DNA from: Methanoculleus sp.
Lineage (GTDB): Archaea; Halobacteriota; Methanomicrobia; Methanomicrobiales; Methanoculleaceae
Direction of reading: 5' to 3'
DNA: 43,207 nucleotides
NCBI RefSeq assembly: GCF_030019085.1
Contig: NZ_JASEFJ010000016.1
Span: forward strand, 1 to 43,207
Translations under genes and position numbers: made by a program
Notes under the pieces: model-generated
Told to the model about the DNA's origin: nothing
The model's database searches: none
What the model saw: only the letters and a program-made list of their open reading frames with translations
Shown: piece after piece, positions 1 to 43,207 of the stretch
Layout: each line of letters opens with the position of its first letter
Numbering within the stretch: the first letter of the stretch is position 1

Positions 1-53
1 CGCACCTGTTGACCGGGGACTTCCCGCTTCGCACCTTCAACCCCAACAGTTAA

Positions 54-67
54 AAGATTTATATATT
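54..67 (+). promoter_or_regulatory. TATA box for PRC-barrel gene, probably leaderless
   Basis: The A/T-rich stretch GATTTATATATTA has its centre about 25 bases before the ATG at 87. That is the usual distance from an archaeal TATA box to the transcription start, so the mRNA probably begins at or next to the start codon. No Shine-Dalgarno-like sequence lies in between. The placement is an inference from spacing. Confidence 0.6.
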
Positions 68-86
68 ACAAACACGCACGATCCGT

Positions 87-344
87 ATGAGCAAAGCGTT
101 CTGTCGCTCCCTTGCCAGGAAGAAAGTGATGAGCAACGATGGCATGCTCATCGGCACCATCAAGAACATCATGGTTGACCTGAGCACCGGGCAGGTTGTC
201 GACCTTCTTGTTAGGCCGGACGAGACGTTCAAGACCGATGGTTACAGGACGGATGGAGACAAGATGCTCGTGCCGTTCGAGGCTGTAAAAGATATAAAGG
301 ACTACGTTGTTGTAGACCGCTACCTGCTGAAGAGATCTGAGTAG
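87..344 (+). CDS. PRC-barrel domain protein
   Basis: A small 85-residue protein. Nearly the whole length (about residues 8-80) fits a single PRC-barrel: an opening strand with KKVMSNDGMLIGTIKNI, a turn with DLSTGQVVDLLV, and a closing segment with MLVPFEAVKDIKDYVVVD. Free-standing PRC-barrel proteins of this size are common in euryarchaea. The family binds RNA or protein partners, and the archaeal forms have been tied to RNA processing and to cell division (the CdpB group). Which applies here cannot be told from the sequence. The gene stands alone, with its 3' end running into the convergent pgp gene (25-base overlap). Confidence 0.8.
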   Translation: MSKAFCRSLARKKVMSNDGMLIGTIKNIMVDLSTGQVVDLLVRPDETFKTDGYRTDGDKMLVPFEAVKDIKDYVVVDRYLLKRSE

Positions 345-1024
345 TACATTTTTACCGCCTCGACGAAGCCTTCACCGTGTGGTTTTGTGGTGACAAGGTC
401 TGCAGCCATGCGTGTAGCCGGATTGGCGTTTGCAACCGCGACCCCTACACCGGCGGCCGCAAGCATCTCGATATCGTTCTCGGAGTCACCTACGGCGATA
501 ATCTCTGAGGTGGAGAGACCCATCTCAATGGCGAGTTCGCGCATCGCCGCCCCTTTGCTCACGCCCGGTGGCTGGAGATGGATCGCGAATCCGGTGTAGA
601 GCACCCGTACTGGAAGGGCCTGCTCCTGTATAACCGCCTGAGCCTCAGCAGGATCGACGTTCCGTGCGAAGGCCACGTCAGCAAACCGGTATTGAGCACT
701 GTAAAGTTCGAGTTCAACGCCCTTCCTTGAGAAATAGTCCCTGAGAACCTCGAAGGCTTCCAGACAGACCTTCCTGTCGCCGGCGATATGAAGAGGGCCG
801 GAGAAACCCCTCCGGTAGACGCCACCATTTTCGCCGATGATCGTCCCATCGGTTCCGATCATCTTTGAGAGAGAGTCCATGAAGCAGACGGTGTTACCGC
901 TTGCAAACACAACCGTGATCCCGGCGTCGACGAGGGTGCGGATGGCCTCGATGGCGGCGGTGTTGATCCGCCGCCGCCGATCGGTGAGGGTGCCGTCGAC
1001 ATCCGTTACAACTGCTCTTAACAC
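320..1024 (-). CDS. pgp: Phosphoglycolate phosphatase, archaeal HAD type
   Basis: A 234-residue HAD-superfamily phosphatase of the archaeal phosphoglycolate phosphatase group, which hydrolyses 2-phosphoglycolate to glycolate. Motif I is DVDGTL at residues 8-13 (nucleophile D8, acid D10). Motif II is the SGN near residue 43, the conserved lysine is K157, and motif III is [10 protein letters not shown] from residue 179. The cap between about residues 80 and 150 is of the small C2 type. The length is normal for the family. Its start lies inside the 3' end of radA (7-base overlap), so it is the last gene of the dapL-lysA-rpa-radA-pgp run. A role in removing phosphoglycolate formed during DNA repair or by RuBisCO is inference. 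Confidence 0.85.
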
Positions 1025-1992
1025 GGTCTGAGCCCTGCCTGTTCGACCATGAACGCTGCCTCCCCCTCGGGCAGGTTGGGACTATCTACCAGGCGGGCGA
1101 CCCTCTTGCCACCCTTGCCTTTCCGCAGGTAGATCCGGAATGTTGCAGTGTGTCCGACGATGTTGCCACCGATCGGTTTTGTTGGATCGCCAAAGAGAAC
1201 GCCAGGGTTCGACATCACCTGATTGGTCACAAGGCCAACTGCGTTATGGTCGTCGATCAGTTTGAACAGGTCGTGCATGTGCCGGTTCAGTTTCTGCTGC
1301 CGTGGTGCGAGCGTGCCGCGCCCCGCATACTCCGACCTGAAGAGCGACGTCAGGGAGTCGATGACAAAGAGCCGGATCGGGTAGTCGGACTTCCGGAGGT
1401 CGTTTGCAAGTTCACGCGCGCTTTCAAGGAGGAGCATCTGGTGATCGGAACTGTGCGCCCGCGCGACGTGCACCCGCTCCAGGACCTCCTCGAGGGGACC
1501 AATATCTGCCCCCTCGGGCAGACCTTTCACCATCTGCTCAATACGCTCCGGGCGGAAGGTGTTCTCCGTGTCGACGTAGATCACACCACCATGCAGCCCC
1601 CCAAGTTCTTCAGGGAGCTGGACATTGACTGCCAGCTGGTGGACGAGCTGGCTCTTGCCGGACCCGAACTCACCGTAAACCTCCGTTATCGCCTGCGTCT
1701 CGAGTCCGCCCCCGATCAGTTCGTCAAACTCTGGCACCAGCGTCTTTAGTTTCTTGATATCCCTTCTCTTGTCCAGGATATCCCGACCTGTCTTAAACCC
1801 CCCGATATCCGCCATCTTTCTGGCGGCGAGAATTATCTTCTTGGCGGTCGCCTCGCCGATCTCCGCCGCTTCGGCGAGATCCGTCGGTGTTGCTGTTGCG
1901 ACGCTCTCTACTGTACCGTATCCAGCCTCACGGAGTTTCTCGGCGGTTGTTGCCCCAACTCCGGGTAAATCTTCAAGATCAATCTCTGACAT
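1018..1992 (-). CDS. radA: DNA repair and recombination protein RadA
   Basis: Archaeal RecA/Rad51 recombinase that forms filaments on single-stranded DNA and carries out strand exchange. The N-terminal helix-hairpin-helix domain shows [18 protein letters not shown]. Walker A is GEFGSGKS near residues 107-114 and Walker B is [11 protein letters not shown]. The L1/L2 region continues through [18 protein letters not shown] to NQVMSNPG. The reading frame opens four codons earlier at 2004, but [13 protein letters not shown] at 1992 matches the usual start of the family, so that start is preferred; length is then 324 residues, which is typical. It follows rpa by about 107 bases and overlaps pgp. 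Its partner in the cell is probably the RPA encoded just upstream. Confidence 0.95.
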
Positions 1993-2099
1993 CTCGATCC
2001 TCACTTGATCTCTTCTGCGTGTCCAATGACGCTACAGTAAGAATCTTGATCTGGAGACATATAGTTCGCTTGCCGCGCGGTGTGAAAGTGAAACCAGGA

Positions 2100-3401
2100 T
2101 CAGATCTGGGGGTCGAAGAGATCCAGGCGGCGTTTCAGCGATCCGGGATCGGGTTGCATAAACTCAAGGTTGTCCGGCCTGAACAATCCACGCTGAACCG
2201 TGCCCCTGGCACGCACTGGATAGCCGATGGAGACAACCCTCTCCAGGAGGTAAGAGGAATCGCCCGTCTCGATGGAAACCCCCTCAGCGGTAGGGATGAC
2301 TGTGCCCTCGATCTCGACGGTCTCTTCCTCCTGCTCAAGGGTAAGAAGAGCGCTTCCCCACGATAGATGCAACTCGATCTCACCGAAGCGTCCCCGCCGT
2401 CCGAACGCGTTGTAGACCTCGATCCGGTCGCCGGGCACCAGGTGCTCATCAGCCCTCTCACCCCAGATGACAACCGGGATCTCATCACCTGTCTCATCTT
2501 CAAAGAGAAGGTTTCGAACCTGTGAGACCCGCCCGTTCCGCGTGGTAAACGTTCGAGGTGGTTGCACGCTGACCACTCGCCCGGATAGTGAGTACGACCC
2601 CCCCTCTTTTACGTCCGAAACAGAGTTCAGGGGGACGGTGATCTGACGGTCGGATGGAGCAACCGATGCGGTTTCACCGATGCTGTACTCGATCCCCCTC
2701 TCAGTATCACGTGCGAGAGCCCCTCTGATTACCACACTCTCACCCGGTTCGATCCCGGATATGAGCGCCGGTAACCAGGCGACTAGCCGGAAAACGCCCT
2801 CTTCGTTTCCTACCACCGCTTCGAGCATCTCCCCCGGCGTCCCATCACGCCTGACGAAAGTCCGGGGACTCCCGACCGCGATCAGCCTCACCTCAAGATC
2901 CCGGGACACCCCGGGTCCAGGGTCAGTGGGGGTCTCCTCACAGTTGATCTCGCACGCCGCCTCCTGGATGGCGAGAACGGTGACGTCCGGGATCTTTCCG
3001 CCACACTTCGGGCGCCCAAGTATCTCTATGACGGCACCCACCTCCAACTCAGAGACTGCGGTGGCCTTCTCGTCCCAGAGCGTCAGTCGCGCCCTCCCGG
3101 TCTCGTCACCCACCGTCACGTTCGCGACAAGCCCTTTTCTGCCATCGGGCCGCTCAAACTCCCGGGGTTCCTGGAGAGAGAGCACCTTTGCAAAGAAGCA
3201 CGCCAGGCTTGTTGTCGCCGAGAGGTCACGTATACGGACGTGAGACCGCCCCAGGTCACGGACAACAAGCATCGCTGCCGTCTGTTCGTCCAGAAGATCG
3301 CCAGACTCCGCCACTTTTTCCTCAACCCGGCGTTCGAACTCGTCCTCTGTGAGGAGGTCATCGACCAGACGGTAATGAAACTTCACGTCTGCATCTCCCA
3401 A
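2100..3401 (-). CDS. rpa: Replication factor A, multi-OB-fold single-stranded DNA-binding protein
   Basis: A 433-residue protein built from tandem OB folds. The first runs about residues 55-145, with VRIRDLSATTSLACFFAKV and a strand ending in RARLTLWDEKA. The second covers about 165-250 (LIAVGSPRTFVRRDG to FRLVAWLP). The third covers about 265-345 (YSLSGRVVSVQPPRTF to IPVVIWGERA). A fourth, degenerate beta-rich segment follows. The repeated pattern of a fold ending in W-D/G-E/L is typical of euryarchaeal RPA, which coats single-stranded DNA in replication and repair. No clear zinc finger is seen. The start is TTG, preceded by GGAG, one base after the lysA stop codon, so the gene is translationally linked to lysA. 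It lies directly upstream of radA. Confidence 0.88.
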   Translation of the reverse strand: MGDADVKFHYRLVDDLLTEDEFERRVEEKVAESGDLLDEQTAAMLVVRDLGRSHVRIRDLSATTSLACFFAKVLSLQEPREFERPDGRKGLVANVTVGDETGRARLTLWDEKATAVSELEVGAVIEILGRPKCGGKIPDVTVLAIQEAACEINCEETPTDPGPGVSRDLEVRLIAVGSPRTFVRRDGTPGEMLEAVVGNEEGVFRLVAWLPALISGIEPGESVVIRGALARDTERGIEYSIGETASVAPSDRQITVPLNSVSDVKEGGSYSLSGRVVSVQPPRTFTTRNGRVSQVRNLLFEDETGDEIPVVIWGERADEHLVPGDRIEVYNAFGRRGRFGEIELHLSWGSALLTLEQEEETVEIEGTVIPTAEGVSIETGDSSYLLERVVSIGYPVRARGTVQRGLFRPDNLEFMQPDPGSLKRRLDLFDPQI

Positions 3402-3402
3402 A

Positions 3403-4695
3403 CTACTCCTGCCAGGGCGGGGTCAAGGTCGTGGCGGTCAGGTCGTCGATCGTCTCGGCCCGACGCATCACTGCAGCCCTTCCACCCGCGACCAGCACCT
3501 CGGCACAGCGGGGTCGACTATTATACTGCGAAGACATCGCAAACCCATAGGCCCCGGTATCCAGGACGGCGATGAGATCACCCGCCTTAAGTTCCGGGAG
3601 CATACGATCCCGGGCAAGGATGTCGCCCGTCTCACAGATCGGGCCTGCAACCGAGTATTCCTGTACCGGCGGAACGCCCGCTTTGTTCGCCGCCACAACC
3701 TCGTGGTAGGCGTCATACATCGCCGGCCGGATGAGCAGGTTGAACCCGGCATCGACGTTTGCAAAGGTCTTGTGAGCGGTCTTGACCGAGTTGACCCTGG
3801 TCAGGAGAATCGCTGAGTCACCGACGAGCCAGCGGCCTGGCTCAACCCAGAGTTCTGGCTCAATCCCGAGGTCACTGATACCCTTGAGGAAGACTGGCAT
3901 GACCGCTCCCGCGTAGTCCTCGGGCGTCGGGGCGCGATCGGTCTCGCGACGGTAGGGGATACCGAGCCCTCCTCCTATATCGATGAAGGAGGGAACAACG
4001 CCGATATCGATCAGATCGCTTGCGAGTCTGACAAGCACTTCGACCTCGCGGGCGAATGGCTCCACGGCCAGGATCTGCGAGCCTATGTGACAGTGGATCC
4101 CGACAGGGTTGACGTGTTCTGCTGCGAGGGCCGCCCCATATGCCTCCAGGATCTGCCCTGCAGGGATGCCGAACTTGCTTGTCGCAAGCCCGGTCGCGAT
4201 CTTCGGATGAGTGGGGGCATCGATCGCCGGGTTGACCCTGAAGGCGATCTCAACCGTCTTTCCCGCCTCTGCGGCCGCTGCATCAAGTTGCCGGAGCTCG
4301 TCGAGCGAGTCTACCGAGACCCTTACCCCTTTTTCGAGAGCAAGTGCAAGGTCAGCGGGCGATTTCGAACTCCCGTTGAAGAGGAGAGACTCCGGTCGCA
4401 TTCCCGCGGCATGGGCGAGAGCAACCTCCCCTGCGGAGAACACGTCGGCACCGGCGCCCAGAGAGGCGAGTATCCTGAAGACCGCGAGATTGCCGTTTGC
4501 CTTGGCGGCGTAGAGGATCCGGACGTTGGGGTAATGCGCGGTAAGGGCACTTTCAAGGCGCTGGAAGTTCTCCCGGATCCGGTCCTCGTCCATGACGTAG
4601 AGTGGAGTGCCGAACCTTTGCGCGAGATCCACCGTATCCTGGCCGCCGATCAGGAGATGACCGCCCTCAACCGTAAGGTGCGGCGGGAGGATCAC
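3403..4695 (-). CDS. lysA: Diaminopimelate decarboxylase
   Basis: A PLP enzyme converting meso-diaminopimelate to L-lysine and CO2, the last step of lysine synthesis. The alanine-racemase-type TIM barrel carries the PLP lysine in YAAKANGNLAVFRIL (about residues 63-77). The glycine-rich phosphate-binding motif is FIDIGGGLGIPY, and the C-terminal barrel has GPICETGDILARDR and the conserved Y in DTGAYGFAMSSQYN. At 430 residues it is full length. It starts with GTG overlapping the dapL stop (GTGA), so dapL and lysA are coupled. Together they give a short diaminopimelate route in which DapL makes LL-diaminopimelate in one transamination. Confidence 0.95.
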   Translation of the reverse strand: MILPPHLTVEGGHLLIGGQDTVDLAQRFGTPLYVMDEDRIRENFQRLESALTAHYPNVRILYAAKANGNLAVFRILASLGAGADVFSAGEVALAHAAGMRPESLLFNGSSKSPADLALALEKGVRVSVDSLDELRQLDAAAAEAGKTVEIAFRVNPAIDAPTHPKIATGLATSKFGIPAGQILEAYGAALAAEHVNPVGIHCHIGSQILAVEPFAREVEVLVRLASDLIDIGVVPSFIDIGGGLGIPYRRETDRAPTPEDYAGAVMPVFLKGISDLGIEPELWVEPGRWLVGDSAILLTRVNSVKTAHKTFANVDAGFNLLIRPAMYDAYHEVVAANKAGVPPVQEYSVAGPICETGDILARDRMLPELKAGDLIAVLDTGAYGFAMSSQYNSRPRCAEVLVAGGRAAVMRRAETIDDLTATTLTPPWQE

Positions 4696-5840
4696 AGGTC
4701 AAGCCCCCGCATCCGCTCGACCGCCTCGTTGATCCGCTCAACCGAGCGCGTGATCGCGAACCGGACGAAACCCTCACCATTTCGGCCGAACCCGACTCCG
4801 GGGGTCGCGACAATCCCGGCCTCATCGAGGAGTCTTGCGGCAAACGCCATGCAGTCGTCAACAGGCAGCCAGACGTAGAATGTGGCCTTCGGCGCCTGAA
4901 CGTCAAACCCGATCTCACGAAGACCCGAGACGAGCGCGTCCCGGCGCTCCTGGTATATCGAACATGCCTCTCTAACACAGTCCTGTGGACCGCTGAGCGC
5001 AGCGATAGCGGCGTGCTGGATGGCGTCGAACGCCCCTGAATCAACGTTGGTCTTGACCCGGCCAAGCCCCGCAACTATATCGGCATTTCCGCAGGCCATT
5101 CCGATCCGCCACCCGGTCATGTTGTATGTCTTTGAGAGGGAGTGCATCTCGATACCGACTTCCATCGCGCCGTCGGCCTCGAGGAACGAAGGCGAACGGT
5201 AGCCTTCGAAGGCAATCTCGGAGTAGGCGTTGTCGTGGACTACCACGATGCCGTGCTCCCGTGCAAACTCGACAACCTCCTCAAAGAACGAGAGGGGCGC
5301 CACCGCTGCCGTCGGATTGTTCGGGTAGTTGATGAAGATCATCTTTGCCAGTTTCAGAACGTCAGCGGGGATATCATCAAGCACCGGGAGGAAATTGTTC
5401 TCTGGGCGGAGTGGCATCTCGTAAACCTTACCTTCCGCAAAGAGTGTGGAGGTCTTGTAGACCGGGTAACCGGGGTCCGCGACCAGGACTACCTCACCGG
5501 GGTTGACGAAAGCCTCGGCGATGTGGGCGATACCCTCTTTTGAACCAATGAGCGCCAGGGTCTCCTTCATGGGGTCGAGGTCAACCCCAAACCGACGCCG
5601 ATACCATTCTGCCACTGCCCTGCGGTATGCGGGCATTCCGGCGTAGGAGGGGTAGTGATGATTCTTCGGGTCACGGGCTGCGGCACATAGGGCCTCAACG
5701 ATATGCTTCGGCGTTGGGAGGTCGGGGTCGCCGACGCCGAGGTCGATTATATCGACGCCCTGACGCTGCTTCTCCTCTTTCATCTCGTCAATGCGCGCGA
5801 AAAGGTAGGGTGGGAGGTGATCCATGCGTCTCGAATACAT
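4692..5840 (-). CDS. dapL: LL-diaminopimelate aminotransferase
   Basis: Class I/II aminotransferase of 382 residues that makes LL-diaminopimelate from tetrahydrodipicolinate and glutamate, bypassing the succinylase or acetylase branches. Fold-type I marks include the N-terminal DLGVGDPDLPTP, the aspartate/tyrosine region NYPNNPTAAV and HDNAYSEI, and the PLP lysine in HSLSKTYNMTGWRIG. The resemblance is to the bacterial-type DapL group (with GSKEGIAHI and VDSGAFDAIQ), rather than to aspartate transaminases. The ATG at 5840 is preceded at about 28 bases by a TATA-like AGATAAATAGG, so it is probably a leaderless start and the head of the dapL-lysA-rpa-radA-pgp run. Confidence 0.88.
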   Translation of the reverse strand: MYSRRMDHLPPYLFARIDEMKEEKQRQGVDIIDLGVGDPDLPTPKHIVEALCAAARDPKNHHYPSYAGMPAYRRAVAEWYRRRFGVDLDPMKETLALIGSKEGIAHIAEAFVNPGEVVLVADPGYPVYKTSTLFAEGKVYEMPLRPENNFLPVLDDIPADVLKLAKMIFINYPNNPTAAVAPLSFFEEVVEFAREHGIVVVHDNAYSEIAFEGYRSPSFLEADGAMEVGIEMHSLSKTYNMTGWRIGMACGNADIVAGLGRVKTNVDSGAFDAIQHAAIAALSGPQDCVREACSIYQERRDALVSGLREIGFDVQAPKATFYVWLPVDDCMAFAARLLDEAGIVATPGVGFGRNGEGFVRFAITRSVERINEAVERMRGLDL

Positions 5841-5861
5841 CTTTCAGGTATTGCACACGAA

Positions 5862-5876
5862 ACCCTATTTATCTTC
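5862..5876 (-). promoter_or_regulatory. TATA-like box for dapL operon
   Basis: Read on the minus strand, AGATAAATAGGGTTT centres about 28 bases before the ATG at 5840. This fits an archaeal promoter with transcription starting near the start codon. The 218 bases between dapL and cutA hold this promoter and the divergent cutA promoter. Confidence 0.5.
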
Positions 5877-6024
5877 TTACCCTCTTTATCAGGTTCGGGC
5901 CCCATCTACGACCTGGATATTAGAAAGTTTCCTGGACCAGCGGTATACAAGGAACAAACGACCCCGACCAACAACCCATGCCTCCCGGCGACAACTTCCC
6001 GTTCTGCCCCCTTCGCCCCCCCCC

Positions 6025-6039
6025 ACAAGTTAAATAATT
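6025..6039 (+). promoter_or_regulatory. TATA-like box for cutA operon
   Basis: AAGTTAAATAATTAG is centred about 27 bases upstream of the ATG at 6059, after a C-rich run. The distance suggests a leaderless transcript starting at cutA. Inferred from spacing only. Confidence 0.55.
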
Positions 6040-6058
6040 AGGCTACGAAGGTTAAACC

Positions 6059-6376
6059 ATGGACGCTCCCGAGTATATTGTGGCATTCTGCACCGCCCCC
6101 GCCCGGGAGGCGGAGAGTCTCGCAAAAGCGCTAGTTGATGCGCATCTTGCGGCGTGCGTGAACATCACTGGCGTTCAATCCTTTTACAGGTGGGAGGGGA
6201 GAGTTCTTGACGAGCCTGAACGCCTCCTGATCATGAAGACACAGCACCGCCTGCTCGGTCCCCTCATCGAGAAGATACGCGATCTGCACACCTACGACCT
6301 CCCCGAGATAGTCGCCATCCCTATCATCGGGGGGTATGCCCCTTACCTTAACTGGATACAGGAGGAGACAGGTTGA
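6059..6376 (+). CDS. cutA: CutA1 divalent cation tolerance family protein
   Basis: A 105-residue CutA1 protein, full length for the family. It shows the expected order: FCTAPAREAESLAKALVDAHLAAC, the strand VQSFYRWEGRVLDEPE, LLIMKTQHRLLGPLIEKI, the DLPEIVAIPI motif, and the C-terminal YLNWIQEET. CutA1 proteins form PII-like trimers and were first linked to copper tolerance in Escherichia coli; their true role in archaea is unclear. The stop codon overlaps the start of the fdhD-like gene (TGATG), so the two are co-translated. Confidence 0.92.
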   Translation: MDAPEYIVAFCTAPAREAESLAKALVDAHLAACVNITGVQSFYRWEGRVLDEPERLLIMKTQHRLLGPLIEKIRDLHTYDLPEIVAIPIIGGYAPYLNWIQEETG

Positions 6377-7137
6377 TGGAGACCGTCTGCCGCACCGGGA
6401 TCCAGGTAATCGGGGATCAGGTACACGAGGTCCAGGACAATATCGTCGTCGAAGACCGCGTCAGGCTCTTTCTGAACGGAGAATATCTAACAACCCTTGT
6501 AGCAAGCCCTGATCGGCTCGAAGACCTCGGGGCGGGGTTTGTCGTCTGCGAGGGGCTGGCAGATACGGTCGAGTCTGTGGAGGTCTCTGGCAGGGATGTC
6601 CGGATCGAAGCACCGGTAAAGAGAGAGATCCTGCTCGAGATGGAGTCTTCAGGCGGTTACCGCGTTCTTGGCGAGGCAAAGAAAGTGGATTCCTCGATCA
6701 CCATCACCGCAGATGGCATCCGCGCGGTCACGTCTGCGATCGAGTCCGACGTCTGGAGACGGACCGGCGGTGTCCACTGTTCAGTCCTCTTCTGCGACGG
6801 CAGCCTCGTCACCAGGGCCTGCGATCTCGGCAGGCATAACACCGTCGACAAGGTGGTGGGGTATGCAACCCTCAGAGGGCTGGACAGGTCAGGATGCGTC
6901 CTCGGTTGCACGGGGAGGCAGCCCTCCGGAATGGTGGCGAAGGCGGCCAATGCAGGTATCCCGATCGTTGTTTCGAGGGCCGCGTCGACCGATCGGGGGA
7001 TCATGACCGCAGAAGAGGCAGGGCTCACCCTGATCGGTTTTTCTCGGGGCGAGCGGTTCACCATATACACGCACCCGGAACGGGTGCCTGAAGTTCTGAA
7101 AAAATTGAGGATATCATGGTCGAAACAGGTAACCTGA
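6376..7137 (+). CDS. fdhD: FdhD-like formate dehydrogenase accessory protein
   Basis: Resembles FdhD, the sulfurtransferase that passes sulfur from a cysteine desulfurase to the molybdenum or tungsten cofactor of formate dehydrogenase. Family marks are RLFLNGEYLTTLVASPDRLEDL, GFVVCEGL, the CDLGRHNTVDKVVG box (about residues 150-163), PSGMVAKAANAGIPIVVSRA and GFSRGERFTIYTHP at the C-terminus. The loop that in bacterial FdhD carries the CxxC sulfur-relay cysteines reads MESSGGYRVLGE here, with no cysteine. Other cysteines are present in VHCSVLFCDG and CVLGCTGRQ. A TTG in frame at 6373 is possible, but the ATG at 6376 overlapping the cutA stop is preferred. No formate dehydrogenase genes lie in this window. 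DUF1890 overlaps its 3' end by 22 bases. Confidence 0.8.
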   Translation: METVCRTGIQVIGDQVHEVQDNIVVEDRVRLFLNGEYLTTLVASPDRLEDLGAGFVVCEGLADTVESVEVSGRDVRIEAPVKREILLEMESSGGYRVLGEAKKVDSSITITADGIRAVTSAIESDVWRRTGGVHCSVLFCDGSLVTRACDLGRHNTVDKVVGYATLRGLDRSGCVLGCTGRQPSGMVAKAANAGIPIVVSRAASTDRGIMTAEEAGLTLIGFSRGERFTIYTHPERVPEVLKKLRISWSKQVT

Positions 7138-7598
7138 AGAATGAGGCGCTGCTCCTCCTCGGGTGCCCGCAGGTGCCCGTCCAGACGAGTCTGGCGCTAT
7201 ACGTCGCACACAACCTGAGGAAACGAGGTTGCCGACCGGTGATCGCCGGAACGACTGCGGCACGGAAACTGATGGAGGTGGCCGATCCCGGCCATTACTA
7301 CATCGAAGAGATGAACGACATTGACGATACGATCGATGAGATAACCGGGAAACAGAGGGACTATGACCTCTGTTTCGTTTTCATCCACAACGATTCCGGG
7401 ATCGCATACGCCGGAACCATGGCGTATATCTCCAGTGCGCGGGTCTACGCGCTTATATTCGGGGAGCACGCAGAGGAACTCGCCGAAGAGATCGAGTTTC
7501 CCTGTGAGATAGTCGCGGCGAAGGCGGTGCATAACCCGATGCCGCTCAAACGGAGAATTGACGAGGTGATGGAATGGGCGGTTGTCTCGAAGCGATGA
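7116..7598 (+). CDS. DUF1890 domain protein, methanogen-conserved
   Basis: A 160-residue protein recognised as the DUF1890 family, which is restricted to methanogens and has no assigned function. The sequence looks like a single Rossmann-like domain: an N-terminal strand and turn LLLGCPQVPVQTSLALYVA, a second strand-helix with PVIAGTTAARKLMEVADP, FVFIHNDSGIAYAGTMAY in the middle, and a C-terminal helix with VHNPMPLKRRIDEVMEW. The GCPQVPVQTS segment is the most distinctive part. It overlaps fdhD upstream and DUF1894 downstream. The constant pairing of DUF1890 and DUF1894 in methanogens suggests that the two products act together. The ATG at 7116 is the only good in-frame start. Confidence 0.82.
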   Translation: MVETGNLKNEALLLLGCPQVPVQTSLALYVAHNLRKRGCRPVIAGTTAARKLMEVADPGHYYIEEMNDIDDTIDEITGKQRDYDLCFVFIHNDSGIAYAGTMAYISSARVYALIFGEHAEELAEEIEFPCEIVAAKAVHNPMPLKRRIDEVMEWAVVSKR

Positions 7599-7855
7599 AA
7601 CCCGAGATTCTTCTCTCCCAATCTTCATTTAAGGAGGCGAGGGAGTTCATCAGGAAGAACATTAAAGAGTATTACGAGGTAGAACCGGGTTACCGGATAC
7701 TGGATGTCCACATCATCGGTGTGCCGCCGCTCTATGTCGGGATCGAGGGAGATCAACTGGTCTTCCCCTACACCAAACCCTGTCACGGAACATTTGTGGT
7801 GAAGATACCGGGGGGCGACGAGATCGCACGGTTGCGGGAGAGGAAGAAAAAGTAA
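7574..7855 (+). CDS. DUF1894 domain protein, methanogen-conserved
   Basis: A 93-residue protein of the DUF1894 family, found almost only in methanogens and of unknown role. It has EILLSQSSFKEAREFIRKN near the start, a central VHIIGVPPLYVGIEGDQLVF, and ends in the charged RERKKK. Two starts are possible: ATG at 7574, which keeps the N-terminal GGCLEAM segment with a cysteine, or ATG at 7595, which overlaps the DUF1890 stop as ATGA. The longer form is listed because the cysteine-containing leader resembles other members as far as I recall. Either way it is translationally coupled to DUF1890. No signal peptide or membrane segment is visible. Confidence 0.8.
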   Translation: MGGCLEAMKPEILLSQSSFKEAREFIRKNIKEYYEVEPGYRILDVHIIGVPPLYVGIEGDQLVFPYTKPCHGTFVVKIPGGDEIARLRERKKK

Positions 7856-8000
7856 CCCTTTTACTCCGGAGACTCTTCCATACTTCGACCATCTGTGGTA
7901 GCGGGTTCCAGATGGCTACCGCCACCAAATGTTCTCCGCACCGGGGCCCCCCTCACACCCGTCAGCCCTGTGGCTGACACCTGCAATAAGACCAAAATGG

Positions 8001-8010
8001 TTAAGTAAAA
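8001..8010 (+). promoter_or_regulatory. TATA-like box for tspO-like gene
   Basis: TTAAGTAAAA is centred about 25 bases before the GTG at 8030 and no ribosome-binding site precedes the GTG. This supports a leaderless transcript starting with GTG. The rest of the gap 7856-8000 shows nothing else recognisable. Confidence 0.45.
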
Positions 8011-8029
8011 CAATTTATCATTACACCTC

Positions 8030-8521
8030 GTGAAATCTGCACCCGTACACATCAGGGCCATCCAGGCCATTGTGGCGATCGGGATCTGCCTTGTAGCCGC
8101 CAGGATCGGGTCGGCGTTCACTCTGCCGGCAATTCCAACCTGGTATGCCTCCCTGGCAAAACCTGCCCTGACCCCGGAGGCATGGGTCTTTGCCCCGGTC
8201 TGGACGGTGCTCTACACCCTTATTGGCGTCGCGCTCTACCTGGTCTGGAGCAAGGGATGGAAGCAGAAGGGTGTACCTGTTGCGGTGGGGGTTTTTGGTG
8301 TCCAGTTATTCCTGAACGTTCTCTGGTCGTATGCCTTCTTCGCGCTACAGGCACCATTCCTTGCGCTCACCGTGATCCTGCTTCTCTGGATTGCAATCCT
8401 GTTGACGATAGTGGCTTTCTATAGGGTCTCGACCCCCGCAGCAGCACTTCTTATCCCATATCTCATCTGGGTTACCTTCGCGGCCTACCTCAACCACGGT
8501 ATCTACATTCTCAACCCATGA
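8030..8521 (+). CDS. tspO: TspO/MBR family membrane protein
   Basis: A 163-residue tryptophan-rich sensory protein of the TspO/peripheral benzodiazepine receptor family, expected to have five membrane helices. The diagnostic stretch is WYASLAKPALTPEAWVFAPV followed by WTVLYTLIGVALYLVW (about residues 40-75). Further hydrophobic helices run through VAVGVFGVQLFLNVLW, LALTVILLLWIAILL and the C-terminal LIPYLIWVTFAAYLN. The family binds porphyrins and related ligands; the role in methanogens is unknown. The start is GTG, probably leaderless. The gene is single, convergent with the CDP-alcohol phosphatidyltransferase gene, with about 10 bases between them. Confidence 0.92.
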   Translation: MKSAPVHIRAIQAIVAIGICLVAARIGSAFTLPAIPTWYASLAKPALTPEAWVFAPVWTVLYTLIGVALYLVWSKGWKQKGVPVAVGVFGVQLFLNVLWSYAFFALQAPFLALTVILLLWIAILLTIVAFYRVSTPAAALLIPYLIWVTFAAYLNHGIYILNP

Positions 8522-8531
8522 TCGGCAGCGA

Positions 8532-9134
8532 TCACTTTTTTTCAATCTCGCACCATACATGAATGAAACGCTGGATGGCGGTGTAGTGCCCCAGAATGCC
8601 GAATATTACCAGCAGCCAGCCAAGATAGTTCAAACCGTAGATCTCAACAGGTATCAGGACGGTGAGCGCTCCTGCAACGATGATCAGAACCAGACGATCC
8701 GCCCGGCCCAGTATGCCGCCGTAAAATCTGCCGACCCCTACAGCCTGCGCCTGGGTGCCGAGGTATGAGGACATCAGAACACCTGTCAACGCGAAGACCC
8801 CAATCTGCCAGGGGGCAGCACCGCCGGCAAATATTCCAGTGATTATGAAGATATCAGCGTATCTGTCGATAACATGGTCCAGGAAATCCCCGTGGGCCCC
8901 GGCGATCCCCATCTCACGTGCAAGCGCCCCATCGAGCGCATCAAACGCGGCGTTGAACGCGACCAGGATTGTGCCAAAGACTATCCCCCCGAGGTAGAAC
9001 GCGATGCCGGCAAGCGCCGATACTATGAGCGATCCAACCGTCAGGGCGTCCGGCGTTACGCCTGCCCTCCGTACCAGGTTTATCGCGGGCTGCATGATGC
9101 GCTGGGCCTGCGGCCGATACTGGTCAAGCGTCAT
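8532..9134 (-). CDS. CDP-alcohol phosphatidyltransferase (archaetidylinositol phosphate synthase-like)
   Basis: Integral membrane enzyme of the CDP-alcohol phosphatidyltransferase family, 200 residues with the start chosen here. The family signature D-x2-D-G-x2-A-R-x8-G-x3-D-x3-D is complete: AFDALDGALAREMG followed by GDFLDHVIDRY (about residues 58-87). Several hydrophobic helices follow (IGVFALTGVLMSSYLG, LVLIIVAGALTVLIPVEIYG, LGWLLVIFGILGHYTAI). The best match is the archaeal group making archaetidylinositol phosphate or related ether lipids, but the polar head group cannot be fixed from sequence. The frame is open upstream to 9224, but MTLDQYRPQAQ at 9134 overlaps the previous stop as ATGA and gives the usual N-terminus. 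It ends the pyrG-guaAb-argD-hisC operon. Confidence 0.87.
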   Translation of the reverse strand: MTLDQYRPQAQRIMQPAINLVRRAGVTPDALTVGSLIVSALAGIAFYLGGIVFGTILVAFNAAFDALDGALAREMGIAGAHGDFLDHVIDRYADIFIITGIFAGGAAPWQIGVFALTGVLMSSYLGTQAQAVGVGRFYGGILGRADRLVLIIVAGALTVLIPVEIYGLNYLGWLLVIFGILGHYTAIQRFIHVWCEIEKK

Positions 9135-9643
9135 ACCCAATTCTCCAGGTAGTCCGTCCAGTCGATTGACCCACAGGAGGGGGGGAGTTCTCCCCGGATA
9201 AATCGCTCTACCATCCAGGCACACCCCTCGACGGAGAGATCGGTTGTATCCACCTCCATGACGTGCTCATACGGGTGTTCCTCGAGCGTCTCGATCAGGA
9301 TCACGTCAAGCGCCTCTGCCTCAACATTCTCTGCGATCTTTGCCTCAGGGTAGCCCCGCTGCTCAAGACGCCGTCGAAGGACGTCCGGACGACACCGGAG
9401 CACCACCACCAGGTCACAGGGGAGGAGATGGGCGAGATGCCCCTCGATTATCCCGTCAACATGCTCGAACTCCTCCACCCAGCGGTCGGTATCAACCACC
9501 ATCGTCTGTCGGGCGCGGTCCTCCTCCAGGATGTAGGGCTGAACTGTATCTAAAAGGTGAACGATCATGTAGCCGCGCCGCTCGAGTTCGGCAGCAACGG
9601 ATGTCTTGCCGGTTCCAGGCGTGCCTGTGAGCCCCACCATCAT
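9131..9643 (-). CDS. Fap7/AK6-type adenylate kinase-like protein
   Basis: A 170-residue P-loop nucleoside monophosphate kinase of the Fap7/AK6 group. Walker A is GLTGTPGTGKTS at residues 4-15, followed by VAAELERRGYMIVHL. The middle carries DGIIEGHLAHLLPCDLVVVL and the lid-like RPDVLRRRLEQRGYPEAKIAEN typical of AK6. The C-terminal YEHVMEVDTT resembles the family. In eukaryotes and archaea the family acts in small ribosomal subunit maturation with adenylate kinase or ATPase activity. It overlaps hisC upstream (ATGA) and the phosphatidyltransferase downstream (4 bases), so it is co-translated with both. Confidence 0.88.
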   Translation of the reverse strand: MMVGLTGTPGTGKTSVAAELERRGYMIVHLLDTVQPYILEEDRARQTMVVDTDRWVEEFEHVDGIIEGHLAHLLPCDLVVVLRCRPDVLRRRLEQRGYPEAKIAENVEAEALDVILIETLEEHPYEHVMEVDTTDLSVEGCAWMVERFIRGELPPSCGSIDWTDYLENWV

Positions 9644-10698
9644 AGGTCGCGTATCGCCTCCAGAAATAGAGCATTCTCCAGGTCGTCACCTATACTGACC
9701 CTGATGTAGTGGTCGCCGAGTCCGGGGAAGGAGGTGCAGGACCTCACCAGGACACCCCGTGCCGCGAGATATTCCACCGCCTCGTCGGCGGTACGTGGGG
9801 CAACATCTATCATGACAAAGTTTGCATCGGAGGGATGCGCACCCGGGATCTCCTCGATAAACCGCCGCCTCCAGCGCAGGACATGTTCACGGGTCTCGCG
9901 CACCCTCTCCTCCTCCGTGAGGGCGACCGCGGCAGCTGCGGCGGAGACGGAGTTCAGCGCAAACGGTGTTGCCGCCCGATTGTAGAACGGTTCAAGCCAT
10001 CCAGGCACGAAGGCGTAACCCACCCGCAACCCAGCCAGAGCGAAGATCTTTGACATCGTCCGACCGATCACAAGGTTTTCGTGCCGGCGCATGAGCGGCC
10101 GGTAATCCATATCCGAGAACTCGACGTAAGCGTTGTCCAGGAATAACAAGCCCTCCAGACCCTCCAGTATCTCCGCGACCGTTTCGAGCGGGGTGGTGTT
10201 CCCCGTCGGGTTGTTCGGGGCGCATAGGAACGCAAGTTTTGCGTCTTTGCATGCCCTGCTGAAGTCTGCCGGGTCGACCGAGAAGTCCTCTCTCCTCCGC
10301 GGGACGCTCACCACCCGGGCACCGTGCGCCATGGCCGCAATCCCGTAGAAGGAGAAGGTTGGCGTCGAGACCACCACAGCCTCACCGGGCTCTACGACCG
10401 TCCGGATCAGCGTCTCGATGACGCCGTCCATCCCGGCGCCGGTTACAAACCGGTAATCTCCGTGGTAGCGGCGGAGCGCCTCAACGAACACCGACGCACG
10501 CTCGTCCGGGTAACGGTTCGCTTCCCGTAGTGCAGCGCAACCCGCCTCGATCACGTTCTGAGATGGAGGTCGAGGATTCTCGTTGCTCGCGAGGAGGGCA
10601 ACCCGGTCGATACCGTGTTCCCGTGCCACGTCCGCGGCCTTCTTAGCAAAGTAGTAGCCGCTCGACTCTAAGAAACACGCCCTAACCAAGCGCTGCAT
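9640..10698 (-). CDS. hisC: Histidinol-phosphate aminotransferase
   Basis: A 352-residue PLP aminotransferase of the HisC group, interconverting imidazole acetol phosphate and histidinol phosphate in histidine synthesis. Marks are LASNENPRPPSQNVIEA near the N-terminus, the turn FLCAPNNPTGNT, the acidic FLDNAYVEFS, and the PLP lysine in RTMSKIFALAGLRVGYAF. The C-terminal RVSIGDDLENALFLEAI also fits HisC. Substrate could instead be an aromatic amino acid, since HisC-like proteins vary. It overlaps argD by 17 bases and the kinase gene by 4, and no other his gene is in the window. Confidence 0.87.
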   Translation of the reverse strand: MQRLVRACFLESSGYYFAKKAADVAREHGIDRVALLASNENPRPPSQNVIEAGCAALREANRYPDERASVFVEALRRYHGDYRFVTGAGMDGVIETLIRTVVEPGEAVVVSTPTFSFYGIAAMAHGARVVSVPRRREDFSVDPADFSRACKDAKLAFLCAPNNPTGNTTPLETVAEILEGLEGLLFLDNAYVEFSDMDYRPLMRRHENLVIGRTMSKIFALAGLRVGYAFVPGWLEPFYNRAATPFALNSVSAAAAAVALTEEERVRETREHVLRWRRRFIEEIPGAHPSDANFVMIDVAPRTADEAVEYLAARGVLVRSCTSFPGLGDHYIRVSIGDDLENALFLEAIRDL

Positions 10699-11806
10699 TG
10701 ATTACTCCGACAGCCGTCTCTATCTCCTCGTCTGTGATCACAAGCGGCGGTATCAACCGGAGGTTTCCATCGGCGGCGCAGTTGACAAGAACACCGTTCT
10801 CAGCGCAGGTCTGCTGCACCTCCGAACAGCGATCACCGACCGAGATACCGATCATCAGACCACGACCACGTGGGGTGTGAAGGGCAAGCCCCTTCATGAA
10901 CAACTCGCCCTTCCGGGAGACGTCAGGGAGAACCTCCTCTATGACGCCGATCGTCGCTAGCCCCGCCGCACAGGCAACCGGCCCGCCGGCGAAGGTGCTC
11001 CCGTGCTCACCCTTCCTGAACTCCAGTCCCTCGCGCGCAACGAGCGCTCCGATGGGAAACCCGCTTGCAAGCCCTTTTGCGATCGTGACGATATCAGGGG
11101 TGACACCGGTGTGCTGGAAGGCAAACCACCTCCCTGTCCGGCCCATACCTGTCTGCACTTCATCGACGATCATCAGCGCACCAGAATCATCACAGATCTC
11201 CCGGATACCCTGGAGGAAATCGTCGGGAGGGATCAGGACGCCCGCTTCTCCCTGGATCGATTCTACAAAGACCCCGGCGGTATCACCATCGACGGCCTCC
11301 GCCAGAGCGTCAAGGTCACCGTAGTCGACGAAGGTGCAGGGGGGGGAGAGCGGTTCGAAAGGTTCGCGGATCGCTGGTTTATGGGTGATTGCAAGCGATC
11401 CGCACGTCCTGCCGTGGAACCCGTGGGTGAACGCTACAAACTTCTTTCGGCCGGTCCGGATACGGGCAAGCTTGATCGCTCCCTCATTCGCCTCTGCCCC
11501 GGAGTTTGAGAAGAACACTTTTGCAAGCCCGGTGATCTCTACAAGCCTCTCTGCAAGTTCCGCCTGGTTCGGGACGTAGTAGAGGTTTGAACAGTGAATC
11601 AGTTGCTTTGCCTGGTCACAGATCGCTCTGACCACCTTCGGGTGGCAGTGACCGGTGCTGCAGACCGCAATGCCCCCAACACAATCGATGTACTCCTGTC
11701 CCCGGTCGTCCCAGACGCGCGACCCCGCGCCGCGGACGATCTTGATCGTCCGTGAGAACGCCGGCATGTAGTAGCGTGCATCAAGTTCTCGTGAATCTTT
11801 CTCCAT
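10682..11806 (-). CDS. argD: Acetylornithine aminotransferase (class III)
   Basis: PLP enzyme of class III that transaminates N-acetylglutamate semialdehyde to N-acetylornithine in arginine synthesis; it may also serve in the lysine branch. Features are RYYMPAFSRTIKIVRGAGSRVWD, FFSNSGAEANEGAIKLAR, FAHGFHGRT-type sequence (FTHGFHGRTCGSLA), VDEVQTGMGRTGRWFAFQHTG, and the PLP lysine in TIAKGLASGFPIGALVA. The frame opens with GTG at 11818, but the ATG at 11806 follows GTGAGG at a six-base spacing and gives MEKDSRELDARYYMP, the more usual start. The length of 374 residues is slightly short but complete. It lies 8 bases after guaAb and overlaps hisC. Confidence 0.9.
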   Translation of the reverse strand: MEKDSRELDARYYMPAFSRTIKIVRGAGSRVWDDRGQEYIDCVGGIAVCSTGHCHPKVVRAICDQAKQLIHCSNLYYVPNQAELAERLVEITGLAKVFFSNSGAEANEGAIKLARIRTGRKKFVAFTHGFHGRTCGSLAITHKPAIREPFEPLSPPCTFVDYGDLDALAEAVDGDTAGVFVESIQGEAGVLIPPDDFLQGIREICDDSGALMIVDEVQTGMGRTGRWFAFQHTGVTPDIVTIAKGLASGFPIGALVAREGLEFRKGEHGSTFAGGPVACAAGLATIGVIEEVLPDVSRKGELFMKGLALHTPRGRGLMIGISVGDRCSEVQQTCAENGVLVNCAADGNLRLIPPLVITDEEIETAVGVINAALG

Positions 11807-11814
11807 TCTCTTCC

Positions 11815-12732
11815 TCACTCATACTCGATCGTTGCGGGGGGTTTTGAGGTGACGTCATAGACTACCCTGGATACACCGGGAATCTCGGAGGTGATCCGTG
11901 TCGTGATCCGGGAGAGGGTCTCATAGGGGAGATACAGAGGTTCGGCGGTCATCCCATCCCTTGACCGGACGGCCCTAACAGCGACGATCCAGCCATGAAG
12001 CCGGACGTCCCCTTTGACGCCGGTCCCGAGACCGATTAGAGCCGCAAAACACTGCCAGGGTCTGAAATCTTCCACCAGACACTCCTCGACTATGGCGTTT
12101 GCCTCCCGGACGATCTCGATCTTCTCTCTCGTCACCTCACCTAACACACGGACGGCAAGCCCCGGACCTGGAAAGGGCATCCGGTGCTGAATCTCCGCCG
12201 GGAGTCCAAGTGCAGCGGCAACCTCACGTACCTCGTCCTTGTAGAGGTCGGCAAGCGGTTCGATGACGCCCTTAAAATCGATCTTGAGAGGCATGCCCCC
12301 AACATTGTGGTGACTCTTGATACCCCCCTCGCTCTCGATACGGTCAGGGTAGATCGTCCCCTGAAGGAGCATCGTTGCTCCCGTCCGTTTTGCCTCGCGC
12401 TCAAACACCCTTATAAACTTCTCACCGATGACCTTACGCTTCTCCTCAGGGTCGGTTACGCCCGCGAGCGCCTCGAAGAACTCGTCTGCGGCGTCCACCA
12501 CGCGGAGGTTTGTATCGGCAAATAGCGAACTCACCCGCCCGGTCTCTCCCTTTCGCATGAGCCCGGTATCCACATATATCGGGATCAATCGATCGCCTAT
12601 CGCGCGTGCTCCAAGCGCCGCGCAGACCGATGAGTCCACGCCGCCGGAGAGTGCCATCACAACCTTCTCATCGCCGGCAGCATCGCGTATTTCCCTGACT
12701 GCCTGATCGATAAACTTCTCAACGTTTACCAT
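11815..12732 (-). CDS. guaAb: GMP synthase, ATP pyrophosphatase subunit B
   Basis: The PP-loop ATP pyrophosphatase subunit that adenylates XMP and makes GMP. Archaea usually encode the amidotransferase subunit as a separate gene, and it is not in this window. The PP-loop is [15 protein letters not shown] (about residues 27-41), followed by [38 protein letters not shown], and [18 protein letters not shown]. The dimerisation domain ends in [10 protein letters not shown], the conserved C-terminus. Length is 305 residues from [10 protein letters not shown], which is preferred over the MSR start three codons earlier. It overlaps the end of pyrG by 14 bases. Confidence 0.95.
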
Positions 12733-14329
12733 TCTGCTCAATCACCTGGTTCTGGGTAGATTTATTCTTCTTGCATGCCTCTACAAAGCCGAGGTAGGGC
12801 GGTGAGGGGTGTGTCGGGCTCGACCTGAACTCGGGGTGGAACTGTGTCGCAAGGAAGAAGGGATGATCCGGAATCTCACAGACCTCCATGCGTTGCTCGC
12901 AGAAACCTGAGAATACCAGCCCGGCGGCTTCAAGGTCGGCGATGAACGCGGGGTTCACCTCGTAGCGGTGGCGGTGCCGCTCCACGATCGAGGTTCTGCC
13001 ATAGAGCCTGGCAACCAGCGTCCCTTCTTTGAGCGTCACGTTACAGTCGCCAAGGCGCATCGTGCCCCCAAGTTCGCTGACACCCTCCTGCTCGGGGAGA
13101 AGAGCAATGACATGCGTCCCTTCATCCATCTCCTCGCTTGTGGCGTCCTCTATGCCAACTACGTGCCGGGCATACTCGATCACGGCGAGCTGGAAACCGA
13201 GGCAGAGACCGAGGTAGGGTTTAGAGTTCTCACGGGCGTAGCGGATCGCCTGGATCTTACCCTCGACACCCCGTTTCCCGAACCCCCCGGGAACCAGGAT
13301 ACCGTCGACATCGGCGAGATCCCTGGGTTCGAACGTCTCCGCATCCAGCCACCGGATGTTCACCTCGGTGGAGAGAGCCCTGCCAGCATGCTTGAGCGCC
13401 TCCTTGATGGACATGTAGACATCCTCGATCCCGTACTTGCTTACTATGGCAACCGTCACCCGGTTGGTGTACTCCTGAGAGACAACCCTGTACCAGGCTG
13501 GATCCGGCTCCCTGTTCTCCAGTCCAAGGTAGTTGCAGACGACGTCAGCCAGTCCTTCTTTCTCGAGTTCCACCGGGATCTGGTAGACGTCAGGGACGTC
13601 CTTTGCAGAGATTACAGCTTTTACGGGGACATCGGTGAAGGCGGATACCTTCTTCTTTGTCTGCGGGCTGAGCACCTCTCTGCTCCTGCCAACGATAATG
13701 TCTGGCTGCAACCCGAGTTCCCGGAGTGCCTTGACTGAGTGCTGTGTGGGTTTGGTCTTATGGTCACCCATCGTGTCGACAGGTACAAGGGTGACGTGGA
13801 CCAGGATCATATCCTCTCGTGGAAGCTCGCCATGCATCTGCCGTATGGCCTCCAAAAACGGCATGCTCTCGATGTCACCCACCGTGCCGCCGACCTCTAC
13901 AAGACAGATCTCGGCTCTCCTGCCGCCGTCGACAGGTTCCTCGGCCGCACGCCTGATGCTCTGCTTGATCTCATCAGTGATGTGTGGGATTATCTGGACG
14001 GTCGCGCCGAGGAAGTCTCCCCGGCGCTCCTTCTCGATGACGTTGCGGTAGACCTTGCCCGTTGTTATGTTGTGGATCGATTTAAGGTTGATATCCAGGA
14101 ACCGCTCGTAGTTACCGAGATCAAGATCGACCTCCCCGCCGTCGGAGAGGACGAAGACCTCCCCGTGCTGGGCAGGGTTCATCGTGCCGGCATCGATGTT
14201 CAGGTATGGATCTATCTTTACCGCCGTCACCTCATAGCCGCGATTCTTTAAGATTCGGCCGATGGACGCGGTGGTTATACCTTTCCCGAGTCCGCTCATG
14301 ACGCCGCCGGTTACAACGATGTACTTCAA
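12719..14329 (-). CDS. pyrG: CTP synthase (glutamine hydrolysing)
   Basis: Makes CTP from UTP, ATP and glutamine. The synthetase domain (about residues 1-270) opens with the P-loop [20 protein letters not shown] and has [15 protein letters not shown] and [15 protein letters not shown]. The class I glutamine amidotransferase domain follows, with the nucleophile cysteine in [14 protein letters not shown] and the histidine/glutamate pair in [11 protein letters not shown]. Length is 536 residues, normal. The start is TTG behind GGGGAGGAG at a seven-base spacing. It heads the operon with guaAb, so CTP and GMP synthesis are co-expressed. Confidence 0.96.
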
Positions 14330-14447
14330 ACTCTCGCTCCTCCCCGATCGTTTCCAGATCTTTATCTCCTAAATATGTGATCTCGCCTATTGAGAATCTA
14401 TTGTTCTGGAGATCCCGCGCGCCCCACTGCCTTATGAGAGGGCAGCG

Positions 14448-14858
14448 CTACCTTCCGATAACCGCATAAGATGTCGATGTCCTGGAGAGAAGCGTCCCAT
14501 CCTCTCCGCTCGTGACCTCGCCGTCTGCAAACGCCACCCTGCGACCCTTGCGGATGACATCTCCGGTGGCGACGATCGTCCCGGTATTGACGCCCTTTAT
14601 GAAACAGGTGTGCTCGTCGATCGTAGCGATCCGCTCCCCCTCTTCAAGGAGGGTGTAAAGCGCAAGCGCGACCGCCTCGTCTGCAAGCGCCACGTAAACC
14701 CCGCCCTGGAGCCACCCGGCACCGTTCAGCATCTCCGGTCTGACTTTCATCGAGAGACTGGCATGCCCATCTCCGAAACCCTCAATCTCTATATCCATCA
14801 TCTTGAAGAAGGGATTCACATCCCTTCCAACCTCTTTTAACCTCTCAATGTAGCCCAT
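14448..14858 (-). CDS. PaaI-type hotdog-fold thioesterase
   Basis: A 136-residue single hotdog domain of the PaaI thioesterase group. Key parts are NPFFKMMDIEIEGFGDGHASLSM, the helix entry NGAGWLQGGVYVALADEAVALAL (in which the usual HGG is replaced by QGG with a D-E pair in the helix), and FIKGVNTGTIVATGDVIRKGRRVAFADGEV. The family hydrolyses acyl-CoA thioesters; the substrate is unknown. The frame is open to 14975, but those 39 extra codons fall within a repeat-rich stretch, and MGYIERLKEVGRDVNPFF at 14858 is a natural start. It stands alone on the minus strand downstream of pyrG's promoter region. Confidence 0.83.
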   Translation of the reverse strand: MGYIERLKEVGRDVNPFFKMMDIEIEGFGDGHASLSMKVRPEMLNGAGWLQGGVYVALADEAVALALYTLLEEGERIATIDEHTCFIKGVNTGTIVATGDVIRKGRRVAFADGEVTSGEDGTLLSRTSTSYAVIGR

Positions 14859-14983
14859 GCTATCGTGCCTGCCTTCGTGAGGGTTTGAAATGAGCCGGGA
14901 TAAGCATTGTGAATGCGGGTTCCGGTTGCGAACCGGTGTTTTCCTCCATCTCATGGACTTTGAGGTGTTGCGCAACGCAACAG

Positions 14984-15105
14984 GAGGCCATCAAATCAAC
15001 GGATCTGAGATATAGGCTCGCCACTGTTTCCCTGGGGTGTGCCTGGAGACCGTGAGACCGGTTCACCGATGCAATCAAATCACTCGTGTTGAACCTCCCT
15101 CGTCA
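14984..15105 (-). repeat. Dispersed repeat, copy 1
   Basis: The reverse complement of this segment aligns over its whole length with 21678-21797. The first 58 bases align without gaps and with about nine differences, around a shared core CCGGTCTCACGGTCT preceded by GATTGCATCGG. Both copies end in GTTGATTTGATGGCCTC. The middle third is diverged. The copies lie in opposite orientation. Confidence 0.75.
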
Positions 15106-15410
15106 AACTGACCCCCTCCAGCCGCTTCAAAATTGCAGGCACTGAGTGGCGTTTGACCCACGGTTGCCGTGCCAGGGACGCATAATGGGGTGGTCTCCGG
15201 CGATGCTCATCCATCCGAGATCAGTCTCCTGCAGGTGGTTTTATCAAACGGGGGTATAGCCACAGAGTGTTGGTTTGGTAGCCACAACCGGTCGGGGAAA
15301 CGGGTCACGCAAAACGACTTTTTTCTGTCCTGCAGGGTATCTACAGGCATTTGTGCAAAGAACGGTAGATCGAAACCCAAAAATTCCTGCCGTCTTACAC
15401 CTGGTGAGCA

Positions 15411-15434
15411 TATGACAACAAATATGACAACAAA
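15411..15434 (+). repeat. Tandem 12-base repeat in promoter of unknown gene
   Basis: TATGACAACAAA occurs twice back to back and runs into TATCTC, a TATA-like stretch. The element ends about 30 bases before the ATG at 15464, so it overlaps the expected TATA/BRE position. It could be a regulator binding site, but this is inference. Confidence 0.55.
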
Positions 15435-15463
15435 TATCTCTTCCACCTTCCACCAGTAGATCC

Positions 15464-16639
15464 ATGGAAAGAGCGTGGCAGCCAGAGGCTCTCCAGAACA
15501 GGAGACTCGAGCAACTCAGAGCTACCATGGACGACTATATCGAGAAGAATATCGGGCAGATCGAGGAAAACCTCCCGGTCTTCTTCGGGCATGTTGCCGC
15601 CACGCTCGACCGTTCATTTCCCGACCTCGATGACAGAACTTACGATGATTTCATCGATGAAACAGGTTTTGCACTTCTTAACGCAAAGCGCGACCCGCCG
15701 ACCCCTGAGTTCCTGGAGAAGGTCCTGCGGCATGCGGTGGGGAACAAGAGAGAGCAGAAGGGGCGGGCAACGCTTGAGGTGATGGTGGCCCTCAGGCTTA
15801 TCGACATTGGCGTTTATTATCAGGCGCTTGAGTACCTTTCGCGCCACAGGAACCATGACGTCCGCATCAACGCCGCCATGGCCTACTGCTACTACGCGCT
15901 CTCCCTGGCAAAGAATCAGAGTCCGGGTCCCCGTCCTGACGACATGGAACTCCAGGCCCGCGAGGAGATGCTGACGCTTGCCCGGGTTCGTCCCCCGCTC
16001 AGTCGCCTTGGGCCACTCGATCGTAAGGAGAGCCGACTGAACTCAATATTCTGGTACATGCTGGACCTGGCGTTTGCCTGGTTCCCGAGCGAGCCGGAGT
16101 TCTACCGCATCGGCATCTCGTGGACGAAACATGTGGGGGATGCCGAACGCCGCCAGCAACTCCTCGACCGTGCCACGGAACATTTCCCGAACGACAGGTA
16201 CTTCCTGGCTGAGGCTTTCAACACCAGTGTGGACATGCGCAACGGGAGCGGTGCCGCGTCTATAGTGAAACAGATGATGCAGCAGTTTCCAGACGACCAC
16301 GAACCGCTCTATTACGGAATGAAACTGGCAATCCTTGGTGGAAAACCAAGATCATACGCAAGGTTTCGGAAACTTGCAATCTTGAAGGAGTTTCCCCGTC
16401 ACCTGCTCCTGCTACTTGACACCGTGCTCGAGGTTATGTGTAACCACAGGACCGAGAGTCTTCTCTGCTTTGAGGAGGTGAAAAAAACCTTTACTGCGCG
16501 CGGTTACTACCTGACGGCGCTGGAGTATATACTCCGTGACTTCGTCGAAGGGGACGAAGAACGTGCTAAACGCGCCAGATCTACGTTTTTCTCGAGCGTT
16601 GACCAGTATTGTATGCAGACACTCAAGATCAGGACATAA
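15464..16639 (+). CDS. Unrecognised helical-repeat protein
   Basis: I do not recognise the family. The 391-residue product is almost entirely helical, soluble and without signal peptide or membrane helix. Several paired helices look TPR-like: EVMVALRLIDIGVYYQALEYL, NDRYFLAEAFNTSVDMRNG, LYYGMKLAILGGKPRSYARF, and YLTALEYILRDFVEGDEERAK. An N-terminal segment of about 100 residues with DDYIEKNIGQIEENLPVFF may be a separate helical domain. The gene has a plausible leaderless promoter and is followed after 231 bases by a PAS protein in the same direction, so a link with signalling is possible but only by position. Confidence 0.7.
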   Translation: MERAWQPEALQNRRLEQLRATMDDYIEKNIGQIEENLPVFFGHVAATLDRSFPDLDDRTYDDFIDETGFALLNAKRDPPTPEFLEKVLRHAVGNKREQKGRATLEVMVALRLIDIGVYYQALEYLSRHRNHDVRINAAMAYCYYALSLAKNQSPGPRPDDMELQAREEMLTLARVRPPLSRLGPLDRKESRLNSIFWYMLDLAFAWFPSEPEFYRIGISWTKHVGDAERRQQLLDRATEHFPNDRYFLAEAFNTSVDMRNGSGAASIVKQMMQQFPDDHEPLYYGMKLAILGGKPRSYARFRKLAILKEFPRHLLLLLDTVLEVMCNHRTESLLCFEEVKKTFTARGYYLTALEYILRDFVEGDEERAKRARSTFFSSVDQYCMQTLKIRT

Positions 16640-16870
16640 TGGATGTGGTGGTACGATCGATCATTCAGGGGGTAAAATGACCGGGTGTGACAGAGGACGT
16701 GCCCCGCCAGACTTTGTAGCCGGGTGCCAGGATGGTCGGTCGAAGCGGCGATCCTCAAACGTTGAGCAGAAAGGCATAGCGATGAATATATTTACTCCAG
16801 AGAGAAGAACATCCTTCAAAGTGTGCCCACAAGCCAGGATAGGCAGGCAACTCGTGAGGATCTGATTGCG

Positions 16871-18157
16871 ATGACTGGAGGGAGGGGAACAAAAGATGCC
16901 GTGAAAGCGTCCACCACAGGAGGCGATGGCGGCGAATCACCGGACCCGGGAAGAGATCTCTGTCTCTCGATCCTTCGCGAAGCCCCTGACGGGTTCGTTA
17001 TTCTTGACCGGGAAAATAGGTACCGCTACATAAACCCGGCCTTTACCAGGATCACGGGGTATTCAAGGGAGGATCTCCCAGATGTCAGCACCTGGTTTGA
17101 GTGCGCCTACCCAAACCCTGCCTACCGCCAGAAGGTGTATGAAATCAGGCAGGAACTCTTCAGCGGCGGTTGCGACTCTATGGTTGTTACCATTGTCCGG
17201 AAAGACGGCAGGGTGCGCGATATCGAGGTTCGCCGAACACCCATCAATGACGACTTTGAGCTCCTGACAGTAAGGGACGTCACCGAGCAGACGCTGATCG
17301 AGGAGAGCCTTCAACAGACCCAGTCTGAACTGACAACTGTGATCGATTCTTTCCCGGATCTCTTCCTCCGGTTGAACGCTGACGGCACGATCCTGGACAT
17401 AAAGGCCGGTCGGCTGGTGGAGAGGCCAATGATCACCCGGGCTCAACTGGGGCGACGGCTACAGGATCTGCTACCTCCAGGAGTAAGCAAGGCTTTCGTG
17501 GGTGCAATGCAGGAGGCTTTCAGAACCAACACCTGCACCACACCTATCGAGTTTGAGTGCAGGGCGCGGGGAGAGACATGCTACTACGAAATCAGGGTTG
17601 TGCCGCTCTATGACACACACCTGATGGCCATAATCAGGGACATAACGGAGAGAAAGAGGGCCGAAGAGGAACTGCACAGTTGCCGCGCGCACCTGGAGGA
17701 GGTAGTTGCCGAGCGGACTGCCGAACTCAGGCAGGCGAACGAGCAACTCGAGCACCTCCTCTACTGCATCGAGGTGACCGAACGCAGAGCTGCAGAAAGG
17801 TGGCTGGAACGATCGGTTGAGAAGGGAACTATCGGCGCGGATGAACCCGAGACCGTGAGGATCACCACCGATGAGATGGGGACGATCATCATCGCCGACC
17901 TGACGGCAGAAGACCTCACCGGCTTTAGCAGGGACGAACTGGTCGGGAAAGCGATCTGGTCGCTCTTTTCAGGCGGTGATCCGGGAGAGACCCTCAGCCA
18001 TGAGGTGCTGGAGGGCGGCAGATCCGCTGATTGCTCAGAAGGTGTGGTGCTTGTGAGAAAAGACGGATCGAAAGAGGCGGTTCGTATCACCGCCGAGCCC
18101 ATCAAGAGTGCGGAGGGTTTTGTGATCGGCATGATCTGCACACTGCGAAAGGCCTGA
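16871..18157 (+). CDS. PAS-domain signalling protein without a kinase domain
   Basis: A soluble protein of about 428 residues with three PAS domains. PAS1 (about residues 30-135) has DGFVILDRENRYRYINPAFT and RITGYSREDLP, ending in VRDVTEQ. PAS2 (about 145-265) has VIDSFPDLFLRLNADGTILDI and ends in IIRDITERKRAEEEL. A coiled coil follows (AHLEEVVAERTAELRQANEQ). PAS3 (about 320-428) contains TAEDLTGFSRDELVGKAIW and FVIGMICTLRK at the very end. No H-box, HATPase, GGDEF or receiver domain is present, so it is a sensor or adaptor rather than a histidine kinase by itself. The frame is open from GTG at 16823, but ATG at 16871 is preceded by GAGGATC and is preferred. The 231 bases before it show a TATA-like AATATATTTA near 16787. 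Confidence 0.83.
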   Translation: MTGGRGTKDAVKASTTGGDGGESPDPGRDLCLSILREAPDGFVILDRENRYRYINPAFTRITGYSREDLPDVSTWFECAYPNPAYRQKVYEIRQELFSGGCDSMVVTIVRKDGRVRDIEVRRTPINDDFELLTVRDVTEQTLIEESLQQTQSELTTVIDSFPDLFLRLNADGTILDIKAGRLVERPMITRAQLGRRLQDLLPPGVSKAFVGAMQEAFRTNTCTTPIEFECRARGETCYYEIRVVPLYDTHLMAIIRDITERKRAEEELHSCRAHLEEVVAERTAELRQANEQLEHLLYCIEVTERRAAERWLERSVEKGTIGADEPETVRITTDEMGTIIIADLTAEDLTGFSRDELVGKAIWSLFSGGDPGETLSHEVLEGGRSADCSEGVVLVRKDGSKEAVRITAEPIKSAEGFVIGMICTLRKA

Positions 18158-18164
18158 GCGGACT

Positions 18165-18950
18165 TCAGAGCCTGAACCCGCATGACTCCGGATGCACCGT
18201 CCCGGGGTTCTGGGGGGCCACGGCAATTCCCACCTGGTCTGAGTAGAGGCCGAGCCCCTCGAGCGCTGAGAGCAGCACACGATCGGGGGTGTTGTTGATC
18301 TCGCTCAGATGGGCAAGCATCGCCATCTGGATACGATCGGCAAGCCGCTGTAGACATCGGGCTGCGTCAGGGTTTGAGAGATGGCCTCTCTTCGATCTTA
18401 TCCTGTTCTTTAAGTAAGCAGGGTACGGACCTTTCTCAAGCATATCCGGGCAATGATTGCTCTCGAGCAGAACAGCGTCGCAGGTGGCGAGTCGATCAAA
18501 GATTGTGGTGGTGATGGTACCTGTATCGGTGCAACACCCCAGACGGAGATCCCCTTCAGCGATACAGAATCCGCAGGGTTCCCTGGCGTCGTGAGATGTC
18601 GGGAAGGGCTCGATCGAGAAATCGCCGAGGGTGAACCTTTCGCCAGAACGGCACCGCCGGAGATCTGCGGGTGCACCGCAGGACTTTTCCAGGTAAGTCT
18701 CCAACGTGCCGCCGGTTGCATAGACTGGAACATCAAGCCTCCTTGAGAGGAGGTCGAGACCACGGATGTGGTCGATGTGTTCGTGCGTGACTAGTATACC
18801 CTCGATGAGCGAGGCGTCCCCGCCGGCGGCATCAAGGCGCCGGAGCGTCTCACGGGCGGAGAGACCGGCGTCGATGAGCAGCGCGCCCCGCTCACCCTGA
18901 AGGTAGGCACAGTTACCTTTGCTCCCGCTGGCAAGGATCGTCAGTTTCAT
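18165..18950 (-). CDS. Metallo-beta-lactamase fold hydrolase, YycJ/WalJ-like
   Basis: A 261-residue MBL-fold metallohydrolase. The metal-binding motif is THEHIDH (about residues 55-61), with the strand before it in GGDASLIEGILVTHEHIDH. The third metal histidine is in PFPTSHDAREPCGF, the aspartate ligand is in LRLGCCTDTGTIT, and the final histidine in LLESNHCPDML or LAHLSEINN. The N-terminal LTILASGSKGNCAYLQGE is characteristic of the YycJ/WalJ group, which includes exonuclease-like enzymes. The reading frame extends to 19001, but MKLTILASGSKGNC is the natural start. It is convergent with the PAS gene, 7 bases apart, and a TATA-like CTTTATCTCTT lies about 35 bases upstream. Confidence 0.85.
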   Translation of the reverse strand: MKLTILASGSKGNCAYLQGERGALLIDAGLSARETLRRLDAAGGDASLIEGILVTHEHIDHIRGLDLLSRRLDVPVYATGGTLETYLEKSCGAPADLRRCRSGERFTLGDFSIEPFPTSHDAREPCGFCIAEGDLRLGCCTDTGTITTTIFDRLATCDAVLLESNHCPDMLEKGPYPAYLKNRIRSKRGHLSNPDAARCLQRLADRIQMAMLAHLSEINNTPDRVLLSALEGLGLYSDQVGIAVAPQNPGTVHPESCGFRL

Positions 18951-19136
18951 CAGTTCCGTTAAGATTCTCTGGAGATAAGAGATAAAGGTATTTGAGGCCA
19001 CCAGATCAGTTCCTTGAAGTCGGGGCCAGCCAGCCTGATGAACCTTTCCGGTGACTGAACTGCGGGAGACCTGTATCGCCGCAGACCGTTTTACCTCATC
19101 TGGATCTCGGGGTGCCTGGTTTTCAGGGTAAAAGGT

Positions 19137-21080
19137 TTAAGTCAGGAACAAGCTGGTGGCATCCAGGAGGGCTGCTCCAGTTGTCCTGGGTGCTGCAGCA
19201 TCGCCGATTATATCCAGGCGTGGCACCTTTCCCAGGAGTTCATAATAAAGTTCCTGCCGGGGCGCCATGCTGCCAGCGACCACAATCGCATCCACGCTTT
19301 CCACCGTGGAGGTGGTTCCGTAGTATGGGTTGAACAATGTGACTCTCTTGCCTTCATAACTGGTGACAACCTGCATGGGCTCGGTTCGAACCTGAAGTTT
19401 TCCCAGACGCTGGAAAAGGGGTAACGAGATGCTCGGATCGACGTTCATCGCCATGGTAAAACCTGGTGTCACCCAGGTCACGCGTTTGCCCTGCGCTGCG
19501 AGCAGTTCGACAACTCCTGCCCCTTCGATGGTTCCCCCGTAATCCAGCACCAGCACGTGATTACCCTTCACCCGTCCGTCAAGAGCATCCTGCGTTGTGA
19601 AGGATCCGGATCTCGCATCACTGCCGTTTACCCCGCCAGATACCATCTGCGAACCGGTGGCGATGATAACCCATTCAGGTCTCTCCGCGAGCACCGTTTC
19701 GGCATCTGCTGCCACCCCTCTGCGCAGCTCCACTTTGAGAGCCCGGAGGGCATACTCCTCATATCGTGTAATACCTTCAAACTCTGACCTGTCCGGTAGA
19801 CGACTCTCCCACTTTATCCGCCCGCCAACCTCATCCTCCTTCTCAAAGAGCACAACCCTATGACCCTGTCTGGAGGCAACCTCAGCGGCTCTCATTCCGG
19901 CAGGTCCACCACCAACGACCACCACCTTCCCGGGCCGCCGGGCTGGCCGGGCCTGTTTTTCATGACCGTAGATCTCCTCAAAACCGGTGGCCGGGTTCAC
20001 AACGCACATGATGGGCTTATCGGCCAGAAGGCGACTGAGACAGAAATTACAACCAATACAGGTCATGATACCTTCTTCCTCACCGTTCTGAACTTTTTCT
20101 ACCCAGAAAGGATCGGCTATCAACTGGCGCGCCATGCCGATCATATCACAGGAACCATCTGCCAGAGCAGCCTCACCCTCATCCGGACGGACAATCCGCC
20201 CATGACCGATCACCGGGACAGAAATAGCAGCTTTCAGGCGCGCTACATCCGGCAGCAAAAAGCCATGTTCAATCGGGGAGGGCGGGATCATCATCGAAAT
20301 TGTCTCCCATGTGCCTGAATCACTGGATATGTAATCGGCGATCCCGGCAAACATCCTGGCAAACTCGATGGCATCGTCAATCCCAAGACCATCTGGAAGA
20401 TACTCATTGAGGTCAAGACGTATCCCCAGTGGTCTGTCCCCTATTGCCTCACGTATGGTCTGCAGTACCTCAAGAACTATACGTGCCCGATTTTTGGCCG
20501 AACCACCATATTCGTCGCTCCGGTGGTTGGAATGGGGTGAGAGGAACTGGCGAAGCACGCCGTCGTGTGCCACCTTGATCTCAACGCCGTCAAACCCTGC
20601 ATCTATTAAATTGGCTGCAGAAACACCAAACCCTGCCACGATCTCATGGATCTGTGAGACCGTCATCGGCCAGGGGGTCTCACCAATGGTCATGTCAGGC
20701 TGTGCTGATGGTGCCCATAATGGGCGGTGGGTCTCAATGCTTCGTGACTGGTTGCCGTAATGGGTAAGCTGACCAAAGACCCGGGCCCCGAACCCATGAA
20801 CAGCATCGGTGATCTCTTTCAGGCCTGGAATGCACCTTTTATCGAAAGCATGAACCATATGGGCATAACTGCCAGATGGATGCACACCCATGCTCGGTAC
20901 AACAACAAGGCCAACGCCGCCCATGGCACGCTCGCGGTAATAGAAGACCTGTTTGCGTGTGGGCATATGGTCCTCCCCACCAAAGGCAGGTTCATGTGGT
21001 AGCATCACGATGCGGTTGCGGATCTCCACATTTCGAATCACGATGGGCGAAAGAAGGTGCGGATACTTTTTTGAAACCAT
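19137..21080 (-). CDS. Old Yellow Enzyme-type NADH:flavin oxidoreductase / dienoyl-CoA reductase-like flavoprotein
   Basis: A 647-residue two-part flavoprotein like 2,4-dienoyl-CoA reductase. The N-terminal FMN TIM barrel (about residues 8-345) has the catalytic-site region FGQLTHYGNQSRS and the phosphate motif IGMARQLIADPFW. An iron-sulfur motif follows: CIGCNFCLSRLLADKPIMC, with spacing C-x2-C-x2-C-x11-C, one residue shorter between the second and third cysteine than in the Escherichia coli enzyme as I recall it. The C-terminal half holds a dinucleotide-binding GGGPAGMRAAEVASRQG and a second one near HVLVLDYGGTIEGAGVVELLA. The start follows GAGGTGA. Substrate is unknown; enoate, amine and steroid-type substrates all occur in the family. 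It is a single gene, flanked by repeat-rich noncoding DNA, and may be acquired. Confidence 0.85.
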   Translation of the reverse strand: MVSKKYPHLLSPIVIRNVEIRNRIVMLPHEPAFGGEDHMPTRKQVFYYRERAMGGVGLVVVPSMGVHPSGSYAHMVHAFDKRCIPGLKEITDAVHGFGARVFGQLTHYGNQSRSIETHRPLWAPSAQPDMTIGETPWPMTVSQIHEIVAGFGVSAANLIDAGFDGVEIKVAHDGVLRQFLSPHSNHRSDEYGGSAKNRARIVLEVLQTIREAIGDRPLGIRLDLNEYLPDGLGIDDAIEFARMFAGIADYISSDSGTWETISMMIPPSPIEHGFLLPDVARLKAAISVPVIGHGRIVRPDEGEAALADGSCDMIGMARQLIADPFWVEKVQNGEEEGIMTCIGCNFCLSRLLADKPIMCVVNPATGFEEIYGHEKQARPARRPGKVVVVGGGPAGMRAAEVASRQGHRVVLFEKEDEVGGRIKWESRLPDRSEFEGITRYEEYALRALKVELRRGVAADAETVLAERPEWVIIATGSQMVSGGVNGSDARSGSFTTQDALDGRVKGNHVLVLDYGGTIEGAGVVELLAAQGKRVTWVTPGFTMAMNVDPSISLPLFQRLGKLQVRTEPMQVVTSYEGKRVTLFNPYYGTTSTVESVDAIVVAGSMAPRQELYYELLGKVPRLDIIGDAAAPRTTGAALLDATSLFLT

Positions 21081-21922
21081 TTTTCACCTCATTTATCAGA
21101 TTGAACGGTAGTGGTCTGTAATAATACATATTCTTGATCCAGGAGACTACCAAAAACCAATATCAAATGGCGTCCACACGAACGGGCACAGGCGAAGTTC
21201 GGTCTTCAAGGGCCCTGCTGCTTCGTTGTCTAATGCCGCCCTCCTGGATAGGAGCGGTCAGAGAGGAGACACTCTTACCTACCCACCGATGGCCCCCCGA
21301 TACCTGGACTTAATCGGCAGGTTTACTTCGGCGCAGGAGAGGGTATAAAATCAATATCTTCTGGCTTTACGCTGGTTTGATGACCCTCTGCCTGGAGAGG
21401 TTGCAGGGTATGCGTATCGCCGCAGACCCGCAGACCGACTGTAAGGAGGGCAGGGGTGATGGAGAACGAGGGATAAACCAGTTACAGGCAGAGATAGGGA
21501 GGAGGACTTTAAGTCCCCCATCCCCGTCAGCCCCTCCCATGCCCAAAATGGGTGATTTTTCATCGACATCCTGCCAGAAACGGCGTCTCTGTCAGTTTTC
21601 AGACAGAATCCGTCCATACAACGGCAATTGCCACCCACCGCCTGCCCCTTTGAGGGGGGCGGGATTTGAGACTGTTCGACGAGAGACGTTCGGTACGAGT
21701 GACTCGATTGCATCGGCGGACCGGTCTCACGGTCTACGGGCATACTACCGCAAAAGGGGGCGCGTTTACAGTTTAGAATCGTTGATTTGATGGCCTCAGA
21801 AAAGGTGGGCCAACCCACCAAAATCCTAATCGTATTGAGAAGAGAAGATCTCAGGAGAATTGCTATGGCCGGGCCGTATAAACTAACAGTTCTGCGGTGA
21901 AGGAGGAGGTGCGCCTGCGAGG
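21081..21922. other. Long intergenic region with a dispersed repeat; no convincing gene
   Basis: Over 840 bases without a supported gene. The first 70 bases hold the flavoprotein promoter (minus strand, TATA-like AATATGTATTATTA). The stretch 21377-21790 is an open frame on the plus strand of 137 codons but has no recognisable protein, a poor start context and an irregular composition, so I do not call it. Copy 2 of a dispersed repeat lies at its end. A TATA-like CGTATAAAC near 21882 and AGGAGGAGGT at 21901 serve the TSUP gene. Confidence 0.6.
21678..21797 (+). repeat. Dispersed repeat, copy 2
   Basis: This 120-base segment matches the reverse complement of 14984-15105 end to end. Shared blocks are GACGAG at the start, ACGAGTGA, GATTGCATCGG, CCGGTCTCACGGTCT, and GTTGATTTGATGGCCTC at the end. 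A shorter third relative is at 29328-29382. Confidence 0.75.
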
Positions 21923-22720
21923 ATGGTTGTTGAGTTCACAATCTGGTGGATCCTGCCGCTGGTCCTGATCGGGTTTATCATAGGTCTGCTGGTGAGTATC
22001 TTCGGCGGTGGTGGCGGTTTCTTCTACGTGCCTCTTCTGACACTCATCTTTCAGGTGCCGACGCAGTATGCCGTCGCCACCTCCCTTGCCTCGATCATCC
22101 CCACCACCATTCTTGGTTCTGTCGGACATTACCGCCAGGGCAACCTGGACGTCTCCCTTGGTTTGATCTTTGGTACTGGCGGAATCATAGGTGCGTTCTT
22201 CGGTGCCTTTGCATCGGGCATGATCCCTCCGCCACTCATGGGGAAACTCTTCGGCATCTTCATGATCGTGCTGAGCATTCCAATGCTTTTCAGCGCCAGG
22301 AAGAGAGCGGGTGCCGGCACAGACGGGAGACCTGCTGTCTCATATCCCCTCACAGCGGCCAGGGCGGCCGAGGGCACGATCTTTGGCATCGTTTCAGGCG
22401 CCATGGCAGGGCTATTCGGGGTGAGTGGAACGCCGCCGGTCATCGCCGGATTGTATCTCATGGGGCTGCCTGCTATAAAGGTGGTTGGAACTTCCATATT
22501 CGTCCTCCTCTTCAACGCCGTTGCAGGTCTGAGCGGCCACCTCGCAATCGGACAGGTTCACTGGGGGCTGACCCTCTTCCTTGCGGCCGGAGCGGCTACA
22601 GGGGCGTATCTTGGACCGCGATACCTGAGCAGGATAAAAACACCCGCCATGGAAAGGTTCTACGGACGATTCTTCACCATGCTGGTCATCGCACTTGGAG
22701 TCGTCATGATCCTGGATTGA
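21923..22720 (+). CDS. TSUP (TauE/SafE) family permease
   Basis: A 265-residue membrane protein of the TSUP/TauE/SafE family, which exports sulfite, sulfoacetate or other anions. Eight or so hydrophobic helices are visible: WWILPLVLIGFIIGLLVSIF, the glycine-rich FGGGGGFFYVPLL, LASIIPTTILGSVGHYRQG, LIFGTGGIIGAFFGAF, LFGIFMIVLSIPMLF, then the second half with IFGIVSGAMAGLFGVSG, KVVGTSIFVLLFNAVAGLSG and TMLVIALGVVMIL. The two halves each carry the inverted-repeat motif (GGGGGFFYVP and GVSGTPPVI). An AGGAGGAGGT precedes the ATG at an 11-base spacing. Substrate is unknown; there is no sulfur-metabolism gene beside it. Confidence 0.9.
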   Translation: MVVEFTIWWILPLVLIGFIIGLLVSIFGGGGGFFYVPLLTLIFQVPTQYAVATSLASIIPTTILGSVGHYRQGNLDVSLGLIFGTGGIIGAFFGAFASGMIPPPLMGKLFGIFMIVLSIPMLFSARKRAGAGTDGRPAVSYPLTAARAAEGTIFGIVSGAMAGLFGVSGTPPVIAGLYLMGLPAIKVVGTSIFVLLFNAVAGLSGHLAIGQVHWGLTLFLAAGAATGAYLGPRYLSRIKTPAMERFYGRFFTMLVIALGVVMILD

Positions 22721-22788
22721 CGAAACCAACCGATGGGAGCGGGTCTGTGTGAGGGTTCCGGCGAACCACCAAACGAGATGGCAGTCTC

Positions 22789-23076
22789 TTGTTGACACGG
22801 CCAGTGGATAGGGTTCCTGTGTACGTCAGCGCGATCGGACCGCGCGCGGCAAAACCGGCAGGTCGCCGCGGCGACCACCTCATCAGTTTTGCAAACAATC
22901 CCCGCTACGTCAAGGAAGAACTCCTGCCAAACTTTGAGAATGGCGCCAGAGAGTCTGGAAAAGATCCGAAAACCATGGAATGTGCCGGACACTTTGCTTA
23001 AGTCTACGACACGGATCAGGTTGTCCTCCACGATGACCTGCAGCAGATGCCGGTACAATTAGTGGAGGGGCTTTAG
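22789..23076 (+). pseudogene. Remnant of an F420-dependent LLM-type oxidoreductase
   Basis: A 70-codon frame reads RVPVYVSAIGPRAAKPAGRR followed by GDHLISFANNPRYVKEELLP and NFENGARESGKDPKTMEC, which matches the central part of F420-dependent LLM (bacterial-luciferase-like) oxidoreductases related to Mer and F420-dependent glucose-6-phosphate dehydrogenase. After an in-frame TAA at 22999-23001 the same frame continues as VYDTDQVVLHDDLQQMPVQL. The N-terminal half of the barrel (about 180 residues) is absent and no proper start exists. It is therefore a 5'-truncated, stop-interrupted gene fragment just downstream of the TSUP gene. The intact family member mer lies 1.4 kb away, but the fragment belongs to another LLM subgroup. 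Confidence 0.75.
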
Positions 23077-23116
23077 AGAGGGCCATGTCAAGCGGGATAA
23101 CCCCGATCTTTAACTT

Positions 23117-23196
23117 GCGGGGGTGAAGGGGGCGGAGCGGGAAGACCCCACCCTTCGGGGTGGGGATGAAAGCAGAGCCGCCCCCTTCACCCCCGC
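23117..23196 (+). repeat. Nested palindrome: 19-base perfect inverted repeat around a UUCG hairpin
   Basis: Left arm GCGGGGGTGAAGGGGGCGG (23117-23135) and right arm 23178-23196 are perfect reverse complements over 19 bases. Between them a second perfect stem, CCCCACCC (23146-23153) and GGGTGGGG (23158-23165), closes the loop TTCG, giving a very stable cUUCGg tetraloop in RNA. The inner part, GAAG + hairpin + ATGAAAG, has the same layout as the IS200/IS605 end hairpin at 42446-42476. It may be a palindromic mobile-element end or a structured RNA. No U-tract follows on either strand, so it is not a simple intrinsic terminator. Confidence 0.85.
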
Positions 23197-23338
23197 TAGA
23201 TAAAAAAAGCACCTGAAATGGGAAACGCGCGGCTCTGGATGCGTTCATCTCAAGAAGAAGATGGGGCTGATACCCTCCAGAAACAGCACCAGTCAGGTGA
23301 ATATAGGAGGGCGAGCGGATCTAACGGTACCTGGATTG

Positions 23339-24292
23339 TCACCGGTCCAGGGTGGTCTCCAGAGGATCCTTACCCCTGAAGAGTGCGCCAAGGTCTTCAG
23401 GAAGTGTCAGGATGACCGGTTCCAGGTGCAGCCTCTCCATGAACGCCGAGTCGCACATGGAGAGGTCGTTCGGGTTTAAACGGGCGATTACGGAGCAAAA
23501 AGTCCGATGACCCCGCCCCGAGTTTCTGGCTGAGTCAAAGTAGATTGCGACATTGAACGCGTGGGTACCAAGACCCCGGTAGAAGTCGATGACCCTGAGG
23601 ATGCCGTCTGCCAGCGGTTCGATGCAGGGTTCGAACTCCTCAAGCGTCGATACCGGGAGGACACCCCGGACCTCCCTCTCGCCGAGAGGAACGGGGTTTG
23701 CCGACCAGAAGATCTCGTTCTCGAAGAGAAACCGTTCCGAAGTGCGTTCGTGTTCCACAAGGTCGTCCCAGTAGGAGCGATGGTGGTCGGCAAGGTAACG
23801 ATCTCCGGCGGTTAGGTAGAGTCCTGCAAGATGGGTGGGTTTCTCATCGGCGATCCCCTGCAGATGGGGGTGGAATATGCTCGCACCGGCCGAGGGGAGG
23901 TAATTCCAGTTGATGCTTGCGTATCCAGGAAATCTGATGAGCGCCTCAACCGTGCCAGATATAGCATCGGTGAGGTTTTTCCTATCAAATCGGTCAGGTG
24001 CGTGTTCGGGTGTGATCACCGTGACCACGTGGCGAGCGGCGAAAGGGTAGAGGTTCGGAAACGTGACGCTTTTCCCGCGCCGGATTCGACTGCCGTCCTC
24101 AAACGTCGGGGTTGAGGTCTCCAGTGTGCCGGGGCAGAACGGGCAGCCCTCATCTGAGGTTGGCATGACGGGAGCGGCGTCGATATGCCGCTCCATCCTG
24201 GCGGGGCTGATCCGGCACATGAGCCCGGTGAGGGTCTCCCTGCGGTATTGCAGGGTGCCGCGTTCAGTCCGGATCTCATCTGTGGTGAACAT
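23339..24292 (-). CDS. Galactose-1-phosphate uridylyltransferase-like nucleotidyltransferase
   Basis: A 317-residue HIT-superfamily protein of the GalT type, which transfers a nucleotidyl group between sugar phosphates. The N-terminal zinc-type pair CPFC (about residues 50-53) and ITPEHAPDRFD are followed by the active-site region NWNYLPSAGASIFHPHLQGI, with the H-P-H nucleophile motif. A second half has FENEIFWSANPVPLGEREV and the C-terminal IYFDSARNSGRGHRTFCSVI. The true substrate is uncertain; many archaeal GalT homologues act on nucleotide sugars for surface glycans. A TATA-like GGTTTATACACC lies 38 bases upstream of the ATG, and GAGGGG directly before it. It is a single gene, 125 bases after mer. 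Confidence 0.8.
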   Translation of the reverse strand: MFTTDEIRTERGTLQYRRETLTGLMCRISPARMERHIDAAPVMPTSDEGCPFCPGTLETSTPTFEDGSRIRRGKSVTFPNLYPFAARHVVTVITPEHAPDRFDRKNLTDAISGTVEALIRFPGYASINWNYLPSAGASIFHPHLQGIADEKPTHLAGLYLTAGDRYLADHHRSYWDDLVEHERTSERFLFENEIFWSANPVPLGEREVRGVLPVSTLEEFEPCIEPLADGILRVIDFYRGLGTHAFNVAIYFDSARNSGRGHRTFCSVIARLNPNDLSMCDSAFMERLHLEPVILTLPEDLGALFRGKDPLETTLDR

Positions 24293-24417
24293 GCCCCTCA
24301 GTACCCCCGTTGGCGTCTCAGGTGTATAAACCTGTCAGAACGGCGGATGAGGTGGATAGAGATATGACGGAGTGGCAGTGGTATCTATAAAAAGGGGGGA
24401 GTTGTGTTTTTCCCGCC

Positions 24418-25410
24418 TCAGACAATGTACTTGCCCAGGAGGCGGATGGAGGTGGTCATGTCGGGGCCGAGTGGCGAGCCGAAGATGATCTGGGTGACTC
24501 CAGCCTTTGCAAGGTCCTCGCACTTCTGCTTGACCATGTCAGGCGTTCCGGCGATGGTGAAGGCATCGATCTCAGCATCACCGACAAGGCTACCGACCGT
24601 CTTGAAGTCGAAGCGACCGAGCGCCTCCTTGATCTTGGCGACGTTGTCCAAGTTGAGGTTGTGGCGCTTGAGGAGTTCGGGCGGGGATCCGGCGGCGATG
24701 AACGCAGCGACGATCTTTGCGGCGTTCCGGGCTTTCTTCTCGTCCATGTCGATGGACATGGCGGTATAGGCGCCGACGTCGAAACTCTTCTTGCCGACCT
24801 TCTCCATCGCTTTCTTGATGATCGGGATGGCGACCTCGAAGTCCTTCGGGTTGGACGCGTTGATCAGGGCACCGTCACCGATCTCACCGGCGAGTTCGAG
24901 CATCTTGGGCCCCTGGGCACCGATGTAGATCGGGATACCCTTCTTGCCTGGCAGGGTTACACCGGTCAGCTTGGCGCCATCGTAGTCGAAGAACTCCATC
25001 TTGCCGGTCTTCTTGACCTCTTCGCCGGCCAGGAGTTTCCGGATCTGCTCGACGCCTTCGCGCAGGCGGACGACGGGCTTGACAGGCTGTATGGCGAGCT
25101 TCGGGAGGGTCGAGAGGTCGCCGGGCCCGATACCCAGGACTGCGCGTCCATCGGAGATCTCGTTTAACGTGGCCGCGAAAGACGCGATCGCTGCCGGCGT
25201 GTCGGTGAAGGTGTTCATGATTCCCGGGCCCATCTTGATCGTGTCGGTGTTTGCCGCGATCATGGCAAGGGTCGGGTATGCGTGACGGTTGTTGTAGTGG
25301 TTGGTGATCCAGGCGTAGTCTATATCCTTCGACTCTGCAAGCTTGGTGTACTTCACCACCTGCTTTACGTTGATTGCTCCGGGCACAAATTCAATTCCAT
25401 ATGTAGTCAA
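24418..25410 (-). CDS. mer: 5,10-methylenetetrahydromethanopterin reductase
   Basis: F420-dependent reductase of the methanogenesis and formate/CO2 pathway: methylene-H4MPT plus F420H2 to methyl-H4MPT. It is a bacterial-luciferase-like TIM barrel of 330 residues. Recognisable parts are TYGIEFVPGAINVKQVVKYT, YAWITNHYNNRHAYPTLAMI, KMGPGIMNTFTDTPAAIASF, VLGIGPGDLSTLPKLAI, and IPIYIGAQGPKMLELAGEIG. Ends at residue 330, full length. Start is TTG at 25410 behind GAGGTGA at a six-base spacing. A strong TATA box (TTTATATAA on the minus strand, 25447-25455) is about 40 bases upstream, giving a short leader. A TTG start for such a highly used enzyme is notable. Confidence 0.96.
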   Translation of the reverse strand: MTTYGIEFVPGAINVKQVVKYTKLAESKDIDYAWITNHYNNRHAYPTLAMIAANTDTIKMGPGIMNTFTDTPAAIASFAATLNEISDGRAVLGIGPGDLSTLPKLAIQPVKPVVRLREGVEQIRKLLAGEEVKKTGKMEFFDYDGAKLTGVTLPGKKGIPIYIGAQGPKMLELAGEIGDGALINASNPKDFEVAIPIIKKAMEKVGKKSFDVGAYTAMSIDMDEKKARNAAKIVAAFIAAGSPPELLKRHNLNLDNVAKIKEALGRFDFKTVGSLVGDAEIDAFTIAGTPDMVKQKCEDLAKAGVTQIIFGSPLGPDMTTSIRLLGKYIV

Positions 25411-25446
25411 GGCTATTCACCTCATTGAGTAGTTACGTGCCGGGAG

Positions 25447-25455
25447 TTATATAAA
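25447..25455 (-). promoter_or_regulatory. mer: TATA box for mer
   Basis: On the minus strand the sequence is TTTATATAA, about 41 bases from the TTG start of mer. Transcription would begin near 25425, leaving a leader of about 15 bases that contains the GAGGTGA ribosome-binding site. Confidence 0.7.
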
Positions 25456-25764
25456 TTATCATTTTGTGCTCACCCGAACTGCACCTGCCACCTGCACAGC
25501 GCAAAATTGGGACTGGTGATGAGTTTTAACGGCAATTTGCTGGTTTCGCTCTCTTTTCCGCGGGCCACCAGGTCGAAGAGTGGTAAACCGGAACGGTTAA
25601 GGCTCATCAGCGATTCCTACGGAAGGCGCTGAACGTCGCAGGGAAATATATATCTTCGTCTGCCCATATAATCATCAATAGTTCTCGATGAGTTTCATAC
25701 TTCTTTCAAGGCAGAGTTTCTCCAGGCCGTGCAAAGAAGTTACCAGATAAGGGGTATAATCAGT
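25456..25764. other. Divergent intergenic region between mer and the FtsZ-like gene
   Basis: No gene is seen. Two TATA-like elements serve the plus strand: AAATATATATCTT near 25643-25655 and CCATATAATCATC near 25664-25676. Either would give the FtsZ-like gene a leader of about 70-95 bases, unlike the leaderless genes around it. Confidence 0.5.
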
Positions 25765-27579
25765 ATGCGCGTTCTGGCAATCGGGCTTGGCGGCGCCGGG
25801 TCGAGGGTGGTGGATAACCTCTATGACCACGACCGGCGGAGTGGAGTCCATTGTATGAATGCGGTGGCTATCGATATCGACCCAAACTCCCTCCTGCAAC
25901 TTCGCTACCTCCCGAACAATGCCCGGATCTTTTTTCCAAAGGTCAACATAACCGATCACGCGGTTGCAGCAGATGTGATAGATATCGATGAGGTGATGAC
26001 CCGCCTTCAGCGCATGGATTCGATCGAGATCGACTCCATCCTAATCTGCTGCGGTCTGGGGGGCAACGTCGCCGATATAGCGCCGTTTATAATCGAGAAA
26101 CTCCGGGTATCCTATGTGGAACCGATCTTCGCTCTTGCAATCCTTCCATGTCTCAGCGAGGGTAAGCGGGTCTCGGCTAAAGCTGCTGATGACCTTGAGA
26201 TGCTCCAGGAACTGGTCGACGGTGTAATCCTCTTTGATAACGAGACCTGGTCGAGGAAGTTACTGGCCTGTGAGACGCCGGGTTTGAAGGATAACGCTGG
26301 CGGTTCCGGCCGACGGCATCAGCCTATCACGACACCAGACCCAAGAACTCATTATAACATGCTCAATGAACGGATTGCCCGCCAGATCGGGCTTCTCCTG
26401 CGCGCTGGAGAGTTTAACGCGGCGGGGGTTGAGGTTGCCGAGGTCGTTCTGGACGCGGGGGAGGTCCTCAACACCCTGAAAGACGGGGGGCTTGTCGCGG
26501 TCGGTTATGCTACGGAGCGTCTGCCAACGGGGTTGACGAACCTGCTACGCAGGAGGCGGTCGTTGAAAGACCTGATCCAGGGCTCGCATGAGAGAACAGC
26601 CAGGATAATCTCGCTTGCAAAGCGAGCGGTCTATGAGGATATCTCGATCCCCTGCGACCTGACCAGTGCCGAGAAGGCGCTGGTGCTGATTGCAGGCCCT
26701 TCAGCAGAACTATCGATGAAAGGGTTCCAGATAGTACGCAAATGGATCGACCGGAGTATCGCCGGGCTCGAGATGCGTTCCGGGGACTATCCGGTGCGGA
26801 ACACTGCGTATGTGGGGATCATAGTTGTGCTCTCGGGGCTCTCAAACATCCCGAGGGTTGGAGAACTCCGGGGTATCAGGGAAGACTACCTGCTTGAGTG
26901 CGAGGAAGAGGTAGCCAGGGCATCAGAGGTTTCTGATGTGGAAGAAGTCCTGGATTTTGCCTCTCCTTGCGAGATCATGTATCCGGCTGAAGATGTGGGT
27001 GATGAGATTATGGTGGAGAAAGACGAGATGATCGAGATCCCGGGCGGTGCCAGCAAGGGACAAAAAGACGAGACCATTGATATGCTTCCAAAATCAGGGA
27101 AGAAGAAGGAGGAGGGTGAACTCGTCCTGCCGCCCAGGGGAAGTGGACGGGTGGTCGACCTGGCGGGGTCGGCCTCAGTCACCTCATCGGTGCCCGCACC
27201 GAAGAACAACACCTTTGACCTGAAGGGCATTCATGTTGAGAAGACGGCGCCAAGAGACGAAGGTATGAGCGGTTCGGCGTCCTTTAAGCCGGTGCAGCGG
27301 CCGAAGGACGGTGTTTTCAGCGGTGAACGCGTCACGTTAGGCCAGGGTGCTCGGCGGCCGCGGGACAACCTCTTTGATGAAGCGGAGGTGCGCATGCGTG
27401 GAGGGGTACCTGCACCAAAGGACGGGTTGCCGGACCGGGCGCGTGGAGTTGCCGGGCAAGGGCCCAGGCCGAAAGAGGTTGATCCGGGACGGGGAAAACT
27501 CCGGGTGCTTGATCCAGAGGCCCGGGAAGAGAGAAAATCGGACGAAGAGTCGGACGATGGGATCACCTGGATCCTGTAG
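25765..27579 (+). CDS. Atypical FtsZ/tubulin-superfamily protein with a repetitive C-terminal tail
   Basis: A 604-residue protein. Residues 1-380 look like an FtsZ/tubulin domain. The N-terminal loop is GLGGAGSRVVDNLYD (7-21), followed by an IDIDPNSL region. The glycine-rich signature loop expected as GGGTGTG reads CCGLGGNVADIAPF instead. FALAILPCLSEGKRVSAKAADDLEML matches the next strand-helix. The T7-loop position has LDAGEVLN, keeping an acidic residue. The second domain has CDLTSAEKALVLIAGPSAEL. From about residue 380 the chain becomes acidic and disordered and carries a recurring P-K/R-D/N-x-F-like motif. The C-terminus is GITWIL. The start at 25765 follows GGGGT; a longer GTG frame from 25729 is less likely. 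Not a canonical FtsZ or CetZ; exact role unknown. Confidence 0.75.
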   Translation: MRVLAIGLGGAGSRVVDNLYDHDRRSGVHCMNAVAIDIDPNSLLQLRYLPNNARIFFPKVNITDHAVAADVIDIDEVMTRLQRMDSIEIDSILICCGLGGNVADIAPFIIEKLRVSYVEPIFALAILPCLSEGKRVSAKAADDLEMLQELVDGVILFDNETWSRKLLACETPGLKDNAGGSGRRHQPITTPDPRTHYNMLNERIARQIGLLLRAGEFNAAGVEVAEVVLDAGEVLNTLKDGGLVAVGYATERLPTGLTNLLRRRRSLKDLIQGSHERTARIISLAKRAVYEDISIPCDLTSAEKALVLIAGPSAELSMKGFQIVRKWIDRSIAGLEMRSGDYPVRNTAYVGIIVVLSGLSNIPRVGELRGIREDYLLECEEEVARASEVSDVEEVLDFASPCEIMYPAEDVGDEIMVEKDEMIEIPGGASKGQKDETIDMLPKSGKKKEEGELVLPPRGSGRVVDLAGSASVTSSVPAPKNNTFDLKGIHVEKTAPRDEGMSGSASFKPVQRPKDGVFSGERVTLGQGARRPRDNLFDEAEVRMRGGVPAPKDGLPDRARGVAGQGPRPKEVDPGRGKLRVLDPEAREERKSDEESDDGITWIL

Positions 27580-28531
27580 CATACATCAGGTCTTCAAAAG
27601 GCGTCGTTCCGGCGCCGATCTCGGTTTTGACGGTGTAGCCTTTCTCGACAGCGTTTCCAACCATGTTCATCCCGGTGAACGCAACGACGAATAGCCTGTA
27701 GGGGTGTTCGGGGAGGTTGAACTCGCCGATGCCTCTGCCGGCAGGGAATGCGAACCCCAGCTCTTCCATCAGGCCGACAACCTCTTCAACCCTGGAGCCT
27801 GCGGCTGCGGGGACTGCACGGACGTTTGCGAGCGCCACACCCGCTCCGGTCGTCACGAGCCGGTTGATCGAGGTGAGACCGGCGGAGACGAAGAGGTGGA
27901 GCGGGTCGACGGACGTTCCGCGGTAGCCGATGAGGTCGAGAAAACTGGCGGAACCGTTCTCGTCGACGGCGATCCTGCCAGCGTACTCGAGTCTTGTGGG
28001 GATGCCCATCTTCTGAATGACGCCGTCCAGGGTGACGCTGCACGCGGTCATGATCCCGAGATGACCCTCGGGTATGCGGGGGTCGGTGTCGACGACCCGG
28101 TAGGTGTTTAAAAACCCGTAACCCGCCGACGCTACCTCGTCGAAGGCTGCTGTGACGCCGGGGAGGTCATCCTCACGGACGAGAGAGAGGTTGTAGGCAA
28201 CCGTCCCTTTGCCGGTCGTCGGGTCAAAGGTGCTGCGAAATGCGAGTCGCTCGAGTTTTGATATGATGAACCCGATCTGCTCTTCGACAAGCGCCAGCTT
28301 GCTCTCGGCGATCCCGGCCTCGGTGAGGAGGCGGCCCCGGTTCCCGACCTTCGCTGTAAACCCCATCTCGTCGAGGTACTGGAGGTAGTACTGGACGGCG
28401 CGGTCGCTCAGGACAAAACCGCGTTCGGCCATCTTCTCGCTCAGTCTCTTTGCGCCCAGGGGTTCGTGTGACTCAGCCAGGATCCTCAGGATCTCGAGGT
28501 ACTTTCGTTCGGAGCGTATGGAGGGGGTCAT
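27563..28531 (-). CDS. nrpR: NrpR-family transcriptional repressor of nitrogen genes
   Basis: A 322-residue NrpR-type regulator. The N-terminal winged helix-turn-helix covers about residues 8-75 (KYLEILRILAESHEPLGAKR, FVLSDRAVQYYLQYLDEMGF). The rest is one NrpR effector domain with FRSTFDPTTGKGTVAYNLSL, GFLNTYRVVDTDPRIPEGHL, DPLHLFVSAGLTSINRLVTT and a C-terminal IGEFNLPEHPYRLFVVAFTG. In methanogens NrpR represses nif and glnA genes and is relieved by 2-oxoglutarate. Only one effector domain is present, as in the shorter NrpRI form, so a partner NrpRII may exist elsewhere. It overlaps the dcd-like stop (ATGA) and its 3' end overlaps the convergent FtsZ-like gene by 17 bases. Confidence 0.88.
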   Translation of the reverse strand: MTPSIRSERKYLEILRILAESHEPLGAKRLSEKMAERGFVLSDRAVQYYLQYLDEMGFTAKVGNRGRLLTEAGIAESKLALVEEQIGFIISKLERLAFRSTFDPTTGKGTVAYNLSLVREDDLPGVTAAFDEVASAGYGFLNTYRVVDTDPRIPEGHLGIMTACSVTLDGVIQKMGIPTRLEYAGRIAVDENGSASFLDLIGYRGTSVDPLHLFVSAGLTSINRLVTTGAGVALANVRAVPAAAGSRVEEVVGLMEELGFAFPAGRGIGEFNLPEHPYRLFVVAFTGMNMVGNAVEKGYTVKTEIGAGTTPFEDLMYATGSR

Positions 28532-28953
28532 CGGGTATGCACCACGCCAACGCTGTCCTGGTAGCGGCCGGCATAGGTCTGGTCGGCGTTCAGGACTTCA
28601 TGGAGGATCATCTGGACGATCCGGTCACCTTCCTGGAGGTGGATCTCTTCTCTCCCGGTGTTTGTCAGGCAGAGCGTCAGGTGGCCGCGAAACCCGGGGT
28701 CGATGAATCCACCGCCAAGGAGGAGGCCGCGGCGGGCGAACGAGGAGCGGCAGCGGAGTGTCCCCGCCAGGTCTGTCGGGAGTTCCACGCGCTCGATCGA
28801 GGCTACCAGGGTGCATACACCGCGCGGGAAGACGATAGTTTCGGCAGCGCGGAGGTCGTAGGATGCAGGTTGCTGTGATGCACTGTGGTATGGTTCGATG
28901 ACGAGATCGCCGTCATGGAGTCGGCGAACGATTTCGCTGGACGAGAGGATCAT
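28528..28953 (-). CDS. dCTP deaminase/dUTPase family protein
   Basis: A 141-residue trimeric dUTPase/dCTP deaminase-type protein, shorter than the 170-200 residues usual for dCTP deaminase. Motifs: VIEPYHSASQQPASYDLRAA near the N-terminus, CRSSFARRGLLLGGG, GFIDPGFRGHLTLCLTN and GDRIVQMILHEVLNADQ. The aspartate of GFIDPGF is the residue shared with dUTPases. In dCTP deaminases the next strand carries the catalytic glutamate (as in TLE or VLE); here that position is a cysteine (LTLCL). A dUTPase-only role is therefore possible. The frame is open to 29052, but MILSSSEIVRRLHDGDL at 28953 has a TATA-like box about 25 bases upstream, giving a leaderless start. It is coupled to nrpR by an ATGA overlap. 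Confidence 0.75.
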   Translation of the reverse strand: MILSSSEIVRRLHDGDLVIEPYHSASQQPASYDLRAAETIVFPRGVCTLVASIERVELPTDLAGTLRCRSSFARRGLLLGGGFIDPGFRGHLTLCLTNTGREEIHLQEGDRIVQMILHEVLNADQTYAGRYQDSVGVVHTR

Positions 28954-28969
28954 TGTATAGAACAATGCT

Positions 28970-28993
28970 ATAAAAATGCTTAATATCTTATGA
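28970..28993. promoter_or_regulatory. Back-to-back promoters for dcd-like gene and tRNA-Arg
   Basis: Within about 24 bases two divergent TATA-like boxes sit side by side: TTTTTATAGCA on the minus strand, 25 bases from the dcd-like ATG at 28953, and CTTAATATCTTA on the plus strand, 27 bases from the tRNA start at 29010. Both distances are what archaeal promoters show. Confidence 0.55.
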
Positions 28994-29009
28994 TAGAAAT
29001 CGATGAGGG

Positions 29010-29081
29010 GGACCCATGGGGTAGGGGACATCCTTTTGGGCTTCGAACCCAAGGACGCGGGTTCAACTCCCGCTGGGTCCG
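29010..29081 (+). tRNA. tRNA-Arg (anticodon TCG)
   Basis: A 72-base cloverleaf. The acceptor stem pairs GGACCCA with TGGGTCC, with G as the discriminator base. The D-arm has GGGT and the TAGGGG loop. The anticodon arm is TTGGG, loop CTTCGAA and CCCAA, giving anticodon TCG, which reads CGA. The T-arm is GCGGG, TTCAACT, CCCGC. No CCA is encoded. No intron is visible. A TATA-like box is 27 bases upstream. Confidence 0.9.
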
Positions 29082-29545
29082 CTGTTTTTGCCGGAGTATT
29101 TTGTAGGGTTTATCCAGGGACGGATGGACGTTGCTGCATATCTGGATGTGGGGTGTCGGCGAAAGGCCGTACTCCTGGAGACGTTGTAAAGAGGGGGGAC
29201 GGGGACGACCCCGGTTCAATCTCCGGGAAGGATCTTATCTGCGGCCATCTCTGAACCCTCCATAGGATCCAGGTTTTCCTCCACGGGCAATCACCGCGGT
29301 AGCGGCCGGACGGTGGGAATGCTCGATGAAAGAGACGTTCACCGAGAGTGGTTCGTGGGCATCGGTGAACTGGTTTGATGGCCACAATACGCCTCTTCGC
29401 TGAAGGGCGACCCAATCAAGTGGGTAGCGGAGAGGTTTCGAGGCGGCATCGTTATACTAAACACCTGCCCTTCCAGGTTGGGAGACGTTGAAATGCAGAT
29501 CCACCGGGGGGTGTCACCCCCTATGTTGGGAAAAAAGATTGGGGG
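29082..29545. other. Intergenic region after tRNA-Arg; holds a partial repeat copy
   Basis: No gene is recognised. It contains a partial copy of the dispersed repeat at 29328-29382 and the short palindrome GGGGGTGTCACCCCC near 29506-29520, which ends close to the stop codon of the large surface-protein gene and may help end or stabilise that transcript. Confidence 0.5.
29328..29382 (+). repeat. Possible third, shortened copy of the dispersed repeat
   Basis: AGAGACGTTC, then GGGCATCGGTGAACTGG and TTTGATGGCC occur in the same order as in copies 1 and 2. The stretch GCATCGGTGAAC is identical to copy 1. The middle segment of about 50 bases present in the other copies is missing. The match is weaker and could be partly chance. 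Confidence 0.4.
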
Positions 29546-32500
29546 CTATTCGATCTTTATGTAGGCACGCGATCTGCTTCCGACAGGAATAGCCAATGTT
29601 GTTGTATCCACCGCGTCGGGGGCGTCGTCCGCCGAGGCGGTGAGCCGGACCCAGTAATCACCGTCAGGCAGGTTGCTTGCGTCCAGGAGGGCTTTGCCCT
29701 CTGTAGTCGAACTGTCCACCGTCTTCGTCCAGAAGACCGTCCAGGATAGACCTTTATCCTTTGAGTAGGCAAGGGTCTCATGGATGTCACTGGTGCCGTT
29801 GTAGGTGATCGTCCAGGTCAGCGGGACGGTGTCGGTGAACGAGTCCTGCCCGGGCGGGAGTTCTGGCTCCTCAAGATCCACCGCGAGCCAGGCGGACGTT
29901 ATACCGGTGTTGTTCAGGTCAGGGAGGACCGTGAGGAAAGTATCCGGGAGAGCGAGCGTCTCTTCACCGTTGTTAAACGAGAGGCTTGCGCCAGGGCCGA
30001 AGATGTTGATGTTATTGTATTCGCCCCCCTTGTATGAAGAATTCACTGCAAGCCGGATATTCGCCTCCCAGACCTGGTTGAGGTGGATGGTACCGATGTC
30101 GAAGTGGAGGTTGTGATTTGTGTTCCAATTGCCGGTCTGGTCGACGGTACCTTTATAAAGGGTGGTGCCGTTTCCGCTCGTGTTAAGGATGTATGTGGAG
30201 ACCCCATTCTGGTACCTGTAGTCAAACACTTTGAATGCGTCTACGGGCGTTTCGTTCACCTCAACATTATTGAAGACGGTCATCGTGGTGTTGACGCCGG
30301 CCTCGGTCTTGAGTTCGCCGGCGATTTCGGTGTAAATCTGGGCGAGGTCGTTGCCCGTTGGTGCATGATAATATTTACCACCTGTAGATTCTGCCAGAAC
30401 CTTGAGGGTATTTTTGCCTCCCTCACTGATGTCATTTGCAAACGCGATGGAATAAATACGGATATTATTATTCATCGCATAGACGGACATGTTCTGATTA
30501 CTCATGAGCCCGCTTCCGAGACCGTCAAAAGGCAGGTACTCTGTTGTAAGGTCCTTGAACGTTGATGGGTCCTTGTTTTTTTCTGCAACACCCCTCGCGA
30601 GCGGATCGCCATAGTGGTTGTAGTCCCCGTCAGAAAGGACAATGATAGCTTTTACGGTGTTGTCACGGCCGTTGTCAATCAACTCGTTGATCGCTTTGTA
30701 GATACCAAATCGCATAGGAGTTCCCCAGTCGGGGACCATTTGTTTGATGGTCGTGTTGATCAACGTGGCGTTATCACTCATCGAGAGGTCAACGGTGGCG
30801 TAACCAGCATAAGTCTTGCCATTAGCGGGGTAATGGGTAGAACAATAATCGGAGTCATCATAAGTTCTGTCGTCTCTACCCAGCCACTCATGATTGCCGT
30901 ATTTCAAGAGGTCAGTCTGTCCATTCTTGCCAAAAGAGACGAGACCCAGATGATCGCGGGGGTAGTTCATCTGTGCATTAAAGATTTCGGAGGCCTCCAT
31001 TGCCTTGACCATGCGGTCGGGGTAGTCTTTGAGCATACTCCCCGACCGGTCGGTGCATAGCACAACATCGATCGGATCCGGCTGCAACTCATACCCATCG
31101 CCCTTCAGCCTTATCTTGACATCGACCGTATCGTTCATCCCAATAGTCGCCGGGGAGACCTCGGTCTCAACCGAGAGGTAGGGGTAGTTCATCCATGTCA
31201 GGACGAGGCTTCTGGTGGCCTGATGTCCCAGGGTTACATTCTCCCACGTGGCGCTGACGGTTACATTCCCCCTCGCAGCGATCCGTTTCCCATCATCAGG
31301 TTCTTTGAACTTTCCCGGGTGGAAATTGACGGTGGCATACCCGTTCTCGTCGGTCACGGCGGTGTTTATGTTCTGTCCTGGTGTCTCTCCCAGATAGGGA
31401 TTGTCGGCCAGATCGACCCCTTCGTAATTGATCGAACCTGTATCGATCTCAAACCTCACCGTCTCCCCCCCGACCGGGTTCCCCTTGACGTCCATCACCT
31501 TGGCCCGGAGTTGCGCTACCGAATCGGGATCTACATCGCGGCTCGGCATCGATTGCGGGCTTGCGGAGAGGACCATGTCCACAGGGTCGGTGCTGGTGAA
31601 CTCCACCACCTGCGTTACGCTCACGCCCGGGTTCGCGGCTGCGGTTGCCGTTATGGTCGCCGTGCCCATGGAGTTTTCAGGGCCGTAAGTGACCATCACC
31701 TGACCGTAACGATTGGAGTAGAGGAGAACGCTCTGCTCATCAGGTCCATTCGCCCGCTGTATCGTTGCGTTAACCCAGAGTCCCTGCCCTGGAGCGCTGT
31801 TACCGTAGGCGTCACGCAGGGTGTAGGTTAGCCGGATCACCTTATCCCCATCCGCCGGGACCGAGGCACTTACAGGGTCGACCACAAGATCGATCCTGGC
31901 CGGGTCGTTCCCGAGAGCGGTGATGGTGATGTACCTGCCCGATCCAACCGATGCTGGTGGCTTGATGTAGACGATATTCTCCCCGGCCACGGTATCGACA
32001 TTAAGTCTCGCGGTTGCATTCCCGGTCACGTCCACCGGCACCGTGACCTTATCACCATCGCTCCCTTCAAAAAACGCTCCGCCAGCAGGCGAGCCCACCA
32101 TTAAAGTCACGGTCTCGGCAACCCGCCGGTCATCCACCGGGTTCCCGTAGCGATCCTCCATCCGGACAACGATATCCGTCGTCTCGCCAACCAGCACCTC
32201 AGGATCGTACCAGAGGCCGGCAAGCCTGTAGGGCGTCGCGTGGTCGATAAACTGCTCGACGCTCGCGGTCGGGGGCTCATCCAGCCCCTCATACAAAACC
32301 GTCGCCGTGATGGTCGCCGTGCCGCTCTTAGGCCCGGGCCTGAACTCTGCCGTTGCCTTCCCATCAGTGCCCGTCACCAAGTGTGCGGGTGCGATACTCC
32401 CATCCGTGCCGCCAACCGACAAATCAACCCTGATGCCACCCACCCCGGTAGCCGGAGTGCCATTTGTCACCTGTACCGTGATGGTAGCGGTCTCACCGCT

Positions 32501-32620
32501 CCCAGCCGTCAGCCACTGCGTATCCGTGCTGACGGCAACTGTATCCGGAATCTGCCCCGCGACCGGCGCCGCCAGTAAGACCAGCCCGATCACAAGGCAC
32601 GCATACGTCCACCTGATCAT
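29546..32620 (-). CDS. Large secreted protein with Ig-like repeats and a VWA domain
   Basis: A 1024-residue exported protein. The signal peptide is MIRWTYACLVIGLVLLAAPV followed by AG. Residues of about 25-470 form four tandem beta-sandwich modules of the bacterial Ig-like 1 (invasin-like) kind, each with a phrase such as GTATITATV, GKATAEFRPG, GNATARLNVD or YGQVMVTYGP. A von Willebrand A domain (about 505-720) has a complete metal site: DRSGSM, the threonine in WGTPM, and LSDGDYN. The last 250 residues are further beta-rich modules. No membrane anchor or PGF-CTERM is present at the C-terminus (AYIKIE), so it is probably released or held by other proteins. A cell-surface adhesion role is inference. 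Confidence 0.85.
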   Translation of the reverse strand: MIRWTYACLVIGLVLLAAPVAGQIPDTVAVSTDTQWLTAGSGETATITVQVTNGTPATGVGGIRVDLSVGGTDGSIAPAHLVTGTDGKATAEFRPGPKSGTATITATVLYEGLDEPPTASVEQFIDHATPYRLAGLWYDPEVLVGETTDIVVRMEDRYGNPVDDRRVAETVTLMVGSPAGGAFFEGSDGDKVTVPVDVTGNATARLNVDTVAGENIVYIKPPASVGSGRYITITALGNDPARIDLVVDPVSASVPADGDKVIRLTYTLRDAYGNSAPGQGLWVNATIQRANGPDEQSVLLYSNRYGQVMVTYGPENSMGTATITATAAANPGVSVTQVVEFTSTDPVDMVLSASPQSMPSRDVDPDSVAQLRAKVMDVKGNPVGGETVRFEIDTGSINYEGVDLADNPYLGETPGQNINTAVTDENGYATVNFHPGKFKEPDDGKRIAARGNVTVSATWENVTLGHQATRSLVLTWMNYPYLSVETEVSPATIGMNDTVDVKIRLKGDGYELQPDPIDVVLCTDRSGSMLKDYPDRMVKAMEASEIFNAQMNYPRDHLGLVSFGKNGQTDLLKYGNHEWLGRDDRTYDDSDYCSTHYPANGKTYAGYATVDLSMSDNATLINTTIKQMVPDWGTPMRFGIYKAINELIDNGRDNTVKAIIVLSDGDYNHYGDPLARGVAEKNKDPSTFKDLTTEYLPFDGLGSGLMSNQNMSVYAMNNNIRIYSIAFANDISEGGKNTLKVLAESTGGKYYHAPTGNDLAQIYTEIAGELKTEAGVNTTMTVFNNVEVNETPVDAFKVFDYRYQNGVSTYILNTSGNGTTLYKGTVDQTGNWNTNHNLHFDIGTIHLNQVWEANIRLAVNSSYKGGEYNNINIFGPGASLSFNNGEETLALPDTFLTVLPDLNNTGITSAWLAVDLEEPELPPGQDSFTDTVPLTWTITYNGTSDIHETLAYSKDKGLSWTVFWTKTVDSSTTEGKALLDASNLPDGDYWVRLTASADDAPDAVDTTTLAIPVGSRSRAYIKIE

Positions 32621-32794
32621 GCGTCACACTGTACATTCTCCTGTTTCACTATCCAGGGATAAATGTTGTCAATTGAGTGAAGGTTCTTTCAGCATACCAG
32701 ATAACTTGGTGAAAAACAGACACTATCCACCCCAATGACCCCCGGTGCTCAAACCTCAGCGATGATCTCGCAAAACCGTGGCCAGGGGATACCA

Positions 32795-32845
32795 GTGGAG
32801 GGGGCCACCCCGTGTCACCCCCACGGGGTATAGCCACCTCCCACT
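32795..32845. terminator. Stable stem-loop between the two surface-protein genes
   Basis: ACCCCGTG (32807-32814) pairs with CACGGGGT (32822-32829) around a seven-base loop, and the flanks GTGGAGG and CCTCCCAC extend the stem with one or two bulges. It lies about 30 bases after the stop of the PEGA-like gene on the minus strand, where a terminator or 3'-end protecting structure would be expected. There is no clear U-tract. The rest of the 253-base gap shows nothing else. Confidence 0.4.
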
Positions 32846-32873
32846 CCACTCAAAAATATGATGATCGGAAGGC

Positions 32874-34271
32874 CTACAGGCTGTCGCGGCCGCCGCGTGA
32901 TCTGCCCTTACGCTGGCTGGAGCGCCTCCTCCGGAGAACCACTACAGCCGCGATGAGCAGGATGAGAACGATCCCGATACCGACCAGGGGAATCCAGATA
33001 TTGAGCTCCCGCTCCATGACAAGCGGAACCGAGAATACGGTTGTGCCGGCCGGGATATCAACCTCGACCGAGATGTTCCGGTAGCCATCATGAACAGCGG
33101 TGACGTTATACACCCTGTTTGTGACAAGCGATCTCGTGAGGCTACCCTGACTGTCGGTCACCCCGGCGACCTGGTCATCGATTACGATCGTCACCCCGGC
33201 CAGCGCGTTCCGGTCAGCATCCTTCACGTTGAAGGTCACATCCGCCCGGTCGTAACCGAGCTCAACCACGATCTCCTCTCCTTCCCCGGAGATCCGGCGC
33301 GTCTCGCTCCAGTCGGCGTAGCCCGACGCACGCACCATGATCTCGTATGTTCCCGCAGGGAGATCGGAGAGCGTGAACCTGCCATACTGGCTGGTCTTTC
33401 CCTTCAGCGTCCCGTTGAGGTAGACCTCGGCACCCTCGATCGGTTTTGTTGCTTCGTCAAAGACCGCTATCGAGACAGAGTAGGCCGATTTCGAGAGTTC
33501 CACGCCCAGGAAGACATCGTCCTCGTCCAGGTAGATGGTCTCCTGGTAGGGCTGGTAGTCAGTGGCTGTAATCCTGAAAGTATACCGCTTCGCCCGCTCA
33601 AGGTGGAGTTGCAGCCCACCGTCAGCATCGGTCTTCCCGGCAAGTGTGTTGTCTATGTACACCTCCGCACCCTGGATCGGGGTTGAGGTCCCGGCGTCAA
33701 TCACCCGGATACCCAGGATATCGTTCGGGAAGAGCAGGTACTGGACAGTTCGGTCGCTGCTCTCCATCTCCACGGTCTTTGAGAGGTCGTTGTAGCCCGA
33801 CGCACGGACCTCGATGCTATAGACCTCCCCGGCCTTCACCGTAAACTTCGCGGTTCCACCGCTGCGGGTGACCTCAGAGTCGGAGTAGTCTGCGCCCTCG
33901 ACCCGCACCACAGCACCGACGATCGGTTCAAGGGTGGTCGCGTCGTAGAGTTCGATGGAGAGGGTCGTGTCCTCCCGGATCATATCGACATATACACGTG
34001 TCACGTCGTAGTCGACGTAGTCCACCCAGTCCCGGTAACCTTTCTTTACGACCTTCAGGTAAAAGTCAGTTGTACTGGAATGGACGTAGGAGTATGTCCC
34101 GTCAGATGCGGTCTTTCCTATATATTTGCCATCGATGTAGATGGAGGCGTCGGCGATCGCCTCGCCGGTGCTGTCGTCGGCAACGTTGATCCGCAGGGTG
34201 ACCGCCTGCACCGTGCCGCAGAAGAGGGCACAGGAGAGGAGGAGGATCATGATGAGATGACTTTTCTTCAT
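32874..34271 (-). CDS. Membrane-anchored surface protein with PEGA-like repeats
   Basis: A 465-residue protein. Signal peptide: KKSHLIMILLLSCALFCGTV with the cut after QA. Five tandem beta-sandwich repeats of about 80 residues follow, of the PEGA/carboxypeptidase-regulatory-like type: each has a phrase like GEAIADASIYIDGKYIGKT, TPIQGAEVYIDNTLAGKT, KPIEGAEVYLNGTLKGKT or NALAGVTIVIDDQVAGVT and ends in GY. One C-terminal membrane helix, IWIPLVGIGIVLILLIAAVV, is followed by an arginine-rich tail, so the repeats face outward. The frame is open upstream to 34343, but MKKSHLIMILLL gives a clean signal peptide. It lies between AMP phosphorylase and the VWA gene, all on the minus strand. Function unknown; probably envelope-associated. 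Confidence 0.82.
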   Translation of the reverse strand: MKKSHLIMILLLSCALFCGTVQAVTLRINVADDSTGEAIADASIYIDGKYIGKTASDGTYSYVHSSTTDFYLKVVKKGYRDWVDYVDYDVTRVYVDMIREDTTLSIELYDATTLEPIVGAVVRVEGADYSDSEVTRSGGTAKFTVKAGEVYSIEVRASGYNDLSKTVEMESSDRTVQYLLFPNDILGIRVIDAGTSTPIQGAEVYIDNTLAGKTDADGGLQLHLERAKRYTFRITATDYQPYQETIYLDEDDVFLGVELSKSAYSVSIAVFDEATKPIEGAEVYLNGTLKGKTSQYGRFTLSDLPAGTYEIMVRASGYADWSETRRISGEGEEIVVELGYDRADVTFNVKDADRNALAGVTIVIDDQVAGVTDSQGSLTRSLVTNRVYNVTAVHDGYRNISVEVDIPAGTTVFSVPLVMERELNIWIPLVGIGIVLILLIAAVVVLRRRRSSQRKGRSRGGRDSL

Positions 34272-34311
34272 TATGGAGTGTAAGGCGGTGAAAAAACTTG
34301 AGAGCATCGGT

Positions 34312-35835
34312 TCACACCCAGCGATCCTGTGGGATACGCTCAATCACCATGCCCTCCACAACCACTGGCATAAGCGCCCGGCCGACCTCGATCGCGCGTG
34401 AAAGCCGCCATTCCCGTTCAGCGTAGATGGTAAAGATGGGGTCTCCCTTCCTGACCCGTGTCCCCTTCTTCGCATGGATGTATAGCCCCGCGCCATGATC
34501 GTAAGGCGAACCAGCGAGTCTTGCGAGAGTGATAAGCGCGCTGTTGTTCAGCTCGATGACATAGCCGTCCTGGGGTGCCCTCACATCGAACGTGTACTCC
34601 CCTGGCTGGAGGTCTTCAGCCTTCACGTTCGGGTCCCCGCCCTGGATCTCTATGATCTGTCGCATCTTATCAAGCGCCCTGCCACTGCGGAGGACGTCTG
34701 CGGCGACCGCGGCACCCTGTCCGGGTGCGGCTTTCCCAGCCATTTCAAGCGCCATTCCGGCCAGGGAGACGCTCTTCTGGATCAGGGAGTTCGGTTCGGT
34801 TGCACCCTCAAGGACAGCGAGCGCCTCGCGCACCTCCAGGTTCGGGCCGATGGTGTGGCCAACTGGCGACTCCCCGTAACTTAACGCACACTCTACCCGC
34901 ATTCCTAGCCTTTCACCGATATCGATGAACTCACGGGCGAGTTTCCTGCCATCCTGCACGTTCTCGACCTTTGTGTTCCTGCCAACAGGGATGTCTATAA
35001 CCACAAGGTCGGCGTCGACGGCGGTCTTCTTGGCCATGACGCTTGCGATCATCTGTCCCCGGGCGTCGATCCGGAGAGGGTATTCATGGGCGATGATCTT
35101 GTCGTCGGCGGGGGCGATGTTCGTGGCACCGCCCCAGACGATGACGCCGCCGACCTTCTCGGTCATCCGCTGCACCTCGACCGCCGGGAACGCGACCGGC
35201 GCGAGAACCTCCATGAGGTCTGCCGTCCCACCGGCGCCGGTGATGGCGCGGGAGCTGGTCTTCGGGATCAGAAGGCCACTTGCAGCGATGATCGGCACGA
35301 TCAGGAGTGAGATCTTGTTCCCGGGCACACCTCCAATGGAGTGTTTGTCGACGATGGGGTGCCTGGTGAAGTGGAGGCGCTCCCCTGTATCGACCATGGC
35401 TCTCGTCAGGTACTCTATCTCGTCCAGGTCCAGGCCGTGGATGTATGAGGCGGTGACATAAGCGCTGATCTCGCCGGCTGAGAGGGTATCATCGACTATA
35501 TCCTTGACGACCTCCATCGTCTCGTCCTTGTTAAAACGCCCACCGTCCATCTTTTTCTTGATATGGGCAAGAGAGCGGGGACGGTCGGCGCTCCTGACTT
35601 CCACGGTTGTGCCGTCTTCGACGGCGAGGGTGGCATTAACCGGCTTGTAGAGTCCTATGACCCCCGGTTCGATGAGCGAGTCGGTGGTGTCGACATGGGC
35701 CTGGGCGGTCTTCCCGGTCACCCCATCGACTATCTGGACACGGTCACCGTCGCGGACTCGCAGTGTTCGTGCATCGGTGCTGTTTAGGAGAACCCCACGG
35801 CTTGCAATGTCAAGCAGTTTTACGGTAAGTTTCAT
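34312..35835 (-). CDS. deoA: AMP phosphorylase
   Basis: A 507-residue protein of the archaeal AMP phosphorylase (thymidine-phosphorylase fold) family, releasing adenine from AMP to give ribose-1,5-bisphosphate. That product feeds the archaeal RuBisCO route. Family marks are an extra N-terminal domain (residues 1-80), [60 protein letters not shown], and the C-terminal domain with [20 protein letters not shown]. The phosphate/substrate-binding residues around KHSIGG and [12 protein letters not shown] are intact. The start ATG at 35835 has a TATA-like ACCTTAATC about 28 bases upstream. The 3' end lies about 40 bases before the PEGA-like gene. Confidence 0.92.
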
Positions 35836-35873
35836 ACGTGTAACCCCATCCTGGTTGAGATTAAGGTTTTGTA

Positions 35874-36441
35874 CTACTTAAGAGCGGCTGATCGGGGAAC
35901 GACGGGGTTGGGAGAACCCTGGATGGTAGAGCCGCGGTCGTCGCTCACAGCGGCACGGTCCCCCGGCAGACGCGATCCCTGATGTACCAGTGCAACCCCC
36001 TTCTCGGTTACCACATCAACTTCTTCGCGGCCGAGCAGGTCTTTTAGAACCGTCGCACCACTCTTCTTGAACACTATCACAGATATGGAGAGCCCTGACG
36101 TCGCCGCTTCGCAGCATGCCCCTGCCCTCCTCCTCTTTGAAGTGGGTTGTCTTGAGGCGCATCCACTGGCCGTTGACAACCGTATCAGAGTGTGGCGTCG
36201 ATCGTCTCAATATCCATCGCCGGGGAGATACCTGACCGGGAACGCGGAAGGTGATTGTGGCTCTGTTAAAGTCTGCGTCTTCCAGACGGGATGGCGTGAT
36301 CGTGAGGAACAGGTAGGCCTCCTCTTCTGTCTCTGCTCCCAAAGAAGTCTCAGATAGTGCGACAGGCACCTCCAGAGACTCTCGGGGCCTACGAGATCGC
36401 CCAGTACCGAAAAACCGTTCAAAAAACGCAGAGGAAAACAA
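35874..36441 (-). pseudogene. Frameshifted remnant of a PGF-pre-PGF surface protein
   Basis: Two overlapping frames together resemble the C-terminal PGF-pre-PGF domain of Methanomicrobia surface proteins. The first (36016-36441) has VPVALSETSLGAETEEEAYL, then FNRATITFRVP and VVNGQWMRLKTTHFKEEEGR. The second (35874-36179), one shift away, continues with ATSGLSISVIVFKKSGATVL, matching the family's FSYFAIVF-type strand. The ATITFRVP phrase is characteristic of the domain. The N-terminal part, signal peptide and a start are missing. The fragment sits between the S-layer gene, which ends 28 bases upstream, and AMP phosphorylase. It looks like the leftover of a longer surface-protein gene. Confidence 0.65.
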
Positions 36442-36469
36442 AAAAATTAGGTTTTGGGTTTGTCAGGGT

Positions 36470-38758
36470 TTAGTCCCGACGGAGAACCAGGTAGGCAACT
36501 GCACCAAGTCCGGCGAGGGCAAGGAGTGCTCCAAACCCGGGGGACTCAGTTGGGGTTGCCGTGGTGGTTGTGGTCGCGGTCGTGGTTGTTGTCACAGTCG
36601 CGGTCGGGGAGACCGGGGGCTGGGTGGTCGGGACTGCCTCAACCACGTTGAAGTTCGCGGTTGCGGTTGTGTCGGTCTCGATGCACTCAACCTTGACTAT
36701 GTACTGGTCGGGCTTGAAGGCCGATCCGTCGATCTCGACAGACCAGGTGTTCACGCCGTCGCCAGCCTTGACCTCGGTCGTCCTGGCAACGCTCGCGAAT
36801 CCAGAGGCCTCGCCCTTGCTGGTCGGTGTGAATGCAGCAGAGGTGACCTCAACGTTCAGGGTGTCGCCGACAGCGAGGTTGGTGGTGCCGCTGATCGTGA
36901 ACGTGCTGCCCGCAGGTACGTCACCGATCGGGTTGATGAAGATCTGCGCCTCCTCGACAACGAAAGTGAGCTTCACGTAGGTGTCGTCAATGTTCGGGGA
37001 GTCAAGCGCCTTGATCAGCGCGTTCGCCGCATCGGAGGCCTGGAGCCCTGCGATACGCACGGCTTCGAAGCCGGAACCGGGCGTGCCATTGATCCAGCCT
37101 GCGATGCCCGGATAGATATCAAATCTACCGTTCATCATCGGGTGCTGGATGACAACGAAGTACTGACCTGCGGAGAGATCCTTGGTCACTGCTCCCTTGA
37201 GTTCGTACTCGAATGAGCCGTCATCCTCAACGGTTGCGGACTCACCAGTCAGCTGCAGGTTCTTGCCGAAGATCCAGACATGGACGCTGTCGGGGTCGCC
37301 CTGTGCGATACCGGTGAGTTTCAGGTCGTCACCCTTGGCTACGACTGCACCACTTGAGGTCGCGGAGATGAAGCCGCTCCGGAGCTGGATTGAGATCGTG
37401 TCATACTGGGCTTCGGAGAGGTGGCTCTTGTCTTTAGGTGCCGAGACAGCGTAGATCGTGTATCCACCAGCGTCAAGCGACCTCTGGATGTCAGCGGTGT
37501 TCCACTTGTACGACCAGGTGTCATCAGCCTCAACAACCTCTTCGGTGAATGTGTTTGCGTTGTCGTTCACAACGGCTGCCATGGTTCCGGTCAGTGCAAC
37601 ACCGTTGCCGGGCAGGTTCGGGCCGGTCAGGAAGAGGTAGACATAGTCGCTTTCGGTGCAGGTACCCTCAAGGGTGATCTCCTCACCGATGTAGTAGGTG
37701 CCGGTGCCGGCTGCCGTAATGGTGACTGCGCCCTCCTCAACTTTCACCTTGACTTCATCGTAGTTGGTGGTACCAGCTTCCTCGACGCGGATTGTGAACT
37801 GCCGGTCATCGGTGGTCGAGTTGGTGTTGAACTGGACGGTGCGCGTGCCGCCGGCGGTGGTCTCAACAGTTACGTTCCGGTGCGGGTTAGCGGCACCAGG
37901 GGTAACACCGTTCTGACCCTCTACGATGAACGGATACTCGTTCTCAGCAAGCGCGCTGACATCCTTGACGAACAGGCTGTATGTCTTTTTCGACTCACCG
38001 GTGATCGTCACAGAGAAACTGTTGCCACGGACAACGCTGTCCTTGTTGGACGTGATAGCAAGCTTCTTTGTCGAGACCTCGAAGGTCACCGTGTTGGAGT
38101 CAAAGCCCTTGCCATAGAAGTCAGACGCACTGGGCCACTTTGCAATGGCTGTGTACGTCCCTGCATCGGCGCTCGAAAGGTTGACGGCACCGATGTACCT
38201 TGTCGCACCGGTAAGGTTAATGCTGGCCAGGTTCTGTCCGCCGAACTGGGTTGTCGTACCCCCACCTGGCAGGGTGACCTCGATCTTTACCGTGGCGGTC
38301 GGGATGACGATGTTGTCAGTCAACTTGAAGTCCAGATTATTGTCCCTGGTGACGGATTTGCCGGCCACGGAGTCCTTCTGGGAAGTGTTCAGCACAACAT
38401 CGAGAACTACGCTCGGGTACTGTACGTTAACGTATCCAGATGCGGTGGCCCGGTTTGTCGGGTCCCCACTGGCGTTGAACACGTAGTATGGTCCAGTCAC
38501 CGTACCAACGGCAGTGCTGGTCAGTTCAGGAATGACGCCACCAGATGCCAGGATGGTCTTGTCAATCGCTCCCGCAGTGGGGTCACTGTAGTGTACTATC
38601 TGGGTGACAGCAGGTTCAAATGTAAAGGCGATATTTTCCTCGCCTACATAGACGGTATCGCCACTTGTTGCAACCGTCCGTGCTGCTGCAACTGGTGCTA
38701 CTACCAGCGCAGCCACGAGAAGCATGGTGACTACCATCAGTTTTGTCATACTCTTCAT
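36470..38758 (-). CDS. S-layer glycoprotein with PGF-CTERM anchor
   Basis: A 762-residue S-layer-type protein. The signal peptide MTKLMVVTMLLVAALVVAPV ends before AAARTV. The N-terminal domain resembles DUF3821 of Methanomicrobiales surface proteins (GDTVYVGEENIAFTF, AIDKTILASGG). Several beta-sandwich modules follow (YIGEEITLEGTCTESDYVYL, VVAKGDDLKLTGIAQGDPDS, IGDVPAGSTFTISGTTNLAV). A threonine-rich linker of about 30 residues likely carries glycans. The C-terminus is TESPGFGALLALAGLGAVAY, then LVLRRD, a PGF-CTERM sorting signal cut by an archaeosortase. The ATG at 38758 follows AGGAGGT at a five-base spacing, so the upstream frame to 38836 is not used. Likely the main cell-wall lattice protein or a close paralogue. 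Confidence 0.92.
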   Translation of the reverse strand: MKSMTKLMVVTMLLVAALVVAPVAAARTVATSGDTVYVGEENIAFTFEPAVTQIVHYSDPTAGAIDKTILASGGVIPELTSTAVGTVTGPYYVFNASGDPTNRATASGYVNVQYPSVVLDVVLNTSQKDSVAGKSVTRDNNLDFKLTDNIVIPTATVKIEVTLPGGGTTTQFGGQNLASINLTGATRYIGAVNLSSADAGTYTAIAKWPSASDFYGKGFDSNTVTFEVSTKKLAITSNKDSVVRGNSFSVTITGESKKTYSLFVKDVSALAENEYPFIVEGQNGVTPGAANPHRNVTVETTAGGTRTVQFNTNSTTDDRQFTIRVEEAGTTNYDEVKVKVEEGAVTITAAGTGTYYIGEEITLEGTCTESDYVYLFLTGPNLPGNGVALTGTMAAVVNDNANTFTEEVVEADDTWSYKWNTADIQRSLDAGGYTIYAVSAPKDKSHLSEAQYDTISIQLRSGFISATSSGAVVAKGDDLKLTGIAQGDPDSVHVWIFGKNLQLTGESATVEDDGSFEYELKGAVTKDLSAGQYFVVIQHPMMNGRFDIYPGIAGWINGTPGSGFEAVRIAGLQASDAANALIKALDSPNIDDTYVKLTFVVEEAQIFINPIGDVPAGSTFTISGTTNLAVGDTLNVEVTSAAFTPTSKGEASGFASVARTTEVKAGDGVNTWSVEIDGSAFKPDQYIVKVECIETDTTATANFNVVEAVPTTQPPVSPTATVTTTTTATTTTTATPTESPGFGALLALAGLGAVAYLVLRRD

Positions 38759-39144
38759 ACTATACCTCCTTTTTGTGATGACATGAGGGAATGTGAACGC
38801 AGGGCATTCGACAGACGTCGAATACGGGTTCACCACGCTCTATACTCCGAATTACGGAATATGTCACAGTATTTGTGAAACACTTATTATATCCTTTGTG
38901 GTCGGCCGGGGATCCGGTCCTGGGGATGTCCATCACACTGCCGGGAAATACCTATATACACCCAATTTACGCCTCATGCCCTGCTAATCGCGGTGTATGG
39001 CGATGCTGGAATAAGAATCCCGTGCTGTGAGACGAGAGGCGCGCACGACTGCGCAACCCGCCCCCTCCAACCCGCTCGCAGACGACGCTGCAACCGCCAA
39101 CGATTGTGGCATTGGATGAAGGAGGAACAATGTAGCAGCGCGCC
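38759..39144. other. Leader and promoter region upstream of the S-layer gene
   Basis: No gene is supported. On the minus strand, TATA-like elements are GTGTATATAGG near 38950 and GGATATAATAAG near 38888. Use of either would give the S-layer mRNA a leader of 100 bases or more, as is usual for strongly expressed S-layer genes. The exact start cannot be fixed. Confidence 0.45.
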
Positions 39145-39477
39145 GTGGGCAGATGGTTTGAGGGGCCATCTTCCACCCTGCCTCCTTGCATCCAGGAGAT
39201 CGGGTCTCGCGGGGAACGCGTCGGTCAGCTGGCGATCATACCAGTCTCTTACCTCCCCCGGGGACAGTGCGTGATGACAGTCCCTGAATGCCGTGCCGTG
39301 GATAGCCGGGACGACCCGAAGGTTATCCTCATCCGGCCCCTTACCGGCGAATCACTCCACGAGGATGAGAAATTCTTCTCACCCCATTATTCTCCCGGGG
39401 TGCATGCAGTCCACCTGCAATCAGACCCTGAAACAGTCGTGGCCCATCATCGTTCAGACCTGGCCCCCCACAGTTAA
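39145..39477 (+). CDS. Small unrecognised protein
   Basis: I do not recognise this 110-codon frame. The second part looks coding: GERVGQLAIIPVSYLPRGQC and VDSRDDPKVILIRPLTGESL use the same codons (ATC, CTC, CGG, GTC) as neighbouring genes. The frame opens with GTG at 39145; GTG at 39272 or ATG at 39275 would give a 68-codon form. There is no clear ribosome-binding site. It ends 57 bases before the thymidylate synthase gene in the same direction and could be a leader gene or a decayed one. Confidence 0.35.
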   Translation: MGRWFEGPSSTLPPCIQEIGSRGERVGQLAIIPVSYLPRGQCVMTVPECRAVDSRDDPKVILIRPLTGESLHEDEKFFSPHYSPGVHAVHLQSDPETVVAHHRSDLAPHS

Positions 39478-39534
39478 TTGCCGCCGCCCTCGTTGTGGCT
39501 GGTCTTTTCTACCACTGCCACCAAACAACTCTAC

Positions 39535-40260
39535 ATGCGGATCATTCGCGCCCCAACTCTCGCACGCGCACACGAACTGGCGGTCAGGACAGTCCTCGAG
39601 AAAGGATGGGTGCTGGAGACCGAGAACGGCGAGGCCACGGTCGAGTGCGAGGAACTTGCACTCGAGGTGGAGTCGCCGGAGAGGCCGCCGATGGCAAGTT
39701 CCGCCTCCCGGTTCCAGCAACGTTTCCTGGACTTCTACGCAGAGAACCTCCTCCACGGCGCCGAGGCGCAGTTTGAGTACGACTACCACCGGCGACTCTT
39801 TGACTGGGGCGAAGGGCTGACTGTGAACGGCGAGGATCTCCACATCGACCAGATCGACTACATCGTCCGTAAACTCACCGCCGCAGAGAACTCCCGGCGG
39901 GCTATCGCGGTCACCTGGAACCCGGTCATCGATGAGAACCTGGACGACTGTCCCTGCCTCCAGATTGTACAGTGCCTCATCCGGGACGGCAAACTCCAGA
40001 TGAAGGTCGTCTTCAGGAGCAACGACATCCTCTCCGCCGCCGGCGCGAACATGTACGCGCTAGTCCACCTGCAGAAGGCGATCGCCGACCGGTTAGGTCT
40101 TCCCTGCGGGCGCTACACCCACATCGCTCTCGTCCCCCACATATACTACCTGCGGGACGTAAACGACATCGAACCGTTCTGCAGATCCGGGACCGAGATC
40201 AGACCCATCGCCCCGGTCTGCCGCGCCTGCGGAAGATGCCCCCGCTCAGGTGGGGCATGA
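39535..40260 (+). CDS. thyA: Archaeal-type thymidylate synthase
   Basis: A 241-residue protein of the archaeal thymidylate synthase group, which methylates dUMP to dTMP using a reduced pterin. The catalytic-cysteine region is DDCPCLQIVQCLIRDGKLQM. The family motif FRSNDILSAAGANMYALVHL (RSND with the following helix) and the histidine-bearing YTHIALVPHIYYLRD follow. The C-terminus has a four-cysteine cluster-like PVCRACGRCPRSGG, unusual for the bacterial enzyme. The N-terminal half is diverged. The frame opens upstream at 39478, but MRIIRAPTLARAHEL at 39535 is preferred. A dUTPase-type gene lies elsewhere in the window, so both steps of dTTP supply may be encoded here. Confidence 0.85.
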   Translation: MRIIRAPTLARAHELAVRTVLEKGWVLETENGEATVECEELALEVESPERPPMASSASRFQQRFLDFYAENLLHGAEAQFEYDYHRRLFDWGEGLTVNGEDLHIDQIDYIVRKLTAAENSRRAIAVTWNPVIDENLDDCPCLQIVQCLIRDGKLQMKVVFRSNDILSAAGANMYALVHLQKAIADRLGLPCGRYTHIALVPHIYYLRDVNDIEPFCRSGTEIRPIAPVCRACGRCPRSGGA

Positions 40261-40313
40261 AACCCCTGCCGTCACCTTAATTAAGATTCAAAAACAACAT
40301 CTGAAGGCCAAAC

Positions 40314-40386
40314 AGCCCGGTAGTGTAGCGGTCAATCATGTGAGACTCTGGATCTCACGACAGCAGTTCGAATCTGCTCCGGGCTA
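40314..40386 (+). tRNA. tRNA-Gln (anticodon CTG)
   Basis: A 73-base cloverleaf. The acceptor stem pairs AGCCCGG with CCGGGCT, with A as the discriminator. The D-arm region is GTGTAGCGGTCAATCAT. The anticodon arm is TGAGA, loop CTCTGGA and TCTCA, giving anticodon CTG, which reads CAG. The T-arm is AGCAG, TTCGAAT, CTGCT. CCA is not encoded. A TATA-like CCTTAATTAAGATT lies about 32 bases upstream. An open frame running through this tRNA on the same strand is not real upstream of 40514. Confidence 0.92.
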
Positions 40387-40513
40387 CTCTTTCTATCCTG
40401 AAGATGGTCTTTACAGGTTACAACAGCCACCTTATAGAGACAAGGCACCCCCTCTCTCACACGCATCCTTGATGATACTCCCGTCACAAAGAGATAGACG
40501 GAGGGATACATCG

Positions 40514-41338
40514 TTGCCTTACAAACCGGGCTGCACCCTGCGGCTCAACGACGAAGTGGCGCTTCTCCTGCTCACTGCTCTTTACGAGGATGGGGCAATC
40601 GACTGCATCCAGGTTCAGGTCGTCCCTCTCCCGTGGCGGTCGTTTCGTGAGCACCTCGACCGGATCGCCGCAACCGGCATACCGGCCGTCATCCACGCAC
40701 CCCACCACAGCCACGGCGTCAACCCCTGTGCCCCCACCCTCCGGAGCAACCGTCCGCTCGCAGAGATCGAGGCCCATATAGAGGAGGCCATGAATCAGAC
40801 GCTCGAGGCCACCGACACCCTGGGTGCGGAGACGGTCGTCCTCCACGCCGGCCGCTACGAACCCGGAGATCGCGCCGCCGCCGAAGAGACGTTTGCCGCG
40901 TTCCTCGACCACCACAACGACCCTCGCCTTACCCTTGAGAACCTCCCCGCCGTCCACGCCGGCTACCCCCTCCTTGGGAACACCGCAGGAGAACTTGCCG
41001 CTCTTGCGGCTGGCAGGATCAGCCGGTTCTGTCTGGACTTCCCCCACCTTGCCTGCACCACAAACTACCGCCAGATCTCTTTCACAGAGGAGTTAGCCCG
41101 ATTTGAAGACCTCAATGTGACCCTCCACCACCTCTCGAACGTGAGAAGGGGTTCGATCACGGACGAGCACCTTGAACTCGACCACCCGGAGGGCGGGCTT
41201 GACCTTGCAGCGGTCATTTCCAGGCTCGAGCGCCACCCCGAGATCCCGACAGTGCTCGAGTACAAGCGCGACCCGACGGTCTATGTCGCGCAGGTGCGGG
41301 TCTTTGCCAGGCTCCGGGAAGATCTGGCCGGAGCGTAA
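40514..41338 (+). CDS. TIM-barrel protein, AP-endonuclease 2/xylose isomerase-like
   Basis: A 274-residue TIM barrel of the sugar phosphate isomerase/AP endonuclease 2 superfamily. Features are IPAVIHAPHHSHGVNPCAP, LGAETVVLHAGRYEPGD, LTLENLPAVHAGYPLLG, FCLDFPHLACTTNYRQ, and VTLHHLSNV followed by GLDLAAVISRLERHPEIPTV and LEYKRD. The H, E, D, H and E residues that would bind metal sit at the ends of strands. Substrate is unknown. The frame extends upstream through tRNA-Gln to 40250, but TTG at 40514, behind GGAGGG at an eight-base spacing, is the likely start. A decayed second copy follows directly downstream. Confidence 0.78.
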   Translation: MPYKPGCTLRLNDEVALLLLTALYEDGAIDCIQVQVVPLPWRSFREHLDRIAATGIPAVIHAPHHSHGVNPCAPTLRSNRPLAEIEAHIEEAMNQTLEATDTLGAETVVLHAGRYEPGDRAAAEETFAAFLDHHNDPRLTLENLPAVHAGYPLLGNTAGELAALAAGRISRFCLDFPHLACTTNYRQISFTEELARFEDLNVTLHHLSNVRRGSITDEHLELDHPEGGLDLAAVISRLERHPEIPTVLEYKRDPTVYVAQVRVFARLREDLAGA

Positions 41339-41420
41339 AGATCGCGCCCTATCGCGTGGGACCACCCCCAGGACGACGGAGACCGGACCTGGGTTTGCAG
41401 CCCCTCCACGCCGCAGAGAG

Positions 41421-41788
41421 ATCGATCATATTCAGGTTAGCGGTCATACCGGGAGAGACGTTCCGCGGGGGACCTCACGACTGTTGCCGTGGTTGTCATC
41501 CCTTCTATCATCCACGCGCCCCGCACGGCCACGGGGTGAATCCCTGCGCTCCGGGCGCATATCGAAGAAGGTCATGAACCGGACGTTCGAGGCCGCAGAT
41601 ACCTTCGGCACGGCGACGATCATCATCCACCCCGGGCGACATCGCCCGTGAAGAGTTCCATGGGTTCCTGGACGGCTATGCCTGGCCCGCCTCAGCCTCG
41701 AGAACCTCACGGCGGTCTTTTGCGGCCGCTCCATTCCCGGGACAGCGGCCGAAGAACTCGAAGACCCTGCAGACTGGATCGAGCCAAC
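41421..41788 (+). pseudogene. Decayed tandem copy of the TIM-barrel gene
   Basis: This segment aligns with 40600-41035 of the intact gene: ATCGATCATATTCAGGTT matches the intact ATCGACTGCATCCAGGTT, then ATCATCCACGCGCCCCGCAC, GGTGAATCCCTGCGC, ATGAACCGGACGTTCGAGGC and GAGAACCTCACGGCGGTC follow in the same order. Deletions of tens of bases and several frameshifts break the frame. The homology ends at about 41788, where the sequence turns into a truncated tnpB on the other strand. The bases 41339-41420 between the intact gene and this copy show no clear feature. Confidence 0.8.
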
Positions 41789-42405
41789 GGTTCGCGATCC
41801 GTTCGTGGATTCTTGCAACAACCTTTCTGGGTTTTTTCCCATCAGGAGTTCCTTTCTCTGTCTTCGAGGGTCTCCTCTGCGCCTTCGAAAGAGCCTTCTT
41901 ATCGGTGCGGAAGGACCAGAGGTTCTCGATCTTCTCTCCGTTCGATAAAGTAGCAAAGGATTCAATACCTGGATCGACCCCTAGCGTGGTATCTTTCTCT
42001 CGTGCCGGAGAGGGTTCGTACTCGACCGAGAAGCAGGCATACCCCTTCCCGGTTGAAGACCGCCGGACCGTGAGAGTCTTGATGTTACTTTCGATCGGGC
42101 GGTGGAGGTCGATCGGGATGTTTCCAATATTTGATGCGTCGAGGTGCGCGCCGGCATCATTTATGTGAAAACCAGACCGGGGATACCCGGGATCATCCCA
42201 CCCAGCCTTCACCCCTTGGAAGAAGGCTTTGAACGCGAGATCCACACGTTTTGAGACCTCCTGTAAGACCTGAGAGTAAACTGTAGAGAGGCCGGGATGC
42301 TCCTTTTTCCAGATTGGAATTATCGACATACCCCAGCTTCTGCTCCATCTGAGAGACCTGCGATTTTATCGGGTAGAGCCGATAGCGATACCCCTCCATC
42401 CGCAT
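41789..42405 (-). pseudogene. tnpB: tnpB copy B of the IS200/IS605 group, internally deleted and 3'-truncated
   Basis: The N-terminus is intact in MEGYRYRLYPIKSQVSQMEQ (frame 42193-42405). After QKLG the frame shifts and a stretch is missing; the second frame (from about 42329) continues with LAFKAFFQGVKAGWDDPGYP, IPIDLHRPIESNIKTLTVRR and the first RuvC motif TLGVDPGIESFATLSNGE. It stops being TnpB-like after ARIHERIANR, at about 41789, where the decayed TIM-barrel copy begins. The RuvC-II, zinc-ribbon and RuvC-III parts are absent, so the RNA-guided nuclease is dead. Confidence 0.85.
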
Positions 42406-42417
42406 GGTCTTGTCACA

Positions 42418-43106
42418 TCACTCTCTGGGTCTCGGATATACTTCGTGAACTACCACGCGCCTCTCGGGCGTGGCTTCCTGCTTCGTGGACAATACTTGCA
42501 TCACTGAGATGTGATGTAGCGGCATCGTCTCCACAGGCTCAAAGGGCTGTTCCATCCCCACGCGGTGAATATTCACCGCAGCATTGGAATCTCTATCGGC
42601 AATAAACCCGCAGAATGGGCATTCGTGGACTCTTTCTGAAAGAGCCTTTTTCACGATGCGTCCACAGTTTGCGCAGATCTGCGTTGCATCTCGGGGATCG
42701 ACCTGAATGAAGTTCATACCAGCACTTTCAGCCTTGTACGAGAGGTAAGAACATAACCGCCCCCACGATGCACTGTGGATACTCCTGCGGAGTCCGCAAG
42801 ATTTGCCGTTCTCCTTGAGATACTTGATATTCAAATCTTCGACACAGATCGTTGCATAGGTGTCAACGTACTGACGAGAAAGTTTGTGCAGGAAATCGTT
42901 CTTCTGGTTCGTGATGTGCTCATAAACCTTCTCCAGCCTGTATTTTGCCTTTTTCCAGTTCTATGAGAACCGTTTCTTCCAGGCAATGCTTTGCTGTAAC
43001 TTCTTCGGTCAAGCGAGTGCTCATAGAACCGGGGATTCTCGATTACTGTACCGTTGCTATCGACCGCAAACGAATCCAACCCGACGTCAATACCCACGGA
43101 TTAGCC
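42418..43106 (-). pseudogene. tnpB: tnpB copy A of the IS200/IS605 group, 5'-truncated and frameshifted
   Basis: Starts abruptly at SVGIDVGLDSFAVDSNGTVI (RuvC-I) with an in-frame TAA just before it and no N-terminal domain. A frameshift after FYEHSL and an in-frame TAG near 42964 (KKRFS-stop-NWKKAKYRLEKVY) interrupt it. From about 42960 the frame is open: CVEDLNIKYLKENGK, the zinc ribbon CANC and CPFC, then FIADRDSNAAVNIHRVG (RuvC-III). The C-terminal end is followed directly by the end hairpin of the element. The protein would be inactive. Confidence 0.87.
42446..42476 (-). ncRNA. IS200/IS605 right-end hairpin, probable omega-RNA scaffold region
   Basis: On the minus strand the sequence reads GAAG, then CCACGCCCGAGAGGCGCGTGG forming a stem of about eight pairs with a bulge, then TAGTTCAC. 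GAAG + hairpin + TAGTTCA is the usual right end of IS200/IS605-type tnpB elements, where the guide-RNA scaffold (omega RNA) overlaps the 3' end of tnpB. It overlaps the last codons of copy A. Whether it is still transcribed is unknown. Confidence 0.65.
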
Positions 43107-43117
43107 CCCTCCGCATT

Positions 43118-43207
43118 TCACCATTCAGCCACCTTCTGAATCTTCGTCTTTTTGTTAACTCCGGCTGAAACGGTCGCCCCTACCAGAAGTACACTCACAG
43201 CAACGAT
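43118..43207 (-). CDS. Partial reading frame at the window edge
   Basis: The last 29 codons of a minus-strand frame enter from beyond the window. The visible part is IVAVSVLLVGATVSAG, a hydrophobic stretch, followed by VNKKTKIQKVAEW and a TGA stop. This would fit the C-terminal membrane segment of a small protein, or a chance frame upstream of the broken tnpB. Too little is visible to name it. Confidence 0.25.
   Translation of the reverse strand: MVAVSVLLVGATVSAGVNKKTKIQKVAEW

Follow-up and report, generated by a model that had tools for sequence, protein, structure and literature searches.

What is an 80-base nested palindrome doing between two genes of a methanogen, and how did its outer stem come to be perfect? 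The palindrome lies at positions 23117-23196 of contig NZ_JASEFJ010000016.1 from Methanoculleus sp., within the stretch of 43,207 nucleotides that was analysed as a whole and is referred to here as the window. The first-pass annotation had described a 19-base outer stem enclosing a UUCG hairpin, and this description is borne out: the arms are perfectly complementary, and their pairing reaches 23109-23204 if two mismatches are allowed. Two features define the structure:

23117-23135: left outer arm GCGGGGGTGAAGGGGGCGG, perfectly complementary to 23178-23196 (19 bp)
23146-23165, plus strand: inner hairpin CCCCACCC-TTCG-GGGTGGGG with an 8-bp stem, assigned below as the left-end subterminal hairpin (IP_L)

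As RNA, the 100-nt palindrome region folds at -69.5 kcal/mol versus -39.1 +/- 3.8 kcal/mol for shuffled sequences (z = -8.0), with 0 of 200 shuffles folding as well. It is also the only perfect inverted repeat of at least 14 bp with a gap of at most 60 in the 43-kb window, and 20 first-order shuffles of the window yielded none of that kind. The palindrome is real and well beyond chance.

Copies in the genome and the genus

Further copies, which the first-pass annotation had thought worth looking for, do exist, so that the sequence cannot be called single-copy: ~15 places in this Methanoculleus genome carry its left 75 nt, as members of a family found throughout the genus. Searching the palindrome's own genome (1.91 Mb, 59 contigs, 99.6% complete) returned 40 matches at E <= 10, representing about 15 distinct strong places, many of the remaining matches being the same places on the other strand. 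Most span query positions 10-84 or less, covering the left arm, hairpin and 3' flank, and the whole unit is covered by the window copy alone. Several of these copies sit at contig ends, as expected of repeats. Among relatives, 40 of 41 genomes gave a match at E <= 1, strong in part of them only. An exact pattern search across 232 genomes of the order recovered just three palindromic copies, one per genome, and did not find the whole unit a second time.

Intact elements that begin with the repeat

In a complete genome of the same genus (G023), the repeat opens some 16 full-length elements that were compared. Those with both tnpA and tnpB after the left end measure ~1.72-1.74 kb; those that have tnpB without tnpA measure ~1.34-1.43 kb. 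The left end likewise stands directly before tnpA/tnpB in two further genomes (G009 and G027), such that all three genomes show the feature by which an IS200/IS605 left end can be recognized, sequence homology with the start of intact tnpA/tnpB elements. Intact elements close with a right end of the form GGAAG-hairpin-TAGTTCAC, 1.3-1.7 kb from the left end. Because the repeat lies directly 5' of tnpA/tnpB with a right end at that distance, the palindrome is, judged by homology, the left end (LE) of an IS605/IS1341-type element (IS200/IS605 family) resident in Methanoculleus. The Methanoculleus family resembles known IS200/IS605 systems (IS608, ISDra2 and the archaeal IS605/IS1341) in its subterminal hairpin with a 5' guide, its T-rich target with 3' insertion, the lack of target duplication and the tnpA/tnpB layout of intact copies; our literature search found no paper linking IS605 with Methanoculleus.

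The guide-hairpin layout had earlier been likened to that of an IS200/IS605 end near position 42446. The likeness is real, but that sequence is a right end and the palindrome a left end:

42446-42484, minus strand: right end of another IS605/IS1341 copy, which is broken, GGAAG-CCACGCCC-GAGA-GGCGCGTGG-TAGTTCAC

Two broken tnpB copies lie on the minus strand in this part of the window (41676-42329 and 42446-43011); the second contains in-frame stops as well as the right end at 42446-42484, and the contig end at 43207 comes before any left end of that copy. Elsewhere in the genome, the only long tnpA frame (46571-46897, within locus L138, G000:C6 46571-46954) carries an HUH (HYH) motif and undergoes a frame change ahead of the C-terminal part, near a contig end, which may reflect either a broken gene or a misassembly.

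Insertion sites, target and guide

Flanking sequences, once the element is removed, align uninterrupted with relatives, revealing empty sites in which TTTAT/TTAA is kept and the remainder of the element is absent. For L006, the empty site in G023 reads ...TTACATTTAT and then, past the insertion point, TTTCTTTG; with the element in place, the sequence is TTTAT-C[element]. For L144, the empty site is found in the palindrome's own genome, as CACAATTAA followed by TCTTGG, with G048 carrying one extra C there. The L014 comparison gives TTAA, and the junction at L010 is less clean. From these comparisons the element therefore inserts 3' of TTTAA or TTTAT with no target duplication; its first base is C and its last bases are TTCAC. 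At the family level, flanks and empty sites thus agree on a fixed short target without duplication. In G023 the flanks of the L014 site lie ~3.6 kb apart (G023:C1:1338295-1342070), which suggests another insertion at or near that site.

Elements of Sulfolobus islandicus are reported to have the same two pentamers, TTTAA and TTTAT, beside their left ends (PMC10640517). The guide of IS608, located 5' of the hairpin, pairs with the target (PMC5934647), and guide-target pairing in the Methanoculleus family follows that scheme: in the other copies, the base after GAAG tracks the fifth target base (GAAG-T with TTTAA, GAAG-A with TTTAT). Across 30 distinct gap-free copies, which are related and do not amount to 30 independent events, 21 combine TTTAA/ATTAA with GAAGT, 8 combine TTTAT with GAAGA, and a single copy combines TTTAA with GAAGA; this sole exception is the window copy. 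A wider tally includes three copies with G or C after GAAG, together with two apparent exceptions (L143 and L152) in which the search pattern had caught an upstream ATTA. The inner hairpin is conserved as a structure over the 30 copies, with 228 of 240 pair cells standard and two-sided changes at three positions. The guide/target match predicts TTTAA/TTTAT as the target and as the probable TnpB TAM.

By analogy with IS608 and ISDra2, the HUH transposase TnpA of an intact element would bind the LE hairpin and its 5' guide as single-stranded DNA. The guide (GAAG plus one base) would pair with the target pentamer, the strand would be cleaved on the 3' side of the pentamer, and the element would leave as a single-stranded circle.

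The window copy as a probable left-end remnant

Read against the intact elements, the window copy comprises the following parts:

23109-23113, plus strand: target pentanucleotide TTTAA at the left junction, a target lying in the same place in nearly all copies; relatives' empty sites keep TTTAT/TTAA
23114-23140, plus strand: left-end tip CTTGCGGGGGTGAAGGGGGCGGAGCGG, whose first base, C, is set by the empty sites
23141-23145, plus strand: guide GAAGA, 5' of the hairpin, of the A-type that is elsewhere paired with TTTAT, not TTTAA
23166-23183, plus strand: left-end 3' flank ATGAAAGCAGAGCCGCCC, conserved upstream of tnpA/tnpB in relatives
23178-23204, plus strand: right outer arm, an inverted left-end tip whose last bases are ATAAA (minus strand: TTTAT)

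The tip is 80-97% identical to the tips of intact IS605/IS1341 copies. Little else of an element follows. A right-end motif search of the window found none besides that at 42446, and no right end was found from the palindrome up to the conserved genes that begin at ~23374. Comparison of the downstream sequence with intact elements by blastn and by tblastn in all frames gave only chance-level matches to tnpB, and a search of 150 genomes, plasmids and Pfam turned up no relatives of a 50-aa reading frame downstream of the palindrome. Nothing in the genus corresponds to the interval 22700-23370; synteny resumes at about 23374.

Compared with functional IS200/IS605 elements, the window copy thus lacks a right end and genes, carries a mismatched guide and has an abnormally long outer stem. 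Other copies have a guide that matches their target and this one does not; it was therefore filed as a left-end remnant, not a functional end. In our assessment the palindrome is very probably the remnant left end of an IS605/IS1341-type element, most likely immobile and inactive, because its genes are lost, no right end remains and its guide is mismatched.

Origin of the perfect outer stem

The long stem is exceptional within the family. Among 55 left-end copies with comparable arms, 51 have a longest perfect outer stem of at most 9 bp, the other four being L154 (23 bp), the window copy (19), L151 (15) and L155 (14). All four lack an intact tnpB behind the left end: L155 retains a tnpB C-terminal piece only, L154 is followed by a short spacer and then a right end, and L151 has an inverted right-end repeat. 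Since long stems are confined to gene-less copies, the long stem is, by this comparison, a derived state of such copies.

How could it have been derived? In an ordinary LE, the tip and the 3' flank share a perfect complement of 5-9 bp; a nascent strand could fold back on this short complement and copy the tip in reverse, in a template switch of the quasipalindrome type. Template switching of this kind, in which an imperfect inverted repeat is made perfect, is known for quasipalindromes (PMC7202029, PMC8794818). The likeness lies in an imperfect repeat being perfected in single derived copies, and the difference in the fact that the tract in the window copy ends at the element tip; in our case the process is deduced by comparison. 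On balance we consider it somewhat probable that the perfect outer stem is secondary and of template-switch origin.

The endpoint of the tract argues for another route. In L154, L155 and the window copy, the mirrored tract stops at the boundary of the element, TTTAT included. Such a stop would be unexpected of a random template-switch endpoint and is expected if two inverted left ends were fused. A second IS605 copy would then have entered in the opposite orientation, and a deletion between two short CCGCCC repeats would have left one hairpin flanked by a left end and an inverted left-end tip; the palindrome would still be an IS605 left-end remnant, only its stem having a different origin. Fusion accounts for right arms whose ends coincide precisely with an element tip and the TTTAT belonging to it, and it permits unlike targets on the two sides, as in the window copy (TTTAA left, TTTAT right). 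The right arm of L151, moreover, joins a right end, reading ...TTCAC-CTTGCGG on the minus strand. Against it, several independent copies would each have had to undergo two insertions and a deletion, no intermediate carrying both elements was observed, and the mirrored inner half of L156 is better explained by template switching. We therefore regard fusion as possible, though unlikely, and lean undecidedly to template switching, because the L156 tract fits it better and fewer steps are needed.

Two of these loci deserve description in their own right. In L156 (G018:C381 34860-34943), the inner half on the guide side is mirrored to a perfect palindrome, a tract unlike that of the window copy. 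In L151 (G029:C27 near 21192-21282), a right end is joined to a left tip on the minus strand as TAGTTCAC-CTTGCGG, as expected of an excised circle junction, here fused to an inverted left end.

A bolder possibility is that a TnpA-linked reaction, and not replication slippage, lets IS605 elements form double-left-end foldback units that have TTTAW as their border on either strand. If so, the coincidence of tract and tip in three copies would be its signature; we consider this improbable. The palindrome appears to be of a known kind: an IS605 left end that has decayed and whose stem was perfected secondarily. Long, perfect stems in decaying DNA need not reflect selection, as a one-step copying event can suffice. 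This conspicuous methanogen palindrome is best annotated as a dead transposon tip, its value lying mostly in annotation.

The structured-RNA reading and the neighbouring gene

The first-pass annotation had also raised the option of a structured RNA, and a hairpin retained as an RNA or as a terminator for convergent genes would suit both the extreme fold stability and the site, between a rightward TauE gene (21923-22720) and a leftward gene (23339-24292). Against this reading, a search of the palindrome against Rfam 15 gave no family at the gathering score, no T-run follows the stem on either strand, and variation in the family follows transposon ends, the long outer stem not being conserved among homologues. 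We hold it to be very improbable. At a relaxed threshold, Rfam returned hairpin-shaped chance matches, mostly to microRNA models that fit any long hairpin, and these were set aside.

It had been suggested, too, that the arrival of the palindrome damaged an adjacent gene:

22800-23060, plus strand: luciferase-like monooxygenase (LLM) fragment with an in-frame stop, a neighbour and not part of the element

The fragment matches positions 167-221 of 314 in Pfam PF00296 (E 5e-8), the N-terminal half of the domain being missing. The missing half faces away from the palindrome, whose arrival therefore does not account for the damage. The fragment belongs to a segment downstream of the TauE gene (22720-23370) with no genus counterpart, and it is distinct from the intact mer gene (methylenetetrahydromethanopterin reductase) at 24418-25410 on the minus strand.

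Minimal elements of the genus

A very improbable reading takes the palindrome for a ~90-bp PATE or MITE-like unit mobilised in trans. In its favour, the genus has tnpA genes as well as ~60-bp elements that fuse LE and RE, and relatives offer empty sites for some of these. Against it stand the missing right end, the mismatched guide, the finding of the complete unit only once among the 232 genomes searched from the order, and the loss of the C-terminal part of the own genome's only long tnpA frame through a frame change near a contig end. A PATE would have both ends and no transposase gene, and here no right end occurs up to the conserved gene; a classical MITE would show TIRs, target duplication and multiple full-length copies, and the whole unit was found once, the palindromes related to it differing from one another and each being single. 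The earlier proposal of a gene-less relative mobilised in trans consequently stands in part: PATE-like relatives do occur in the genome, but the window copy is not one of them.

These relatives are fusions of a left tip with a right hairpin, ~60 bp long, seen in the own genome at L007, L009, L010, L012, L013, L014 and L017 and elsewhere at L144 (G023) and L041 (G017). Haloquadratum walsbyi PATEs include 52-bp 'terminal-only' IS605-type forms that may, according to their authors, be mobile (PMC3119063). The Methanoculleus fusions (for example, L007, L009 and L144) are of the same kind, with fused IS605-type ends, no duplication and empty sites, whereas the window palindrome, a left end only, is unlike them. 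Methanoculleus thereby joins the archaea with minimal ~60-bp IS605 derivatives.
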